From positions 2,466,001 to 2,530,000 of the forward strand of contig NZ_CP026095.1 in assembly GCF_004006295.1 (NCBI RefSeq): a DNA stretch of 64,000 bases, given 5' to 3'. The notes below the pieces were generated by a model, which was not told the DNA's origin, did no database searches, and worked only from the letters and a program-made list of their open reading frames with translations. This document shows, one piece after another, positions 1-64,000 of this stretch. Every line of letters begins with the position of its first letter. Positions within the stretch are counted from its first letter, which is position 1. The position numbers and the translations under genes were made by a program. Origin of the DNA: Peribacillus asahii. GTDB taxonomy: Bacteria; Bacillota; Bacilli; Bacillales; DSM-1321.

Positions 1-819
1 TAAAATAGTAAGGGCTTCTTCTGGTGTCGGTTCTGACACTTGAACAGGTTGGAATCTTCGTTCTAACGCTCCATCTTTTTCAATTTGGCGATATTCAGAA
101 AGTGTCGTCGCACCAACTAATTGTAATTCACCTCTTGCTAAAGCTGGTTTTAAAATATTTCCGGCATCCATAGACCCCTCTGCTGAACCAGCGCCTACTA
201 ATTGATGAATTTCATCAATAAAAAGAATCACATTTTTTCTTTCTTGTAATTCAGCAATAAGCTGCTTCATTCGTTCTTCAAATTGGCCGCGAATTCCAGT
301 ATTTGAAACAAGGGAAGCAACATCAAGCATATAGACTGCTTTAGCCTGCAGTTTTGCAGGTACTTTTCCTTCTGCAATTTTTAAAGCTAATCCTTCTGCG
401 ATTGCTGTTTTACCGACCCCAGGTTCACCAATTAATACGGGATTGTTCTTGTTTCTTCTATTTAATATTTCAATCACACGTTTCACTTCTTCATCACGAC
501 CGATGACAGGATCAATTAATCCAGCTTTTGCTGCATCTGTTAAATTACGACCGAACTCGTCAAGTAATCCTCCTCTATTGCCACCTTCTGTTTGTGGTGG
601 AATCGGATTATTTATATGAAATGGCTGTTGCATGAAGGATGAAAATAAATCATCATTTGTCGGGAATTTCCCCATATTCATCCCTCCCATAGCAGCTCCT
701 AATTTATTACGTTCTTCTTTATAACAAACGGAGCACAATGTTAAATCATGTTGTTGACCATTTAGATTTATGCGAAATTGAACATTTGCTTGATTCACTT
801 TGCATTTGTCACATTTCAT
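1..819 (-). CDS. clpE: ATP-dependent Clp protease ATPase ClpE (partial, C-terminus outside window)
   Basis: Hsp100-type AAA+ unfoldase that delivers substrates to ClpP in the cytoplasm. The gene runs leftward off the window, so about the first 273 residues are present. The start at 819 has an AGGAG ribosome binding site. Visible in order: an N-terminal zinc finger (MKCDKCK, later CSVC), a linker with FMQQPF, then the first AAA+ module with [10 protein letters not shown], Walker [14 protein letters not shown] and Walker [11 protein letters not shown]. The zinc finger in place of the Clp-N repeat separates ClpE from ClpC. CtsR boxes in front of it agree with class III heat-shock control. Family assignment is firm. 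Confidence 0.95.
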
Positions 820-848
820 TGAGTACTCCTCCTTTGAATAGGTCCTTT

Positions 849-909
849 TTTGACTTTGACTAACTTTGACCTTTAACGGTATTATACCTTGACCTTTTTT
901 GACTTTCAA
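849..909 (-). promoter_or_regulatory. Sigma-A promoter of clpE overlapped by tandem CtsR boxes
   Basis: Read on the minus strand, a -35 TTGAAA (909-904) and a -10 TATAAT (886-881) are exactly 17 bp apart. CtsR heptads (A/GGTCAAA with a 3-bp spacer) occur at 898-904/888-894, overlapping the -35 and the spacer, and at 865-871/855-861, downstream of the -10. A further half-site lies at 849-855. Repression by CtsR with derepression on heat or protein stress is the established behaviour for this architecture. Confidence 0.9.
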
Positions 910-962
910 GATATTTGTTCAAAAAATTAAAAAACCAACCCACAAGTGAGTCGGCACTTCCC

Positions 963-2282
963 TTATAATAAATACCCCATTTTTTTAGCTTCATCAGTTA
1001 ATTGTTCTCTAAATTTAGGATGAGCAATGCGAATGAGCTCCTCCGTTCTTTCGCGAACCGTTTTTCCTCTAAGCTTTGCTACTCCATGTTCGGTTACTAC
1101 ATAATCAACATCGTTTTTCGATGTCGTAACAGGTATACCAGGCGCAAGCATCGGAACGATTTTAGAGACTTCATCATTTTTGGTCGTAGAATGCAGACAA
1201 ATGATTCCTTTTCCTCCCTTTGCCATTCGCGAACCAATACAAAATTCAGCTTGTCCTCCTGTAGAAGACCAATAAGTAGAGCCGATCTTCTCCGAATTAC
1301 ATTGTCCTAGAAAATCGATTTCCACTGTTGCATTAATCGATACAAGTTGATTCAGCTGTGCAATATGCAAAATATTATTTGTGTGGTTAACTGGCAGCAT
1401 ATAAATATCTGGGTTTTCGTGTAAAAATTCATACAATCTTTTTGTACCGAAAGCAAATGTAGCCGTAGATTTTCCATGATAATCACTTCGATAAATGTTC
1501 GTAACTGCTCCACTTTCATATAAATCAACCAATTTATCAGGGAAAACTTCCGTATAAATCGTCAAATCCTTATACTTTGTTAACGAATCCATGACGGTAT
1601 TCGGAATCGCTCCAAATCCGATTTGTATACTATCTCCATCTTGGATAAGCTCCGCGATATATTGACCAATGATTCGATCTTTTTCCGTAATAGCTGGCGC
1701 TTGTGCCTCAATTAACGGTTGATGATTTTCCACTAAACAATCGACTTCAGAAATATGAATCTGATTGAGCCCATATGTACGCGGCATATATTCGTTTACT
1801 TCCAACAGAATCGTTTTTGCTGTTTGCAGCATCGGGGCTGTGTAATCACAATTTGTCCCTAACGAAAAATAGCCATCTTGATCCATCGGAGAAACAGTCG
1901 CCATTACAACCTGCTCAGTCGTAATCTCTGATAATAATTCTGGAATATCGGAAAAATGATTTGGAAGCAAATCAACTCCCCCCTCTGAAAAACCTTTACG
2001 ATCCCCCGCTGATAAAAACATTGAAATCACTTTCAACTGTTGTGGATCCTTTTTAATAAAAGGACGAGAGGGTAACATTTGAAACAGACGATTTCGCTCC
2101 AAATCACTTCGATCCTCTAGTGCTGCTAGTAGTGCCGGTGGATCTCCAGGAGCAAGCGGAACGATAATATCATCGTAAGCTTTTATTTTAGCAACAGCTT
2201 GTTTAGCTGTTACTAGTTTTTGTTGATACATTCTCTCCTTTGACATTGTCATACTTTCTTTGTACAGCTCTACTCTAACCAT
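963..2282 (-). CDS. Acetyl-CoA hydrolase / CoA-transferase family protein
   Basis: Cytoplasmic CoA-transferase of the Cat1/4-hydroxybutyrate CoA-transferase type, moving CoA between acyl groups or hydrolysing acetyl-CoA. Conserved stretches include PLAPGDPPALLAAL near the N-terminus, IQIGFGAIPNTVMDSL (glycine-rich CoA-binding loop), TATFAFGTKRLYEFL and a C-terminal YVVTEHGVAKLRGKTV motif typical of the family. The open frame reaches 2384, but the start at 2282 has AAGGGGAG ten bases upstream. Weaker starts at 2246 and 2231 are also possible. It faces the divergent direction of nothing obvious and appears monocistronic. The substrate cannot be read from the sequence. Confidence 0.82.
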   Translation of the reverse strand: MVRVELYKESMTMSKERMYQQKLVTAKQAVAKIKAYDDIIVPLAPGDPPALLAALEDRSDLERNRLFQMLPSRPFIKKDPQQLKVISMFLSAGDRKGFSEGGVDLLPNHFSDIPELLSEITTEQVVMATVSPMDQDGYFSLGTNCDYTAPMLQTAKTILLEVNEYMPRTYGLNQIHISEVDCLVENHQPLIEAQAPAITEKDRIIGQYIAELIQDGDSIQIGFGAIPNTVMDSLTKYKDLTIYTEVFPDKLVDLYESGAVTNIYRSDYHGKSTATFAFGTKRLYEFLHENPDIYMLPVNHTNNILHIAQLNQLVSINATVEIDFLGQCNSEKIGSTYWSSTGGQAEFCIGSRMAKGGKGIICLHSTTKNDEVSKIVPMLAPGIPVTTSKNDVDYVVTEHGVAKLRGKTVRERTEELIRIAHPKFREQLTDEAKKMGYLL

Positions 2283-2545
2283 GATTAAAAAAGCTCCCCT
2301 TTTGTTACTTGTTTTATTCATGCTGACAGTTTCCTTATATGAAAGTAACACTATGTATTTTTTAATAAGATTTATAAAGGACATGGATCAAAAAACTAAG
2401 AATACTTATAATTTTACTTAGTATTTTAGAGATATTATATACTTACCACATCCATTCATTGTATTCCCTTCTATTATAATATAAAAATAACATTTTTTAC
2501 ATAAATAGTTAGCGGTTAAATAATTTGTAAAATAGACATACATAA

Positions 2546-2728
2546 TGTCTCTGTAGTTTGGCTAAAAGGGATCCTGAGAAAAGAATATTAGAAGATTTTC
2601 CAAGTGTTAGGGAAGTAATAAAAGGTAAAGAAATAAAGCAAATTACCTTACATTTAATTGAAAAAGAAGAGGATACAAACTATCAAAAGAAGTATGCACT
2701 GTATGGAAAAATGCATGAAGAATACTGA
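2546..2728 (+). pseudogene. C-terminal fragment of an unidentified protein
   Basis: An open frame without a start codon reads through about 60 codons, including KRDPEKRILEDFPSVREV and KEIKQITLHLIEKEEDT, and ends in TGA. The charged, protein-like composition contrasts with the surrounding AT-rich DNA. There is no ribosome binding site and the 5' part is missing, so it is probably the tail of a deleted gene. I do not recognise the family. Confidence 0.35.
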
Positions 2729-2771
2729 AAATGTATCTCATTTTCTACTCTTAGAAATTTGATATAAACAA

Positions 2772-2803
2772 AAAACATCACTTGCATATGTTAGTGATGT
2801 TTT
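2772..2803. terminator. Bidirectional terminator 3' of the recombinase gene
   Basis: A 10-bp stem (AAAACATCAC / GTGATGTTTT) with a 12-nt loop, flanked by A-rich and T-rich runs. It lies just past the stop of the minus-strand recombinase gene. Confidence 0.7.
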
Positions 2804-2817
2804 TCGTTGTGATTTGA

Positions 2818-3390
2818 TTAATAATAAAAATCCATTAACGTTTCATCCATCAAGTCTTGAGTAAGGCCGATATAAATCATAGTATCTTTTTGATTAGAAT
2901 GATTAAGAATTTGTTGTAATAAAGCGAGGTCCTTAAATTTTTGATAATGCAGATAGCCAAATGTTTTTCGAAGTGTATGTGTTCCTACATCTGGAACATC
3001 GGCCATCTCCGCTGCTTTGTTAAGCACACGATATGCTTGCACCCTCGTAATCGGCCCCGCTCCTTTTCGACTCGGAAATAAATAGTCATCACTTTTCAAT
3101 TTCATTTTTCGTACATATTTCCTCACTTCTTTTCGCAATTGTGGATTAATGAGGAAGCGTTTAACCTTATCTGTTTTTTGTTCGACAATGACAATATGGG
3201 TACCATCCAATAAATCTTTAACACGCAATTGCAACAAGTCCCCAATTCGAAGTCCGATATTAATGCCAATCGTAAACATCATATAATCTCGATAGCTACA
3301 ATATTTGAGCAATGCTTTTTTCATGCTTTCTATTTGATCTAGCCGGCGAATCGGCTGGACATTTTTTATTTTTTTTGAAGTTGTGTGCAT
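2818..3390 (-). CDS. Catalytic-domain-only tyrosine recombinase
   Basis: Site-specific DNA recombinase of the phage integrase family, 190 residues. It keeps the catalytic set: Arg in INIGLRIGDLLQL, the Lys-bearing beta strand region VEQKTDKVKRF, the HTLRKTFG box, LNHSN in place of the usual LGHSS, and the nucleophilic Tyr in MIYIGL. The N-terminal core-binding (SAM-like) domain of full integrases, about 100 residues, is absent. Similar short recombinases are annotated in Bacillus chromosomes without a linked element. No att repeats or phage genes adjoin it here. It could be a domesticated recombinase; its substrate is unknown. Confidence 0.8.
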   Translation of the reverse strand: MHTTSKKIKNVQPIRRLDQIESMKKALLKYCSYRDYMMFTIGINIGLRIGDLLQLRVKDLLDGTHIVIVEQKTDKVKRFLINPQLRKEVRKYVRKMKLKSDDYLFPSRKGAGPITRVQAYRVLNKAAEMADVPDVGTHTLRKTFGYLHYQKFKDLALLQQILNHSNQKDTMIYIGLTQDLMDETLMDFYY

Positions 3391-3730
3391 CGTATAACTA
3401 CGCCCCCTTCTCCCTTCTTTTATTGTAATGTATGTATGAAAAAAACGCTAAGTTTTTTAAAAAATGAAATCGCTGAAACCATTGATTTAATAGGATTTTG
3501 AATGTATCAATACAGGTCCTTTGTTACATTCGGAATATTATGAAAATAAATCTCGTGAAATAGCAAAAAATCAAAAATCTCCTTAAACCTCATTTAAATG
3601 GGCAAATTCGCATTTTAAGATATTCGGGATAAATGACTAGCAAATCAAAAAACAACAGCCTTAAAACGAAATTATGGAGGTCATTTTTCTTCAGGATTTT
3701 ATATAACCGCTTTTCAGTTTACCAAAAAAA
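3391..3730. other. Intergenic region without a recognisable gene
   Basis: Upstream of the recombinase gene. No open frame with a ribosome binding site, repeat or structured RNA was recognised in these AT-rich 340 bp. Confidence 0.5.
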
Positions 3731-3766
3731 ACCTGAAAGAAGATTAGAATCTTCTTTCAGGTTTTT
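3729..3766. terminator. Terminator of the antiporter gene
   Basis: A long hairpin, AACCTGAAAGAAGA paired with TCTTCTTTCAGGTT across a 6-nt loop, flanked by an A-run and a T-run, so it can work in both directions. It sits three bases past the antiporter stop codon. Confidence 0.9.
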
Positions 3767-3768
3767 CA

Positions 3769-4923
3769 TTAAGCTGCTTTTTTATTATCTTCTTGTTTAC
3801 TGATAAAATATTTTAACAATGGTGGTGTTACAAGAGTCGTCACAATTACGACGATAATAATAGTCGTGAAATATTCAGGAGCTAGTAAATTTTCACTTAA
3901 TCCGAGCGTTGCCAAAATAAGAGCAACTTCTCCTCGTGAAATCATTCCCGCTCCAATGGTAATAGAAGAGCGAGTATTGAACCCTGTAATCCTAGCACCC
4001 ATTCCAGCACCAATTAATTTTGTGAAAATTGCCACTAATGATAATCCAATAATGATGAAAATGTTATCTAGAAAACCATCGAACGTAACAGTTAATCCAA
4101 TACTAACAAAGAAAATTGGTACGAACAGTGTATAAGCAATAGGTTCAACTTTTCTTTCCACTTCTTCTTTAAATTCAGTTTGAGCAATTGCAATCCCCGC
4201 TGCAAAGGCACCGATAATCCCAGCTACTCCAAAGTATTCTGAAATATAAGCAAATAAGAAGCAAATTCCAAGTGCAATACTCATAGCTGGCTGAGTAATT
4301 TTAATTCGCCCAAGCTTGCTCATCATAAACGGAACAACCTTCCATGCCAGTAAAGCGATAATAACAAAGAACACTACTTTCCCACCGATAACAGCACCGA
4401 TGTTTACATCGTCACCGACTAAGAAACTCATCATAAATGCTAAAGCAACTACAACAATAATATCATCCGCAATCGCAGCCCCTAACACAGTCGTTCCTTC
4501 TCGACTTTGAAGCTGACCAAGCTCTTTAAACGTTTGAACTGAAATACTAACAGAAGTTGCACAAAGCAATAGGCCAAGGAAAATCGCATGATGTTGATCC
4601 ATCCCAACCGCAAGTCCTGAGAAGTATCCCCCAATTAACGGTAGAATAACTCCACCAACTGCGACCGTTAATGACGACGTTTTATTATTATTCAGTTCTT
4701 TTAAATCCGTTTCTAAACCGGCAATAAACATTAATAATAAAACCCCAATATGACTTAATGCCTCAATAACCTCCGTATTTTGTACCCAGTCTAATACAGC
4801 TGGTCCAATAATGACCCCAATAATTAGTTTCCCCAATACCGAAGGCTGCCCAAAGCGAACCGAAATGACTCCCGCAAGCTTCGTTGCAATAATAATAATG
4901 AATAGCTGAAGATATAGTTCCAA
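3769..4923 (-). CDS. Monovalent cation:proton antiporter, CPA2 (GerN/NapA-like)
   Basis: Polytopic membrane antiporter of 384 residues exchanging Na+ or K+ for H+. About 12 hydrophobic segments span the whole length. Family signatures are GQPSVLGKLIIGVIIGP near the N-terminus, LLMFIAGLETDL in the third segment, the paired acidic residues in LGAAIADDIIV (ion-binding site) and MISRGEVALILA near the C-terminus. There is no C-terminal TrkA-N domain, and the length matches NapA and the spore germination antiporter GerN rather than KefB. A germination role cannot be decided from this sequence. It is monocistronic with its own terminator. Confidence 0.87.
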   Translation of the reverse strand: MELYLQLFIIIIATKLAGVISVRFGQPSVLGKLIIGVIIGPAVLDWVQNTEVIEALSHIGVLLLMFIAGLETDLKELNNNKTSSLTVAVGGVILPLIGGYFSGLAVGMDQHHAIFLGLLLCATSVSISVQTFKELGQLQSREGTTVLGAAIADDIIVVVALAFMMSFLVGDDVNIGAVIGGKVVFFVIIALLAWKVVPFMMSKLGRIKITQPAMSIALGICFLFAYISEYFGVAGIIGAFAAGIAIAQTEFKEEVERKVEPIAYTLFVPIFFVSIGLTVTFDGFLDNIFIIIGLSLVAIFTKLIGAGMGARITGFNTRSSITIGAGMISRGEVALILATLGLSENLLAPEYFTTIIIVVIVTTLVTPPLLKYFISKQEDNKKAA

Positions 4924-5580
4924 ATTCCTTCCCTCCCCCTAAAAAAACGCAAAAAGAGCCCGTTAGTGACAGGCTCCTCCAATTTGCTTCTTTTTATTCA
5001 TTTTTCTTAATATTAACATATTTTTTGTATAAATGGGAGTAATTTTATCAATAAATAAAAATTTTTTAGTAGAATTGGATTTTTATAAATTAAGAGGGAA
5101 TGTAAAGATATTCTCAGCCTTTGTGGAATAATGAATGTTTCATCGATATTTGAGTAAAATAAGCGTTTAGTATTTTCCCTTAACTCTCATACTACTATTC
5201 ATTCCGTAAACGAGAGGGAATTAATTTTTTTACTTATGCTGTATGTCGACCTCTCAGTGTCTAAATCTGATAGAGCATAATTAATGATGCTATAATAGTT
5301 AAGAAAGTTAATATTACCCACCCTGTCATTAAATAAGGATAAAGTTAAAATAAATATATAGTGGTCTTATATTAAGTACTATGTATTTTGATTAATATTA
5401 TTAAATATAACCTTTTTTATGTCAGAAATTTATTAAAGAGCAAGTGCAAATACCATAATAACAAACCAAGGTTTAGAAAAATAATGATTACACCATTCAT
5501 TTTAGTTCTGTATAGAGAACAAGTCAATTAATTTTTACCACAAAATGTAATTGAAAGGAATTTTCATAATAAAAGAAAAA
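4924..5580. other. Long intergenic region with only weak signals
   Basis: Upstream of the antiporter, a small GAGCC/GGCTC hairpin lies around 4956-4976 in the likely 5' leader. Two tiny hydrophobic minus-strand frames (around 5410-5510 and 5270-5340; 27 and 22 codons) lack ribosome binding sites and may be debris of a lost membrane protein. Nothing else is supported. Confidence 0.4.
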
Positions 5581-5581
5581 A

Positions 5582-5601
5582 GCCGACCATAAATGATCGA
5601 C
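5582..5601 (-). terminator. Terminator of the acyl-CoA synthetase gene
   Basis: On the minus strand GTCGATCA and TGGTCGGC pair across a 4-nt loop, followed directly by a T-run. It lies 18 bases past the stop codon. Confidence 0.85.
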
Positions 5602-5618
5602 TTTCATCAAAATTCTTT

Positions 5619-7211
5619 TTAATTCACCAAACGTTCACCTTTGCCTTGAGCCTTCCAATGATCATTACGGAGATGAACTTTTTGAATTTTTCCAGATGCT
5701 GTTTTAGGGAGTTCTTCGACGAATGTAACTCCTGTCACTGCTTTGAAGTGTGCTAATCGTTCTCTTGAGAACTTAATGATTTCTTCTTCAGTGACATGTT
5801 GATTTTCTTTTAAAACAACAATAGCATGTGGAGTTTCACCCCATTTTTCATGAGGAGCAGCAATAACAGCAGCTTCAAGAATAGCTGGGTGCTCATATAA
5901 TGCTCCTTCTACTTCAATAGAAGAGATATTTTCTCCACCACTGATGATTACATCTTTCTTTCTATCAACAATGTCAATATACCCATTTTCATCGATCGTG
6001 CCCATATCCCCTGTATGAAGCCAGCCGTTTCGAATGGTTTCCATTGTCGCTTCTTCATTTTTCCAGTAGCCTAGCATCGTACCATGTCCTCTATATACAA
6101 CTTCACCTATTTCTTTTCCATTATGAGCAACTTCTTCTCCGTTTTCATCAACAATTTTGAGCTCACAACCAATCATTGGATACCCTGCTTTAGCCTTCAC
6201 TTTAGCTTGTTCTGATGGTGATAATTCAGGTAATGATGATCGAATCCTGGAAATCGCACTTACTGGAGAACATTCAGTCATTCCATAAATTTGAATGAAT
6301 TCCCATCCTAATTCCTGTTCAACACGTGTAACAAACGCAGGCGGCGGCGCTGATCCCGCAATAAAAGTACGGACATCTTGCTCGAATTCAACAGGATTCT
6401 TCGCATGATACTCTAGTAAAGCATTTAATACGGTTGGAGCCATGTTTAAAACAGTTACTTTACGGGCTTTCACTAGATTGTGAATAGCCGCTGGAGTAGC
6501 TTTTCTAAGAAAAACATGAGTAGCCCCGTTTGCTGTATAGGAAAATGGTGTACCCCAACCATTCACATGGAACATCGGTAAAACATGTAAATATACATCG
6601 CGGTCCGTAATACGGAAGTGATGCATAGTACTTAGGGCATGAAGATAATTATTACGATGCGTTAACATGACACCCTTTGGATTTCCTGTTGTACCACTTG
6701 TATATAGAAGGCTGCATACATCATTTTCATCTAACTCAGCACGATTGAAAGCATCAGCAGAATATCTTTCTAGCCAAGCATCATAATCGATTTCAGGAGT
6801 TTCCTTGTCTTTATAATGAACAATAATATGCTCAACCGTTTCTAATCGCTCTTTAATCGGTACAATAAAATCATATAAATCTTGGTCAACAAATAATACT
6901 TTAGATTCACTATGGTTTAAAATAAATAAGTAGTCTTCAGGTTTTAATCGTATATTAAGAGGAACCATAACTGCTCCAAGCTGATACACGCCATAAAATC
7001 CTTCGAACATTTCCACTGTATTCGATGCTAAGTAAGCAACATGATCTCCTTTTTTAATTCCAAGATCTTGTAAACCATGTGAAAGTCTATTTACTCTTTC
7101 ATTTATTTCTCGATATGTAAATACTCTATCATCACAATAAGCTGCTTCTTTATCTCCATATAAAGCAACTGCTCGATCTAAAAAACGCGGCAACACTAAT
7201 GGTACGTTCAT
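5619..7211 (-). CDS. Long-chain fatty acid--CoA ligase (AMP-forming)
   Basis: Activates a carboxylic acid, probably a fatty acid, to its acyl-AMP and then the CoA thioester. The ANL superfamily core motifs are present in order: YTSGTTGNPKGVMLTH (P-loop), IYGMTECSPV, GWLHTGDMG, DRKKDVIISGGENIS and the C-terminal PKTASGKIQK lysine that contacts the adenylate. The frame is open to 7364, but the start at 7211 (530 residues) has GGAG eight bases upstream and begins with the normal MNVPLVLPRFLDRAV, so the extra 51 residues are unlikely to be translated. Chain-length specificity is not evident. Confidence 0.9.
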   Translation of the reverse strand: MNVPLVLPRFLDRAVALYGDKEAAYCDDRVFTYREINERVNRLSHGLQDLGIKKGDHVAYLASNTVEMFEGFYGVYQLGAVMVPLNIRLKPEDYLFILNHSESKVLFVDQDLYDFIVPIKERLETVEHIIVHYKDKETPEIDYDAWLERYSADAFNRAELDENDVCSLLYTSGTTGNPKGVMLTHRNNYLHALSTMHHFRITDRDVYLHVLPMFHVNGWGTPFSYTANGATHVFLRKATPAAIHNLVKARKVTVLNMAPTVLNALLEYHAKNPVEFEQDVRTFIAGSAPPPAFVTRVEQELGWEFIQIYGMTECSPVSAISRIRSSLPELSPSEQAKVKAKAGYPMIGCELKIVDENGEEVAHNGKEIGEVVYRGHGTMLGYWKNEEATMETIRNGWLHTGDMGTIDENGYIDIVDRKKDVIISGGENISSIEVEGALYEHPAILEAAVIAAPHEKWGETPHAIVVLKENQHVTEEEIIKFSRERLAHFKAVTGVTFVEELPKTASGKIQKVHLRNDHWKAQGKGERLVN

Positions 7212-7522
7212 TTTCTTCACTCCATCCAAAAAGTTTGAATTTACTGAATTCTTTGTATAATAATATTCCATTTTTTTCAAATAACAGTTATCATTCCATA
7301 TGTAAAAGTTAAGTAGATAATTATTTCTTTCTACGGGCCCGTACTCTAACAAAGGTTGATACATTTTTTAGAAGCTTCATTGCCTAAACAATACCATATA
7401 CTAGATATTTTTACAATATTTTTACTACAAATCCTATTTATACTATATTTATAAAAAGCTACTTATTATATATCTTATAATCTTGAATTGATTATATTTG
7501 TAAAATATTAACAAAAATAAAA

Positions 7523-7581
7523 AACACTTCGATAAAAGTTTTCACATTCCCTCCGAATGTTCTTTCTTCTATCAAAGCGTT
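7523..7581 (-). terminator. Large terminator of the HtrA-like gene
   Basis: Outer arms AACACTTCGATAAAAG and CTTCTATCAAAGCGTT pair imperfectly, with an inner ACATTC/GAATGT hairpin, followed by a T-rich run on the minus strand. It lies just downstream of the protease gene. Confidence 0.7.
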
Positions 7582-7604
7582 TTAGCTTTTACATCTAAAT
7601 AAAT

Positions 7605-8954
7605 TTAATATGCCTCTTCTTCCTCTAATCCATCACTATATATTTCACCATCCCCCTCTTCTTCAAATTCTTCCGTTTCTTCCTCATCCGAATAATCTTC
7701 ATCTAATTCCTCTTCTATATATACATCGTCATTTTCATAGCTTTCATCTGCTTCATAAGAATTGGAGTCTTCGTTCCAATCTTCTTCATATTCGTTTTCT
7801 TCCTCATAAATCTCTTCTTCATAAGTATCTTCCTCATGTATTGTTTCCTCTTCGTATTCGTAACCGTCTTCTTCATACAAGCTATCTTCTTCTTCTGAAG
7901 CATTGTACCAGTCATCTGGGATATCATAGTAGGAGTTGTTCTCATCTGAATAATCTCCTCCATCAAAATACCAGTCATCACCATTTTCAAGCTCTTCTTG
8001 ATAATGTAAATAGCCTTCATCGTTATAAAATAGATTATTTAGTTCTTGTTCAGATAACGGTGTGGTAATCCAATCTGTAATTAATGAATAAATTGAATTT
8101 ATCGGAATACTAAACCCGATAGATTCCTCTCCCATTACTTTAGCGGAATTGATTGCAATTACTTTCTCGGTTTTTAAGGATACAAGTGGGCCTCCGCTGC
8201 TACCAGAAGCAATTTGTGCTGACATTTGATAAATATTTTCATAGGCACGCTCCCCAATATAAAAGCTGCGATCCACTCCTGTTATATGGCCTAAAGTTGC
8301 GGTATTACGCAAGCCTAATGGGCTTCCTAAAGCAAGCACTTCTTCTCCAAGTGAAGCAATTTCAGTCGTTTCCATGGGAAGAAAGTTACCTCCGGCTAAA
8401 TCAGGCACTCTAACAACTGCAACATCCGTATTATTTGAGTACCCAATCACGGTTCCACTATATTCATGATTTGTACTATCTTGAACGGTTACGTATATAG
8501 AACCTTCCACGACATGAGCATTTGTTAATATGTCCCCTTTTTCATTAATTAAGAAACCAGAACCTTGGCTTGCTTCCGTATAGATAGTTACTACTTTTTG
8601 TAATGATTCTTCAATCACTCGAGAGACATCTTTTTGAACTTTTTCTGTGATTTCACTAGCGGGTAAAGCTTCAGCCTTAATTTCTTCTGTTTTCTTTTCT
8701 GTTTCCTTTTTGTCTTCTTCTACTTTCGTTGAATCTACTACAACTGTTGTTTTAGGCATTTTTTGATAATCATTTGGATAAAAATAGTTCCATAATACAA
8801 AGCCAAAAGTAGTCATACTACCTAAAGCTAAGATTATAAGAAATGGAATCCGCTTTGATCCTCTGATCTTTCTACCACAATGTGGACAAAAACTCCCTCG
8901 ACTTTCAATAGTATTACCGCAAGAATGACATTCCAAATTTACCACCTGTTTCAT
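7605..8954 (-). CDS. Membrane-anchored HtrA-like serine protease with zinc ribbon and acidic tail
   Basis: Trypsin-like (S1C) protease of 449 residues. A cytoplasmic zinc ribbon (C9, C12, C23, C26) is followed by one membrane segment (about 36-56) and a Lys/Glu-rich stalk. The protease domain (about 115-295) has His147 in LTNAHVVEG, Asp177 in NNTDVAVV and Ser253 in GSSGGP. The chymotrypsin-fold domain should be outside the membrane. No PDZ domain follows. Instead, residues about 305-449 form a Glu/Asp/Tyr-rich tail with hardly any basic residues. The tail is continuous with the frame, so it is not a sequencing artefact. Protein quality control at the surface is the family role; the tail's function is unknown. 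Confidence 0.82.
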   Translation of the reverse strand: MKQVVNLECHSCGNTIESRGSFCPHCGRKIRGSKRIPFLIILALGSMTTFGFVLWNYFYPNDYQKMPKTTVVVDSTKVEEDKKETEKKTEEIKAEALPASEITEKVQKDVSRVIEESLQKVVTIYTEASQGSGFLINEKGDILTNAHVVEGSIYVTVQDSTNHEYSGTVIGYSNNTDVAVVRVPDLAGGNFLPMETTEIASLGEEVLALGSPLGLRNTATLGHITGVDRSFYIGERAYENIYQMSAQIASGSSGGPLVSLKTEKVIAINSAKVMGEESIGFSIPINSIYSLITDWITTPLSEQELNNLFYNDEGYLHYQEELENGDDWYFDGGDYSDENNSYYDIPDDWYNASEEEDSLYEEDGYEYEEETIHEEDTYEEEIYEEENEYEEDWNEDSNSYEADESYENDDVYIEEELDEDYSDEEETEEFEEEGDGEIYSDGLEEEEAY

Positions 8955-9269
8955 ATAAGTCTTTTAGACTATTATATTTTAATAATAGAATTTGTTCTAT
9001 ATGGTTTACTATTACTTAAACATTTTTTTAGTGGTGAAATAAATAGATATACATGATTTTAAACATTTGAAGGTGGATAAATATATTCTAGCGAGGTTTT
9101 TATTTAAATATAAAATAGCATTGTTACTTCTTACTTTTCTAACTCATTAAGCTAAAAATATCGAGTTTTCTATTCCTAGTTACTTTTTAGTCCTAAAATC
9201 CTATTTATATGTTACTATATAAAAGTAAGTTTATACATATATTTTCTTATTGAATAGGGGTGTTGCAGC
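8955..9269. other. Intergenic region between divergent genes
   Basis: About 315 AT-rich bases between the divergent protease and nitroreductase genes. It must hold both promoters. No clear operator, repeat or small gene was recognised. Confidence 0.4.
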
Positions 9270-9887
9270 ATGTCTGAATTGACAACTGTAGTAAAAGAAC
9301 GTCGCTCGGCTAATAACTTTTTAGAAAACCAACCGATTTCCATAAATGAATTAAATGAAATATTTGAATTAACGAAGTTTGCTCCTTCTGCAAACAATTT
9401 ACAGCATGCAAAATATATTGCTATTTTAGATACACACATAAAGGAACAAATTAAAGAAGCTGCTGGTCAATATAAAGTGTCGACCGCTTCCGCTGTGATT
9501 CTTGTACTTGGTGATAAAAAAGCTCACCAAAACGTTGCGCAAATTTATGAAGGGTTACTCCATTTAGGCATTATGGACCAACGAGAATATGAGGAGACTG
9601 TTAACAGCATTATAACGGATGCAGAAACAAAAGGAGAAAAATTTCAAAGTGAGGAAGCGATTCGAAACGCTTCTCTTTCAGCCATGCAATTTATGCTCAT
9701 CGCCAAAGACAAAGGCTGGGACACTTGTCCAATGATTGGGTTTGATCAAGCAAAAGTACGAGAAATTTTAAACATTACCAATCAATATGAAATTGCACTA
9801 ATGATTACAATTGGAAAAGAAAAAACAGCCAGCAGGCGACCACGAGGATATCGTAAACCTGTTACGGAATTTGTTACATATATATAA
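9270..9887 (+). CDS. Nitroreductase family protein
   Basis: FMN-dependent NAD(P)H oxidoreductase acting on nitro compounds or quinones, 205 residues. The N-terminus VVKERRSANNFLENQPIS is the family's FMN phosphate-binding region; FAPSANNLQHAKYIAI and the late GWDTCPMIGFDQAKVREIL block complete the pattern. It resembles the B. subtilis YdgI/YodC group, but the physiological substrate is unknown. The start has AGGGGTG about eight bases upstream. It is a single gene with its own terminator and converges on the next gene. Confidence 0.87.
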   Translation: MSELTTVVKERRSANNFLENQPISINELNEIFELTKFAPSANNLQHAKYIAILDTHIKEQIKEAAGQYKVSTASAVILVLGDKKAHQNVAQIYEGLLHLGIMDQREYEETVNSIITDAETKGEKFQSEEAIRNASLSAMQFMLIAKDKGWDTCPMIGFDQAKVREILNITNQYEIALMITIGKEKTASRRPRGYRKPVTEFVTYI

Positions 9888-9888
9888 A

Positions 9889-9924
9889 AAACGAAGAACA
9901 GTTTGAAAGCTGTTCTTCGTTTTT
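9889..9924. terminator. Terminator between convergent genes
   Basis: AACGAAGAACAG pairs with CTGTTCTTCGTT across an 8-nt loop, followed by T-rich sequence on the plus strand and A-rich on the other side, so it can serve both converging genes. Confidence 0.9.
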
Positions 9925-9930
9925 TATTTC

Positions 9931-10332
9931 TTAAGGTTTAACGGCATTCCCTTCTTCCACAATATGATGAAGTAAATGAGCAAGATGATGAACTGGACCA
10001 TACTCTTCACTTTCTTCCTCTTCTTCTAATTCATCGATACCGTGTAAATATAAAGCCATAAATTCGTAAAAATCATTTTGAGAAAATGAATAAAAATCTG
10101 ATGGATCTTCCGCATCCTCCGCATCCTCTTCATACTTCAATACGAGATGAGATACATCCCCTTCCTCATCTTCCGCATCCAAAAATACGAAAAATCCAAT
10201 ATTCGTATCGAGTTCGAATAATCTTCGAATTCCACCACTTGTTGATTTTTCAAACTCAGCTTCTGTTAATTTTTGAACTTGCATGCTGTCTACATTATCT
10301 TCTTGATGAAATCCAACAATAAAAGTATTCAT
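9931..10332 (-). CDS. Hypothetical acidic cytosolic protein
   Basis: 133 residues, no signal peptide or membrane segment, strongly acidic with DAEDEEGD, EEDAEDAEDP and ELEEEEESEEY clusters and a His-rich HHLAHLLHHIVEEG end. A good GGAGG ribosome binding site supports the start. The DNA is locally repetitive in the acidic stretch. I do not recognise the family. It lies upstream of exoA in the same direction with about a 55-bp gap after its own 5' side, so co-transcription is uncertain. Confidence 0.65.
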   Translation of the reverse strand: MNTFIVGFHQEDNVDSMQVQKLTEAEFEKSTSGGIRRLFELDTNIGFFVFLDAEDEEGDVSHLVLKYEEDAEDAEDPSDFYSFSQNDFYEFMALYLHGIDELEEEEESEEYGPVHHLAHLLHHIVEEGNAVKP

Positions 10333-10386
10333 TGTAACCTCCCATTAGTCTTCAGAATACTACTAGTATGTCCTCACATTTTATTT

Positions 10387-11142
10387 TTACAAGTTCATTT
10401 CTAAAACAATGGGACAATGATCACTGCCTAAAATATGACTATGTATATCAGCATCTATTAAATCATTTTGCAAGCGCTCTGATACGATAAAGTAATCAAT
10501 ACGCCAACCAATATTACGTTCACGCACTTTAGCCATATAAGACCACCACGTATACGCGCCCTCTTTGTCTGGATAAAAGTAACGGAATGTATCTAGGAAA
10601 CCTGCGGCAAGCAAGTCTGTCATTTTCTCTCGTTCTGCCATTGTAAATCCTGAATTCCCAACATTCGATTTAGCATTTTTTAAGTCACACGGTTGATGAG
10701 CAACATTTAAATCCCCGCAATATACAACAGGCTTGACTGCATCAAGCTCAACTAAATACGCACGAATTTTATCTTCCCACTCTAAGCGCTCGTCCAATCG
10801 CGATAAATCTCGCTTTGCATTAAGGGCATACACATTGACCATATAAAACGTATCAAATTCTAGTGTAATAATTCTTCCTTCCGGTTCCTCTTGCTCATCA
10901 CCTACACCATATTTTATCGATAAAGGTTGTTGCTTCGTGAAAATGGCTGTACCCGAGTACCCTTTCTTAAGGGCATAATTCCAATATTGATGATATCCTT
11001 CTAATTCAAGCTCGATTTGTCCCTCTTGAAGCTTTGTTTCTTGTAAACAAAAAATATCTGCATCTACTTCTTTAAAATAATCTAAAAATCCCTTCTTTAC
11101 ACAAGCTCGTATGCCATTTACATTCCATGAAACTAATTTCAT
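10387..11142 (-). CDS. exoA: Exodeoxyribonuclease III / AP endonuclease
   Basis: Mg2+-dependent base-excision repair enzyme cutting 5' of abasic sites and removing 3' blocks. At 251 residues it matches B. subtilis ExoA. The exonuclease-endonuclease-phosphatase fold motifs are clear: MKLVSWNVNGIRA, FCLQETKL (metal-binding Glu), YCGDLNVAH (catalytic Asp/Asn), RIDYFIVS and the terminal GSDHCPI (catalytic His). It stands alone between the hypothetical acidic protein and the terminator of the glycogen operon. Confidence 0.95.
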   Translation of the reverse strand: MKLVSWNVNGIRACVKKGFLDYFKEVDADIFCLQETKLQEGQIELELEGYHQYWNYALKKGYSGTAIFTKQQPLSIKYGVGDEQEEPEGRIITLEFDTFYMVNVYALNAKRDLSRLDERLEWEDKIRAYLVELDAVKPVVYCGDLNVAHQPCDLKNAKSNVGNSGFTMAEREKMTDLLAAGFLDTFRYFYPDKEGAYTWWSYMAKVRERNIGWRIDYFIVSERLQNDLIDADIHSHILGSDHCPIVLEMNL

Positions 11143-11209
11143 ATTTTGTCTTCTCCTTGTTGCTATCTTTTTCTTATACTATATCCGATTATGATCATGA
11201 AAACAAAAA

Positions 11210-11247
11210 CCAAACATGGATAGAGTCTGAACTCTACCCATGTTTGG
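11210..11247 (-). terminator. Terminator of the glycogen operon
   Basis: A nearly perfect stem, CCAAACATGG(G)TAGAGT with its complement, and a short loop, followed by TTTTTG on the minus strand. It begins right at the glgA stop, so the operon ends with glgA. Confidence 0.92.
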
Positions 11248-11248
11248 T

Positions 11249-12697
11249 TTAAAAAGCAGGGACCGCTGTCGTTTCAACTAAAGATTCATATAACTCAATA
11301 TATGCTTTTGATGATGCATCCCAGCTATAGTCGAACCTCATCGCTCTTTCGGCAAGATTTTGCCATTTTTTCGGCTGAAAACGATATAAACCAACCGCTC
11401 TCTCAATCGTATACAGCATATCATGCGCATTATAGTTCGTGAAACTAAACCCATTTCCTTCATTTATAAACTCATTATAAGGAATGACCGTATCTCGAAG
11501 CCCACCCGTTTCTCGCACAATCGGCAATGTTCCATAACGAAGTGCGATTAATTGTCCAATGCCGCATGGTTCAAATTGAGATGGCATTAGGAATAAATCA
11601 GAACCTGCATAGATTCGTCGTGATAATTGCTCATCGAAATACGTCTGAACAGACACCTTATCCGGATACTGCGCTGCTAAATCTCGCAGTGCAGATTCAT
11701 AATAGGCATCTCCTGTACCAAGTATAACAAGTTGAACATGTTGACTCATCATTTCATGAAAGACACGAAGAACTAAGTCTATTCCTTTTTGTTCAACGAG
11801 ACGAGTAACCATTGAAATAACGGGTATTTCATCATTTATAGGAAGATGTAAGTCTTCTTGAAGCTTGCGTTTATTCTCCATTTTTCCTGCATATGTTTTA
11901 TACGGTTTAAATAAGGAAGAATCCAGCCTTGGATTATACACTTCATAATCGACGCCATTAATAATCCCTTGCAGACGATTACTTCGTTTACGAAGAAATC
12001 CATCAAGTTGCTCACCGTAATAACCTGTTTGAATTTCTCCCGCATAACTTGGACTAACAGTTGTTAAATAATCAGAAAAAGCTAATCCCGCTTTTAAATA
12101 ACTTACATTTCCATAGAATTCAAACGCGTCCATATGAAAATACAACTCACTTAAATCCAATAATTCCGATAATACTGACTTAGGAAATACTCCTTGATAG
12201 CGTAAGTTATGTATCGTAAACACTGTTTTTAAGTTACGATAAAAGGGATGATTGCTAAAATGACTTTTTAACAAAACACTAATCGGTCCAGTTTGCCAAT
12301 CATGACAATGAATAATATCTGGTTTTTCTTCTAAATAAGGTAACGCTTCTAACACCGCTCTTGAAAAGAAAGCAAATCGCTCTCCATCATCAAAATATCC
12401 ATAGCTACCATGTCGTTTAAAATAATATTCATTATCTAAAAAGTAGTAATTAATCCCATTATCAACCAATTTTTCAATCCCGCAAAATTGCTTTCGCCAA
12501 CCTACCGGTACTTCAATACTCGTCATATAAGTTAGCTGTTGCTTATATTTAAAAGGAAGATCTTCAAACTTTGGTAAAACAACACTAACTCCTATTTGTT
12601 GTTTTTTCAGTGCTTTTGGCAGCGCTCCAATGACATCGCCTAACCCGCCTGTTTTAATATATGGGGCACATTCTGAAGCAGCAAATAATACATGCAT
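11249..12697 (-). CDS. glgA: Glycogen synthase (ADP-glucose)
   Basis: GT5 glycosyltransferase adding glucose from ADP-glucose to alpha-1,4-glucan ends in the cytoplasm. 482 residues, normal length. The N-terminal ECAPYIKTGGLGDVIGALP carries the KTGG ADP-glucose site; the C-terminal GT-B domain has VTRLVEQKGIDLV, FLMPSQFEPCGIGQLIALRYG and the following VRETGGLRDTV. It begins 15 bases after glgD and is the last gene before a strong terminator. Confidence 0.96.
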   Translation of the reverse strand: MHVLFAASECAPYIKTGGLGDVIGALPKALKKQQIGVSVVLPKFEDLPFKYKQQLTYMTSIEVPVGWRKQFCGIEKLVDNGINYYFLDNEYYFKRHGSYGYFDDGERFAFFSRAVLEALPYLEEKPDIIHCHDWQTGPISVLLKSHFSNHPFYRNLKTVFTIHNLRYQGVFPKSVLSELLDLSELYFHMDAFEFYGNVSYLKAGLAFSDYLTTVSPSYAGEIQTGYYGEQLDGFLRKRSNRLQGIINGVDYEVYNPRLDSSLFKPYKTYAGKMENKRKLQEDLHLPINDEIPVISMVTRLVEQKGIDLVLRVFHEMMSQHVQLVILGTGDAYYESALRDLAAQYPDKVSVQTYFDEQLSRRIYAGSDLFLMPSQFEPCGIGQLIALRYGTLPIVRETGGLRDTVIPYNEFINEGNGFSFTNYNAHDMLYTIERAVGLYRFQPKKWQNLAERAMRFDYSWDASSKAYIELYESLVETTAVPAF

Positions 12698-12712
12698 AAT
12701 AAGGCACCTCCA

Positions 12713-13819
12713 TTAAATAACTTCCGCCTTTTTGATAACTAGTGGTTCGTTTTCTCCAACAGCCTTTTTCGCTTTCGTAATTCTTACTTCTTTATCCGCG
12801 ATAACATTTTCAACAATAGCGCCCTCTTCGATTTCACCTTTTTGCATAATAATGCTATTTTTCACGATTGCTCCTTTTTTCACTTTAACCCCGCGGAATA
12901 GAATGCTGTTTTCAACTGTCCCTTCAATATCGCATCCATTAGCAACTAAAGAATTTTTCACATTTGATGACTGTCCGTACTTAGCTGGAGGCTCATGTTT
13001 AATTTTCGTAAATACACTCCATTCCTCACTAAAGAAAGATTTAAGAGTTTGAGGGTTTAAAAACTTCATATTACTAGCATGAAAACTTTCGATAGAATGA
13101 ATAAATGGCAGATCCCCAGTAAAGTGATATCCTTTTACATTTAAACAATGAAGGTTAGCTTTTACCGCATCTTTTAAAAAATTATATTCTTCATTCGCTG
13201 CACACTTTTTAATCAAATCGATAAAAAGAGATTTACTAATTACATACGTTTCAAGCGAAATATGGTCGCCCGCTTGCGGTACATTAAATAAGTTAATATC
13301 GGTTACATTTCCGTCCTCATTCACTATACATTGATGATAAATTAACTTTTCAACAGCACCGTCGTAAAAATCTTTATACACAACGGTAATATCTGCTTGA
13401 TTTTCTCGATGAAAAGCAAGGATTTCATTGTAATCCATTTTACATACATGATTTCCTGGTGAAATAATCACTGTATCAGCATTTACTCGTTCAAAAAAAC
13501 TTAAATGATTATGAAACTGTTTCATATCACCCATACTCGATTCATGCGGCTGAATAGGAGGCAAAATAAATAATCCTCCTGAACGTCGATCTAGATTCCA
13601 TTCCTTCCCTGATCCAAGGTGATCCATCAAGGATAAGTATCTTTCTTTCGGAAAAACGGCAACTAAAGAAATATCAGCATTAATAAAATTCGACATCGTA
13701 AAGTCAATAAGACGATAACGACCTCCGAAAGGAACGGATGCTATATTACGGTGAGTCGTTAATTCTTTTAAATATTGCTTCTCATTAATTAGATTAATAA
13801 GGCCTAATACATTTCCCAT
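12713..13819 (-). CDS. glgD: Glucose-1-phosphate adenylyltransferase subunit GlgD
   Basis: Partner of GlgC in the ADP-glucose pyrophosphorylase of Bacilli, modulating its activity. 368 residues with nucleotidyltransferase and C-terminal left-handed beta-helix parts (SILFRGVKVKKGAIVKNSII). It keeps PFGGRYRLIDFTMSN, but the G-x-G-x-R-L pyrophosphorylase loop seen in GlgC is replaced by INLINEKQYLKEL. That is expected of the non-catalytic GlgD subunit. It is 15 bases from both neighbours, so translation within the operon is tight. Confidence 0.94.
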   Translation of the reverse strand: MGNVLGLINLINEKQYLKELTTHRNIASVPFGGRYRLIDFTMSNFINADISLVAVFPKERYLSLMDHLGSGKEWNLDRRSGGLFILPPIQPHESSMGDMKQFHNHLSFFERVNADTVIISPGNHVCKMDYNEILAFHRENQADITVVYKDFYDGAVEKLIYHQCIVNEDGNVTDINLFNVPQAGDHISLETYVISKSLFIDLIKKCAANEEYNFLKDAVKANLHCLNVKGYHFTGDLPFIHSIESFHASNMKFLNPQTLKSFFSEEWSVFTKIKHEPPAKYGQSSNVKNSLVANGCDIEGTVENSILFRGVKVKKGAIVKNSIIMQKGEIEEGAIVENVIADKEVRITKAKKAVGENEPLVIKKAEVI

Positions 13820-13834
13820 GACGATCGCCCCTTA

Positions 13835-15001
13835 TCAAATATTCGTAATCTTTTTTTGGTTAGTAGAAGTAATCGTTTGACCTTCTCCTATTAAAGTAAT
13901 CTTAGCTGATGGATTGGAGTTTCCAATCACAGCCCCATCTTCTATCACACAATTACTATCAATAATCGCTCTTTCAATATGAACATTATCTCCAATATGA
14001 ACATTCGGCATAATGACGGAATCTTTAATAGTTGTATTATAGCCAACCTGAACATTATAGGATAAAACAGAGTGCTCCACTGTACCATAGATCATGCACC
14101 CTTCATTTGTAAGAGATTGTTTAATGACTGCCTCTTCCCCAATATAATGCGGCGGATGATTCGCGTTTCTGGCGAATACTTTCCAATCCGGATCATCTAA
14201 TTGAAACTGAGGGTTTACCTCTAGAAGATCCATATGCGCTTCCCAAAGGCTTTCCACTGTTCCAACATCTTTCCAGTATCCTTCAAAATGATAGGCATAT
14301 AAATGTTTTCGGTCCTCTAACATATTAGGGATAATATTTTTACCAAAGTCGTGATCCGAGGTTAAATCCCTTTCATCCTCTATTAAATAACTTCTTAGTG
14401 TTTTCCAGTTAAAGAGGTATACACCCATTGAAGCTAAGTTACTTTTCGGATATTCGGGCTTCTCATCAAATTCGGTAATTTTTTGATTGTCGTTAGTATT
14501 CATAATGCCAAAACGGCTCGCTTCTTGCCATGGTACTTGAATAACTGCAATTGTCGCTTGGGAGCGTTTTTCAATATGATAAGCGAGCATTTGACTATAA
14601 TCCATTTTATAAATATGATCACCGGAAATAATTAAAACATTTTCTGGATTATATCGATCTATATATTGAATATTTTGATAGACTGCATTCGCCGTTCCTT
14701 TATACCACTCCCCACCGTCTTTCCCTTTATAAGGAGGTAGTACCGAAACGCCGCCGAAATCCGAATCCAAGTCCCATACTTTACCATTCCCGACATAGTC
14801 GTTGAGTAAATGAGGCTGATATTGCGTTAAGACACCAACCGTATCAATACCAGAATGTGTGCAATTACTTAAAGGAAAGTCAATAATTCTATATTTCCCT
14901 CCGAAAGGAACAGCTGGTTTAGCTAATCCACTTGTTAATTCTCCTAATCGAGACCCCTGTCCGCCGGCTAATAACATTGCAACCCATTTCTTTGAAGCCA
15001 T
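13835..15001 (-). CDS. glgC: Glucose-1-phosphate adenylyltransferase, catalytic subunit
   Basis: Makes ADP-glucose and pyrophosphate from ATP and glucose-1-phosphate, the committed step of bacterial glycogen synthesis. 388 residues. Motifs: [15 protein letters not shown] (pyrophosphorylase loop), [34 protein letters not shown] and [14 protein letters not shown], then hexapeptide repeats such as [19 protein letters not shown]. The start codon overlaps the glgB stop by one base, indicating translational coupling. Confidence 0.96.
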
Positions 15002-16935
15002 TATCCCTTCACTCTCCCCTGTCTTTTTTGCGTTTGCTTCATAAAAACTGAAATAGCTAATGGTGGTACAGTTATTTCCATACTATAACGTTGATTATGA
15101 TAAGGCTTCTTTTGAACAGCAATTGGCTGCCTATTACACTGACCCGTTCCACCAAAAGAAACGTCATCGCTGTTTAACACCTCGATATATTTTCCTAATG
15201 ATGGAACACCGATACGGAAGTTATGATACACATCGGCTGAAAAGTTGCACACAATCAGCGCATAATCCCCTTTACGTTTGCCCTTTCTAATAAAACTAAT
15301 AATACTCTGTTTATGATTATTCGGATCAATCCATTCAAACCCTTCCTGATCATGGTCAAGTCTCCATAAGCAAGACGACTGCTGATAAAAATGTTGCAAA
15401 GCACGGAAAAATCGAGCCAACTTTGTGTGTGATTCATAGTCTAATAGTAACCAATCTAATTGCTCTTCATCTTTCCATTCAATAAATTGACCGAATTCTC
15501 CGCCCATAAACAATAATTTTTTTCCTGGATGTGTGATAAAATACCCATAAAGTAAACGAAGATTCGCAAACTTTTGCCAATAGTCACCTGGCATTTTATT
15601 TAGAAGAGAACGTTTCCCATGTACAACATCGTCATGTGAAAAAGAAAGCACAAAATTTTCTGAGAAGGCATAAAATAACGAGAATGTTAAGAGGTTATGA
15701 TGATAAGGTCGATGACTTATATCCAGCTTCATATACCGAAGAATATCATTGACCCAGCCCATATTCCATTTAAAATTAAAGCCTAGTCCTCCTACATCCG
15801 TTGGTGATGTAACCAGCGGCCAATCTGTCGCTTCCTCAGCCATCATTAAAGCAGTAGGATACTTATGAAATACCGCTTCATTTAATTTTTTAATAAAGGC
15901 AATCGCTTCTAAATTTTCCTCTTCGCCATACTGATTGAAGATCCGCTCTGGAAGCGGGTTATCATGATTTAAGTAAACCATCGAGGATACTGCATCAATG
16001 CGAAAGCCATCAATATGATACACATCCATCCAAAACATGGCATTAGAAATTAAAAAACTAACAACCTCTGGCTTTCTAAAATCAAAGCTATACGTTCCCC
16101 ATGCCGGGCGTTCCGCTCTTCGAAAATCGATTGGTTCATATAAAGGAGTGCCATCAAATCTTCCTAAGCCATGAGCATCTTTACAAAAGTGAGCAGGAAC
16201 CCAATCTAAAATGACCCCAATTTGATGTTGATGACATTGATCCACAAAATACATGAAATCCTCTGGAGTACCATACCGACTTGTGAGTGAATAATAACCA
16301 GTCAACTGATAGCCCCATGATTTATCATATGGATGTTCCATAACGGGCATGAGTTCGATATGTGTAAATCCGTTATCTACTACATATTCAATCAATTCAT
16401 CAGCAAGCTCTCGATACGTATAAAACTCCCCGGTCTCCTTTTGTTTCCACGTTCCAATATGTACTTCATAAATGGACATCGGTTTATGATACACATCTTC
16501 CTTTTTTCGTTGAGCCATCCATTTGGAATCTTGCCAATTGTACGTATCTAATCGCTTAATAACTGAAGCTGTCTTGGGACGTAATTCCGAATAAAAAGCA
16601 TATGGATCTGCTTTGAGAATGATATGATTACTTGGTGTATGTATTTCATATTTATACAATTCACCTTCCTTTAAGTCAGGCACGAACAGGACCCAAATTC
16701 CCGATCGTTCAATCCTTTCCATTTGATGATTCTCTCCGTTCCAATGATTAAAATCACCAACAACGGATACACCTCTAGCATGAGGAGCCCAAACGGTAAA
16801 CCTTACACCTTCTTGATTCGCTTTTTTCACAAAATGTGCACCAAGCAATTTATAACTTTCATAAAGTGTTCCTTCATGAAATAAATATAAATCAGTGGGA
16901 TTTATTTCATAGCAAGCATCAACAGTATTATTCAA
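15001..16935 (-). CDS. glgB: 1,4-alpha-glucan branching enzyme (TTG start)
   Basis: GH13 enzyme introducing alpha-1,6 branches in glycogen. 644 residues: an N-terminal CBM48 (about 20-115), the catalytic barrel with [17 protein letters not shown], nucleophile Asp314 in GFRIDAVSS, acid/base Glu367 in MAEEATDWP and [10 protein letters not shown], then the all-beta C-terminal domain. The start codon is TTG at 16935, with GGAGGTGG seven bases upstream. No ATG or GTG nearby fits better. First gene of glgBCDA; a GH15 gene with its own terminator precedes it. Confidence 0.96.
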
Positions 16936-17156
16936 AATTCCACCTCCATTCCTTTCTTAAATATATATTCGTTATAATTCTGTTTAATCCTTCCATATCT
17001 CTCGACTTCACCTGTAATAATTAACCATTTAATTCAACAAAATATTATATTCGACAAAATATTTACCTGTTTAGAAATTGGATACGTTGTTCATGAATAT
17101 TGTTGATTTATACGTTATGTAACAGCACCCAAAAATTAAATAAAACAAATGAAAAA

Positions 17157-17181
17157 GCCCCTCCTATTCAACAGGAAGAGC
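17157..17181 (-). terminator. Terminator of the GH15 gene
   Basis: GCTCTTCCT and AGGAGGGGC pair (with G-U pairs) across a 7-nt loop and are followed by TTTTTC on the minus strand, about 20 bp past the stop. It separates the GH15 transcript from glgB. Confidence 0.82.
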
Positions 17182-17200
17182 CCGCGCTTATTTGAGTATG

Positions 17201-18214
17201 TTAAGTTACCTGTTCATTGCGCATATTGTCCATTTTTATTAAAAATAGATACGATAAGGAAACGGACCAGGCTAACGGGGTATTTCCATTTGGTATATTT
17301 TTGCCGCCGATATATAGTTCCGGCACTTCAAAATTAGCTGGGATAATTTTTTTCGTTTTCTCAATATATTGTTTCGCCATATTGTTCATACCTAGTTCTA
17401 AATAGCATAGCCCAAGCCATGGAAACCCAAAACACCACTCAGCTTCGCTGCCTTCATTATAATATTGATCATTTTCATAACGGATGCAGCCATAGGTTCT
17501 TTCTAATTTATTGGAGACATTTTGTACGATTTTTAAAGCGGTTTTCCGATCTACAACTCGATACGGATAAATCAGTGAAAGTAAAGCTAAGTCTGTTTCC
17601 TTTGTTTCACTTTCTCTAGGCAGCATAAATCGTAACGTTTCTTCTCCTTTTTTAATTAGTTCTTCCTGTACGTTCACAAGCATTTTGACGGCATTTAATC
17701 CTGCAACACAGGCGCCAATGCTCGATGCATGCAGCTCCATATTCTCTTCCCACATACCATTATCGATTGCTTGCCAATATTGTAAGCACTCTAAATAATC
17801 GACTAACTTCTGAACAATTTGGAGATCTCGTTCATCACGAATCACTTTTTTCCCATGACGAAAACCTTCGCCTACTCCCCATAAAAAAGCACCAATGGCA
17901 TCATTTTGAGCATGCCCCCACTCAACAGGAATTTCCTTTAAATCCGTTGAGTATCTAGAATGGATATATTCAAATAAATAAATTGGTTTTTTCTCTGTAT
18001 GAATATCAATCTTCCATTCATAATTACGAAATAAGTCGAACAAAGCCTGATACGCTTTCTCATAACGGTCTGAAGAATCTGTTAAAAAAGGGAGCACGGT
18101 ATAAACAACATCTCTAATCCAAACATAGCTATAATCTTTAGAGAGACTGGCCGTATATGCCCCATTCGAAAGTCGCATCCGATCAAGAACTTCAATGGCC
18201 TTGTTTACATTCAT
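17201..18214 (-). CDS. Glycoside hydrolase family 15 (glucoamylase-like)
   Basis: Probable inverting alpha-glucosidase/glucoamylase-type hydrolase releasing glucose from alpha-glucan ends, 337 residues from the start at 18214, which has GGAGGT nine bases upstream. Family features are YSYVWIRDVVYTVLPF, WGHAQNDAIGAFLWG, the WEENMELHASSIG block and YNEGSEAEWCFGFPWLG, an (alpha/alpha)6 toroid. No signal peptide, so it should act on internal glycogen. It lies directly upstream of glgBCDA in the same direction and may supply part of the breakdown activity, since no glgP follows glgA. Exact specificity is inferred from family only. Confidence 0.78.
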   Translation of the reverse strand: MNVNKAIEVLDRMRLSNGAYTASLSKDYSYVWIRDVVYTVLPFLTDSSDRYEKAYQALFDLFRNYEWKIDIHTEKKPIYLFEYIHSRYSTDLKEIPVEWGHAQNDAIGAFLWGVGEGFRHGKKVIRDERDLQIVQKLVDYLECLQYWQAIDNGMWEENMELHASSIGACVAGLNAVKMLVNVQEELIKKGEETLRFMLPRESETKETDLALLSLIYPYRVVDRKTALKIVQNVSNKLERTYGCIRYENDQYYNEGSEAEWCFGFPWLGLCYLELGMNNMAKQYIEKTKKIIPANFEVPELYIGGKNIPNGNTPLAWSVSLSYLFLIKMDNMRNEQVT

Positions 18215-18409
18215 TAGATAAACACCTCCGTAGCTTTTTGCTTTACTCTCAGTGTTGACAAAACCCTCATTTCTAAACATCGCCCTCTAGTTTTTAAGCG
18301 CTTTCATAAACTCAACTGCAAAACCTGCTCCCTTAACCTATATATCTGTACTGTTAGTGTATGTAAGAGCTCCTTGATTTGATAATAGTTTTAATCTATA
18401 TGAAATAAA

Positions 18410-18448
18410 GAGCAGCCCATATTATCTGTTACTTAATATGCGCTGCCC
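18410..18448 (-). terminator. Terminator of azlCD
   Basis: On the minus strand GGGCAGCGCATATT pairs with AATATGGGCTGCTC (one mismatch and a G-U pair), followed by TTTATTTC. It lies about 80 bp past azlD. Confidence 0.8.
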
Positions 18449-18528
18449 TTTATTCGTTTAAGCTTTATCTATCTTCTTTTCAATGCAGTGTGTAACACTT
18501 TATTCTATTTAGCCTTATTATAAATTGA

Positions 18529-18843
18529 TCAAAAGAAAAATCTTAAAATCATTAATGATATGACACCCACCAATACAGTGCCTAATAAGCTTCGTGAAAA
18601 AATCGCGACAAGAAATGTGGGTAACGCAGCTAGTAAAGATAACAGGTTATCCGATATAGCAAATTGATTGTTTGATAATAGAAGTTCTTGCGCAAGCAAA
18701 GCAGCCATAACAGCTACAGGTATATGCTTCAACCAATTAATGCCCCATTCTGGAATTTGAATACGACTTAGCAATACTAACGGTACAACTCTTGGAATAA
18801 AAGTAACAATAGCTGAGCCAACAATGACTAATAAGATATACAT
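18529..18843 (-). CDS. azlD: Branched-chain amino acid transport protein AzlD
   Basis: Small membrane partner of AzlC in an exporter of branched-chain or related amino acids, 104 residues with about four membrane segments and the conserved TFIPRVVPLVLL near the N-terminus and LPTFLVAIFSRSLLGTVLVG toward the end. I chose the start at 18843 because GGAGATAA, which includes the azlC stop, sits just upstream. A start at 18855 would overlap azlC. Stop and start are two bases apart, so the pair is coupled. Confidence 0.9.
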   Translation of the reverse strand: MYILLVIVGSAIVTFIPRVVPLVLLSRIQIPEWGINWLKHIPVAVMAALLAQELLLSNNQFAISDNLLSLLAALPTFLVAIFSRSLLGTVLVGVISLMILRFFF

Positions 18844-18845
18844 GT

Positions 18846-19562
18846 TTATCTCCATCGCTCAATCACCATCCCAATTGTAGCCGCCGCGATTGTTGCTATA
18901 ATCACGCCCGCACTTCCTGGGAAAAGAAAGCTAGAAATAACAACAATCAAAACGGCACTTAAAGCAACTATAATATCAACAAAGTATTTTTTATGACTCA
19001 TAATTTGTAAAATAAGGAGCCCAATAAACATCGCTGGCAAAGCAAAATCCAATCCATATTTCTCCGGTGTTGGAATCCACTGTCCGAAAAATCCACCTGC
19101 TATATTAGCAAGAACCCAATTTAGATAAGCTGTAATGTTTAATCCTAACATCCATTTATAATTTAGCTGTTTTTTATGCTGTGCATGATTAATCGCAACG
19201 CCAAATGTTTCATCCGTTAGCAAAGCGCCTGTTAGTATATTTTGCCCTATTGTTTGCTTGCGAAAATAAGGAGCTATTGCTGCACTTAATAATAAATGCC
19301 GACTATTTACAAAGAAAATGGTAAATACAATAGCTGATATCGGATGAGCAGCTGCAATCATCCCGGCCGCAATAAACTGACCAGATCCGGCATATAAAAT
19401 TAAAGATATAAGGGCAATTTCAGCAATGCTTAAACCCGCTGTCTTTTCGACAACTCCCGCCGCAAAACCGATACTCAAATAGCCTAATAAAGTAGGCACA
19501 CAATCTTTAACCCCTTGCCAAAAACTATCTTCTTCCTCGTAATATAATGCACTTTCGTTCAT
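18846..19562 (-). CDS. azlC: Branched-chain amino acid transport protein AzlC
   Basis: Membrane subunit of the AzlCD exporter, 238 residues. After a short acidic N-terminus come GVKDCVPTLLGYLSIGFAAGV, LYAGSGQFIAAGMIAA, FFVNSRHLLLSAAI and GALLTDETFGVA, all characteristic of AzlC. About seven membrane segments are predicted by hydrophobicity. The ribosome binding site is GGAGGGG. It forms a two-gene operon with azlD. No regulator gene of the AzlB type adjoins. Confidence 0.93.
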   Translation of the reverse strand: MNESALYYEEEDSFWQGVKDCVPTLLGYLSIGFAAGVVEKTAGLSIAEIALISLILYAGSGQFIAAGMIAAAHPISAIVFTIFFVNSRHLLLSAAIAPYFRKQTIGQNILTGALLTDETFGVAINHAQHKKQLNYKWMLGLNITAYLNWVLANIAGGFFGQWIPTPEKYGLDFALPAMFIGLLILQIMSHKKYFVDIIVALSAVLIVVISSFLFPGSAGVIIATIAAATIGMVIERWR

Positions 19563-19636
19563 GTATTTCCCCTCCGCTGATGACCGAAAAACTTTCTGCT
19601 GTAATGTGTAGTAGTGGAACTTCCATAAGTCAATGA

Positions 19637-20158
19637 TTATCTCTTTTGCTCCATAAGCAATCTCGTTAACCCCTGATAAATCTCCACAATCTCCTCCATC
19701 TTCATTCTGACAAGCCCACTTGATGATGGAGCAACAAAATCAATCGTCCCAGAAACCATTGGCTGTGCCTGAACACCCCAGGTCACATTTCGCTTATTTG
19801 CATATTGTTGATAAACACCTTTCCCTACAAAACAAACAATCTTCGGTTGATACTTTATAATCTTTTGTTTTAATTGTTCTCTTCCTTCTATGTATTCAGC
19901 TTTTGTAATTTCATCGGCACTTTTTGTCGGCCTAGCAACAATATTTGTAAATCCGAAACCTAGACCTAATAATGTATAATCTTCATTAGAACTATACTTT
20001 CTCGGCGTAATGCCCGCTTCAAAAAGAATACGCCAAAATCGATTATTAGGATTGGCATAGTGGTGTCCTGTTTCCGCAGAACGAAGGCTTGGATTAAAGC
20101 CGACAAATAAAATATCTAGGTTATGCTTTAGATGGTCTGAGAGTTCCTTCATCGACAT
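19637..20158 (-). CDS. mug: Mismatch-specific (G:U/T) DNA glycosylase
   Basis: Removes uracil or thymine mispaired with G, base-excision repair in the cytoplasm. 173 residues. The uracil-DNA glycosylase superfamily motif reads ILFVGFNPSLRSAETGHHYANPNNRFW, given here only as landmarks: FVGFNPSLRSA then NPNNRFWRILFEAG; the Mug-type catalytic Asn is in FNPS. A second motif, VSGTIDFVAPSSSGL, corresponds to the intercalation loop. The start may instead be at 20152, six bases inside, which better fits the GAGG site. Confidence 0.9.
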   Translation of the reverse strand: MSMKELSDHLKHNLDILFVGFNPSLRSAETGHHYANPNNRFWRILFEAGITPRKYSSNEDYTLLGLGFGFTNIVARPTKSADEITKAEYIEGREQLKQKIIKYQPKIVCFVGKGVYQQYANKRNVTWGVQAQPMVSGTIDFVAPSSSGLVRMKMEEIVEIYQGLTRLLMEQKR

Positions 20159-20323
20159 GCCTCATTTCTATCGATTTAAAAAATTCTAGGAAGATGCTTC
20201 TGCCCAATTAAGCTACAAATTCTATTTTACATATTATAATAAATTTAACCACCTCTTTCTTGGGTAAATTTTACATTTCCTAGGAAATTATTTTTTAAAA
20301 TATTACTATTATACACATAAAAA

Positions 20324-20350
20324 ACAGCCATCCATTTTAGAATGACTGTT
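20324..20350 (-). terminator. Terminator of the yciC-rpmG-rpsN unit
   Basis: On the minus strand ACAGTCATTC pairs with GGATGGCTGT and is followed by TTTTTTATG, about 50 bp past rpsN. Confidence 0.85.
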
Positions 20351-20402
20351 CAGTAAACATTTTGTGTTATACAAAGATTGTAAGGCTCTTCTGCTTTTCT
20401 TG

Positions 20403-20672
20403 TTACCAACTAGCTTTTTTCACACCTGGTAGTTGCCCTTTATGTGCAAGCTCACGAAAAACGATACGAGACATGTTGAATTTACGTAAATATCCTCTTG
20501 GTCTGCCCGTTACCGCACACCTATTATGCAATCGTGTTGGTGAAGAATCACGAGGTAATTTATTTAACGCTGCAAAATCACCTTTTTCCTTTAATTCTTT
20601 GCGAATTTCCGCATATTGTTCAACCAATTTTTGTTGTTTGATGGCTTTAGCCACTTTTGATTTTTTAGCCAT
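20403..20672 (-). CDS. rpsN: Alternative 30S ribosomal protein S14 (zinc-independent)
   Basis: Replacement S14 for the small subunit head during zinc limitation, 89 residues. It is the long form with [25 protein letters not shown] and no Cys-x2-Cys pairs, so it cannot bind the structural zinc of the short housekeeping S14. It corresponds to B. subtilis YhzA (RpsN2). A Zur box lies directly in front of its ribosome binding site, so it can be transcribed alone as well as with yciC and rpmG. The start has AAGGAGG upstream. Confidence 0.96.
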
Positions 20673-20692
20673 ATTCCTTTCCTCCTTAGCAT

Positions 20693-20713
20693 TAATTGTA
20701 ATGATTACGATTT
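20693..20713 (-). promoter_or_regulatory. Zur box in front of rpsN
   Basis: A near-palindrome, TTGTAATGATTACGA at its centre, matches the B. subtilis Zur consensus TCGTAATNATTACGA at all but one position. It lies 21 bp upstream of the rpsN start codon. Confidence 0.88.
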
Positions 20714-20732
20714 AAATCATAAAAATATTCAT

Positions 20733-20882
20733 TTATTTTGTTTCTCGATGCAAAGTGACTCTTTTTAATCGCGGGCAATATTTTTTAAATTCAATTCGAT
20801 CTGGATTGTTCCGTTTATTTTTGGTTGTGATGTAATTACGGTCTCCCGTCTCTGTACATGCTAACGTAATTTTTACTCTCAT
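20733..20882 (-). CDS. rpmG: 50S ribosomal protein L33, zinc-independent paralogue
   Basis: 49-residue large-subunit protein, [19 protein letters not shown] followed by [20 protein letters not shown]. Zinc-binding L33 has two Cys-x2-Cys pairs; here each pair has lost one or more cysteines (ACTETG and KYCPRL), so this is the C-minus, zinc-free form. It starts 27 bases after yciC, behind the strong upstream Zur sites. Swapping of L33 and S14 forms frees zinc and is an established Zur response in Bacillus. Confidence 0.95.
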
Positions 20883-20909
20883 GATAAATTTCTCCTCAAT
20901 GTGATTAAC

Positions 20910-22094
20910 TTAGTTTTGAAAAACTGGCAGTGGATCATAAAAATTGGCCCAATCTTGATTCATTTCATCATCCGTTAGCAGGCAGCTATCTAATGAATCA
21001 GTGATTTGCTTTTGATCCATTCCAATCCCAATTAGAACTAATTCAGTCATTCTGTCTCCATATATTGCATCCCAGCGTTCTAAAAGCTCAGGTTCTTCTT
21101 TGAGAACTTGCTGCTGTTCTTCTTCTGAATAAGCCGCAATCCACTCCCCTGCTTTCTCTAAAGTTAATGACGGACCAGCTTGAGAAAGCAAGGCAGCCAC
21201 ATTGTTTCGTGTTGCAAGCCAAAGAAATCCTTTAGCACGGACCACTTCAACTGGCCAATTTTCAATCCAGTCCATAAGACGTCCTGGATGAAATGGCTTT
21301 TTCCTTCTAAAAACAAATGATGCAATCCCGTACTCTTCTGTTTCAGGAACATGTTCTTCATTCAGTTCTTTCATCCATCCAGCACTTTGGCTTGATGTTT
21401 CAAAATCAAATAACTGGGTGTCAAGTACTTGATCCAATGAAAGCTGTGAATGAACGGTTTCAATGATATTTGCATCGGGATTTAATGCTTGAAGGACAGC
21501 CTTTAACTCAGCTAGCCGATCTTTTACGACTAAATCCGTTTTATTCAAAACAAGGACATTGGCAAATTCTATTTGGTCAATGAGGAGGTCAGCTACCTCT
21601 CTTTCATCATCATCATTTGCAGCCTGCTTTCGGTCGAGTAACGTTTCGCCTGAAGCAAAATCCTGCCAAAATCGATTTGCGTCGATAACAGTTACCATTG
21701 TGTCTAGGCGGCAAAATTTTGATAAATCGATGCCAAGGCTTTCATCTACATATGTAAATGTTTGAGCAACTGGTATCGGCTCACTAATTCCCGTTGATTC
21801 GATGACAATATAATCAATATCACCCTTGGTAGCAAGCTTCTCTACTTCAAGAATTAAATCTTCCCGAAGCGTGCAGCAAATGCAGCCGTTTTGCATTTCC
21901 ACTAATGTTTCATCCGTTCTGACAAATCCGCCTTGCTTCACTATACTTGCGTCAATATTGACCTCACTCATATCGTTTACGATTACGGCCACTTTCTTAT
22001 TTTCACGATTCGCAAGTATATGATTAAGTAACGTTGTTTTCCCTGAACCTAAATACCCGCTGAGTACAGTGACCGGAATTTTCTTTTGTTTCAT
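20910..22094 (-). CDS. yciC: CobW/ZNG family GTPase, zinc metallochaperone YciC (ZagA)
   Basis: G3E-family P-loop GTPase of 394 residues that allocates zinc to client proteins when zinc is scarce. Walker [16 protein letters not shown] is near residue 11, the metal-binding C-x-C-C motif is in [23 protein letters not shown] and LNKTDLV follow, and the C-terminal CobW domain contains FLWLATRNN. Two Zur boxes overlap and follow its promoter. It heads a run with rpmG and rpsN, so the whole unit answers zinc starvation. Orthology with YciC rests on this context and on length. Confidence 0.92.
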
Positions 22095-22118
22095 TTCATT
22101 CCCTCCACTCCGGAATTC

Positions 22119-22181
22119 AAATCGTAATTATTACGATTTAATCACCTTACTATAATAAACCGTAATCATTACTATTTGCAA
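22119..22181 (-). promoter_or_regulatory. Promoter of yciC with two Zur boxes
   Basis: A perfect 21-bp palindrome at 22119-22139 contains TCGTAATTATTACGA, an exact Zur consensus. A second, degenerate copy (CGTAATCATTACTAT) lies at 22157-22177. A plausible -35 TTGCAA (22181-22176) and -10 TATTAT (22157-22152) with an 18-bp spacer put the second box inside the promoter and the first just downstream. B. subtilis yciC likewise has two Zur boxes. Confidence 0.9.
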
Positions 22182-22198
22182 GTTTTTTTACAAAAAAA

Positions 22199-22969
22199 TT
22201 ATTCAATACTTGTATATTCTGATAAATATTGCTCTTTCGGCGGTTGGATTTGATTAAATGTATTCAACCGGATAACTGGAATGACTTCTCCCTTATACGT
22301 TTCTTTTCCTATCTTTCCTTGGACTTCGTACCATTGATTCGTTTTCAATTTTTCAACATCCCCTCGAAAAATAAAACCATATACACTAGCATCTGCAATA
22401 CAACAAGTCATCGTTAAGCGAGCAATAGCAATTTGATTATTTGGAAAATCCGGTTCACGATAAACAAAACCTGCTAAAGAAATTTGTTTACCTTCCATAT
22501 CATCTAGAAACGTATACAAATGATTAAAAACTTCGAAATAGTTTTCATCCGTTACTTGAATAGCGTCTTTTTCTAAATCATATGAACCTTCTTCCATTTT
22601 CTTTGTTGAAAAAGTACCATTTTGCAGCCCCTTATTCGCTAATGCTTGTTCACTTAGTGAAAAATCTGTCATTATAAAACCTAAAAAAAGAGGAATACCA
22701 AAAAGCAAGTAAGGATATATAACCTGTTTCTTTTTTGACGTTTCACATCCGCAGCAATCACAGCTTGAAACATGAGTTTTACCACTTTGAAATAGACATA
22801 CACTAATCACACTAAACAAAACGAGCGCAATAATAGAAAAAGGAAGCATTCGATCAGCGAGAATATGACTTAAATTACCTGACACATATAACTTAAAAAT
22901 CATCAAGCCGCTCGCAAGTAATAACAATGCTTCTAACTTTTTATGAAATCCAGCACCATATTTCCTCAT
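22199..22969 (-). CDS. ycgQ: TIGR03943 family protein (YcgQ-like)
   Basis: Membrane-associated protein of 256 residues: three or four N-terminal hydrophobic segments, a cytoplasmic Cys-rich turn SSCDCCGCETSKKKQ (possible metal site), then a soluble domain with ISLAGFVYREPDF, MTCCIADASVYGF and the EVQGKIGKETYKGEVIPVI strand region. The family is always found beside a UPF0718 permease, as here, where its start codon overlaps the ycgR stop. Placement next to the Zur-controlled yciC unit suggests a metal-related role, but transport has not been shown by anything in the sequence. Confidence 0.85.
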   Translation of the reverse strand: MRKYGAGFHKKLEALLLLASGLMIFKLYVSGNLSHILADRMLPFSIIALVLFSVISVCLFQSGKTHVSSCDCCGCETSKKKQVIYPYLLFGIPLFLGFIMTDFSLSEQALANKGLQNGTFSTKKMEEGSYDLEKDAIQVTDENYFEVFNHLYTFLDDMEGKQISLAGFVYREPDFPNNQIAIARLTMTCCIADASVYGFIFRGDVEKLKTNQWYEVQGKIGKETYKGEVIPVIRLNTFNQIQPPKEQYLSEYTSIE

Positions 22970-23991
22970 TATAAACCTCCCATCTCTATGATGACACCAG
23001 CTAATAAGGATAAGCTAAACACAATACAAGTGACCACAATGATAAACATAAGAACAAAGCGTGGTTTAAAACAAGCAAATAGCACAAACGTATTCTTCAG
23101 ATCCAGCATCGGTCCAAATACTAAAAAACCTAACATAGCTTCTGGACGAAAACTATTCACAAATGTGGCTGCAACAAAAGCATCTGCTTCAGAGCAAAGG
23201 GAAAGCAAATAAGAAAATCCCATCATCGCAGCTGTACCAAAAATCGATTGTTCACCTAGTTCAGTTAATAGAGAACGATTGAAAAATACTTGCAAGCAAC
23301 TTGCGATTAAGGCCCCGATAATAAAATACTTAACGACGGAGAAAAAATCTTGAGAAAAATGCTGAATGAACTCTCTCCATCTTTCAGAAAACGAGGTTTT
23401 ACTCCCTTCCATACTATGAGATAGTTCACCATAGTTATAAATCACATGTTCAACTTTTCCATTAAAAAATATTAGAGTGAAGAGACCAACTAACAAAGCT
23501 GTTATCACACATAAAAGAATTCTTCCATAAAATAGGGCAGGATGATTCGGAAAAGCATAATACGTAGAGGCAAATACAATAAAGTTTAAGATTGGAGCCG
23601 CCACTAAAAGGACCACTCCTGCATGCAACGGAACCCCTTTTTGAATAAGCCTCCTTACAACAGGAATAATCGCACATTCGCATACCGGTGTCACCAGCGC
23701 TGCAATGATAGCAAAAAAGAGAGCTTTGATCGAATTTTTTGGAATACATCTTTGAACCATTTCTTCACTAACAAATAATTGAATAAACGCTGAAGCTAGA
23801 ACACCTATTAATAGAAAAGGAAGAGCTTCAAGGAAAATACTAAGAAACACCACAAATACCGAATTCCAGCGACTGGATAAGAAAGCGTTAATATCCACGA
23901 TTTCTTGACCTATAAAAAAGAAAACCATCAATAATAGTGCTAAAAGAAAAAGAAATACGTTCCCTACATAACGAATAACGATAGGCAACAC
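22969..23991 (-). CDS. ycgR: UPF0718 permease (YcgR-like)
   Basis: Polytopic membrane protein of about 340 residues with eight or so hydrophobic segments. Family motifs are FLEALPFLLIGVLASAFIQ, ALVTPVCECAIIPVVRRLI, the following GVPLHAGVVLLVAAPILN and the second repeat LCSEADAFVAATF. The conserved Cys in TPVCECA and LCSEADA suggests metal or thiol chemistry. The start is uncertain: GTG at 23991 or TTG at 23988, both crowding a GTGAGGTG sequence. It forms an overlapping two-gene operon with ycgQ. No Zur box was seen in front of it. Confidence 0.83.
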   Translation of the reverse strand: MLPIVIRYVGNVFLFLLALLLMVFFFIGQEIVDINAFLSSRWNSVFVVFLSIFLEALPFLLIGVLASAFIQLFVSEEMVQRCIPKNSIKALFFAIIAALVTPVCECAIIPVVRRLIQKGVPLHAGVVLLVAAPILNFIVFASTYYAFPNHPALFYGRILLCVITALLVGLFTLIFFNGKVEHVIYNYGELSHSMEGSKTSFSERWREFIQHFSQDFFSVVKYFIIGALIASCLQVFFNRSLLTELGEQSIFGTAAMMGFSYLLSLCSEADAFVAATFVNSFRPEAMLGFLVFGPMLDLKNTFVLFACFKPRFVLMFIIVVTCIVFSLSLLAGVIIEMGGL

Positions 23992-24148
23992 CTCACTTAA
24001 TAGATTGATAAAGTATATACTCTTCCTTCTATTAATATGAGTAGTATGAGGATCGAATCACATTTTTTGCACTATCTCTACTTAAATTATATCTGCTTGG
24101 CATCATTTGGTTTTGAAATAAGGAGACTTCTCGCTAGATAAAAATGAA

Positions 24149-24171
24149 ACAGCCACCTGGTGGATGGCTGT
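24149..24171 (-). terminator. Terminator of the Asn/Gln-rich protein gene
   Basis: ACAGCCA and TGGCTGT pair across a 9-nt loop; the A-run and T-run on either side allow use in both directions. It is 20 bp past the stop. Confidence 0.85.
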
Positions 24172-24191
24172 TTTTAGTCTTCAAATTAACG

Positions 24192-24989
24192 TTAGCTATT
24201 TCCTTGAGCCATTATTCGAGACATCAATTGGCTGTAAACTACCATTTGAGCTAAATTATTAGCTTCAGCAATATCTGCTTGTTGTTGCTGTTGTTGATTC
24301 TGGTTTTGGTTGTAATTTTGGTTTTGGTTGTAATTTTGGTTTTGATACGGGTTATAGTTTTGATATTGGTTATAGTTTTGATACGGGTTATAGTTTTGGT
24401 TTTGATATTGATTATAATTTTGATACGGGTTATAGTTTTGGTTTTGATATTGATTATAGTTTTGGTTTTGATATTGATTATAGTTTTGGTTTTGACTTTC
24501 GTTGTTGTTTTGGTTTTGATTTTCATTCTGACTTTCGTTTTGATTTTCGTTCTGACTTTCGTTTTGACTTTCGTTATTGTTCTGATTTTCTCTATTCTGT
24601 AATAATCGAGTAAGAATAGTTTCAAGCGATGATGAAATTGTCATCAGACTGAGTAAAGTGGAATTACCGAGGTTTCCTAGGCTTCCTAGTTGACTTTGTA
24701 AATTTTGGTTTTGGTCATTGTCCCCACTTTCACCTCCATTGTCCCCACTTTCACCTCCATTATTTCCATTGTTCATTTGTTGCGCAAGAACAGAGTTAAG
24801 TGCCGATGAAATCGTCATCAGGTCAAGTACATTAGTGTTTTGTATTTGGTTTTGTACATTATTCACTACATTTTGTACTTGGTTTTGTGCATCATTTACT
24901 GTATTTTGTAATGTATTTAGATTCCCTCCTACTTGTGAATTTATATTTTGAAGAATGTTGCTAAACAATGAATTCGTAGCGTTTGCCAT
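24192..24989 (-). CDS. Low-complexity Asn/Gln/Tyr-rich repeat protein
   Basis: 265 residues, no signal peptide or membrane segment, with a good GAGGGGAG ribosome binding site. An Asn/Gln-rich N-terminus with heptad-like Val/Leu spacing is followed by two copies of a hydrophobic helix, LDLMTISSALNSVLAQ and LSLMTISSSLETILTRLL, about 60 residues apart. Next come Asn-Glu-Ser-Gln repeats, then about 15 tandem units of NQNYNQYQ/NPYQNYNQ, a Gln run and a C-terminal helix (NNLAQMVVYSQLMSRIM). The order suggests a self-associating structural protein. Spore coat or exosporium is a guess from composition. I do not recognise a named family. Confidence 0.7.
   Translation of the reverse strand: MANATNSLFSNILQNINSQVGGNLNTLQNTVNDAQNQVQNVVNNVQNQIQNTNVLDLMTISSALNSVLAQQMNNGNNGGESGDNGGESGDNDQNQNLQSQLGSLGNLGNSTLLSLMTISSSLETILTRLLQNRENQNNNESQNESQNENQNESQNENQNQNNNESQNQNYNQYQNQNYNQYQNQNYNPYQNYNQYQNQNYNPYQNYNQYQNYNPYQNQNYNQNQNYNQNQNQQQQQQADIAEANNLAQMVVYSQLMSRIMAQGNS
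24300..24600 (-). repeat. Tandem coding repeats in the Asn/Gln-rich gene
   Basis: Short degenerate units of 12-24 bp encode NQYQNQNYN, NPYQNYN and NESQNEN blocks. Near-identical DNA copies make length variation by slippage likely. Confidence 0.85.
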
Positions 24990-25147
24990 ATAATTAAACT
25001 CCCCTCAACTTAGATTCAAGGTTAGTATATTAGTGACTTGTCTTTTTGGATTGGGTATACCCACAATTTCCTATAAGTTATTCGCTTTTTTCTTATGACC
25101 TTGTTACACGGCACCATCGATTTCTAATAAAACATCTAAAATAAAGA

Positions 25148-25175
25148 AGCACCGCTCAAAATGTTGAACAGTGCT
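25148..25175 (-). terminator. Terminator of the DUF2292 gene
   Basis: A 12-bp stem, AGCACTGTTCAA with TTGAGCGGTGCT (three G-U pairs), and a 4-nt loop are followed by TCTTTATTTT on the minus strand. Confidence 0.87.
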
Positions 25176-25190
25176 GCATTGAATCTTTTA

Positions 25191-25334
25191 TCATTTAATT
25201 CTTACTTTCTCATTGCGCTCCACTTGAATCACTTTTCCATCTTGAATCACTAATGTAATCGATCCATACTTCATAGAAGCTAACATTTCTTGAAGGCGTT
25301 GAAAGATGTCAATAGATTGTTTATCTTTTTCCAA
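25191..25334 (-). CDS. yezD: YezD family protein (DUF2292), TTG start
   Basis: 47 residues. The family core KYGSITLVIQDGKVIQVERNE is present, shown here by KYGSITLVIQDGKV. A run of G (AAGGGGGG) about nine bases before a TTG codon at 25334 supports that start. In Bacillus, DUF2292 proteins accompany sulfur-metabolism genes and are often under S-box or CymR control. Here it lies downstream of a flavin reductase that has a SAM riboswitch, although 237 bp separate the two. The biochemical role is unknown. Confidence 0.85.
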   Translation of the reverse strand: MEKDKQSIDIFQRLQEMLASMKYGSITLVIQDGKVIQVERNEKVRIK

Positions 25335-25571
25335 GCTAAGAAGCCCCCCTTCTTCTTTATTCAATACAAAATTCCTCTGTAATTTAGGATATCAACTACA
25401 ATCAAATAACAAATACAACCTATTTGTCCTATGTCTTTACTAAGAATAATGCTTAAAAAAATAACTGCTTTCACTAAAAGACATATTATACCGATAATTT
25501 TACTTTTTTTATGCATCATTTAGCAAATCTTGCTTTTCAAGACGTACTAAATGTATATGCTCTCTATAAGA

Positions 25572-26114
25572 TTAATTTGCCGATTTTCCTTTTTCAATGG
25601 CTTCAACTAATTCAGCAATTTGGCTTTGAATACGTTCTAACAATTCTTTATCTTTAATTGGTGCAGCTGTATCGTTTTTATCAATTTCACCATCAACAAA
25701 ATATAAACCTTGGAGCGGCTGTCCTTTCAAAATACCAATTAACGGTTTTAACGAGTAATCAATCGCTAATAAATGACGTGTACTCCCACCAACCATCATT
25801 GGCAAAACAGGTTTGTTTTTCAAAACACTTTCAGGCAATAAATCAAGTAAAGACTTTAACACACCTGTATAAGAAGCTTTATAAACAGGAGATCCAATAA
25901 TCACAGCATCTGCTTGTTTAACCACATCTGCAAATTTAACAATATCTGAACTATCATATCGACCTTTTACAAGATCGTCAGCTGCGAAATCTGTAACAGA
26001 ATACGTGACAGTCGAAAAACCAGCTTCATTCACTAATGATTCGAAATATTTTAGTGTGATGTCTGTTCTTGAAGGTACTGCTGGACTTCCTGATATAATA
26101 ACAATTTGGCTCAT
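25572..26114 (-). CDS. ssuE: NADPH-dependent FMN reductase (SsuE-like)
   Basis: Flavodoxin-fold reductase of 180 residues supplying FMNH2 to a partner monooxygenase that releases sulfite from organosulfonates. The N-terminal IVIISGSPAVPSRTD binds the FMN phosphate; VIIGSPVYKASYTGVLKSLLDLLP and PMMVGGSTRHLLAIDYSLKPLI are SsuE hallmarks. A SAM-I riboswitch in its leader indicates expression when methionine/SAM is low, which fits sulfur scavenging. No ssuABCD genes are in the window, so the monooxygenase partner would be elsewhere. Confidence 0.88.
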   Translation of the reverse strand: MSQIVIISGSPAVPSRTDITLKYFESLVNEAGFSTVTYSVTDFAADDLVKGRYDSSDIVKFADVVKQADAVIIGSPVYKASYTGVLKSLLDLLPESVLKNKPVLPMMVGGSTRHLLAIDYSLKPLIGILKGQPLQGLYFVDGEIDKNDTAAPIKDKELLERIQSQIAELVEAIEKGKSAN

Positions 26115-26183
26115 CGATTCATTTCCTCCTAATCATAACTATCTTCTCAAGAGATTATTAACAAAAAACGGCTCACTTAGACA

Positions 26184-26333
26184 CAAAAATTCCTCTTTCC
26201 GAAAGAAAAAGGCTGATATGTACATCTTCTCATACTTCCCTTTCAAAGCATTGCTTGCTGAACACCATTCTGTCTCTTAACAAAGATTGCCCAAATCTAT
26301 AGGCCAATCCCTCCGCTTCTCTTGATAAGAAGT
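26184..26333 (-). promoter_or_regulatory. SAM-I riboswitch (S-box) with terminator
   Basis: On the minus strand, CTTCTTATCAAGAGAAGC, GGAGGGATTGGCC and TTGGGCAATC reproduce the conserved S-box 5' half. ATGGTGTTCAGCAAGC and the closing GTATGAGAAG pair back to form P1. A terminator hairpin (TTTTTCTTT-CGG-AAAGAGGAA, then T-run; 26210-26184) follows. A TTGACA -35 candidate is at 26376-26371. High SAM should stop transcription before the FMN reductase gene. Confidence 0.9.
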
Positions 26334-26422
26334 ATATTGTTTAAATTAGCTTAATATTCTAATAACTAATTGTCAAGGTTTTCACCAAGAAAAATCATAC
26401 TTAACCTAGTTGAAAATACGGA

Positions 26423-26456
26423 TTAAAGGCCGTGACATTTCCATCACGGCCTTTAA
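26423..26456. terminator. Terminator of pdxST
   Basis: TTAAAGGCCGTGA pairs with TCACGGCCTTTAA around an 8-nt loop, immediately past the pdxT stop. Confidence 0.9.
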
Positions 26457-26459
26457 TTC

Positions 26460-27044
26460 TTATTGAGATTGAAGCCTACTTTCCACCATATTAATAAACA
26501 ACTGTAAAAAATGACGATCGTCCGTTAATTCTGGATGAAACGAGCTAACAAGAAGATTGTTTTGCTTAGCAGCAACAATTTTATCATCATGCGTTGCTAA
26601 TATATCGACATTGTTTCCAACGCTTTCTATATAAGGGGCACGAATAAAGACAGCAGGAACGGGCTGATCGATACCTTTAATTGAAAGATCTATTTCAAAA
26701 CTATCACGCTGACGACCAAATCCATTTCGTTGTACGGAAATATCCATTAGATTTAAATGGCTGTCTTCCGCTCCACCTAAATCTTTAGCAAGTAATACAA
26801 GACCCGCACAGGTTCCAAAAATCGGCTGTCCTAAAGATGCAAATTGTTGAATCGGCTCAATAAAATCATAACGTTTCATCATTTTACCGATTGCCGTACT
26901 TTCTCCTCCAGGAATAATAAGCCCATCAATTTGTTGTAACTGCTCCGGTTTCTTTACAAGCAGCGCATCAACACCTAAACCTTCTAATTGTTGAATATGT
27001 TCAATCGTTGCTCCTTGTAAATCTAATACGCCAATTGTCGTCAT
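26460..27044 (-). CDS. pdxT: Pyridoxal 5'-phosphate synthase glutaminase subunit
   Basis: Class I glutaminase that hydrolyses glutamine and channels ammonia to PdxS, 194 residues. MTTIGVLDLQGATIEHI opens the protein; PGGESTAIGKMM is the oxyanion region; the nucleophile Cys lies in PIFGTCAGLVLLAK; the His/Glu pair lies in SSFHPELTDD. The start at 27044 is one base after the pdxS stop, so the two are translationally coupled; a start at 27056 would overlap pdxS. Low similarity at the second residues to other Bacilli is normal. Confidence 0.96.
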   Translation of the reverse strand: MTTIGVLDLQGATIEHIQQLEGLGVDALLVKKPEQLQQIDGLIIPGGESTAIGKMMKRYDFIEPIQQFASLGQPIFGTCAGLVLLAKDLGGAEDSHLNLMDISVQRNGFGRQRDSFEIDLSIKGIDQPVPAVFIRAPYIESVGNNVDILATHDDKIVAAKQNNLLVSSFHPELTDDRHFLQLFINMVESRLQSQ

Positions 27045-27045
27045 T

Positions 27046-27933
27046 TTACCAACCACGCTCTTGCATACGTTCTTGTGGATTTAATTTAGAAATATCGATT
27101 CCTTTCATTGGGCTGCCAAGTTCTTTCGATAATTTCCCAATTAATTCATAGTCCGTGTAATAAGTAGTCGCTTGCACGATGCTGCTTGCGAATTTTTCTG
27201 GATTTTCTGATTTGAAAATACCCGATCCAACGAATACACCGTCTGCTCCTAATTGCATCATAAGAGCCGCATCAGCTGGTGTGGCAATACCGCCAGCTGC
27301 AAAGTTCACGACTGGTAATTTACCTGCTTCTTTAATTTGTTTTAACACTTCATAAGGTGCTCCAAGATTTTTCGCTTCCGTCATTAATTCATCATCGCTC
27401 ATCACTGTAACTTTACGCACTTGCGCTTGTACTTTACGCATATGACGAACCGCTTCTACGATATTTCCTGTTCCTGGTTCCCCTTTTGTTCGTAACATAG
27501 AAGCTCCTTCTCCAATACGGCGTGCTGCTTCCCCTAAATCACGGCAACCACAAACAAATGGTACTGTATATTCACTTTTTAAAATGTGGAACTCTTCATC
27601 AGCTGGTGTTAATACTTCACTTTCATCGATGTAGTCTACGCCCATTGCTTCTAATACACGTGCCTCAACAATATGACCGATACGTGCTTTTGCCATAACT
27701 GGAATCGAAACAGCATTTAACACTTCCTCTACAATTCGTGGATCCGCCATACGTGCTACTCCACCAGCGGCACGAATATCAGATGGTACTCGTTCTAATG
27801 CCATAACGGCTACCGCTCCAGCTGCTTCCGCAATTCTTGCTTGCTCTGCATTCACAACGTCCATAATAACGCCGCCTTTTTGCATTTGGGCCATTCCTCG
27901 TTTAACAGTCTCAGTTCCTACTAATTTACTCAT
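27046..27933 (-). CDS. pdxS: Pyridoxal 5'-phosphate synthase lyase subunit
   Basis: Condenses ribose 5-phosphate, glyceraldehyde 3-phosphate and PdxT-derived ammonia to PLP in the cytoplasm, as a dodecamer with PdxT. 295 residues, highly conserved: [49 protein letters not shown] (catalytic lysine), [17 protein letters not shown] and [18 protein letters not shown]. It is divergent from its regulator pdxR; the shared upstream region carries direct and inverted repeats. Confidence 0.98.
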
Positions 27934-27958
27934 ATTATAGTCTCTCCTCTATTAAAAA

Positions 27959-28072
27959 GATTTGCAATCTTTAGATTTGCAATCTTTAGATTTGTCTCTT
28001 AGTATAAAAGAAACTGATCGTATTAAAAGTGTCAGTTTCAGATAAATTAAAGAGGTCAGAAAAGAGGTCAGC
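27959..28072. promoter_or_regulatory. pdxS/pdxR intergenic control region with repeats
   Basis: A 15-bp unit GATTTGCAATCTTTA occurs twice in tandem, with a third, degenerate copy (27959-28003). AAACTGA and TCAGTTT form an inverted repeat (28010-28040). AAGAGGTCAG is directly repeated with a 2-bp gap just before the pdxR start. A minus-strand TATACT (28006-28001) is a likely -10 for pdxS. PdxR proteins of Firmicutes are known to bind direct and inverted repeats between these genes; which element is the site here is inference. Confidence 0.6.
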
Positions 28073-29473
28073 ATGAATACATTAGCTTGTAACCTACAAC
28101 GTCACAGTGAAATCCCTTTATATGAACAATTATATTTATATATTAAAAACGAAATTATTGAAGGCCGTTTAAGCTATGGAACAAAGCTTCCGTCTAAGCG
28201 GCAATTAATCGATGTATTACAAATTAGTCAAAATACAGTGGAATCAGCATATGATCAGCTTCGAGCAGAAGGCTACGTAGAAGTTATTCCGAGAAAAGGA
28301 TATTACGTGCAAGCATTTGAGGATTTAGAATATGTCTCTTCGTCCCAACCTGAAGAAACAGCTAACGATGAAGCTCCTCCTGAAACGTTATACAATTTTC
28401 ATCCGAGCCATGTCGATACCGAGCATTTTCCTTTTTCACAGTGGAGAAAATATATGAAAAACACAATTGATGAATCACAGCATCATCTTCTATTGCTGGG
28501 GGAAGCACAAGGAGAAATCGCGCTTCGTCGAGAGATTGCTCACTATCTATATGAAGCACGAGGAGTTCGTTGTACCTCTGAACAAATCATTGTCGGTGCT
28601 GGGGTTGAGATTTTATTACAGCAGCTTTTCTTACTATTTGGAAGCGAAACAGTCTATGGTGTAGAAGACCCAGGATATCATCTTATTTTACGAATGCTCC
28701 AATCGTATCCAAATGAAGTGTATCCGCTTGAAGTCGATCATGAAGGGGTCAAAGTCGAAGCAATCAAGCCATCGAAAATTGATATTGTGTATGTGACGCC
28801 TTCCCATCACTTTCCTTATGGTACCGTACTATCTGTTAATCGAAGAATGCAACTACTAAACTGGGCAAATGCTTCTGAAAAACGCTATATTATTGAAGAT
28901 GATTACGATAGTGAATTTCGTTATAGCGGGAAAACAATTCCTTCATTACAAAGCAATGATACAAACGATAAAGTTATTTATTTAGGATCATTTTCAAAAT
29001 CACTTATGCCATCACTTCGAGTTAGTTATATGGTTCTACCAAAATCATTATTACAGCGTTATCAAGCACAGCTGACCTTTTACCACTCAACGGTTTCACG
29101 CATTGACCAGCATGTACTTACACAATTTATGAGACAAGGAGATTTTGAAAAACATTTAAATCGAATGCGCAAAGTGTATCGACGTAAATTAGAAAAAGTA
29201 ATTCACTTACTAAAGCCCTATGATGAACAATTTAGTATTATTGGCGAACAATCGGGGCTTCATATTGTGCTGGATGTTCATAATGGAATGGACGAAGATA
29301 CGCTCGTACAAAAAGCAGCGGAAGCACGTTTAAAAGTATATCCACTGTCTGCCTATTCGATTGAGAAGATCGATAAAAATGCACCCAAAATTATTCTCGG
29401 CTTCGCTGGCATTCATGAAGATGAATTAGAAAATGCCGTACAACTTTTATTGAGAGCATGGGGGATTAAATGA
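28073..29473 (+). CDS. pdxR: MocR-type (GntR/aminotransferase) regulator of PLP synthesis
   Basis: 466 residues. The N-terminal GntR winged helix (PLYEQLYLYIKNEIIEGRL, SKRQLIDVLQISQNTVESAYDQLRAEGYV) is joined by a linker (about 78-105) to a fold-type I aminotransferase domain with IIEDDYDSEFRY and the PLP-binding Lys in YLGSFSKSLMPSLR. In MocR regulators the second domain senses PLP. Divergence from pdxST supports autorepression and control of B6 synthesis. The start has AGAGG upstream. Confidence 0.93.
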   Translation: MNTLACNLQRHSEIPLYEQLYLYIKNEIIEGRLSYGTKLPSKRQLIDVLQISQNTVESAYDQLRAEGYVEVIPRKGYYVQAFEDLEYVSSSQPEETANDEAPPETLYNFHPSHVDTEHFPFSQWRKYMKNTIDESQHHLLLLGEAQGEIALRREIAHYLYEARGVRCTSEQIIVGAGVEILLQQLFLLFGSETVYGVEDPGYHLILRMLQSYPNEVYPLEVDHEGVKVEAIKPSKIDIVYVTPSHHFPYGTVLSVNRRMQLLNWANASEKRYIIEDDYDSEFRYSGKTIPSLQSNDTNDKVIYLGSFSKSLMPSLRVSYMVLPKSLLQRYQAQLTFYHSTVSRIDQHVLTQFMRQGDFEKHLNRMRKVYRRKLEKVIHLLKPYDEQFSIIGEQSGLHIVLDVHNGMDEDTLVQKAAEARLKVYPLSAYSIEKIDKNAPKIILGFAGIHEDELENAVQLLLRAWGIK

Positions 29474-29560
29474 AAATTTTTCGTAACTAAGTTTAAGAGA
29501 AGATAATTAGAGACATTGGCTCGGCACCGTTATATAACTACCTTAGATCAAGAGCCCCTC

Positions 29561-29589
29561 CCAATTGTTAGACGATGTCTAACAATTGG
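29561..29589. repeat. Perfect 13-3-13 palindrome
   Basis: CCAATTGTTAGAC, 3-nt loop, then its exact complement. Neither side has a T-run, so it is a poor terminator. The symmetry and the TTAGAC/GTCTAA core resemble a TetR-type operator. It lies between pdxR and the SDR fragment. Confidence 0.6.
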
Positions 29590-29666
29590 AGAGAAGTTCA
29601 ATTTCTTAACATACGAAAGCTGGATTTTTTTGCATGTACAATACACATTTTGTTGATATAAGATTA

Positions 29667-29840
29667 TTACTGTGCCGTATATCCTCCATCAATAAGCAAT
29701 GTGCTTCCAGTCATGAAATCATTTTCACTTAAAAAGATAATAGCGTGTGCAATTTCTTCTGGTCGACCAAGTCTACCAACTGGATGTTGCGCCACAAGCC
29801 CATCTTGAGCTACTCGCCACTTAACACCTTTACGGGTTGT
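29667..29840 (-). pseudogene. C-terminal fragment of a short-chain dehydrogenase
   Basis: The minus-strand frame ends GRLGRPEEIAHAIIFLSEND, then FMTGSTLLIDGGYTAQ and stop, the standard end of an SDR with its cofactor-domain C-terminal signature. The Rossmann GxxxGxG part and the catalytic Tyr-Lys are missing; the frame breaks where tnpB-type transposon sequence begins. The gene was evidently split or deleted by that insertion. Confidence 0.82.
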
Positions 29841-30760
29841 TTGGAGTGGGAGATTCCTAAGAACACCAGTGTATCCACCAGTTATTGATTAGGCGATCCC
29901 CGCAGCCCCTGCGGTTAGAAGTCTTACGGCTTCATTTTTCAAATTCAAACTTGCGTTAATATCTCGGTCATGGTAAGTACGACACTCCGGACACTCCCAT
30001 TCACGCAATCCGAGATTTTTAACGTCTTTATTTTGATATCCACAGCAAGAACACAGTTGACTAGAAGCAAAGTTTTTCGCAACGGTCACGCTTTGTTTAC
30101 CGTATCATTTCGCTTTATATTCAATCATGGTTTTGAATTGTGACCATGATGCTTCACTTATAACTTTTGCAAGATTTCTGTTTTTGAGCATATTAGATAC
30201 AGACAAATCCTCCATTCCGATTATGTCGTGGTTTTTGACAATCTCGGTTGAAATTTTGTCTAAGTAGTCTTTTCGTGCATTTGCAATTTTCTCATGAATA
30301 CGTGCTACTTTAATTTTAACTTTAGACCAATTAGAACCACCTATAGTTCGTCTGCTCATAATCTGTTGGGCTTTCGCTAATTTTTCTTCTAATTTACGGA
30401 AAACCTTAGCATTGGAATAGATTGTGCCATCCGACAAAATCGCAAAGTTTTTCAACCCTACATCAACACCAACAACTGAGTTTGTTTTAGGCCACTCTAC
30501 TACTTCTGTTTCGGTTGCTAGAGAAACAAAATATTTTCCCGATGGATTCCGTCTAATCGTGGCACTCAAAATACGTCCTTGTACTTCACGACTTTTGGAA
30601 AAGCGAACCAGTCCAAGTTTCGGTAATTTAATCTGGTTGTCTAGGACCGCTATATTTCCATTCGTATGTTTGGTTGTTTAAAAATTGCTTTCCAAGTTTC
30701 TAAGGTTTAAACAACATTTTGCAACATTGTCTACCCACCTATTAGGCTTAGTCATAAGGT
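29841..30760 (-). mobile_element. Decayed IS200/IS605-family element carrying only tnpB
   Basis: The right end is preserved: after the tnpB stop comes a spacer ending in GAATCTCCCACTCC, the usual IS605-group right terminus, abutting the SDR fragment. No tnpA (Y1 transposase) or left end was found. The guide (omega/reRNA) region would overlap the tnpB 3' end and the right end. Confidence 0.75.
29889..30760 (-). pseudogene. tnpB: tnpB (RNA-guided nuclease) pseudogene
   Basis: RuvC-type motifs are all visible: VVGVDVGLKNFAIL (first Asp), IIGMEDLSVSNML (Glu) and [10 protein letters not shown] (last Asp), plus the zinc finger CSCCGYQ...CPEC. The gene is broken by an in-frame TGA at 30105-30107, where the family has Trp (KAKWYGKQ). 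Further upstream an internal deletion joins a WVDNVAK...NLRNLESNF block (about 30690-30760) to TTKHTNGNIAVLDNQ, and the N-terminal part is missing. Two open pieces remain (29889-30089 and 30105-about 30680). It cannot make a full TnpB. Confidence 0.88.
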
Positions 30761-30839
30761 TTTATATTTCCGTCCTGTTTTATAGCTCCGTCATAGTTAT
30801 ATCTCAAGTAAACATTCTACACATTTACTTATTTGAAAA

Positions 30840-31601
30840 CTACTTCATACCTAGATAAATCAAAATCGCATCTCGTAAAAATTCCGTTCCGCCCTTAACA
30901 TTCTTATCATAGTAAGCTGTAAAGCGCTCATCTGCAACATACATTTCTGCCAGCCCAGCGTACGCTTCTTTGGAGTAATTGGGCCATGAATACATCAACC
31001 ATTCTTTATGTTTTGCCGCAAGTTCCTGTGCCACGTCAGATGCAGGATCTCCTGTTTCATATGCTTTCTCAAGCAATGACAATATTTCTTCTCCTAAGAC
31101 AGCCATAGCTTGGTAGTCTTCTTGAGACATGCCTCTTAATTTTGCATTGCTGGCATCTACTGTCTCATCTCCATATTTTTCGCGAATCTCTTTTCCATAC
31201 TTCTGTTCGTTATCCTCAATCATTTTTTCTTTGAAACCTTCAAATTTTTGTTTGTCTTGCATAGATATCCCTCCCTCTTTGCTGGCAATTGTCATCTCGA
31301 CAGTCGCGATTATTTTATCAAGACGGGCTCGTTTTTTCTTTAGATTATTGTAATGCTTTTTCAAAGCAGTCGTTTGATTAAAAGTTGGCTGATGTATTAT
31401 TTCTATAATTTCTTCTAAACGGACTTCCAACTCACGATAGAATAAAATTTGCTGAAGCAAGTCAACCTCTTTTTGACCGTAAATGCGATAACCGGACGAA
31501 TTGATTCTTGCCGGCTTAAGTAATCCAATTTGATCATAGTAGCGAAGTGTACGGCTACTCACACCTGATAACTGCGCCAATTTGTTTACTGTATATTCCA
31601 T
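30840..31601 (-). CDS. mta: MerR family multidrug-sensing activator (Mta/TipA-like)
   Basis: 253 residues. The N-terminal MerR winged helix (YTVNKLAQLSGVSSRTLRYYDQIGLL, SGYRIYG) and a dimerisation coiled coil (about 75-110) precede a TipAS ligand-binding domain (about 135-250) with GDPASDVAQELAAKHKEWL and MYVADERFTAYYDKN. B. subtilis Mta has the same length and activates multidrug efflux genes and itself. An excellent MerR-type promoter lies just upstream, supporting autoregulation. No transporter gene adjoins. Confidence 0.9.
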   Translation of the reverse strand: MEYTVNKLAQLSGVSSRTLRYYDQIGLLKPARINSSGYRIYGQKEVDLLQQILFYRELEVRLEEIIEIIHQPTFNQTTALKKHYNNLKKKRARLDKIIATVEMTIASKEGGISMQDKQKFEGFKEKMIEDNEQKYGKEIREKYGDETVDASNAKLRGMSQEDYQAMAVLGEEILSLLEKAYETGDPASDVAQELAAKHKEWLMYSWPNYSKEAYAGLAEMYVADERFTAYYDKNVKGGTEFLRDAILIYLGMK

Positions 31602-31624
31602 GGTTGCCCCTCCTGATAATCCTC

Positions 31625-31655
31625 ATCATAAACCTTTACGTTGCGTAAAGGTCAA
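31625..31655 (-). promoter_or_regulatory. MerR-type promoter of mta with 19-bp spacer
   Basis: On the minus strand TTGACC (-35) and TATGAT (-10) are separated by exactly 19 bp, which contain the palindrome ACCTTTACG/CGTAAAGGT. Overlong 19-bp spacers bearing a dyad are diagnostic of promoters twisted open by MerR-family activators. Confidence 0.9.
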
Positions 31656-31756
31656 GAGAAAAGTGATAATTTTTTCATCGACTAAATATAGTCCTTATAA
31701 TGAAAAAGGATACACTCTCTACATAGAGAAGTGCATCCTCGGTTTAACAATTACTT

Positions 31757-32182
31757 TTATGTATTCAAATGATCTATCTCAATAACTCGATGACAAAGTT
31801 GTTGAATCAAATTCATGTCATGACTGACAACAACCATTCCCATCTTTCGTTGTTCAGCAATTTTTAGTATGGCATTCCAAATTTGAGCCTGGGTAATGGC
31901 GTCAAGCATCGTTGTCATTTCATCCGCAATTAAATAACTATTAAGATTATGATCCCTTTTTAATAAAGTGCTTTGGCACAATGGAGATCCATAGCGCCCC
32001 CAACCAGTTGTCGGATCAAACCCTGTATCAGGCTCTCCTTTAATAGACAGCACAAGCTCATCTATTTCCCTCTTTACCTCTTTTTCAATAGATTGATTAG
32101 ATTTTGATGGTGCACACCCTGCTAACACAAGCGTAAAAACAATTGCCATAACTGTAAGCAGTCCCAGAAATTTCTTTTTCAT
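31757..32182 (-). pseudogene. In-frame chimera of a nickel/peptide-binding lipoprotein and an ABC ATPase
   Basis: Residues 1 to about 78 are the start of a family 5 solute-binding lipoprotein: signal peptide, lipobox LAGC, then EPDTGFDPTTGWGRYGSPL and STLLKRD. From about residue 80 the protein becomes the end of an oligopeptide/nickel ABC ATPase: YLIADEMTTMLDAITQAQIW (Walker B and D-loop), VVVSHDMNLIQQLCHRVIEI. The permeases, the first ATPase and both missing halves are gone. A deletion from the first to the last gene of an nik/opp-type operon explains this. The frame is intact, so a 141-residue lipoprotein could be made, but neither activity can remain. Confidence 0.85.
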
Positions 32183-32760
32183 TTATGAATCCCCCATTAA
32201 CTAACCTTCTTGTTGTTATATGTCTCTAAATCGATATGTACTTTCTACAGATATCACCATAACCTACCATATTCTCTATCTTAAAACTTACCAGCTTATT
32301 GCTAAGCTGCTTTATATCTTCCCCTCTTCCTTCAGCGAAGATAAGCTCATGATAAAGCTGATGTTCTATGTTAGAACAAACTATTACATTTGAACTAAAT
32401 AATTCTAATAATCAATCTATTCTTGTCGAAATCTTATCATAAATAACGAGAGAATGACAGGTATCCTTACAAACCCATTAAAAGAATGAGGATTATATCT
32501 TGTTCTCCAACTCTTCAACCTTAAAAGTCATTCATTTCAAATCTAGATTCATTTTCGGACCGATATCCTTGTCTCTTCTAAACTCACAAATAGTAATTGT
32601 TCTTCCCTTTTCATTCTTTTTTATGTTCAGTATGCACTTTCTTCACAACAATAGGACAAAGCTGCATAGATATGACTATAGAGAGTTTTTCGAATGTAAT
32701 GCGTGTCGGTATGTTTAATAGAAATTCAAACTAAACAAAAGAATGAATGTAGGTGATTAG
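32183..32760. other. Intergenic region without a recognisable gene
   Basis: Leader side of the chimeric lipoprotein and of ykuK. A GAGCTTATC/GATAAGCTC-like pair around 32335-32350 and AGCTTATTGCTAAGCT around 32291-32307 are small hairpins. No known riboswitch was recognised. Nothing coding is supported. Confidence 0.4.
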
Positions 32761-33285
32761 ATGGCTAATGATTTCTTATTTCAAAATTTACAAGAAAAAG
32801 AGATGACCTTTGAGCAAGTATTTGACCGGATTATCAGATTTATGACTTTAAATAGCAATGGCAATTATCGCTTAATGATCGGTACCGATTCTCAAGTGCA
32901 TGAAAGACATACCGTTTTCATTACAGGAATTGTCATTCTAAATGAAGGAAAAGGTGCATGGGCTTGTATTCGAAAAGTGACTATTCCAAGAAGAATGGAT
33001 CGAATACACGAACGACTCTCTCATGAAACTTCATTAACAGAAGAAGTCGTTTCTCTGTTTACAGAGGAAAAGAAAAACGTGATGATTGATATCGTACTTC
33101 CTTTTATATACAAAGGAGCTACATTTACAATGGAAGGCCATTTGGACATCGGTTCAGGTAATCGCAATAAAACAAAAATATTTGTCGAAGAAATGACCGC
33201 AAGAATTGAATCGATGGGACTTGAACCTAAAATCAAACCAAATTCTTTCGTTGCGTCAAGCTATGCCAATCGATTTACGAAATAA
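32761..33285 (+). CDS. ykuK: YkuK family ribonuclease H-like protein (DUF458)
   Basis: 174 residues, cytoplasmic. Family pattern: FLFQNLQEKEMTFEQVF at the N-terminus, YRLMIGTDSQVHERHTVFITGIVI (acidic residue of an RNase H-like fold), the later HLDIGSGNRNKT with a second Asp, and IKPNSFVASSYANRFTK at the end. The biochemical function of YkuK is not established. The start has a weak GTAGGTGA site. Single gene with a terminator. Confidence 0.9.
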   Translation: MANDFLFQNLQEKEMTFEQVFDRIIRFMTLNSNGNYRLMIGTDSQVHERHTVFITGIVILNEGKGAWACIRKVTIPRRMDRIHERLSHETSLTEEVVSLFTEEKKNVMIDIVLPFIYKGATFTMEGHLDIGSGNRNKTKIFVEEMTARIESMGLEPKIKPNSFVASSYANRFTK

Positions 33286-33326
33286 GATAAAAATCAAAGC
33301 GTTCCTTTGTAAACATTCACAAGTAT

Positions 33327-33364
33327 AAAAAACCTGTATAGGCTAAAAAGTCTACACAGGTTTT
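33327..33364. terminator. Terminator between ykuK and the convergent hypothetical gene
   Basis: AAAACCTGTATAGGCT pairs with AGTCTACACAGGTTTT across a 4-nt loop, with one mismatch and flanking A/T runs. Confidence 0.88.
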
Positions 33365-33432
33365 GAACAACTATACACTCTCCTATGATTCCACTTTCAT
33401 TGTTATTAAGCGGTTCAAACTATATTAACTTC

Positions 33433-33744
33433 TTAATGTTCAATCGTTGTACAAGGATGGTATTCTTTCGCGCCGCTCCCTCTTTCATACATCCTTTTTA
33501 TGTATGTAAGCTCCCATTCTAACTGTTCTAAAGGATTGTCCTTAATAGAATCATATTCTTTAGCGATTTGATCATTGTAGCGGAAAATACATTTAGTTCC
33601 ATTAATGTAATATTCAACAATAAAATCCACAAGGTCCTTATTCCAAGTGAAATTCTTTACTCTGATTATGTCTGAAGAATACTCTGGATATATTTCTACA
33701 CTATCCAAAATTTCACCAAGCTTTTCTTGAATGTTATCCTTCAT
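33433..33744 (-). CDS. Hypothetical protein
   Basis: 103 residues, soluble, with an amphipathic N-terminal helix (NIQEKLGEILDSVEIYPEY) and mixed alpha/beta composition ending GSGAKEYHPCTTIEH. No motif I recognise. It lies alone between the ykuK terminator and the divergent cidAB operon, without a strong ribosome binding site. Confidence 0.5.
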   Translation of the reverse strand: MKDNIQEKLGEILDSVEIYPEYSSDIIRVKNFTWNKDLVDFIVEYYINGTKCIFRYNDQIAKEYDSIKDNPLEQLEWELTYIKRMYERGSGAKEYHPCTTIEH

Positions 33745-33897
33745 TTATTCACCTACACACTTTTCTTATATTTTTATTATCCAAACATGCATGCACATAA
33801 ATCACTTTTTGTAAGATTTTCTCACAAAAAAGCTGACAAACAGATAAATCCCCTCTAAAATAAAAATTAATTTTACAAATGAATGGAGAGAGGGGAT

Positions 33898-34263
33898 ATG
33901 AAACTTAGTTGGCTTTTCCAGTTTATCATCCTTATCGGTTTTCTCTTCCTTGGACATATTATTGTTTCACTTTTTTCCATCCCTCTACCTGGCGCTATTG
34001 TTGGAATGATTCTTCTATTTATTGGCCTTCTAACAAGGTTAGTTAATATTAAATGGATTGAGAAAGCCTCATCTTTTCAATTAAAACACTTAACATTACT
34101 CTTTATCCCTCTCATTGCCGGCCTGTTTTTATCATCAAGTTTTTTAGATATTTTACAGTGGAATATCTTAATTATTCTAATTGTAAGCAGTATTTGTTGC
34201 TTGTTAGGCACAGCCTTCACTGTAGAATGGTATGAAAAATTAAAAAGGAGGAAAGCAAAATGA
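33898..34263 (+). CDS. cidA: CidA/LrgA family holin-like protein
   Basis: 121-residue membrane protein with four hydrophobic segments and the family motif FSIPLPGAIVGMILLFIGLL near the N-terminus. With CidB it influences autolysis; related LrgAB/PftAB pairs move pyruvate. The start at 33898 follows GGAGAGAGGGG; the frame is open back to 33883 but without a site. The stop overlaps the cidB start (ATGA). Upstream, TTTTTGT...ACAAAAA (33808-33834) is a dyad that may be a regulator site. Confidence 0.9.
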   Translation: MKLSWLFQFIILIGFLFLGHIIVSLFSIPLPGAIVGMILLFIGLLTRLVNIKWIEKASSFQLKHLTLLFIPLIAGLFLSSSFLDILQWNILIILIVSSICCLLGTAFTVEWYEKLKRRKAK

Positions 34264-34949
34264 ACATAGTCCTATTAAAAGTATCCTTCTGTATCATAAT
34301 GACAATTGCCTGTTACTTTGTCTCATTAAAAATCTATAATAAATATAAAAAAAATTGGCTAAATCCTTTATACACCGCATCCGTACTTCTAATTTCTCTG
34401 TTACTCCTCTTTCACGTCCATGAAGAAACATATCAACAAGTTAACTTCATCTTTAATCAACTACTGCAATTAGCTGTCGTATCTTTAGCCGTTCCTCTTT
34501 ATAAACAATGGTCTTTCTTAAAGAAAAATTATAAAAAAATCTTTATAGGTGTAATATGCGGAACGGCACTTGGAGTTATCTCCATATTTTCACTGTCCCA
34601 TTTATTCCACTTGAACGAGCAGCTTCTAGCCTCCTTAATTCCAAAGTCTGTTACACTTCCTATCGCCTTAACAATAGCGACAGACCTTGGTGGATTAGCC
34701 TCAACGACCATTATCTTTGTTATCATTTCTGCCTTAATATCCGTCATGATTGGTCCAAATTTGCTCAAGTATTTAGGAATTAAAAGCAAATCGGCGAAAG
34801 GCTTGGCTATGGGCACTTCAGCGCAAATGCTTGGGGCGAATCGTTCACTCGTATGGGGGGAAGAAGAAGGAGCAATGGGAAATGTGGCCATGACAACCTC
34901 GGCATTATTTCTCGCTATTGTAGTACCGATTATTCCGTATCTGTTATAA
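34260..34949 (+). CDS. cidB: CidB/LrgB family membrane protein
   Basis: 229 residues with six or seven membrane segments. LrgB signatures: SLIPKSVTLPIALTIATDLGG and AKGLAMGTSAQMLGANRSL. Four-base overlap with cidA shows translational coupling. The family is annotated as antiholin-like, but B. subtilis and staphylococcal members take part in pyruvate uptake or overflow metabolism; which applies here is not visible. A CCTGGGTT/AACCCAGG hairpin lies 160 bp downstream. Confidence 0.92.
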   Translation: MNIVLLKVSFCIIMTIACYFVSLKIYNKYKKNWLNPLYTASVLLISLLLLFHVHEETYQQVNFIFNQLLQLAVVSLAVPLYKQWSFLKKNYKKIFIGVICGTALGVISIFSLSHLFHLNEQLLASLIPKSVTLPIALTIATDLGGLASTTIIFVIISALISVMIGPNLLKYLGIKSKSAKGLAMGTSAQMLGANRSLVWGEEEGAMGNVAMTTSALFLAIVVPIIPYLL

Positions 34950-35111
34950 AGGAAGATTCATTGACCTAACCCGGAGTTTATTGATATTTGTAGATTTGCT
35001 AACTTTATTTTTGTGATGTACTGAACATGTAATCTAATTTATTATTCGATTCTTCATTATAAAAATATCCACTGACTAAATTCCCGATGTCATTAGTCAT
35101 TCGGATTTCAC

Positions 35112-35137
35112 TCCTGGGTTGAAAACGAAAACCCAGG
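35112..35137 (+). terminator. Possible terminator of cidAB
   Basis: CCTGGGTT and AACCCAGG pair across an 8-nt A-rich loop, followed by AATGTTTTGTGT. The T-run is imperfect. Confidence 0.55.
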
Positions 35138-35164
35138 AATGTTTTGTGTCTAAAATTCCAAAAA

Positions 35165-35204
35165 ACTGCCCTCAAAAGCCACTTTTCATGACTTTTAGGA
35201 CAGT
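35165..35204 (-). terminator. Terminator of the flavin/redox operon
   Basis: On the minus strand ACTGTCCTAAAAG pairs with CTTTTGAGGGCAGT, followed by a run of T. It lies about 25 bp past the NAD(P)-binding protein gene. Confidence 0.82.
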
Positions 35205-35228
35205 CTCGCTGGATACAAATCCAGATTT

Positions 35229-35867
35229 TTATTTAGCTTCACCGACTACTGTGAATCTTTCATTCATATGCTGAGGTTTTTCTATTTCATCTAGTACGGC
35301 AATTGCATAGTCCGCATAGCTAATATAGCTGTCGCCTTGTGAATTAACAAGTAGATGATCTTTTCCTGTTTGATAGGATCCCGTTCTCTTTCCTTCAGGA
35401 TCAAACATAGCTGAAGGACTGATGAATGTCCACGTGATACCGGATGTTTCCTGTAATTCTTTGAGATTTCGTGCCTGACCTGATGCTGTAGGTTTAAACA
35501 TATCAGGAAAATCAGGTGTATCCATGACTCTAACGGTTTTATTTTCATCTACAAAAAGACTCCCTGCTCCTCCGACAATGATCCCTCTTGTGTTTGTTCC
35601 TTTAAGTGCCTCAATGAGTGCATGACCAGCGTCGACATGGGCTTGCTCTTCGCCAAGAGGAGCACCGAAAGCATTAACGACTACATCAAACAGCTTTAAA
35701 TCCTCTGAAGTTAGGTCAAATATACTTTTTTCAATAACTGCCCCGTTTTTCTCTGTAAGCTTCGACGCATCTCTAACAACAGCTGTGACTTGATGACCTC
35801 GTCCGATTCCTTCTTTTAAAATAAACTGTCCTGCTTTTCCGCTTGCCCCAATAACTGCAATCTTCAT
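35229..35867 (-). CDS. NAD(P)-binding atypical SDR (NmrA/YwnB-like)
   Basis: 212 residues. The Rossmann motif IAVIGASGKAGQFIL opens the protein; VVVNAFGAPLGEE, GIIVGGAGSLFVDE and WTFISPSAMFDPEG are typical of the atypical SDR family that includes YwnB. The canonical Tyr-x3-Lys is absent, so it may be a sensor or a divergent reductase. The start at 35867 is preferred because GGAGTG lies eight bases upstream; the GTG at 35876 is inside that site. Last gene of a redox operon, 33 bases after the FMN reductase. Confidence 0.85.
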   Translation of the reverse strand: MKIAVIGASGKAGQFILKEGIGRGHQVTAVVRDASKLTEKNGAVIEKSIFDLTSEDLKLFDVVVNAFGAPLGEEQAHVDAGHALIEALKGTNTRGIIVGGAGSLFVDENKTVRVMDTPDFPDMFKPTASGQARNLKELQETSGITWTFISPSAMFDPEGKRTGSYQTGKDHLLVNSQGDSYISYADYAIAVLDEIEKPQHMNERFTVVGEAK

Positions 35868-35900
35868 AATTGTCACTCCATTCTCCCTAATTTCTATTTT

Positions 35901-36446
35901 TTATCTTAAAGTTTTTAAGGCGCCACTCCATTCCACAACTTCACCAAGCATCGCATTGACATTATCAAGATGTAAGGCTTGAGGTTTGAAATCAGTTCCA
36001 TTTTCAAAATCTAGAAACAAAGACAATGTTGGATGTGCACGAACGTCCGCAATTTTTAATTCACCGCAAATTCCACGTAAATGTTCTGCTGCACGAGCAC
36101 CACCAGTAGACCCATAGCTAACGATACCGGCCGCTTTGTTGTTCCATGCTTCACGCGCAAAATCAAGGGCATTTTTTAATGCTCCTGTAATACTGTGGTT
36201 ATACTCCTGAACAATGAACACGAATCCATCTAAATTTGCAAGTTTTTCATTCCAAGCTGCAATTCCCGGTTCCGTCCCATCAGTTGTTCCTAAGAACGGT
36301 AAATTAAAATCAGCAATATCTACTATTTCATAATTTGCATCTCCACGTTTGTCCGCAATTTCTTTTACCCATTCTCCTACCTGTGGACTTACGCGTCCTT
36401 GACGTGTGCTTCCTAAGATAATTCCAATGTTTAATTTTTCAGTCAT
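35901..36446 (-). CDS. NADPH-dependent FMN reductase (NAD(P)H:quinone/azo reductase-like)
   Basis: Flavodoxin-fold protein of 181 residues: IGIILGSTRQGRVSPQVGEWV (FMN phosphate loop), FVFIVQEYNHSITGALKNALD and AAGIVSYGSTGGARAAEHLR. The frame is open to 36506, but AAGGAGG lies nine bases before the ATG at 36446. Middle gene of the operon with the LLM oxidoreductase and the SDR; such sets are often induced by quinones or azo compounds. Confidence 0.9.
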   Translation of the reverse strand: MTEKLNIGIILGSTRQGRVSPQVGEWVKEIADKRGDANYEIVDIADFNLPFLGTTDGTEPGIAAWNEKLANLDGFVFIVQEYNHSITGALKNALDFAREAWNNKAAGIVSYGSTGGARAAEHLRGICGELKIADVRAHPTLSLFLDFENGTDFKPQALHLDNVNAMLGEVVEWSGALKTLR

Positions 36447-36547
36447 TATTTCTTCCTCCTTCGTTTGTTTCCCAAATAGTTTTTCCAAAAAACCCATCTT
36501 CCACACCGCCTATATGTTTTAATAACTAATGTTTGCTTGTTTAAAAC

Positions 36548-37618
36548 TCACTTATTCGTTTCTTTCCGAACAATTGGAGCTACCTCCGTTGCTAACAACT
36601 CAATGCCCTCAGCTACTTTCTTAAACGGCAGTCCCCCTATGTCCATCTGCGCTAAGAAACGACTATGCCCGAAAAGCTCATATTGGTGGAGAATTTTCTC
36701 AACAATCTGCTGTGGACTACCAACAAACAAAGCAGTACCCGGACTCGTCATTTGCTCAAAATCTGCTCTTGACATCCTAAACCCCATTCCTCGTTGACGA
36801 TTAACGTATGACCAGTAATTTGAATAATAGGGATAGAACTCATCCTTGGCTTGCGGGGTTGTTTTTGAGATGTATCCATGACCTGTTACACCAATCTTGA
36901 GATTTTCCAAATCGTGTCCGGCCTCGATGCCAGCTCTATAGTATAGATCAACCAGCGGCTTAAATCTCACTGGATCGCCTCCGAGGATAGCTAATGCCAT
37001 ACCAACTCCTAATTTACCGGCACGGACTGCACTCTCCGGTGTCCCCCCAACTCCAATCCAGATTGGCAATTGACTTTGAGCAGGTCGCGGTGCAATTTCA
37101 GCTTCCCTTAATGAGGAGCGAAACCGTCCATTCCAAGAGATTCTCTCGTTTTCATTCAGCTTTAAAAATAAATCCATATTTTCTGAAAACAGTGCATCGT
37201 AGTCATTTGTGTCAAAACCAAAGAGAGGAAAAGATTCCACAAACGCTCCCCGGCCAGCGATGATTTCTGCACGACCATCCGAAAGTAAATCTAAGGTTGC
37301 AAAGTCCTCGAACAAGCGAACCGGATCCACTGTGCTTAGCACAGTAGTGGTACTTGTCAATTTAATTCGCTTAGTTGCTTGGGCAATGGCTGCCAAAACA
37401 ACTGGAGGAGCTGATACCGCATAGTCTAATCGATGATGTTCCCCCACCCCAAAGACATCAAGTCCAGCCTCATCAGCAAGCTTTGCGGCTTGAATGATTT
37501 CCTTGATTCGCTGATGAGCACTAACTGTTTTTCCTGTATGAGGATCAGGACCGATATCTGCAAGCGTGTAGAGACCAATTTCGATTCCTGTATGTTTCAA
37601 ACCCTCAGAAGCTTCCAT
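36548..37618 (-). CDS. LLM class flavin-dependent oxidoreductase
   Basis: Luciferase-like (bacterial luciferase barrel) monooxygenase of 356 residues using reduced FMN, presumably from the neighbouring reductase. Motifs: IEIGLYTLADIGPDP, DVFGVGEHHRLDYAVSAPPVVLAAIA, STVDPVRLFEDFATLDLLSDGRAEIIAGRG and PIWIGVGGTPESAVRAG. Substrate unknown. It follows a DoxX fragment by 26 bases. The upstream region (about 37840-37960) has TTAC/GTAA dyads such as TTACTTTATGTAA that could bind a HxlR-type thiol/quinone sensor. Confidence 0.9.
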   Translation of the reverse strand: MEASEGLKHTGIEIGLYTLADIGPDPHTGKTVSAHQRIKEIIQAAKLADEAGLDVFGVGEHHRLDYAVSAPPVVLAAIAQATKRIKLTSTTTVLSTVDPVRLFEDFATLDLLSDGRAEIIAGRGAFVESFPLFGFDTNDYDALFSENMDLFLKLNENERISWNGRFRSSLREAEIAPRPAQSQLPIWIGVGGTPESAVRAGKLGVGMALAILGGDPVRFKPLVDLYYRAGIEAGHDLENLKIGVTGHGYISKTTPQAKDEFYPYYSNYWSYVNRQRGMGFRMSRADFEQMTSPGTALFVGSPQQIVEKILHQYELFGHSRFLAQMDIGGLPFKKVAEGIELLATEVAPIVRKETNK

Positions 37619-37644
37619 ATATACATCTTCCTTCCGCTAAATCT

Positions 37645-37803
37645 CTAACAGAATTCGATTCCCAGAAGGATTGTGATTAATGCAAGAACATAAGCCATAA
37701 ACCCTGGAATTCCAATGCTGTCAAAAAAGCTGAAAGTGCTAGTTATTCCACCTTGAAACTTTGATAACCCATGACTGAAGAAAATAAGTCCTAAAACTGC
37801 ACT
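37645..37803 (-). pseudogene. DoxX family membrane protein fragment
   Basis: The frame reads AVLGLIFFSHGLSKFQGGIT then FFDSIGIPGFMAYVLALITI, which is the first third of a DoxX protein (compare the intact gene at 51966). An in-frame TGA precedes it and the C-terminal half is missing. It was probably the first gene of the redox operon that follows. Confidence 0.8.
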
Positions 37804-38060
37804 TCATATAACTTTTCCTAACTCATTTTTTATTTCTTTTAAGTTACTTTATGTAAGTTAGTTTATTTATAGAAATTGCTTTTGTCAAGTAAGTTTATAA
37901 TAAATTATTACTAATAAATAGATATGTATTATAGTATAAATAGAAGGGTGTAAAAATATACAAAGCAATCTATTATTTGTCCTAAATTTGAAATGATTTA
38001 TTTTTTACTATAGTTGTTTAACTTGTCTGCAAAATAAAAAATGTGAAAAGAGGAATGAAA

Positions 38061-38996
38061 ATGACTAAGCAAACACAATTAGGAAAAACAGATATATACG
38101 TCAATCCGATTGGACTTGGAACGAATGCTGTCGGAGGTCATAATCTTTACCCTAATTTAAATGAAGAGGCAGGAAAAGAGTTAGTGCGAGCAGCAATTAA
38201 TCACGGGGTTAACTTTCTAGATACAGCATTCATTTACGGACCAGGGCGTTCTGAAGAATTAGTGGGAGAAGTCATGAAAGAAACAGGAAAACGCAGCGAC
38301 ATTGTTATTGCCACCAAAGGTGCACATAAATTTGTTGGACAAGATGTTGTGATCGACAATTCTCCGCACTTTCTAAAACAAGCTGTTGAGGAGAGCTTAA
38401 AACGTCTGCAAACGGATTACATCGATTTATTTTATATACATTTTCCGGATAACGATACACCAAAAGATGAGGCGGTTGGTGCATTAAAACAATTGAAAGA
38501 CGAAGGAAAAATTAGAGCGATTGGTGTTTCTAACTTCTCAATGGATCAGTTAAAAGAAGCGAATACAGACGGGTATGTCGATGTTTATCAAGGTGAATAT
38601 AATTTATTACAACGATCTGCGGAAAAAGAATTACTCCCCTATACAGCAGAGCAGAATATTTCATTTATACCTTACTTCCCTCTAGCAGCTGGCATATTAG
38701 CAGGTAAATACAATAAAGACATGGTATTTAATGATCTTCGTTCACAAATGCCGCATTTACAAGGAGCAGCATTTACACAAAACTTAGAAAAAGTAGAAAA
38801 GATACGTAAAATTGCTGATGCTAAACAAACAGACGTTGCCCATATCGTCTTAGCTTGGTATTTAACACGCGCTTCCATTGACGTTGTGATTCCAGGTGCG
38901 AAGAGAGCGGAACAAGTACTAGATAATTTAAAAACATTAGATGTGCAATTAACAGCAGAAGAGATTCGAGACATTGATTGTACTTTCCAATCATAA
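38061..38996 (+). CDS. Aldo/keto reductase (IolS/YccK-like)
   Basis: NADPH-dependent (beta/alpha)8 oxidoreductase of 311 residues. Catalytic tetrad region: [23 protein letters not shown] (Asp, Tyr), [12 protein letters not shown] (Lys), [12 protein letters not shown] (His). The NADP site is in [16 protein letters not shown]. The start at 38061 is chosen from GAGGAA five bases upstream; the GTG at 38043 has none. It is divergent from the flavin/redox operon. Substrate unknown. Confidence 0.92.
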
Positions 38997-39017
38997 AAAA
39001 ACTAGAAGAAATCACAT

Positions 39018-39119
39018 ATGACGGAAATGTACAAACCGTTATTCGAACCATTCACTTTCCTGAATCGAGTTCATCAAAAACGTAGCTCTGTTATATTTTT
39101 ACTTTTGAACAATTCATAA
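39018..39119 (+). pseudogene. N-terminal stub of an Old Yellow Enzyme family oxidoreductase
   Basis: An ATG with AGAAG upstream opens MTEMYKPLFEPFTFLNRV, the characteristic start of NADH:flavin oxidoreductases, and stops after 33 codons in degenerate sequence. The barrel is missing. It follows the aldo/keto reductase by 20 bases and may once have been co-transcribed with it. Confidence 0.7.
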
Positions 39120-39208
39120 TATGAGGTAGTACCAGTGAAGCTGTCACCACGTGCAATACGTAAATGTCAAGATTACAATAAGTTATTTAATTTTAATACT
39201 TCAAACAC

Positions 39209-39242
39209 GTATACCCCCGTCCTGTTTTAGATGGGGGTATAC
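39209..39242. terminator. Strong hairpin GTATACCCCC...GGGGGTATAC
   Basis: A 10-bp perfect stem, extended by GTC/GAT pairing, with a loop of about 8 nt. The 3' side is T-rich only loosely (TTATGTTTATAAA). It probably terminates the aldo/keto reductase transcript. The C5/G5 arms also resemble CsoR-type operators, but the 14-nt separation does not fit them. Confidence 0.5.
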
Positions 39243-39306
39243 TTATGTTTATAAAGGATGCTTTAGCAATAAAGTCATTTGAAAATCTAAGTTTTATTCC
39301 ACAATC

Positions 39307-39377
39307 GCGCCCTTTAATTGAATAACTAAAATCTGACCTCACTCATAATATCACTTAATTCTTCTTCAACTAACGCC
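39307..39377. repeat. Dispersed short repeat, copy A
   Basis: GCGCCCTTTAATTGAATAA, then TCTGACCTCACTCATAATAT and ACTTAATTCTTCTTCAACTA, nearly identical to a copy at 43958-44026. A shorter piece (GGCCCTTTAATTGAATAA) lies at 40765-40782. It resembles the bcr-type intergenic repeats of the B. cereus group. Confidence 0.75.
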
Positions 39378-39662
39378 GCCTATAGTTTAAATACAATCAT
39401 TCACAATCCCTTCTTTATCATAAAAAGTGACTTATTTTTTCTCGTTCCATACCGGTTAATATATTTCGGGAAAAATTTAAGCCCCCTATCATTGTTAGTA
39501 AGTAGTTCCGATAATGTGGAGAAAATTAAAATTCATAATAGTATTCTCGTATCAAAAAACTTCAAAATAAGACTAAATAGTCTGAAAAAAACACAGAGAA
39601 TTGTAAGCTTGTTCTTTTTATTGAGGTTGGTCCATATATATTGAATGACTGAGGAAAGTACG
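39378..39662. other. Intergenic region
   Basis: AT-rich, follows the repeat and precedes the membrane protein gene. No gene or clear promoter was recognised. Confidence 0.35.
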
Positions 39663-40397
39663 GTGAAGAATATGAGGCCTACATTAATGCTGATAGTAGA
39701 TTTTGTACTGTTTTTTATCTTCCCTTTGGTATTTTGGGAGCTGTGTCGGGAGGTTGTAGGGGACTATCCTGCCATGATTCTCTCCACGCTGCCGGGGATC
39801 CTTTATTGCTTGTACCGATTCAATGATACTGGAAGGCTTAATTATACGGGAATATGTGTCTTCCTAAATTTAACTGCAGGCCTATTGGTGGATTTCTTGT
39901 CTGGGTCTGCCTTGCAGCTGTTATGGAATAATGTTTTTTACTCAGTCGCCTTATTATTTATATATTCTGTAAGCGTCGCAGCCAGGAAGCCGCTTTATTT
40001 ATACTTTACACTGGATCTGATGGCGATGAGGGGCTATGACAGAAAAATAACAAAAGAGCTTTTTTTTGAAAAGAAGACATACAAGCTTTTTCAACTGATA
40101 ACGCTCATATACTGTGCGAATGAACTGATATATATTGTGTGTTTATCAAGATGGATCATGAAATACGGGGTAGAAGCATACCGCCTTGATATTATACTGG
40201 ATAAGTCCCTTAATATCATGTTGTCGAGTGCCTCGTTAGCTATCTTCTTCTTTATTCATCAGGCTATAAACGAAATAACTCCGGTCAAAAAAATTCCAAT
40301 AGCATATCCAAGAAGAAAATCGCTTCCTCTATCATCCCACTGGACTTCCTATCATTTTGAACGGACTTACTTTTATTTTAGCACTCATAAGCGGTAG
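39663..40397 (+). CDS. VC0807-like integral membrane protein
   Basis: About 244 residues with five or six hydrophobic segments. MLIVDFVLFFIFPLVFWELCR, ILSTLPGILYCLYRF, SGSALQLLWNNVFYSVALLFIYSVS (landmark pieces) and MAMRGYDRKITKELFFEKK resemble the uncharacterised VC0807 membrane family. A GTG at 39663 follows GAGGAAAG; ATG codons at 39645 and 39672 are alternatives. The last 25 residues (basic/aromatic, ending FYFSTHKR) look unlike the rest and may result from a 3' frameshift. Base composition is more GC-rich than its surroundings. Confidence 0.6.
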   Translation: MKNMRPTLMLIVDFVLFFIFPLVFWELCREVVGDYPAMILSTLPGILYCLYRFNDTGRLNYTGICVFLNLTAGLLVDFLSGSALQLLWNNVFYSVALLFIYSVSVAARKPLYLYFTLDLMAMRGYDRKITKELFFEKKTYKLFQLITLIYCANELIYIVCLSRWIMKYGVEAYRLDIILDKSLNIMLSSASLAIFFFIHQAINEITPVKKIPIAYPRRKSLPLSSHWTSYHFERTYFYFSTHKR

Positions 40398-40500
40398 TAT
40401 TGAATTTTAATTAAACGTTAATTAAAAAAGCACCGTGGACTTCAAAGTAAAGCCAGCGGGAATATCTTTAAAAAACACACAAAATAAGGAGGAATAAACT

Positions 40501-40626
40501 ATGGCATCCATCGAACTATTTGCGTGGGTATTATCATCACTCTTAGGGATTAGCTTTATTATTTCGTTAATCGTAGTATCAAGAAAACCAAGATACATTG
40601 TGAATAAAGAATTAAAAAAATTATGA
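40501..40626 (+). CDS. Small single-span membrane protein
   Basis: 41 residues: MASIELFAWVLSSLLGISF, a hydrophobic span continuing to IISLIVVSRK, and a basic tail ending NKELKKL. AAGGAGG lies eight bases before the ATG, a near-ideal ribosome binding site, and this is the main reason to accept it. No family recognised. It follows the VC0807-like gene by about 100 bp. Confidence 0.65.
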   Translation: MASIELFAWVLSSLLGISFIISLIVVSRKPRYIVNKELKKL

Positions 40627-40639
40627 TTATATAACATTC

Positions 40640-41000
40640 TTAAAAGAAAATTTTAAACTGTTGAATTGATAAAACCTGTAACGTGATTCAACATTAGCTT
40701 AGGTACATTTCTTCACAATCTTCTCTGTATACCAATTACCTTTTTAAGTGTTATTCCATTAAATGGCCCTTTAATTGAATAACATGCTAAAATGTTGTCA
40801 ACATCAACAAGAGCAAAAAGAAAAAAACTGTTTTTAATTTAATACAGAGTTCTTTAACATATTAAACAATTAGTCGCGTAAATTATTTATTATTCTTATA
40901 TTTACAAGATAGTAAGGACTTTTGTGTCAACCGTCACTTTAGGAAATTCTCAGTGAATCATACATACATAATAATGGAAAGCTGGACAAATAAACGGGAA
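40640..41000. other. Intergenic region with a partial repeat
   Basis: Contains the partial dispersed repeat at 40765-40782, followed by a small dyad (ATGCTAAAATG). No gene recognised. Confidence 0.4.
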
Positions 41001-41001
41001 T

Positions 41002-41036
41002 AAAAAGAGCATTGAATCGACATCAATGCTCTTTTT
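41002..41036. terminator. Terminator
   Basis: AAAAAGAGCATTGA pairs with TCAATGCTCTTTTT across a 7-nt loop. It could end transcription from either side. Confidence 0.88.
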
Positions 41037-41179
41037 ATTGGTCATCGTTATTAAAACAAAGCTATTCAGCTATCTCTTTTAAGAATAATGCGTAAGCACT
41101 TGAAGGTCTTAGGGAATAGGTTACACATAGGCCTTATCAATTAACAATTCACTATTTTTGATTTTTTATGCAATTGTAA

Positions 41180-41822
41180 TTATAGTTCTTTTTGACATTT
41201 TATCATTATAAATTTAAATGGTGGTTTATTTTCCATATTCTTATGTGGCTCAACAATTTCCGAAAATTCTATCCGTCCATATTTTCCAAATTCTTGTTTT
41301 ATCGAGTCAGAATCATAAAAAAACATTTTTACCCCTTCCATTATCTCGAAATAGGCTTTACCCAGTTGTTTGACCTTTCCAAACATTTGGACTTCTTTTG
41401 AAATAGTAGTAAAAATCATATATCCGTTTGGCTTTAACCGATTATAGCAATCTTTAATAAACTTATCTCTCTCATGATTATTCAATAAGTGAATAAGTGC
41501 ATAACAAAATATACTATCATAAAGTTTGTTATCAAAAGGCATATCGGTTACTGAACCATGAAAAATACTAATATTAAGCCCATTTTGTCTTGCCAATTCA
41601 ATCGCTGTTTTTGAAATCTCAATACCTGTTACATTTATACTGTTGTCAATAAAAACCTTTGTATTTCTACACATATCCAATACCAGGAATCAATATATCC
41701 TTAACTTTCTTTTCAAGGAAAAAGTCCTTTGTCAAGATTGCGGAGTCTGAAGGTTCAAATCCCCACATCATTTGATTTTCTATAAAACTTGATTCCCTAT
41801 TATCATTATTAAAATAATAGGT
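41180..41822 (-). pseudogene. Class I SAM-dependent methyltransferase, frameshifted
   Basis: Two frames together make one methyltransferase. The upstream frame (41822-about 41690) reads SSFIENQMMWGFEPSDSAIL and VKDILIPGIGY. After one extra base in ATATGTGTAGAAAT the downstream frame continues NTKVFIDNSINVTGIEISKTA, FHGSVTDMPFDNKLYDSIFCY and LKPNGYMIFTTIS. The break falls inside the SAM-binding GIGYGRN loop. The N-terminus is also closed by a stop. The 166-residue downstream frame alone lacks the SAM loop, so activity is unlikely. Confidence 0.85.
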
Positions 41823-41843
41823 TCAAAAACCACATAATTTGTT

Positions 41844-42038
41844 TTAAGAAAAAAGACTAATATATATACCAAGGGCAATTAAACCAAAGATAATAATGAC
41901 CACATAAATTAAAGTTAAATTTGTAAAATTTCTTTTGGTTGAGCTACTATAATTATCGTCACCCTTCCCTGCGATTAACAGTGTTAAAACAATAGCTATT
42001 ATTAAAATAATAATTACTAAAGCATACATAATCTTCAT
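41844..42038 (-). CDS. Small membrane protein with two spans
   Basis: 64 residues: a hydrophobic N-terminal span (YALVIIILIIAIVLTLLIAG), a polar loop GDDNYSSSTKRN and a second span (LIYVVIIIFGLIALGIYI). GAGGTGG lies just upstream of the first ATG. I do not recognise the family. Confidence 0.6.
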   Translation of the reverse strand: MKIMYALVIIILIIAIVLTLLIAGKGDDNYSSSTKRNFTNLTLIYVVIIIFGLIALGIYISLFS

Positions 42039-42504
42039 GTGCCACCTCTAAGGCATTTTATTTATACATAAATTAAGTGGGGTTAAGTAAGTTACACAGT
42101 AATTGAACTCACTTTTATATTAAAGATTATCCTTTTAATCAGTAATTCCTGCTAAATAATTAGATTATAAGGTAAGTGCATTCATAAATAATCATCCACT
42201 TAACTATTATTTTAACCATCCACTTTTTATTTAAGTTCCTTTTAATACACCTTTTTATACTTGGTGCTCCGTGTAGCATGGATTTTTATGAAGTAAAACT
42301 AAAAATATTTAACCCCAAATTAATTTTTTCTTTTTCGAACATTTTGTGAAAAGTCTCACACTTTCTTGTCTTTTAAATTTTGTGTAGCTAATATAAAAAT
42401 CAATCGTAAATCAAGTTGCATACAAACCCATTATTAGCCTATGAAACTCTCAACAATAATTGAAAGGGGTTTGTCTATGAAAAAAAGTTGGTTCATTTTA
42501 ATAA
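42039..42504. other. Intergenic region ending in a truncated small ORF
   Basis: Mostly AT-rich with no gene. At its end AAAGGGG precedes an ATG opening MKKSWFILI, like the beginning of a signal peptide, which is cut by the IS6 terminal repeat at 42505. The rest of that gene is not found past the element. Confidence 0.45.
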
Positions 42505-43370
42505 GGTTCTGGTGCAAAAACTTGAAGAAAATATAAAAAGGCGAAAGATTTCCAGTGACCCCTGGTCTTATGCAACTAGTCCAAACAGTTGATGGATGAA
42601 TTCTTTTTGATTTTGGACAGACTTCTCCCTTTGAAGAGTCTGTCCTTTTTTGATTATGTGCATAGCCTCTAGCCCCGCAATCATTCGCTTGGCAGTCCGT
42701 AAGGACTTTAATCCAAGCATCGGGCGAATTTGTTTTTTAATAAAGCGATAATCCTGTTCCACGATATTGTTGAGATAGATAGTTAACTTGCCTTAGTTGG
42801 ATGCCTTCAGGCATCTGTTTTTCTTCTCTTAACTCTTGAATAGCGATGGGATAAGCTGGGTTCTTGTCTACTGTTATCACACGAGGCTTAGAAACGTGCG
42901 AAAAAGCCAAGGCTTTCTAAAAAAAGCGTTTGGCTGCTTGTTTATTTCTTGCTTTACTTAGATAAAAATCAATGGTATTCCCTTCTGAATCAACGGCACG
43001 ATACAGATACATCCATTGACCTTTGACTTTCACATAGGTTTCATCGACTCTCCAGGAATCATTGGTTATTTTAAGATAACATCGTACTCATTCATCTAAT
43101 TCAAGTCCATATTGATGCACCCAACGCATAATAGTTGTATGAGCTATCGATAAGCCTCGTTCCTTCATCGTTTCCACCAAATCACGAAAACTGAGGCTGT
43201 ACCGTAGGTACCATCTAACCGTTAATAAAATAATGTCAAGCTGATCATGCTTCCATTTGAATTCTACTGGTTTTTTCATACCTATACACGTCTCTTTTAG
43301 TTTAGTAGTATCAGTATGTCCAAGATTTAGAGATTAGTTTCAAGTTAACTGAAATTTTTGCACCAGAGCC
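42505..43370 (-). mobile_element. IS6 family (IS240-like) insertion sequence, degenerate
   Basis: 866 bp bounded by inverted repeats GGTTCTGGTGCAAAAA (left) and its near complement TTTTTGCACCAGAGCC (right). The flanking octamers TTTAATAA and CTGAATAA match only partly, so a target duplication has decayed or the element has been rearranged. Confidence 0.88.
42568..43279 (-). pseudogene. IS6 family transposase pseudogene
   Basis: DDE transposase with FKWKHDQLDIILLTVRWYLRY at the start, SWRVDETYVKVKGQWMYLYRA (first Asp), VITVDKNPAYPIAI (second Asp) and VEQDYRFIKKQIRPMLGLKS (Glu). It is inactivated by an in-frame TGA after GLELDE, a TAG after AAKRFF, and a 4-base TATC duplication that shifts the frame just before the NIVEQD motif. 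All three lesions are independent. Confidence 0.92.
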
Positions 43371-43387
43371 CTGAATAAAAAGTTAAT

Positions 43388-43786
43388 TTACATTTTAGTT
43401 TTCTTTTTTCTAGAGAACACCAAATCAAAAAAAGCGACCCCTAGTGATAAACCCAAAGCAATTGAAAAAATCCTATAATAATCTATTTCTGCTGGTTTAA
43501 AAAAATAATAATAAATGATACTCGTCCCACTAAGAAAAACAATAGAAGTAAGAAATCTATACATTCTTTTTCTAATATCCAACCATTTTAATTTTCTCAA
43601 ATGGATTAGAATTATAATAATAAAATAAATAAAAAATAGAATTAGAAAAATTACATAGCTAATTAGAAATTTAAAAGAAAACGAATTATCAATATCCCTA
43701 TATACAATAAACAACTTAATAATCGTACTTACTACAAATATTGTATAAAGCATAATAGATATTAGATTTGAGGGACATTTCTTCAT
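43388..43786 (-). CDS. Hypothetical membrane protein
   Basis: 132 residues with four hydrophobic segments separated by short basic loops (LRKLKWLDIRKRMYR) and a Lys/Arg-rich end RKKKTKM. No recognised family. It lies between the IS6 relic and the dispersed repeat and has only a weak ribosome binding site. Confidence 0.5.
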   Translation of the reverse strand: MKKCPSNLISIMLYTIFVVSTIIKLFIVYRDIDNSFSFKFLISYVIFLILFFIYFIIIILIHLRKLKWLDIRKRMYRFLTSIVFLSGTSIIYYYFFKPAEIDYYRIFSIALGLSLGVAFFDLVFSRKKKTKM

Positions 43787-43957
43787 TTCATCACCACAGT
43801 GGTTTTAAATATTTTACATACACTTTGATTATCTCAGAATGTTATAACCTTTTTTATTGGTAATTTATTACTTGTGAAACTAAAGGACCTTTAGTTTTAT
43901 GTCTTATTTCACAAACTCCCCTTACATAAAGAAAGAGCGCATTTTTTATTCTGGTAT

Positions 43958-44026
43958 GCGCCCTTTAATTGAATAAGTCTGACCTCACTCATAATATTAC
44001 TTAATTCTTCTTCAACTAACGCCCTC
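43958..44026. repeat. Dispersed short repeat, copy B
   Basis: Nearly identical to 39307-39377 over GCGCCCTTTAATTGAATAA, TCTGACCTCACTCATAATAT and CTTAATTCTTCTTCAACTAA. A deletion of six bases separates the two copies near the middle. It lies in a 540-bp region (43787-44329) that holds no recognisable gene. Confidence 0.75.
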
Positions 44027-44329
44027 TTTAGTGTAAGTACATCTTTTCACATTTAATCTAAATCAAACTCAAACTTAAAACCTGCAAGTTTAGCTTATCA
44101 AATACGTTTCATGAATTCCTTTTTCGTTGGGCACATGAAACTGGACATATTTTAAAGAATCCAGTTGCAACAATATATTATGTCTTCTAGTTTGAATACC
44201 CTCTTTTTAACTTTAGTAATGAAAATAAGCCAAAACTATGCAACTCTGTATAAAAAGCTGCATAATATCAGCTCTAAGGATTTTATACGTTATAGAAGAT
44301 TAGCTTTTCGTTACATTAACAGAGCCTTT

Positions 44330-45577
44330 CTAATTAAAAATTATAGGAAAAGTAAATGTAACGAAAGCTGCCCAAAGTCCGTAGACCGGCAAATACTTAG
44401 TAACGGCATCTTGGATAGTTGAAGGTCCGGATTTGTTTTGTAGAAAACGCATATAGGAGAGCATAATCCAAATTAGATTTGCCCAGATAAGTATGTTTAC
44501 TCCTAAAACAGCAAGTCTATTAGGCGTAATCCCATAAGAAGAAAGTCTGAACACGATGGCTGACAAAGCCACACTGTCAATGATAAGTGCAAGAACAATT
44601 AAGGCAAGATTTATATAATCTGAAATGTTCTTTTTCTCGTCTGAGTCGCTCTCGATAATGGAAAATATGGTAACGGCCAATACACCAAGGAGTATTCCGT
44701 TGAAGGCTATCAGGAAATTGCGGTCCAAGAATGGATTTTTTCCGACCCATATAACCGTTATAAGATAGACCAATAATGTGACTAGGACAAGAGGACTAAA
44801 AATTTTAGCTATATATGGTGTAATATTCTTAGCAAGTTTAAGATTCATTGATACCAGGTATGCAGCCACAATAGCGAGAGCGGCAGCACCAAATAAAACG
44901 ACATTACTAAAATAGAAGTCTTCTATATCCAAGCCAACAAAGCTAAATAACTGCATGGTTAATGCTGCTAGTACCATTCCGCTAACTGCCATGCTGGCGT
45001 AGAGAATACAATATTCCAAATTAAATTTAATATAGGCTAATCTTGTACTGCCTTTTGAATATTCATTTCCTGTAAATGCAAGCCCTACCAATACCCATAA
45101 GAATATGGGAAGGTGTAAATAAGCAAGGATAATACTGTCTTTATAATTTAATGGCAGCATATTAAGATAAAACCCGGAAATTAGGAACAACGCTGCAAGG
45201 GAATAAATAACACTTTTTTTCGGAGTATTATTGTAAACAAAATAGGCAGCAATAAAGGGAATTATACCAAAAGCCAGGTTAATTGGAGCAATTGCTTCCT
45301 GTTCGACAAAATGGAAAATGATCCTGGTGCTTATCCCGGCCAGAATGGCTAAAATGCCCATGAATAAGAAACCTTTTTGAAGCAAGGAAGGTTTTTCTGT
45401 ATTTGCCGTCTCCTTGAAATGCAATCTTTCATACCAAGCACCAAGAACCTGAGAATCAGGATTTTGTTCCCATGCGTGTGAGAATGACTTTTTAAAAGCT
45501 TTCGGGTCTTTTCTATATATTCTCTCCAGCTCATGAGGGTTAGCAATATTTTCAATAATCAAATTGTTAATGTCCAT
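44330..45577 (-). CDS. Large hypothetical membrane protein with cytoplasmic N-terminus
   Basis: 415 residues. The first 65 are soluble (LERIYRKDPKAFKKSFSHAW), followed by about 10 hydrophobic segments with little charge, for example GILAILAGISTRIIFHF and YSLAALFLISGFYLNML. The layout resembles uncharacterised multi-span DUF2157/DUF4153-like proteins, but I cannot place it. It is 48 bases after a YozG-like regulator and in line with a DUF2975 gene, so the three probably form one operon. Confidence 0.6.
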   Translation of the reverse strand: MDINNLIIENIANPHELERIYRKDPKAFKKSFSHAWEQNPDSQVLGAWYERLHFKETANTEKPSLLQKGFLFMGILAILAGISTRIIFHFVEQEAIAPINLAFGIIPFIAAYFVYNNTPKKSVIYSLAALFLISGFYLNMLPLNYKDSIILAYLHLPIFLWVLVGLAFTGNEYSKGSTRLAYIKFNLEYCILYASMAVSGMVLAALTMQLFSFVGLDIEDFYFSNVVLFGAAALAIVAAYLVSMNLKLAKNITPYIAKIFSPLVLVTLLVYLITVIWVGKNPFLDRNFLIAFNGILLGVLAVTIFSIIESDSDEKKNISDYINLALIVLALIIDSVALSAIVFRLSSYGITPNRLAVLGVNILIWANLIWIMLSYMRFLQNKSGPSTIQDAVTKYLPVYGLWAAFVTFTFPIIFN

Positions 45578-45625
45578 AGTTATACCTCCCCTAATAATTG
45601 TTATATTAAGTTTCCTCCACGATGT

Positions 45626-45841
45626 TTAACTGTCTTCGTCACTTTTATATTCTAAAATATCTCCAGGCTGACATTTTAAAGCCTTACAAATTGCCTCTAA
45701 AGTGGATAATCGAATCGCTTTTGCCTTTCCATTTTTCAATATAGAAAGGTTCGCCATTGTTATTCCAACCTTCTCCGAAAGTTCTGTTACGCTCATTTTC
45801 CTTTTGGCTAACATCACATCAATATTGATTATAATTGCCAT
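45626..45841 (-). CDS. yozG: XRE family transcriptional regulator (YozG-like)
   Basis: 71-residue Cro/C1-type helix-turn-helix: MLAKRKMSVTELSEKVGITMANLSILKNGK (helices 2-3; landmark SVTELSEKVGITMANLS), then LSTLEAICKALKCQPGDILEY, the standard end of these minimal regulators. It lies 11 bases after the DUF2975 gene; the same pair occurs in B. subtilis as yoaS-yozG. Such pairs are thought to be membrane protein plus cognate regulator. Confidence 0.9.
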   Translation of the reverse strand: MAIIINIDVMLAKRKMSVTELSEKVGITMANLSILKNGKAKAIRLSTLEAICKALKCQPGDILEYKSDEDS

Positions 45842-45852
45842 TGTTATTCACC

Positions 45853-46335
45853 TCAGACCGTTAAATCATTTTCTGATTTGATATTAATTGCTTCTTGTAA
45901 AAGTTTTTGGAGAACAGCTGCAAAGACTGCGATAACCATCGAAGCAAAAGGAACAACCAATCCGACAAAGATAACTCCTGGTGCGTCGTCTACTTCCGCA
46001 AAGATATAGAAGAGCGGCCAAACTAGCACATGCAAAATACTGATTGTGATGGCACAGTATTTGATTTTCTTTAAAGCTTTTACAGATAAATCGGAGAAAG
46101 CTTTATTTTTGTCAATATAGCGTAAGAGTTTGAAAGCCTGATACAGAGCAAAGTAAAAAGGTATCGCCGATGCATCAAAAGCGATGAAAACGAGATATTT
46201 TATAAAAGCAAACTCTGGAAGCAATTTTGCTGCAAGATTCGCCATCTCAGGCACCAAAAAGATGCACAGAGCAAGAACTGGGACTCCTAAAAGAATAACA
46301 GCTATTTTTAAAAACAACGTTATTACTTTTTCCAT
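45853..46335 (-). CDS. yoaS: DUF2975 family membrane protein (YoaS-like)
   Basis: 160 residues with four membrane segments: MEKVITLFLKIAVILLGV, FIAFDASAIPFYFALYQAF, AITISILHVLVWPLFYIF and FVGLVVPFASMVIAVFAAVL, with the conserved loop LLRYIDKNKAFSDLSVKALK between the second and third. The ATG at 46335 follows GAGGTG; a GTG at 46344 lies inside that site. First gene of the proposed three-gene operon. Confidence 0.87.
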   Translation of the reverse strand: MEKVITLFLKIAVILLGVPVLALCIFLVPEMANLAAKLLPEFAFIKYLVFIAFDASAIPFYFALYQAFKLLRYIDKNKAFSDLSVKALKKIKYCAITISILHVLVWPLFYIFAEVDDAPGVIFVGLVVPFASMVIAVFAAVLQKLLQEAINIKSENDLTV

Positions 46336-46517
46336 AAAAAGCACCTCACTTATTTATTCTGATTTCGATTTTAATATATACTTTATCGTTTTACAATAAA
46401 TTTTTATTAATTTGAATAACATTTTTATTGTAGGTTTTTGTTTTAAGCAAAAATAAAAAGCATTCCTCATTCAAAGAAATGCTCTATAACTTTAAACCAT
46501 TAAATTTATAACTTGTA

Positions 46518-46588
46518 CAGCTAACTGCTTCGTTACTTGAATAAGAAAAAGGCTTCACTCCACATTGAAGTAAAGCCCCAGTTAGCTG
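46518..46588. repeat. Nested inverted repeat in an intergenic region
   Basis: Outer arms CAGCTAACTG / CAGTTAGCTG are perfect and 51 bp apart. Inside lie TTACTTGAATAA, related to the dispersed repeats, and an inner hairpin GGCTTCACT.../AGTAAAGCC. The surrounding 46345-46750 has no gene; a further small hairpin AGCATT...AATGCT is near 46460-46485. Confidence 0.65.
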
Positions 46589-46750
46589 AACAAGATAATT
46601 ATATAAAGTACTGTTAACTTTTTTAATGAAAATCTCGGAACTGTAATATTTGATTTACTTCACCAATTTGTGGGTTCTTCTATTCTTCTCTATCATGATT
46701 TTCCATATAGAATTGTTCAACAACACTGACAATCATAGTTAGCTAATTAT

Positions 46751-48688
46751 TTATACAACAATAAAGAAATTCCATCCTATTAATAATGCAAATAATAAAG
46801 TTAACAAAGTAATTGTAAGAAAATAAAATACTTTACGTTTTTTAGAACTTACTATTTTTCTCATATATTTGATAGAGAAGAAGGCTGCAATAACTGTACA
46901 TACGAGTAAAGGATAATTCAGTAAAAGATGAGGTTTGACCTCCGCAAAAGTACGAAATTTATTCATCATAATTCTAGTAATACATATTAGATTGTTTAAA
47001 ACGGTTATTTTACCACATAATATTAACATTGAATAGTAGAAATTAAATCTTTTATCTTCTAATTCTAATTGTTTCTTTCTATTTTTAAATTTAAGAATGA
47101 GTAAAATCAGTGGTGCAATTAAGAAATACAGAGTTGTACTTAATAATACTAAAACACTAGCAATTAAAACTGGGATTGTTCTATCAGGTGGTAGTTCAGA
47201 TAAATCCATACCATGTCCTACAATTATCTGTTTCACTTTGCCTTCTTCCATTTTGAATTGTAAAACGGGATACGCATTTCTAAAAATAGGGAAATTTTCT
47301 TTAACAAGTTCATAATAATATGGTTTCGTCTGTACATAAGTACCTTTATATTGCCCTAAACTCATTGTGATTTCATTTTTGTTCGTTGCACTAATAGTAT
47401 ATAAATTTTGATAATTTGCAAATTCTAAAAAATTTCCCTCTTGCCGTTGAAATGGAACATATTTTCCATCTACTTCATTTGAAGAAGGTAGTTTTTGATA
47501 AGGAACTTTACTCTCTGTATGCTTTTTACCAATTAACAATTCTTGTACTCCAAATAGAATGTCCATTTCAGCACTTGCATTTGTAAGGATTACAATTCCA
47601 AATCTTTCTTCAGGTACTATCGCAAATTGACTTGAAAATGTTGCAGTATTACCTCCATGACCAATAGTACGGTATTCTCCCACATATTCAAAAAAACCAT
47701 GTGCCGTTCCAACCATTTCTCCATCTAAACTGTAACTTGGTGAAAACATAGTTTCTAATGTATCTGAATTATCAAACAGTGGTGACTTTTGACCTTTTTC
47801 TGGAGTTATTGCAATTGCATATTTCGCCAAATCTTCTACCGTACCGTTTATAGAACCTGCTGGATAATGAGAAACATATGACCAATTACCAAGTAGGAAA
47901 CCTCCTTCTGGATTTGGTAAATATCCCCTTGCTTTTGTTTCTAAAAGTTTTTTATTATCATCAAATGTTGTATTTCCCGTTGTATTATTCATCTCAAGTA
48001 CATTAAATAAATGTTCCCGTTCATAATCATGAAATGGCTGTTTACTTATACATTCCACTACATAACCAGCAAGAGATGCTCCATAGTTACTATACGAACT
48101 AGCTGTTCCCACTTTATAATACTGTTTAGATTTATCAAGTAGTAATGCTTCTTCAAGAGGGAATAATCCATCCTTTGAAAAAGCAATTGTATTAAAGGCG
48201 TAGTCTCCAAATCCAGCAGCATGATTCATAAGATCTCTCATTGTAACAGTTTGTTGGAAATTAAGTTTTTTTGCAAAGTCAGAAGGTAGATATGTTTTAA
48301 TATCCTCATCTAAATCAAGTTTACCTTGTTCAACTAATTGCATTGCAGATGTCCAAGTGAATAATTTACTTATGGATGCCCATTCAAAAACTGTCTTTGA
48401 TGGATCAACGGGAATTTGCTTTTCAACATCCGCATATCCATAGCCTTTTGAGAGAATAATTTGACCATCTTTCACAACTGCAATTGCAGCTCCTGGTGTT
48501 GTTTTATCTAAATACTTCGATACATATTGATCTATCTTTTCTTCCATCTTATTCAATGGAATACCCGAAGGTGTTTCCCCGTTAATTTTCTTTAATTCGG
48601 CTGCAAAACTAAGTTTTGTACTTAGTCCAAAAACAGTCAAAAACATAATAATACTAACTGTTAATATCAATCCTATTCTTTTTATCAT
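46751..48688 (-). CDS. Beta-lactamase-fold serine hydrolase with C-terminal membrane domain
   Basis: 645 residues. A signal peptide (MIKRIGLILTVSIIMFLTVFG) precedes a class C beta-lactamase/DD-peptidase domain (about 45-390): nucleophile Ser and Lys in SISKLFTWTSA, Tyr in SSYSNYGASLAG, and GHGGNTATFSS in place of the KTG box. A second beta domain (about 400-490) and four membrane segments (after PPDRTIPVLIASVLVLL) follow. The active site faces outside. Such proteins act on D-amino acid peptides or esters rather than penicillin. The ATG at 48688 is preferred over 48706 because AGAGGGG lies between them. It is divergent from a winged-helix regulator gene. Confidence 0.87.
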   Translation of the reverse strand: MIKRIGLILTVSIIMFLTVFGLSTKLSFAAELKKINGETPSGIPLNKMEEKIDQYVSKYLDKTTPGAAIAVVKDGQIILSKGYGYADVEKQIPVDPSKTVFEWASISKLFTWTSAMQLVEQGKLDLDEDIKTYLPSDFAKKLNFQQTVTMRDLMNHAAGFGDYAFNTIAFSKDGLFPLEEALLLDKSKQYYKVGTASSYSNYGASLAGYVVECISKQPFHDYEREHLFNVLEMNNTTGNTTFDDNKKLLETKARGYLPNPEGGFLLGNWSYVSHYPAGSINGTVEDLAKYAIAITPEKGQKSPLFDNSDTLETMFSPSYSLDGEMVGTAHGFFEYVGEYRTIGHGGNTATFSSQFAIVPEERFGIVILTNASAEMDILFGVQELLIGKKHTESKVPYQKLPSSNEVDGKYVPFQRQEGNFLEFANYQNLYTISATNKNEITMSLGQYKGTYVQTKPYYYELVKENFPIFRNAYPVLQFKMEEGKVKQIIVGHGMDLSELPPDRTIPVLIASVLVLLSTTLYFLIAPLILLILKFKNRKKQLELEDKRFNFYYSMLILCGKITVLNNLICITRIMMNKFRTFAEVKPHLLLNYPLLVCTVIAAFFSIKYMRKIVSSKKRKVFYFLTITLLTLLFALLIGWNFFIVV

Positions 48689-48795
48689 TTTCGTATCCCC
48701 TCTCATAAAAATATTAGTCTTAGATTAACACCCTTAGAGAAAAGCTATAAAATCAATATCTCTAAGAGCATTTAACTCTGTATAACCAAATTTTA

Positions 48796-48862
48796 TTATC
48801 ATTATCGATAATGATAAAATAAAAGTTGGATGATTGCAATAATTATTCTCATTATTTATAAT
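48796..48862. promoter_or_regulatory. Operator palindrome and promoter between divergent genes
   Basis: A perfect 22-bp palindrome at 48796-48817 is built of ATTATC repeats followed by GATAAT repeats. A plus-strand promoter, TTGCAA (48834-48839), 17-bp spacer, TATAAT (48857-48862), serves the regulator gene. The palindrome lies upstream of that -35, where it could also control the hydrolase gene. Confidence 0.75.
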
Positions 48863-48897
48863 AGGAATGAAAAATCGGATGAATAAGAGGGGATATT

Positions 48898-49443
48898 ATG
48901 GTCAATAAAGTTGATGTTTTAATGCATCCCGTTAGAATGAAAATTTGCCAATCATTAATGAGAAATAAAGAAAATGGATTAACACCTTTAGAAATGGTCA
49001 AAATCATTAAAGATGTACCTCAAGCAACTCTATATAGACAGTTACAAATTATGATGGATTCTGGAATTATTCACGTTATTAAAGAAAAAAAAGTGAAATC
49101 AGTTTCTGAAAAATATTATGCTTTAAAAGAAGATGAAGCTAAAATCGATGCGGAGGAATGGAAAAAAGCATCGCAACAGCAGAAACTTGATTATGTTACT
49201 TACTACCAATTATCTCTTTTGTATCAATATCAAAGTTATCTTAAAAAATTAGAAGAGCAAAACAGGTCAGAGGATAGTGCTACTTTTTCTTTAGCCGAGT
49301 TAACGTTAGATGATGAAAAATTCAAGCAATTCCAAAATGAATTAAACGAATTAATTAATAAGTACTACCATAATGCAAATGAAAACAATGCAGAAGATAC
49401 TCCAGTTCGAACAGTTGCTGTTACAATTATTCCAGATGCTTAA
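48898..49443 (+). CDS. Winged-helix (ArsR-like) transcriptional regulator
   Basis: 181 residues. The N-terminal DNA-binding domain reads VLMHPVRMKICQSLMRNKENG, LTPLEMVKIIKDVPQATLYRQ and MMDSGIIHVIKEK, an ArsR-type winged helix. The rest is a charged alpha-helical region (QQKLDYVTYYQLSLLYQYQ, LEEQNRSEDS) probably for dimerisation or ligand sensing. No metal-binding Cys motif. GAGGGGAT precedes the start. Divergence from the serine hydrolase gene and the palindrome between them suggest it regulates that gene and itself. Confidence 0.82.
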   Translation: MVNKVDVLMHPVRMKICQSLMRNKENGLTPLEMVKIIKDVPQATLYRQLQIMMDSGIIHVIKEKKVKSVSEKYYALKEDEAKIDAEEWKKASQQQKLDYVTYYQLSLLYQYQSYLKKLEEQNRSEDSATFSLAELTLDDEKFKQFQNELNELINKYYHNANENNAEDTPVRTVAVTIIPDA

Positions 49444-49512
49444 GAGACAATGCCTCTTAAGCATCTAGTATTGCTACATCTATGTTGTAGTAAGGCTCTT
49501 TAAAGTTGTTTC

Positions 49513-50013
49513 TTATTCATTTATTTCAAAGACCAATATATCAAATAACTTTTCATCGGTATAAAGTAACATCGCCCAATCTCCCGACTCTTGTATTTTT
49601 ACATTAGAAGGAATATGTGCATCAGCACCATTGTTTGGGCTACCAAGTCCCTTAGTCCAACCATCTATAAAAATCTGATGAACAGCTTCTGTTTCTTTAT
49701 GAAAACCGACAACCGTTAATTCCTTGTTTTCTGGTACTTCAACTCCCCAAAGATGCCACATCCACTTTTGACCGTTTAAACTTGGCATATCTGCACCAAT
49801 AACACCTGATCTATTTTCATTTCCAATAATATTTCTATCACCAAACTCAACCGCTTTCTTTTCCCAATTGGTTTTTTCAAAATCACTTACTCGAACAAAA
49901 TCAGGAATATCTTCAGGTAAGGCGATTTCTTTTTTTACTGTTTTATCCGATGTACAAGCTACTAAGATAAATAACATAGCAAATAAAGTAAGTATCAACT
50001 TAATTTTTTTCAT
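49513..50013 (-). CDS. DUF4871-like lipoprotein
   Basis: 166 residues. Lipoprotein signal peptide with lipobox LVAC (Cys at about 20), then a beta-rich domain with GDRNIIGNENRSGVIGADMP, KWMWHLWGVEVPENKELTVVGF (landmark WMWHLWG) and HIPSNVKIQESGDWAMLLYTDE. It should be anchored on the outer face of the membrane. The family occurs in Bacillus and has no known function. Confidence 0.75.
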   Translation of the reverse strand: MKKIKLILTLFAMLFILVACTSDKTVKKEIALPEDIPDFVRVSDFEKTNWEKKAVEFGDRNIIGNENRSGVIGADMPSLNGQKWMWHLWGVEVPENKELTVVGFHKETEAVHQIFIDGWTKGLGSPNNGADAHIPSNVKIQESGDWAMLLYTDEKLFDILVFEINE

Positions 50014-50595
50014 AGAATCCCCCTAAATATCAATAATAATTTGTTTAATTATACCAATTTTCTGATATTTTCATTCAACTATTCTGCATCGTTAGCACAA
50101 GAAGAAAAGCTGCCTTCGATAGCAGCTAGATCTTAAACATAAGCACCCGTTCACTTAAGTACAATTATTCACAAATTTATAGCAAATAGCTGATTCTTTT
50201 TACAGGAAAGCGCTCGTTAATTAAATACTATCAGATCCTCATTATAGCGAAATTAGGAATCCAGTTTCATTCTGTTTATTTTACGATGTGAAACAAGTCC
50301 CCCCCTTCTATTTGTGTTGTCTAGCATTGATTATGAAACGCTTTTTTGAACATATATAATAATCGCTAATCAAAAATCCAGGACTTTAAAATGGTAAAAT
50401 TGCATGATTTTTTATTATAATAACAGTGGTATTATTTGTTAATAAGTACTTACTTGCACTCTTTCATTCAAAGGGGGGTTGCTATTATTCTATTAATTAT
50501 GATTATAAGGTTCTAATATCTTGTCATGAAAAGACTAGTTTTTAGAGTACATTGCTCAAGTTTGAACAATCAGTCTGGAAATTCCACAATTAATA
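50014..50595. other. Intergenic region with repeat-like sequence
   Basis: The stretch 50140-50235 (CACCCGTTCACTTAAGTAC ... GCGCTCGTTAATTAAATAC) is a diverged relative of the dispersed repeats at 39307 and 43958. A 32-codon frame at 50525 without a ribosome binding site runs through the BlaI operator and is not credible. Confidence 0.45.
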
Positions 50596-50612
50596 CACTA
50601 CAATATGTAGTG
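50596..50612. promoter_or_regulatory. BlaI/MecI-type operator upstream of blaI
   Basis: CACTACA, 3 bp, TGTAGTG: a perfect 7-3-7 dyad containing the TACA/TGTA core bound by BlaI and MecI. It lies 14 bp before the start codon, so autorepression is likely. Confidence 0.9.
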
Positions 50613-50625
50613 GAAGGTGAGTAAA

Positions 50626-51042
50626 TTGAACATTAAGAACTTTAAATATAACGAAGCTGGCCTTCAGCGCTTCTTCGGTCCTTTAGAATCAAGAATCATG
50701 GAGATTCTCTGGGATGGAAGAGAACGAAGCATTAAAGAAGTCCTGCATCATTTAGAAGATGACAAACCAATTAATTTTAATACGGTTATGACTGTAATGA
50801 AGCGGTTAACAGACAAGGGTATTTTAGAAAAAAGAATGCAAGGAAGACTTTCATTATTCCGTCCTATTCAATCAAAAGAAGAATTTATGGAAGAACAGTC
50901 GAAAAAATTAACAGAAAATCTTCTTGATGAATTTGGTGGTTTAGTTATCAATCATATGCTTGATGCCATACAAGATGTAGATCAGGAATTACTGGATAAA
51001 TTAGAACAAAAAATTAAACAATTAAAAGGAACAAAGCCATGA
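50626..51042 (+). CDS. BlaI/MecI/CopY family repressor
   Basis: 138 residues from a TTG start that follows GGAAGGTGAG; a GTG at 50617 falls inside that site. Winged helix: LQRFFGPLESRIMEILWDG, SIKEVLHHLEDD, NFNTVMTVMKRLTDKGILEKR. The C-terminal helical dimer domain begins near KEEFMEEQSK; family repressors are cleaved there when the membrane protease signals. Matching operators sit before this gene and before doxX. The stop overlaps the next start (ATGA). Confidence 0.92.
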   Translation: MNIKNFKYNEAGLQRFFGPLESRIMEILWDGRERSIKEVLHHLEDDKPINFNTVMTVMKRLTDKGILEKRMQGRLSLFRPIQSKEEFMEEQSKKLTENLLDEFGGLVINHMLDAIQDVDQELLDKLEQKIKQLKGTKP

Positions 51043-51899
51043 GATGGTGGAAGAATAAATCTATATTTATCATAAGCTTAAGTCTGTTGATTACGATTCT
51101 TGTTTGGAGCCAAATCGGGATGTATCTGGCTCATGTTCTTTTAGGGACAAACCTAGAGAAGAATCTTTTTACCCTTTGTCTCAGTTTGTTTGATGAAAAT
51201 ATATCTATTCAATTCATAATTAGTATGTTTTTAAATGTATTAATTGCTTATACGATATTGATGACACTTATTAAAATTAGGCACCAATATTTTTTATTGA
51301 GAAGGTTTAAAAAGAAAATTTCTCAGATGGTTGATACCGATTTGACAAAGCTTCTAAATAGAAAATTCCATAGGTATAAATCGGATATCCTGGTCATTCA
51401 AGATCATCAGCTACTAGCTTTCACAATAGGATTTAGAAAATCTAACATTGTCCTTTCTACAGGTTTAATCGAAATCCTCGAAGAATATGAATTGAATGCA
51501 GTCATTGAACATGAAACATCCCATCAAAAAAACAATGATTCGCTCAAGATTTTTACCCTGCAGCTTATTTCACAGACTATATGGTTTATTCCACTGACCA
51601 AATGGGCTTATCAGAATTATAAAATCATCAGTGAGTTATTAGCTGATCAATATGCCATTCATAAAACGGGTTCCGAAGCAGCATTAGGAAGTGCGCTGTT
51701 AAAATTAATTAAACATCACTTTAACAGAAAACCCTCTCCTGTACTGGCTCATTTCTCAGATGAATCGGTAAACTACAGGCTGAAACAATTAGTGAATCCA
51801 CATCAGGCTATTCCAATAAAGCTGAAAACAACTTCGATTATGGCTTCGGTCCATATAATGCTTCTTATGACGGTTATGATTCTAGTGACTATGAGTTAA
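51039..51899 (+). CDS. M56 family membrane metalloprotease (BlaR1-like, no sensor domain)
   Basis: 286 residues with membrane segments at about 8-28, 60-80, 175-190 and 262-284 and a cytoplasmic zinc-protease loop: NAVIEHETSHQKNND carries HExxH, and ELLADQYAIH the third ligand. Preceded by LAFTIGFRKSNIVLSTGL, typical of M56. Unlike BlaR1 and MecR1 it has no C-terminal penicillin-binding sensor, so the inducing signal must be sensed otherwise. Coupled to the BlaI-like gene, which it presumably cleaves. Confidence 0.9.
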   Translation: MRWWKNKSIFIISLSLLITILVWSQIGMYLAHVLLGTNLEKNLFTLCLSLFDENISIQFIISMFLNVLIAYTILMTLIKIRHQYFLLRRFKKKISQMVDTDLTKLLNRKFHRYKSDILVIQDHQLLAFTIGFRKSNIVLSTGLIEILEEYELNAVIEHETSHQKNNDSLKIFTLQLISQTIWFIPLTKWAYQNYKIISELLADQYAIHKTGSEAALGSALLKLIKHHFNRKPSPVLAHFSDESVNYRLKQLVNPHQAIPIKLKTTSIMASVHIMLLMTVMILVTMS

Positions 51900-51924
51900 T
51901 AGTCACAGTTTTTCTGTCTTAAAC

Positions 51925-51941
51925 ACTACATAATGTAGTGT
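51925..51941. promoter_or_regulatory. BlaI/MecI-type operator upstream of doxX
   Basis: CACTACA, TAA, TGTAGTG: the same 7-3-7 dyad as at 50596-50612, differing only in the central 3 bp. It lies between the protease stop and the doxX ribosome binding site. Confidence 0.9.
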
Positions 51942-51965
51942 AATAATTTATTGAGAGGAGAATGA

Positions 51966-52403
51966 ATGATGAAAAATACTCAAGAAATCGGTTCACTTTT
52001 ATTAAGGCTAATACTAGGATTTACCTTCTTTATGCATGGGTTGGATAAATTCCAGGGCGGTGTTGAAAATGTTGCGGCGGGGTTTCCTGCCATGGGGTTG
52101 CCTAGTTTTTTAGCCTATATTGTTGCGACCATTGAATTAGTGGGCGGGATTGCGTTAATTTTAGGTTTTGGGACAAGAATCTTTGCTGGTTTAATGGCGT
52201 GTATCATGCTGGGTGCGATCTTATTCGTGAAGCTAGACAGTGGCTTTCTGGGAGGATTCGAGTTTGATGTTGCTCTACTAATCATCGCTATCCAACTACT
52301 CTTAAACGGAAGCTCACTATTAGCATTAGATTCCAAACTGCCACAAATAAAGTTATTTTCTACACAAACCATCCCTGACGACACTAGAAAAGGGATCAAT
52401 TAA
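51966..52403 (+). CDS. DoxX family membrane protein
   Basis: 145 residues with four membrane segments. Family motifs: LLLRLILGFTFFMHGLDKFQGG, GLPSFLAYIVATIELVGGIALILG and FDVALLIIAIQLLLNGSSLLAL. DoxX-like proteins are linked to thiosulfate/quinone chemistry or oxidative stress complexes; the precise role is unknown. GAGAGGAG is upstream. Its own BlaI-type operator makes it the output gene of the regulator pair. A related fragment lies at 37645. Confidence 0.92.
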   Translation: MMKNTQEIGSLLLRLILGFTFFMHGLDKFQGGVENVAAGFPAMGLPSFLAYIVATIELVGGIALILGFGTRIFAGLMACIMLGAILFVKLDSGFLGGFEFDVALLIIAIQLLLNGSSLLALDSKLPQIKLFSTQTIPDDTRKGIN

Positions 52404-52433
52404 AAACAAAATCGTAAACGCGACCTTATTTCC

Positions 52434-52462
52434 GTCCCAAGTGAAGTGAAATCACTTGGGAC
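52434..52462. terminator. Terminator of the blaI-M56-doxX unit
   Basis: GTCCCAAGTGA and TCACTTGGGAC pair perfectly across a 7-nt loop and are followed by CTTTTTAG. Confidence 0.93.
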
Positions 52463-52662
52463 CTTTTTAGCTCTTTATATTGTTACACTCCCCTTAATAC
52501 TACTCGAGAATATCTAAAAAGCACTTTAATGAGCGGATCTAATATTCCTTAAACTAGTAAAAATCAATACGACTTAATTTTAAAATAACCTTACAGAATC
52601 TTGTCCATTTGGCAGAAAGTAATCACTACACCCAATCAAAGTTTTCAAAATTATTCTGGGAA

Positions 52663-53424
52663 TTATTTTTGTTTTGCAGCAAAAAACTCTGCTATTTTTT
52701 CCTGAGGAACCCCCGTACTAAACGATAAAGCAAATTGGTTCATACTATCTTGAATCGCAGTATCGAGTGAAGTATTCTGCCACGTTTCAAAAAGGACTTT
52801 TTGCTGTTTGATAGTAACTCTATGATTTACAGCAATTCTGCGTGCAAAAGATTCAGCAGTTGCTTTCAATTCAGATAATTCTACCAGTGCATTCAAAAAA
52901 CCAAACTGATTTATTTCCACTGCGCTGACAGCGTCACCTGTAAGCAGCATCTCTTTTGCACGGCTTAGCCCAATGTGCTGCTGGAGCAAAACAGAATCTA
53001 AAACAGATGGAATACCTAACTTTATCTCCGGCATAATAAAAACTGAATCCTTGGCAGCTACTCGAATATCAGCTGCCATTGCAATTTCCATTGCCCCGCC
53101 TATACAGTAGCCATTTATAGCTACAACTACAGCTTGTGGAATTTTACGAACCAGTTCACAGACCTGCTTTAATAAAGAAATAAGTTCATATCCAGTTTGT
53201 GGAGTTAGACCTACAAATTCATTGACATCCATTCCTGCTGAAAATGATTTCTCTCCGCTGCCAGTTATAATGACAACGCTTACTTGTTCATTATTCTTTA
53301 ACATTTGCAAATGTTCAATAAGATCTATTAGCATATCTCTCGATAAGCAGTTTGCTTTAGCAGGGTTGTTTAAAGTAATCCATTCAATATTTCCTTCTCT
53401 TTCAAACAATAATTTTTGACTCAT
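52663..53424 (-). CDS. Enoyl-CoA hydratase/isomerase family protein
   Basis: Crotonase-fold protein of 253 residues acting on an acyl-CoA. ITLNNPAKANCLSRDML, VVIITGSGEKSFSAGMDVNEF (first oxyanion-hole strand) and VVAINGYCIGGAMEIAMAADIRVAA (second) are clear. Glu in MPEIKLGIPSVLDSVLL takes the position of one catalytic acid; the second (usually GLVN-E) is not evident in FGFLNALVE, so hydratase activity is not certain. It stands alone. Confidence 0.88.
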   Translation of the reverse strand: MSQKLLFEREGNIEWITLNNPAKANCLSRDMLIDLIEHLQMLKNNEQVSVVIITGSGEKSFSAGMDVNEFVGLTPQTGYELISLLKQVCELVRKIPQAVVVAINGYCIGGAMEIAMAADIRVAAKDSVFIMPEIKLGIPSVLDSVLLQQHIGLSRAKEMLLTGDAVSAVEINQFGFLNALVELSELKATAESFARRIAVNHRVTIKQQKVLFETWQNTSLDTAIQDSMNQFALSFSTGVPQEKIAEFFAAKQK

Positions 53425-53702
53425 GAACGCTCTTCTCCCCCTTGAAATATTCTAGTACTATTTGCCACAAAGAAAAAACCCACTTATGGAATATTATTAC
53501 TATTTATATCAAAATTCTTTTTTTCTAGAAAGTCAACATTTTATATAAAAATCCTAAACATATAACTAAACGTACAATAAAGCGATAATGTTTTCATGAA
53601 AAGATTTACTATCCTCAATATCCCACCACTGGTACAAGTATACTAATGACGTCTTCTGTTTATTTATGATACATTTAGTCTCGTAGTTGATGAACAACTA
53701 AA

Positions 53703-54106
53703 CATGAAATGGTGAGTAGTCGCGGCTCATGGTTTACATGAGTTGAGGAAAGTCCAGGCTCGCCCGGCGCTGAGATGCCCGGAGTGTTCTTGCCATCTGT
53801 AAAGGTGGGCAGCAGACTTCGTATCTGCTGACGGCGGAGAAATCATGCTAAGTCCAAAAAGGATATGCTGAGAGTAACCTTAAAGTGCCACAGTGACGAA
53901 TTCTTCTGGAAACGGAAGAAGTGGAACGAGGTAAACCCCAAGAGCGAGCAACCCAAATTTAGGTAGGGGCACCATCCAGCGGGAATAACGAACTAAAAGG
54001 ATGGATTGATTGAACAAATCAATAGTTATATGACTGCACCTGGTTGTGCGAGATTGGCATCGTTATTAGCACACAGGAACAAAACCTGGCTTATAGCCAT
54101 TTCATG
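53703..54106 (+). ncRNA. rnpB: RNase P RNA, Bacillus type (class B)
   Basis: The catalytic RNA of RNase P, which matures tRNA 5' ends. Conserved core pieces in order: GAGGAAAGTCCAGGCTCGCC, GCGCTGAGATGCCCGGAGTG, AAAGTGCCACAGTGACGAA, GTGGAACGAGGTAAACCCC, GAGCGAGCAACCCAAAT, TAGGGGCACC and GGAACAAAACCTGGCTTA. The ends CATGAAATGG and CCATTTCATG form P1. All landmark regions are present, so it looks functional. A TATGAT -10 lies about 35 bp upstream. Usual neighbours of rnpB in Bacillus (gpsB region) are absent. Confidence 0.95.
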
Positions 54107-54255
54107 AGCCGAATTCATCAATGCGCTTATGCTAAATAGCAATAACCATTATCGTTCGGTTGTAGCTCTTATTAGAAATAAGATAATCGGTCAACTAGGG
54201 ATAAATCCCTTCGAGTGTGCCGTTTATTCACATAGAATATAGTCTAGCTCATACA
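54107..54255 (+). other. Spacer between rnpB and scr with hairpin potential
   Basis: Contains CTTATT-AGA-AATAAG enclosed by GTTG...CAAC (about 54158-54198) and AGGGAT-AA-ATCCCT (about 54197-54211). No open frame. It could be a processed spacer, a terminator region or an unrecognised RNA; a TATAGT -10 for scr lies near 54238. Confidence 0.4.
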
Positions 54256-54524
54256 TACCGTGCTAGATGGGGAGTTGGCGGTGCCCTGTAACCCGCAATC
54301 CGCCGTAGCGGGGTTGAACTCCTATTTGAGGTAGGAACATGTGAGGTCTGCCTTGTGAAAGCAGTGTTGACAATTGGGTCCTACGCAATGGAAACCTACG
54401 AAATTGGTCAGGTCTGGAAGGAAGCAGCCATAAGTAGTGATTTCGATGTGCCGTGGGGCAGCCTAATTAGAGCTAGCTTCCATAAGTAACGCTTGGTTGT
54501 TTCTATCAATGATAGGTGCACGGT
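54256..54524 (+). ncRNA. scr: Signal recognition particle RNA, Bacillus long form (scRNA)
   Basis: RNA scaffold of SRP, binding Ffh and targeting membrane proteins. Terminal pairing ACCGTGCTAG / GTGCACGGT; the Alu-type part GGCGGTGCCCTGTAACCCGC, the GGGTCCTACGCAATGG block, and the SRP54-binding hairpin TGGTCAGGTCTGGAAGGAAG then CAGC are present. Length about 269 nt agrees with B. subtilis scr. In Bacillus, scr normally lies by dnaX; here it is 150 bp after rnpB. Confidence 0.95.
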
Positions 54525-54640
54525 GTTTAATTAATATGTAATGATTGTCAAATCGTTTAATACTATACTTCCCTGACTTTTACATACTCGATATTCGTAC
54601 AAAGTGCATGTTAAATTCAATGGATACTATACTTGCTGCT

Positions 54641-54853
54641 TTATTTTATACATTTATAATTTTTATGATTAACCACTATTTTTATCGGTTCATCTGTTTG
54701 TGGTTTTGTCCCAACTTTGACAATCACAGAATTTTCCCGCACTGTTAAAACTTCTCCCTTCTTACCTTTCTGTTCACCTTTTATTACTTGAATAGTTTCT
54801 CCTTCCTTCGCCTTTTTAATTTCACTCTTACCTACTGTTTTGTCTTCTGTCAT
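54641..54853 (-). CDS. DUF2187 (KOW-motif) protein, YkvS-like
   Basis: 70 residues. A KOW-like beta strand: AKEGETIQVIKGEQKGKKGEVLTVRENSVIVKV (landmark GEQKGKKGEVLTV), characteristic of the small DUF2187 proteins such as YkvS. A strong AAGGAGG site precedes the start. The function is unknown; KOW motifs suggest RNA or ribosome contact. Confidence 0.85.
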   Translation of the reverse strand: MTEDKTVGKSEIKKAKEGETIQVIKGEQKGKKGEVLTVRENSVIVKVGTKPQTDEPIKIVVNHKNYKCIK

Positions 54854-55037
54854 TTTATTTCCTCCTTTATTAAGGGAATACTCCTTTTATTGCACTAATA
54901 AGTTGATGAGCTTTATTTATAAGCTTATCCTTCCCCATATGTATTTTTTTATCATTTGGCTCTGATAAACTTTAATGTTGATATTGCATAAAATTAAGGG
55001 GAACCTATTTATCAAAGATTCCCCATCCTTTTGAAGC

Positions 55038-55427
55038 CTATTTATTGATTAATTCTGTACCATATGAGTTATCAATTGCACAAAGCCATTCGCCTTGTGG
55101 ATTCTTCTTAAACACGTATGTTGCCCTTCTATCCATTGAATATTCCGAATCCTCTTTATCAGCATCAAGTAGCGTTTGAGATAAAACTAAAGCAGTATCT
55201 CCTGCTTCTAAAATAATCATTTCTCCTTGTGTTGGTACAATACTGTTATTAAAGTATTTTGCAATTGCAATAAATGCTTTTTTGATTTCCTCTTTGCCTT
55301 GTGCAATCATTCCAGGCTTTATCACTAAAATTGCATCAGCTGTATAGTAGTTCATCAATGTATCAAAATCTTCTTGCTTTATTGCAAGGTCACACTTTTT
55401 AATTAGCTCTTTTAATTCGTGTTCCAT
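55038..55427 (-). CDS. NTF2-like fold protein (SnoaL/DUF4440 group)
   Basis: 129 residues: [64 protein letters not shown] and [24 protein letters not shown] (landmarks only). The curved-sheet pocket fold is used by ketosteroid isomerase-like enzymes and by many binding proteins of unknown role. ATG at 55427 follows GGGAGG. Confidence 0.82.
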
Positions 55428-55539
55428 AAAATATTCCTCCCACAAATAGTATCTTGGCTAAATTTCACATCACAAACATCTGTTAAACTACCTTTTTATT
55501 ATTACTCCCGATTGTGCTGATCAGAACCTTTGAATAAGG

Positions 55540-55848
55540 ACTACACATTGAATTTAGAAAATCGTAGGCTATCATAAGTTTCTAAACCTTTTTCCTTTGC
55601 ATAGGTTTTTTAGGCTCTCCACGTATCTGTGACAAGCACTTTTTTATTGAAAAGTTTAAAACTAATTATGAACAATGGAGACACTTGAACCCTTCCTTGA
55701 AGCGAGTTTCCTTCATTTCATTGATTAAACGACCACCAACAGAGAAAAAAAGCTCAACATAGCGTTTAATCCATTGATATACTTGTTCTTTTTTGGTGTG
55801 TGGTAATTTGTCAATATATTTTAACAAGTTACTAAACGCTTTGCTCAC
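55540..55848 (-). pseudogene. IS1595 family transposase remnant
   Basis: The N-terminal part (55848-55666) has LPHTKKEQVYQWIKRYVELF and the start of the zinc ribbon RFKEGFKCLHCS. After a deletion, about 55640-55555 encodes VLVTDTWRA, stop, KTYAKEKGLETYDSL, which is the DDE-domain segment of the same family. The catalytic core and the ends are gone. Confidence 0.78.
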
Positions 55849-56213
55849 CCCCCTCCCCTAAATATTAGTTCTTATATTGATTATATTAAAGTTCAGAGTG
55901 GCATCATATATCAACATTTATCTTTAACAGAGCCTATCATTTAGATATTTTTTCAGGAACAGCACAATTATATTTTTTAACTTTGAAAGCAAGTAAACCT
56001 AAAATAAATTCGAAAGACCCAGTATTTCTGTTTGCTAAAATAATGATGATAAGCAAGTATAATTAGTTTTTTGCCTTTAGGGAGTAGATTCAAAGAGCTT
56101 CTCACACAAAACGGAGTCGATTTATGCAGCTAACGAGGGAAATTTAGTCGAATTAGAAGGAAATTTAGTCGAACTGTTGAATAACTTTATTATTACAAAT
56201 TAGGAGGAAAATC

Positions 56214-56588
56214 ATGAGTCGAAGTATAATATTTAAGGAAAATGAATTAATTATTAAATTTTCAGGCCTAACTGCCCTTGCAGGATTGAAGCAGGAATTG
56301 AAGATACCATATAGCTCTATAAAAAATGTCCAAGCCGGAAATTTCAAATTACATTGGAATGCCTTGCGACTATTCGGCACTTCTATTCCAAAAGGTTACA
56401 AAGCAGGGCGGTTCCTGTACAAAGGACAGAAATACTTTTTATCCTATAACGACACGAATCAAGTCGTTGTCCTTGATTTAGAAGAATATGAATATGATAA
56501 AATTGTGGTACAAGTAGGGAGCCCTAAACAGATAAGAACAGCAATCTTAAAACGTTGTCCGCAACTTGTTTATGAAAAGTATCAATAA
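56214..56588 (+). CDS. Hypothetical protein with a PH-like (bPH) domain
   Basis: 124 residues, no signal peptide. Alternating strands such as KENELIIKFSGLTALAGLK, LKIPYSSIKNVQAG and FLYKGQKYFLSYNDTNQVVVL suggest a bacterial PH fold, ending with a helix (PKQIRTAILKRCPQLVYEK). AGGAGGAA precedes the ATG. Other PH-like Bacillus proteins of this kind are uncharacterised. Confidence 0.75.
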   Translation: MSRSIIFKENELIIKFSGLTALAGLKQELKIPYSSIKNVQAGNFKLHWNALRLFGTSIPKGYKAGRFLYKGQKYFLSYNDTNQVVVLDLEEYEYDKIVVQVGSPKQIRTAILKRCPQLVYEKYQ

Positions 56589-56636
56589 AAATACTATTTA
56601 TAGACAATGTAAAACAAACCCCTACTCAAAAAAGTG

Positions 56637-56950
56637 AACTGCCCCCTGTCAAGTAGACAGTGGAAATAATAAAAATGATTTAAACGACTTTAGCCCTATA
56701 CCCCATAGGACTAAGGCCGTTTAGTCATTTTTGTAATCGATCATGATTATAGAATTGTATATACTCATCCACAGCCAGACAAAGTTCTTCGAAAGTATCA
56801 TACTTATGTAAATAAGATTTTTCACATTTGATGGTTCTCTAAAAAATTCCATCTCTCCATTATCAATACACCTTCCAGCACGTGACATTTCTGCTTGATT
56901 ATATTGGCTATATATCGAGAGCAGGCTTACTTGCATACGTTGGCTTTATT
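56637..56950 (-). pseudogene. IS3 family (IS150-like) transposase C-terminal remnant
   Basis: The minus-strand text reads MSRAGRCIDNGEMEFF, stop, then KYDTFEELCLAVDEYIQFYNHDRLQ, stop, LNGLSPMGYRA, the end of an IS3 OrfB with the last catalytic Glu region. The terminal GAACTGCCCCCTGTCAAGTA near 56638 is the IS end. Multiple stops; the 5' two thirds are missing. Confidence 0.87.
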
Positions 56951-57069
56951 GCCATGAGTGCTAGAAAAGATATAAGAGCCTATTTCACGGAGGGGCTTAC
57001 GAAAACATCTAACCTATATGGCATTAGTGCGGATATAAGCCCTCTCCCATCATGAAGAAGGACTTCATT

Positions 57070-57765
57070 TTACTTCACACGTAACTTTTGATCAATTCGA
57101 ATCGTGTACTTGTCATCAAGCTGGTTCCAACTTTTGATTTTCGCAATAGTTGTATCATACTTTTTAGCCAGTTTTGATACTGTATCACCTTTTAGAACTA
57201 TACAGTATTCACAATCTTCATCATCCTTCTGCTCTTTCAAATCGAATGCTTTAACCAATCCATTTACATGGCCTTTAGCAATTGCTTCAATGAAATCTTC
57301 ACCCTTTAATTTAGCCGCATCATCTTTATTATCAATAAAACCACACTCTGTAAGAATTGCGGGCATATTAGACTCACGAAGCACATGCAAATTTCCTTGT
57401 TTTTTTCCACGGTCTTTCATATCAATCTGCTTCACAATTTCTGAATGAATCACATTTTGGTAAGCAATAGATTTAGAACTACCCGGATACACAAAATCCT
57501 CATAACCAACACCGCCGCCAGCATTAATGTGAATAGATAGGAAAAAGTCTGCTCCCCATACATTTGCGGCTTTAGTACGTTCTAACAAAGACGGATAAGT
57601 ATCTTTTGTACGGCTCATTTTCACTTCTACGTTTTCATATGCCGCTAATAATTGTTTTACTCGTTTAGCAATCCTCAAGGTTAAATCCTTTTCGAGCAAT
57701 CCATTTCCAACTGCTCCTGAATCTTTCCCACCATGACCTGCATCAATAAAAATTCTAACCATCAT
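57070..57765 (-). CDS. Phage-type N-acetylmuramoyl-L-alanine amidase with LysM domain
   Basis: Endolysin of 231 residues cutting the MurNAc-Ala bond. Amidase_3 domain (1-175): FIDAGHGGKDSGAVGNG (zinc His), SLLERTKAANVWGADFFLSIHINAG (second His) and MPAILTECGFIDNKDDAA (catalytic Glu). A C-terminal LysM repeat (about 185-231), CIVLKGDTVSKLAKKYDTT, binds the wall. No signal peptide, consistent with holin-dependent release. The start overlaps the end of the holin relic (ATGATG), and a decayed homologue is at 59112. It seems the only intact lysis gene here. Confidence 0.92.
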   Translation of the reverse strand: MMVRIFIDAGHGGKDSGAVGNGLLEKDLTLRIAKRVKQLLAAYENVEVKMSRTKDTYPSLLERTKAANVWGADFFLSIHINAGGGVGYEDFVYPGSSKSIAYQNVIHSEIVKQIDMKDRGKKQGNLHVLRESNMPAILTECGFIDNKDDAAKLKGEDFIEAIAKGHVNGLVKAFDLKEQKDDEDCEYCIVLKGDTVSKLAKKYDTTIAKIKSWNQLDDKYTIRIDQKLRVK

Positions 57766-57950
57766 TTATTCCCCCTTTCATCTATAATCATTTGTTTAAT
57801 TTCAGAAACATCCTTAACTAAAGAAGAAAATACCTGGGCTTGCGCTCCAATAACCGATTAGTTCTTATCGATGGCTTCTTAATATTTATCTTCACGCTCT
57901 TTGTTATTTTTCATTGTACTAAACAATATTCAAACAAACAAAAAAGCATA
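57762..57950 (-). pseudogene. BhlA/UviB-type holin relic with three nonsense codons
   Basis: The frame reads YAFLFV, stop, ILFSTMKNNKEREDKY, stop, EAIDKN, stop, SVIGAQAQVFSSLVKDVSEI, KQMIIDERGNK. Restoring Trp, Gln and Gln (TGG to TGA, CAA to TAA twice) gives a normal BhlA-like holin. The N-terminus is lost at the junction with the glnA-tail copy. It precedes the amidase as in phage lysis cassettes. Confidence 0.87.
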
Positions 57951-57958
57951 ATCGCCCA

Positions 57959-58075
57959 ACATTAAAAAAAGCCCTGATACTAGAAATATCAAGACTTTGA
58001 ATAGTGTAAAATTGAGATTGATAGTTTTCAATTTCCCATAAATGAACAGCCGTGCGGTTTTCATTCTCTAACATA
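57959..58075. repeat. glnA 3'-end copy 1 (most diverged)
   Basis: Matches the last 16 or so codons of glnA and its terminator with about a dozen differences; on the minus strand it reads RTAVHLWEIENYQSQF. The upstream 17 bp (ATGTTAGAGAATGAAAA) are shared with copy 2 but not with native glnA. Interpreted as a phage attachment-site relic. Confidence 0.85.
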
Positions 58076-58118
58076 CAAAAAACAAGATTATAGATTTATT
58101 TTGGGGGATAAATTTATT

Positions 58119-59006
58119 TTACTCCTTGCTTCCTTTGCGAAAGATTCGATCGAGAAATGTTTTCTTGTTCTCAGGAGGCACCGGAAGAAAGAAACGATTC
58201 TTACTTGTTACATCAAGATAAGGTGTTAATATAGCAGTCTTCTCCTCTACAGAAGTTGCGGCATTTAGCTTTTCTTCAATTTTTGCAAAATGTTTTTCTG
58301 TCGAGCCTTTTGGCGTATAAACAAAACGCCCATCTGGAAACTCTTGTGAATCCATCGTTTCTTTTTCAGTATATGCATGGACAGACGGACGTGCCCAAAA
58401 AACATTTTTCCGCACCACACGTGCAGGACTTCCCGCAACTGCTACATTTGATGGGAGCGATTTTGTCACGAGCGACTTTGCACCTAAAATTGAACCTGTA
58501 CCAACTTCTACTCCTTTTAGAATCATGACGTCCTGCCCAATCCAAATGTGGTCACCTAAGTACACACTCTTTGTTGGGTTAATCCGTTTTCGAGTTGTTC
58601 CATCGTACATTAAATGTGGGTCTGCCAAACGAACGACTACACCACTTGAAAACATATTATCATGACCGATGAACAGATTCTTTTGCTCAGAGAGAATAAA
58701 TCTCGCTGCTCCATTAAATGAATAGTTGCGACCAAGGAAAAATGTATTATCATTCCAAACACTGACGCTCATCGTTGCATTATGATTTGATTTCCCAATG
58801 ATGATGAGCGAGTTGTTACGATTAAAATTTAGCGTTGCATTTTGAATTTTGGCTCCACGTTCAATAATTAACCGATTTCCTTTACCAACAAAATTGATTT
58901 TGCTATTTACAAACGAAATCTCATCTTCAGTATTTCCTATAAAAAGTATTTCATTATCCGTTTTCGGTTTCTGTGATATTTCAGAAATAGTTTCCATGCT
59001 GTTCAT
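58119..59006 (-). CDS. Hexapeptide-repeat acyltransferase (possible phage cargo)
   Basis: 295 residues. A left-handed beta-helix runs from about 30 to 200 (FVGKGNRLIIERGAKIQNATL, NNSLIIIGKSNHNATM) and ends with SVYLGDHIWIGQDVMILKGVEVGTGSILGAKSL, the active-site face (landmark DHIWIGQDVMIL) of WbbJ/maltose O-acetyltransferase-type enzymes. The 95-residue C-terminal extension is basic/helical. The ATG at 59006 follows AAAGTGGG; a TTG at 59072 would extend it. It sits between two att-like repeats, so it may be phage-borne surface-sugar modification cargo. The frame is intact. Confidence 0.82.
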   Translation of the reverse strand: MNSMETISEISQKPKTDNEILFIGNTEDEISFVNSKINFVGKGNRLIIERGAKIQNATLNFNRNNSLIIIGKSNHNATMSVSVWNDNTFFLGRNYSFNGAARFILSEQKNLFIGHDNMFSSGVVVRLADPHLMYDGTTRKRINPTKSVYLGDHIWIGQDVMILKGVEVGTGSILGAKSLVTKSLPSNVAVAGSPARVVRKNVFWARPSVHAYTEKETMDSQEFPDGRFVYTPKGSTEKHFAKIEEKLNAATSVEEKTAILTPYLDVTSKNRFFLPVPPENKKTFLDRIFRKGSKE

Positions 59007-59111
59007 ACCCACTTTCAAAATGTTAAAAACGTGTTTATCTAAGAAGAAATTTAAAAAAGAGATATATCGCAATAATAGAAAGCTGTATTCGATACTAGCA
59101 TATTGGTCCCT

Positions 59112-59500
59112 TCACACGCAACTCCTGGCCAATCTTAATGGTATAGTCATCATCAAGTTTGTTCCAGCTTTTGGTTTGCTGCCGTACTCTTTAGCAAGCT
59201 TTGGTACGGTATCACCTTTTATGACTGTGTGATATTGATTTTCGTCCACTTTTTTCTTTTTTAGACTAAAACATTTAACCGAACCATTAACATGTCCTTG
59301 GGCGATATCTTCAATAAATGCGACCTTTTTCAAAATAGCAGCTTCATTAGGATTAGAAATACAAAGGCTTTCCGTCAGTAAAGCTAGCATATTCGTTGTT
59401 CTTAAAACTTGTAGATTCTTTTGTTGTGGTAAACAACCTCCAAACAAAAAAGCATAACCGTCCTCTTTTAAAAACAGATTAAAAATTTGCTCATCTATAG
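59112..59500 (-). pseudogene. Fused holin-amidase relic
   Basis: The frame begins with a BhlA-type holin start, DEQIFNLFLKEDGYAFLF, then jumps by deletion to the amidase middle, PQQKNLQVLRTTNMLALLTE, and continues to the LysM YHTVIKGDTVPKLAKEYGSK before a frameshift. The catalytic half is gone and the zinc/Glu motif is mutated. It is the decayed homologue of 57070-57950. Confidence 0.87.
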
Positions 59501-59541
59501 TAAAAAGATTGAAGAAAGCACAATGAATAAATTTGAAAATT

Positions 59542-59656
59542 ACATAAAAAAAGCCCCGATATCAGAGATATCAAGGCTTTGAATAGTTTAAAATTTAGAT
59601 TGATAGTTTTCGATTTCCCATGAATGAACAGCTGTACGGTTTTCATTCTCCAACAT
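59542..59656. repeat. glnA 3'-end copy 2
   Basis: About 99 bp identical to the native glnA end and terminator except for three substitutions, then 17 bp (ATGTTGGAGAATGAAAA on the minus strand) shared only with copy 1. It separates the holin-amidase relic from the terminase/integrase block. Confidence 0.92.
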
Positions 59657-59726
59657 AAAAACAATTCAAAGTCCTTATAAACCCCGTTTAATATCGCGAT
59701 TCAATAAATGCCCTCAGCAAAATAAA

Positions 59727-59915
59727 TCAAAATGTATAATTAAATCCTGGCTCGTTATCCTTAGATACAGCAAAATTGGATAAAACCGAAATCATAGTGG
59801 TTTTTCCGTTTTTTCGACCAATAAAAATAAGGCCCTCACGAAAGCGCCTATAACCTGTATCTTTATGGAACCAACCATACAGGGAACCAATGACAAAATG
59901 TTGCCACGGCTGCAA
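59727..59915 (-). pseudogene. Phage terminase large subunit fragment
   Basis: The TTG-initiated frame QPWQHFVIGSLYGWFHKDTG and REGLIFIGRKNGKTTMIS is the N-terminal ATPase region of a phage terminase (Walker A-like GRKNGKT). It stops after NFAVSKDNEPG, where other DNA joins, so ATP hydrolysis and nuclease domains are absent. Confidence 0.88.
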
Positions 59916-59917
59916 AA

Positions 59918-60004
59918 CTAAGCTTGCGAATATTTCTCCAATTCAGCTTCTACAGCTGTTTGTTTCGCTTTTCTATCTAATTCAGGTAATTCAAAGCTCA
60001 TCAT
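59918..60004 (-). pseudogene. ArpU-type phage late regulator, N-terminal fragment
   Basis: MSFELPELDRKAKQTAVEAE and LEKYSQA, then stop; this is the usual start of ArpU family late-gene regulators. GGGGGAT precedes it. The remainder is deleted and the frame runs into the terminase fragment. Confidence 0.65.
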
Positions 60005-60053
60005 ATCCCCCATTTCTCAGGAACACCCTGAGCCGCAACCCAGGGCAAAAAGA

Positions 60054-60176
60054 TTAATGTTTGACTGCTGCATCCTCCATATCTAGTTGTCCAGGAGGAA
60101 CACTTACTTCTCCGTTGTTATCGATGGTATACTCCACACCTTCATGTGGATCTTCATAAAACTCCTCAATGCTCAT
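60054..60176 (-). CDS. Small phage-like protein
   Basis: 40 residues, MSIEEFYEDPHEGVEYTIDN then GEVSVPPGQLDMEDAAVKH. Acidic, no motif recognised. Its start overlaps the stop of the next upstream gene (ATGA), suggesting coupling in a phage operon. May be a fragment. Confidence 0.5.
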   Translation of the reverse strand: MSIEEFYEDPHEGVEYTIDNNGEVSVPPGQLDMEDAAVKH

Positions 60177-60457
60177 TTGAGATGGTTATAAACCAAGAGA
60201 AAATTAGTTCCGGCAAACGGGTAGAGTTTGTTTACTTTACCTTCTGTATCACGTTTGATGTTAAACTTTAAAACAATTTTCTTATTATCACGTTGGATTG
60301 ATACGAATTCAGCTCCAACTTCGCTTTCTTCCACAGTAATAAGAGTGATAGAACCAGGCTTTTTTAAAAGCTCATCAACATGCGATAATTCATTACTTAC
60401 AACATGGAACACTAAAACCTCTTTTTTATCATCTTTTGATTTTTTTAAATAATACAT
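60173..60457 (-). CDS. Phage-like protein of unknown function, possibly frameshifted at its start
   Basis: 94 residues, beta-rich with a Lys/Asp-rich N-terminus (YYLKKSKDDKKEVLVFHVV) and VEESEVGAEFVSIQRDNKK. Another ATG with AAAGGAG (at about 60483) reads MKMAKIQ and then leaves this frame, so the true start may have been lost by a frameshift. Family not recognised; position between nuclease and ArpU relics fits a phage early/middle gene. Confidence 0.5.
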   Translation of the reverse strand: MYYLKKSKDDKKEVLVFHVVSNELSHVDELLKKPGSITLITVEESEVGAEFVSIQRDNKKIVLKFNIKRDTEGKVNKLYPFAGTNFLLVYNHLK

Positions 60458-60637
60458 TCAGTTGGATTTTTGCCATTTTCATATTCTCCTTTAAATGCCC
60501 TTCTAAGGCGTTTTATAGTTTAATAGACCAATTGTATTCAGGTTGTAAAAACTCTTGAATTTACCCCTATTCCATCCTGTCTATATATGTCAAAACGTGT
60601 CGAATTTAGTTATTGGCGAGTTTTAATGGGCTGTTTG

Positions 60638-60805
60638 TTAATCAACCTCGATAGCAACTATGTTGTATTTTGATTTATGTTTGTTTTCGTGCGTTCTCTA
60701 AACTTTCTACCAAACAGTTTTCGGTTTAACTCCTAGATATTTCGCACATTCATCCGTTTTTCCAATGAATATTAAATCTTCGCCTTTATAAATTGCATAA
60801 TCCAT
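60638..60805 (-). pseudogene. Small phage protein with two stop codons
   Basis: MDYAIYKGEDLIFIGKTDEC, AKYLGVKPKTVW, stop, KV, stop, then KSKYNIVAIEVD. The first 32 codons match a small phage protein type that recurs in Bacillus prophages; two in-frame TAG codons interrupt it. Confidence 0.65.
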
Positions 60806-60966
60806 TCTTCGCTTTCTCAATAAGTGTTTCAAACCCCTTTACCATATAGTTTTGGCCCACTGTTTCTACGAAATGTGCAGTAATAAAACCAATTAATGGT
60901 TTTAAAATCTCCCCTCATTTATGTTAACCTTTATATAAATGTAGTTTACATACAAGGAGGAGAAAA

Positions 60967-61155
60967 ATGACTCTTAACGTACGATTTTTTATAACTATCG
61001 TTACAGCGATTTTATTTGTAATTCTTGTGTTCATGAATTTTTTAGGATTTTGGAAAGCTAACTCAACAATACAAATTCTTTTTTTCTTTATTATGGTCGC
61101 AGCGATTTTCAATGCAGGTATTGTAACTAGTGAAAAACTAAAAATCAAAAGCTAA
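60967..61155 (+). CDS. Small two-span membrane protein
   Basis: 62 residues: FFITIVTAILFVILVFMNFLG and ILFFFIMVAAIFNAGIV as two membrane spans with a basic end. AAGGAGGAG lies six bases before the ATG and the gene is intact and opposite in direction to the phage relics. An imperfect dyad (TGTTAAC...GTTTACA) upstream may be an operator. Function unknown; possible phage or superinfection membrane protein. Confidence 0.7.
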   Translation: MTLNVRFFITIVTAILFVILVFMNFLGFWKANSTIQILFFFIMVAAIFNAGIVTSEKLKIKS

Positions 61156-61200
61156 TCGAGAAATTCCAATTGGCTTTTTTACCGTGCACCATGTGTCTAC

Positions 61201-61749
61201 TTAGCCATTGAACCTACTTCCACGACGACCATTTTTATAGTGAGGCTTTTTCTCTTTAGCCATTTCATCTTTCAGAGACTTGATCATCCGTCTTAAATGT
61301 TTGATAGTTTTGTCCTTGTTAATGTTTGCCCGTTTAAGCTGCCTAACAAAGCTTTCGGATCATACTTACTTCGATACATACCATTCAATATTTTCTGATA
61401 GCCTTCCAGGTCTTCCACAATCAAGACGAATGGATTTTTAGAAGCACGTATTAATTCATTTTCAAAACGAGTACGGTCTTTGATGCTTTCCACAAGCTCA
61501 TCGACACCATTTTTACGTTCCAATCCTGCTGTTAAATAAATATCCCTTGTAATACCCATTTCGATATTTTTAGGAATCATGGCCGAATAATCACATGTTT
61601 TCATGGTTCAAATTTTGAATGGCACTTTTTTTGCGAAAATAATCAAGTACATGCTGGTTTTTCTGCTCCCTGGTATCCACAATAATTTCTAATGTGTTCA
61701 GGATTGTTTTGAATCCTGTGTCTGAGTATCTGTAATGGATAGTGTTCAT
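61201..61749 (-). pseudogene. Phage ERCC4-type nuclease, frameshifted
   Basis: The start at 61749 (GGAG upstream) reads LEIIVDTREQKNQHVLDYF, the XPF/ERCC4 nuclease motif. After a frameshift at about 61600 it continues TCDYSAMIPKNIEMGITRD, ERKNGVDELVESIKDRTRFE and VEDLEGYQKIL. A second frameshift near 61310 leads into KDKTIKHLRRMIKSLKDEMA, the end of another phage protein. Residual pieces of 71 and 103 residues are open but lack a complete domain. Confidence 0.87.
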
Positions 61750-61750
61750 A

Positions 61751-61936
61751 TTAGGACTCCATAGCTTCTTGAATTTTTTGTTTAATTTCCTCATAAGTCC
61801 CTTCATGTCTAATTATTTCTACACCTGTTGGATATTCAACAAAGATTTGATCATCTAAAACAGATATGATTTTATTTACATTTATTAAACGCGAAGAATG
61901 ATAACATTTTTCGAATACTTCTATAAATCCTTTCAT
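61751..61936 (-). CDS. Small phage-like protein
   Basis: 61 residues, KGFIEVFEKCYHSSRLINVN and FVEYPTGVEIIRHEGTYEEI, ending KQKIQEAMES. AAAGGAG is ten bases upstream. It is compactly arranged with the ERCC4 gene (two-base gap) as in phage early operons. No function known. Confidence 0.65.
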   Translation of the reverse strand: MKGFIEVFEKCYHSSRLINVNKIISVLDDQIFVEYPTGVEIIRHEGTYEEIKQKIQEAMES

Positions 61937-62088
61937 CCCATCACTACTCCTTTCTTGAAATAAACCATCGCTCGTTCAAAAATTTCTTTAGATAATTTAT
62001 CTATTACTTTATTCTCATAGTTGCAAATTGGCTCCGATACTTTATTCCATCCGTTATATGAAAGTTCAATAGTCAATTCCATAACCAT
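61933..62088 (-). CDS. Small phage-like protein, probably 5'-truncated
   Basis: 51 residues, MELTIELSYNGWNKVSEPIC and KVIDKLSKEIFERAMVYFKK. Its end overlaps the start of the next gene. There is no ribosome binding site before the first ATG, and the upstream DNA belongs to the integrase relic, so the 5' part may be missing. Confidence 0.5.
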   Translation of the reverse strand: MVMELTIELSYNGWNKVSEPICNYENKVIDKLSKEIFERAMVYFKKGVVMG

Positions 62089-62099
62089 CTTGGGGAACG

Positions 62100-62803
62100 A
62101 TTAAGTCGGGAAACGGTCAAGATTGTACACAGTACCATGCACAATGCATTCGAAAAGGCTGTAACACTTGGAAAAGTTTCTAAAAATCCGTGTAATGGTG
62201 TAGAAATTAAAGGAGAAAAAAAATAAAAGAGAAATACAATTCATTGAATCTGAACATATCTCGCACTTTTTAAAAGAATCCTATCAATATGGATATATTT
62301 ATTGGATTTTCTTTAAAGTGTTGATTGAAACAGGAATGCGAAAAGGGGAAGCTGCTACTAACAACCCTAACGAAATGTTTATCAGTACCAAAACAGCTAA
62401 TTCTGTGAGAGTCGTTACGATTAGCTAAACTCTTGCTAGTGAGTTACATTTTCAGAAGAAATATCAAAATCAAAATAAACTCTCTCTGAAAGAGAATTAT
62501 CACCACAACTTAAATTTAGTTCTATGCTGCAATGATGGCAATTACATGCCTAAAACAAGTTTATTTAATGCCTTTTCTAAAATTCTCAAAAAGTGTGGGC
62601 TTCCTTCTTTACCTATTCATTCTTTGAGACATACACACGCGGTTTTACTTCTGGAAGCCAGGGCAGATATGAAATATGTCCAAGAACGATTAGGTCATAG
62701 TAGCATTCAAATCACTTCTGATGTGTATTCGCATATAAGTAAAACAATCGAAATGGATAGAATGGACAAATACGAAGAGTATATGAAAAACATACTCAAA
62801 TAA
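62100..62803 (+). pseudogene. Phage integrase (tyrosine recombinase) relic
   Basis: Order of a normal Int: the core-binding helix RETVKIVHSTMHNAFEKAV, GKVSKNPCNGVEIKGEKK, a stop and frameshift, then FIESEHISHFLKESYQYGY, the Arg box IETGMRKGEAA, a deletion, a stop after VRVVTIS, and the intact C-terminal 85 residues with HSLRHTHAVLLLEA, VQERLGHSS and the nucleophile Tyr in DVYSHIS. It points at the glnA-tail repeat 73 bp beyond its stop, the normal int-att arrangement. Confidence 0.92.
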
Positions 62804-62875
62804 TCACTTTTTAAATAAAATCGGGCAAAAATCGGGCACTCAAAAAAATAGGCGGAAAACTATTCGAATCGCCCG

Positions 62876-62974
62876 ACATAAAAAAAGCCCCGATACCAGA
62901 GATATCAAGGCTTTGAATAGTTTAGAATTTAGATTGATAGTTTTCGATTTCCCATGAATGAACAGCTGTGCGGT
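62876..62974. repeat. Native glnA 3' end, copy 3 of the att-like repeat
   Basis: Last codons of glnA (RTAVHSWEIENYQSKF) plus its terminator, duplicated at 59542 and 57959. The integrase relic lies on the terminator side. Confidence 0.9.
62887..62913 (-). terminator. Terminator of glnA
   Basis: AGCCTTGATA and TATCGGGGCT pair across a 7-nt loop and are followed by seven T on the minus strand. Confidence 0.92.
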
Positions 62975-64000
62975 AGCTATCCCATTCTGCTTTTTTCATA
63001 GAAACATATTCGTTATATACGTGATCGCCTAATGCTTTATAAGCAAATTCGCTTGATTCTAATTCACTGATTGCTTCCTTTAAGCTACCAGGTAAGTTGT
63101 CAATTCCGAGTTCCGCTTTTCTTTCTTCTGTCATATGGAAGATATCTTCATTAATCGGAGCTGGTGCTTCTAACCCTTTTTCGATTCCATCTAAACCTGC
63201 AGAAGCAATGACTGCGAACGTTAAGTAAGGGTTAGCTGATGGATCTGGACAGCGCAATTCCACACGTGTCGCAAGACCTTTTTTCGCTGGAATACGAATA
63301 AGTGCTGAACGGTTAGAAGCAGACCAAGCAAGGTAACAAGGTGCTTCATAGCCTGGAACTAAGCGTTTATAAGAGTTTACTAACGGATTTGTTACTGCCG
63401 CAAAGCTCTTCACGTTTTCTAGTACCCCTGCAATAAATTGATACGCTTTTTCGGATAATTGCAACTCATCTGAAGGATCAAAGAATGCATTTTCGCTGCC
63501 TTCAAAGAATGACATATTTACGTGCATACCAGAACCGTTGATTCCGAATACTGGCTTTGGCATAAATGTAGCATGCAGTCCGAATTTCTTTGCAACGGTC
63601 TTCACGACCCATTTATACGTAGTTGATCGGTCTGCTGCAGTTAGTGCATCTGCATATTTAAAGCTAAGTTCATGTTGCCCTTCTGCTACCTCATGATGAG
63701 ATGCTTCAATCGTAAAGCCTATCGCTTTTAAAGCACGGTAGATTTCTAAACGAACACGTTCTCCAAGATCATGTGGTGATGGTTCGAAATAGCCTGCTTT
63801 ATCGCCAAGTTCTCGAGTTGCATAACCGTTTTCATCCGTTTTAAATAGGAAAAACTCTAACTCAGGTCCTACTGAAATCGTAAAACCTTTATCAGCTGCA
63901 CGTTCCATTGTTTTCTTTAGTACATTTCTTGTATCTCCCTCAAAAAGAGTTCCATCTGGGTTTTTTACAGAGCATAAGAATCGTGCCTCCGAATACCCTT
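62922..64000 (-). CDS. glnA: Type I glutamine synthetase (partial, N-terminus outside window)
   Basis: ATP-dependent synthesis of glutamine from glutamate and ammonia; also signals to GlnR and TnrA in Bacilli. The C-terminal 359 residues or so are present. Motifs: ISVGPELEFFLFK (metal Glu), EVAEGQHELSFKY, KPVFGINGSGMHVNMSFF (ATP/glutamate loop), VNSYKRLVPGYEAP, NRSALIRIPA and VELRCPDPSANPYL. The Gram-positive GSI-alpha form lacks the adenylylation Tyr loop. The last 16 codons and the terminator double as the att-like repeat, so part of this end may be of phage origin. Confidence 0.96.
   Translation of the reverse strand, partial: GYSEARFLCSVKNPDGTLFEGDTRNVLKKTMERAADKGFTISVGPELEFFLFKTDENGYATRELGDKAGYFEPSPHDLGERVRLEIYRALKAIGFTIEASHHEVAEGQHELSFKYADALTAADRSTTYKWVVKTVAKKFGLHATFMPKPVFGINGSGMHVNMSFFEGSENAFFDPSDELQLSEKAYQFIAGVLENVKSFAAVTNPLVNSYKRLVPGYEAPCYLAWSASNRSALIRIPAKKGLATRVELRCPDPSANPYLTFAVIASAGLDGIEKGLEAPAPINEDIFHMTEERKAELGIDNLPGSLKEAISELESSEFAYKALGDHVYNEYVSMKKAEWDSYRTAVHSWEIENYQSKF

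Follow-up and report, generated by a model that had tools for sequence, protein, structure and literature searches.

Why should the end of a glutamine synthetase gene occur three times in one stretch of DNA? The sequence analysed here (64,000 nucleotides from a Peribacillus close to P. asahii, hereafter the window) contains two extra copies of such a gene tail, i.e., of the last 16 codons and the terminator, in addition to the native one (Table 1). The initial annotation had described three copies of about 99 bp together with a 17-bp extension that is common to both extra copies and absent from the native one. Two repeat-finding tools indeed recover all three copies on the same strand, and a scan of the window with the extension pattern TTTTATGTTRGAGAATGAAAACCG (up to three mismatches) finds it solely beside copies 2 and 3, with no occurrence in 100 shuffles. 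Copy 2 differs from the native tail by 3 changes and copy 3 by about 12, and on their upstream side the two share the same phage-arm sequence. The gene itself had been taken for glnA; it does encode a glutamine synthetase, though not the main glnA gene (GS1), which adjoins a MerR-type regulator gene elsewhere in the genome (end near C1:1819930), but a second, paralogous one (GS2).

Table 1. Features at the GS2 end of the window (positions are those of the window)
Feature	Positions	Strand	Evidence
Open amidase-LysM endolysin gene, probable prophage 3 relic	57070..57765	-	Pfam Amidase_3 (E 2e-51), LysM
Copy 3 of GS2 tail with arm extension, probable prophage 2/3 junction	57959..58078	-	89% to native over 109 bp (57950-58058), E 7e-34
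Open hexapeptide-transferase ORF, probable prophage 2 cargo	58119..59072	-	Pfam Hexapep; PHROGs of unknown function
Prophage 2 relic, amidase endolysin remnant	59112..59447	-	Pfam Amidase_3 (E 5e-6), PHROGs endolysin
3' end of second integrase gene, abutting copy 2	59498..59551	+	94% over 54 bp to P. abyssalis integrase gene
Copy 2 of GS2 tail, junction of two prophages	59542..59640	-	97% to native over 99 bp, E 1e-41
P arm (far end) of prophage 1, contains the 17-bp extension	59639..59744	.	Within 199-bp, 80% match to inner side of P. abyssalis attR
Prophage 1 relic, large terminase fragment	59727..59915	-	Pfam TerL_ATPase (E 1.5e-11), PHROGs
Prophage 1 relic, phrog_5494	60173..60457	-	PHROGs, E 1e-30
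Prophage 1 relic, ERCC4-type nuclease, two pieces	61293..61806	-	Pfam and PHROGs
Prophage 1 relic, phrog_9698	61933..62088	-	PHROGs, E 8e-15
Broken tyrosine integrase gene 1, directed at GS2	62074..62803	+	Pfam/PHROGs integrase
P' arm, core to integrase, GGGC/GCCC motifs	62804..62876	.	Arm alignments to P. abyssalis and G009
Native GS2 tail and terminator, putative attL core	62876..62974	-	Repeat finding; intact-looking P. abyssalis prophage flanked by same repeat
3' part of GS2, running off the window	62922..64000	-	Pfam Gln-synt_C, E 3e-135

Tyrosine integrases that act at tRNA genes or at the 3' ends of other genes restore the gene end with a copy carried in attP, and tandem insertion at such sites is possible. 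Judging from the sequences, related temperate tailed phages have very probably integrated repeatedly at the GS2 3' end and later decayed. The repeats would then be attachment sites at which a tyrosine integrase recombines with the 3' end of the glutamine synthetase gene, and the attP of each phage would carry the final codons of this gene along with its stop and terminator, so that the gene is still whole after insertion and its tail recurs at the distal end of the prophage. In this way, at least two and probably three prophages would have come to lie one behind another at GS2 before their decay, with the third now mostly deleted. The proposal of tandem integration at the glnA 3' end made in the initial annotation thus holds up with two amendments, i.e., that the target is GS2 and that no outer tail copy (attR) was found to the left of the third element within 50000-64000. 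The GS2 frame is open through its stop in both the window and Priestia abyssalis, so the reading frame would be restored on insertion. Restoration of the gene end by an attP copy is common to known 3'-end integrases and the window, which differs from them in having a glutamine synthetase gene as target and an integrase clade that uses two paralogues.

The initial annotation had named an intact element with a glutamine synthetase tail at both ends as an observation that would support its reading. Such an element is present in P. abyssalis (NZ_KV917369.1), where an intact-looking tailed prophage sits at GS2 between identical 93-bp tail repeats that lie 45.3 kb apart. It resembles the window in target gene, terminator type, P' arm, and attR arm, and its integrase is the closest to that of the window. 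Unlike the window's elements, however, it is intact-looking, contractile-tailed, and single, and most of its other genes have no match to the window relics. The integrase relic that had been noted as pointing at the native copy from 73 bp away is borne out by the end of the C-terminal piece of integrase gene 1 at 62803, 73-74 bp from this copy; the pieces of this gene show 88% and 72% identity with the integrase of P. abyssalis, and one TAA lies within it. The adjacent P' arm matches its P. abyssalis counterpart in 64 of 74 columns and that of a GS1-tail phage in G009 in 63 of 75, while identity to the shortened GS2 arm of P. asahii (52/74) is not above that of the best GS1 arm. The second integrase remnant (59498-59551) had been missed in the first reading of the sequence.

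Copy 2 aligns with the far-end repeat and inner arm of P. abyssalis at 80% over 199 bp on one side and meets an integrase 3' end on the other (94% over 54 bp). With phage DNA on either flank, the alignments show it to be a junction of two prophages. Copy 3 is probably a more decayed junction of the same kind. This third insertion is less sure since the sequence left of copy 3 consists, by eye, mostly of holin-like (lysis-gene) codons, with a short GGGCGATT match at the join, and no integrase remnant was identified in this flank, likewise read by eye; a candidate P' arm stub left of copy 3 was dropped, the region being mostly holin-like codons.

Such arrays also occur in relatives. Extra GS1 tails lie downstream of GS1 in 20 of 37 genomes (15 of them with matches of at least 48 bp), and integrase sequence follows most of the extra tails in the relatives' arrays. 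The upstream gene body, used as a control, was single-copy in 38/38 positive genomes, three weak matches aside. As for GS2, the comparison with relatives suggested earlier found empty sites that have neither the arm nor a terminator of the window type (G018, G023, G048, G055, and, as a fragment, G002). P. asahii has neither copy 2 nor copy 3, which counts against the proposal. One could still explain the window by a single insertion at GS2, with copy 3 deriving from a later rearrangement inside the decayed prophage region, and the lack of an identified integrase remnant beside copy 3 and of the outer attR would fit. We consider this unlikely given that copy 3 is more diverged from the native tail than copy 2 yet carries the same phage arm, that copy 2 already joins two elements, and that arrays of at least three tails occur at GS1 in 7/37 genomes.

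All DNA between the copies had been called phage-like. This is true of the terminase, ERCC4 nuclease, endolysin, and unknown-function relics, which match PHROGs, but an open hexapeptide-transferase ORF is also present; it, too, matches PHROGs of unknown function, and its dN/dS is about 0.23 in comparison to P. asahii. To the left of each extra copy there is amidase sequence, repeated in register (75% over 68 bp and 81% over 37 bp), a point in favour of duplication of a GS2 tail-holin-amidase cassette of one prophage by ordinary recombination. However, the amidase regions are only about 75-81% alike compared to 88% for the tails and arm of copies 2 and 3, which makes such a duplication very improbable together with two further observations for which tandem integration is preferred: far-end arm and integrase 3' end lie on opposite sides of copy 2, so that integrase sequence comes first after this copy where the cassette would have none, and the repeated tails of relatives mostly have integrase sequence next to them as well. 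An in-frame ATG shortly ahead of the common codons in copies 2 and 3 and in the P. abyssalis attR would fit expression of the phage-borne tail as a small peptide acting on glutamine synthetase. This is hardly credible, as the stop codon is lost in copy 3, the ATG is missing in a GS1-type copy (L052) and in GS1 is a Met codon of the gene itself, and gene restoration accounts for the codons.

Across 43 family genomes, the integrase clade was found beside a glutamine synthetase tail at 22 of 24 places (all except L055 and L057), and in an order-wide survey with positive searches in 58 genomes, it lay at a glutamine synthetase 3' end in 29 of the 30 loci examined. Recombination at these tails would be the work of the clade's integrase. 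Nearly all members use GS1, and the GS2-users (L113, win_int1, and L045, the window's own integrase locus) form one branch among them with an SH-aLRT of 94, in a tree made by a quick method without bootstrap in which 13 rows fill less than half of the columns and the branch of L057 is long. These data support a clade that mostly targets GS1 and a window sublineage that uses GS2. The latter apparently switched to the paralogue and carried a GS1-type terminator along. More broadly, it seems reasonably likely that the clade has kept to the glutamine synthetase 3' end across many Bacillales genera while this sublineage moved from GS1 to GS2 by placing a GS2 tail before the old GS1-type terminator and arm, and that phages in this way overwrite the final codons and the terminator of their hosts' glutamine synthetase genes and pile up there through repeated insertion.

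A phage or plasmid with the tail in its attP had also been proposed as a check, and we found both, with GS1-type tails only. In Bacillus phage SPbetaL5 (OQ921345.1), the last 19 glnA codons adjoin a same-family tyrosine integrase that is 58% identical to the clade's C-terminal piece, though this 127-kb Spbetavirus is otherwise unlike the window, i.e., unrelated overall as far as tested. Similarly, a glnA-type tail adjoins an integrase of the same family in a circular Bacillus glycinifermentans plasmid record (NZ_MF996511.1). Searches of phage collections with the two GS2-type copies gave short matches alone (best E 0.06 and 0.2).

An earlier study describes the Bacillus anthracis prophage LambdaBa01 as bordered by 65-bp repeats and able to excise, as judged by PCR, with prophages at the same locus in Bacillus cereus ZK and ATCC 14579 (PMC1475869). 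Its empty-site primer matches the glnA1 codons just upstream of the core with 21-24 of 28 bases in 5/8 loci and with 18-19 in 2/8, with no match in the remaining one (1/8; shuffles 16-17). From this match, we infer that LambdaBa01 is located at glnA, a gene that the main text of the paper leaves unnamed (PMC1475869), and its target would be the main glnA as opposed to GS2 in the window. A literature search of titles and abstract beginnings, covering few subscription journals, found none that names glnA as a site of phage attachment.

The 3' end of a conserved metabolic gene would thus be a recurrent, stacked prophage site in Bacillales. It is a clear case of one integrase lineage on two paralogues for which related versions of attP are available, which makes it testable how integrases change att specificity. 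The results also suggest that phages can supply the terminators of glutamine synthetase genes in this group and that programs for finding prophages should allow for arrays of several elements at these sites.

The P' arm pattern occurs at nine loci in genome contigs, of which three are relatives (L088 in P. asahii, the G009 record L093, and L096 in P. abyssalis), and at one locus in viral contigs (L097) with the same att sequence as L093. We took the other six (L089-L092, L094, and L095) to be chance matches; tblastn gave no integrase match at L089, L092, and L095. The one checked of four matched Listeria records (L099) was likewise set aside as a glnA gene that has a terminator of its own and lacks an integrase match. 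At L092, from a Thermotogaceae MAG, the end of a distant glutamine synthetase gene (39% identity) lies about 550 bp from the pattern.

Three same-strand copies of a glutamine synthetase tail and terminator were recovered in the window, as the initial annotation had described, by repeat finding as well as by a DNA search of the whole genome. The extra 17 bp that it saw on both added copies was also recovered, as an upstream extension common to copies 2 and 3 that the native tail lacks. The annotation had named the repeated gene glnA, and it is indeed a glutamine synthetase, but a paralogue (GS2), while the main glnA (GS1) sits beside a MerR-type regulator gene elsewhere in the genome. In relatives, the GS1 and GS2 proteins are ca. 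55% identical, and GS2 of the P. asahii relative (G021) is 98-99% identical to that of the window.

Coordinates of the glutamine synthetase tails and associated phage features
Feature	Position	Comparison
Native GS2 tail and terminator	62876-62974	
P' arm (phage sequence between core and integrase)	62804-62876	
Copy 2	59542-59640	97% over 99 bp with native tail
Far repeat and inner arm	59547-59744	80% over 199 bp with P. abyssalis (ca. 105 bp being arm)
End of integrase gene	59498-59551	94% over 54 bp with P. abyssalis
Hexapeptide-transferase ORF	58119-59072	dN 0.026, dS 0.111, ratio 0.23 with P. asahii relative
Copy 3	57950-58058 (57959-58078)	89% over 109 bp with native tail; 88% over 120 bp with copy 2 (repeat finding)
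Second relic, window genome (G000)	C1:2044900-2046063 (L109:8901-10063)	early phage genes, 92% over 763 bp with window

Priestia abyssalis bears an intact-looking prophage at GS2, where the GS2 tail is present twice (93 bp, 100% identity, 45.3 kb apart) and a 384-aa integrase between the tails ends ca. 76 bp from the first of them. Among ten inter-tail proteins tested, the families matched were integrase, repressor, helicase, large terminase, major head protein, tail sheath, tape measure, baseplate and endolysin, and the endolysin lies close to the end away from the integrase, as in the window. Copy 2 matches the far-end arm of this prophage on one side and the end of its integrase gene on the other, with the P' arm missing between tail and integrase end. 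Copy 2 is therefore flanked by two different prophages, an arrangement with the structure expected of a tandem junction, and the initial annotation, right in its observation, was right in the main in reading it as tandem integration at a glutamine synthetase 3' end.

Leftwards from GS2, the relics of prophage 1 comprise integrase 1, phrog_9698, an ERCC4 nuclease, phrog_5494 and a terminase; copy 2 is followed by an integrase 2 remnant, an amidase relic and the hexapeptide-transferase ORF, and copy 3 by an open amidase-LysM gene. In the P. asahii relative, the native site, the arm and the transferase region are all present, along with a portion of prophage 1, and at least part of the array therefore probably predates the split of the two lineages; copies 2 and 3 are both absent from its locus. 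The transferase ORF remains open among decayed phage genes and is possibly retained prophage cargo (dN/dS for comparison: 0.04 for GS2, 0.11 for a neighbouring gene).

A C-terminal integrase piece of a GS1-adjacent prophage, searched against 43 genomes of the family, gave 26 matches in 20 of them, i.e., 24 separate places, since in each of G032 and G016 a single gene was matched in two pieces. A glutamine synthetase tail adjoins the integrase end at 22 of the 24 places, in five of which the tail alone was seen (L036, L040, L042, L052 and, at a contig end, L033); L055 and L057, both in G009, have none there. With the P. abyssalis integrase as query, 58 of 397 genomes of the order, spread over 33 of 135 genera, had matches at E <= 1e-60. 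Among the 30 loci returned, to which this count is limited, tblastn placed a tail at 29 (28 GS1-type, the sole GS2 being P. abyssalis itself). At L141, the sequence stops 181 bp beyond the integrase, with a degenerate tail by eye. Six of 15 viral-contig loci have a GS1-type tail, eight of the 15 being uninformative since they end 3 bases past the integrase; L157 (35% identity) lacks one.

Free forms show the same association: the last 19 glnA codons adjoin an integrase of the same clade in SPbetaL5, and 18 GS1 codons do so in a circular 33-kb plasmid record of B. glycinifermentans, arrangements that look like attP. The latter record (NZ_MF996511.1, L158) holds a phage repressor, an antirepressor, the integrase and the GS1 tail and, named a plasmid, is perhaps an excised phage circle. 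In a third match (Cytobacillus spongiae), the integrase adjoins a full annotated glnA.

Integration at gene ends and tandem prophages are familiar phenomena. For LambdaBa01 of B. anthracis, 65-bp repeats and low-frequency excision have been described (PMC1475869); the empty-site primer from that report matches glnA codons directly upstream of the core, so prophage use of glnA is apparently not new as an event, and the main text does not name glnA. Our literature searches found no publication naming glnA as such a site; what is new, on that literature, is how broad the association with glutamine synthetase is, how frequent arrays are and that a paralogue is used.

A 91-bp GS1 tail matched 84 places in 39 of the 43 family genomes, compared with one strong match apiece in 38 genomes (plus three weak ones of 22-46 bp) for the 91 bp of gene body immediately upstream. 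Same-strand tails up to 120 kb downstream were counted in the 37 genomes with an assigned native tail, which excludes 14 matches located on another contig or strand or at another distance. One or more additional tails are present in 20 of these genomes and two or more in seven (15 and seven by hand count for matches of at least 48 bp). Integrase sequence comes after the extra tails in G013 and G009; the match is weak at the outer tail of G013 (17 residues, E 0.007) and doubtful at the outermost tail of G009 (closest piece ca. 1.6 kb away). The window genome's own GS1 has no further same-strand tail within 120 kb downstream.

The window and P. abyssalis integrases group on a single branch (SH-aLRT 94) within GS1-targeting ones, consistent with a switch of target from GS1 to GS2. 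The window P' arm is about equally close to the GS1-tail phage arm in G009 (63/75 columns) and to the P. abyssalis arm (64/74), with 41-52 for six other GS1 arms and 52 for the shortened GS2 arm of the P. asahii relative. By eye, a GS1-like terminator is common to the three GS2 loci that have phage arms, whereas five arm-less ones (one a gene fragment) have unrelated sequence at that position, from which we infer a phage origin of the terminator. At G002:C9 (L022:16648-16800), a match confined to the last 51 GS2 residues (67%) without a phage arm is either a GS2 fragment or a strongly diverged end. The second relic in the window genome combines the same early phage genes with a GS1-like tail; its position, ca. 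225 kb away from GS1, is not that of any glutamine synthetase gene.

In the P' arms of several loci, including the window's, a GGGC-type motif is present once in forward orientation, and GCCC-type motifs lie in reverse orientation. A Thermotogaceae MAG (L092) has an exact 20-base match to the arm pattern ca. 550 bp away from the end of a distant glutamine synthetase; it has no integrase match beside it and is probably due to chance. By eye, the arm motif varies with integrase sublineage (GGGC, GGGT or GGTC), as if arm sites changed along with the integrase.
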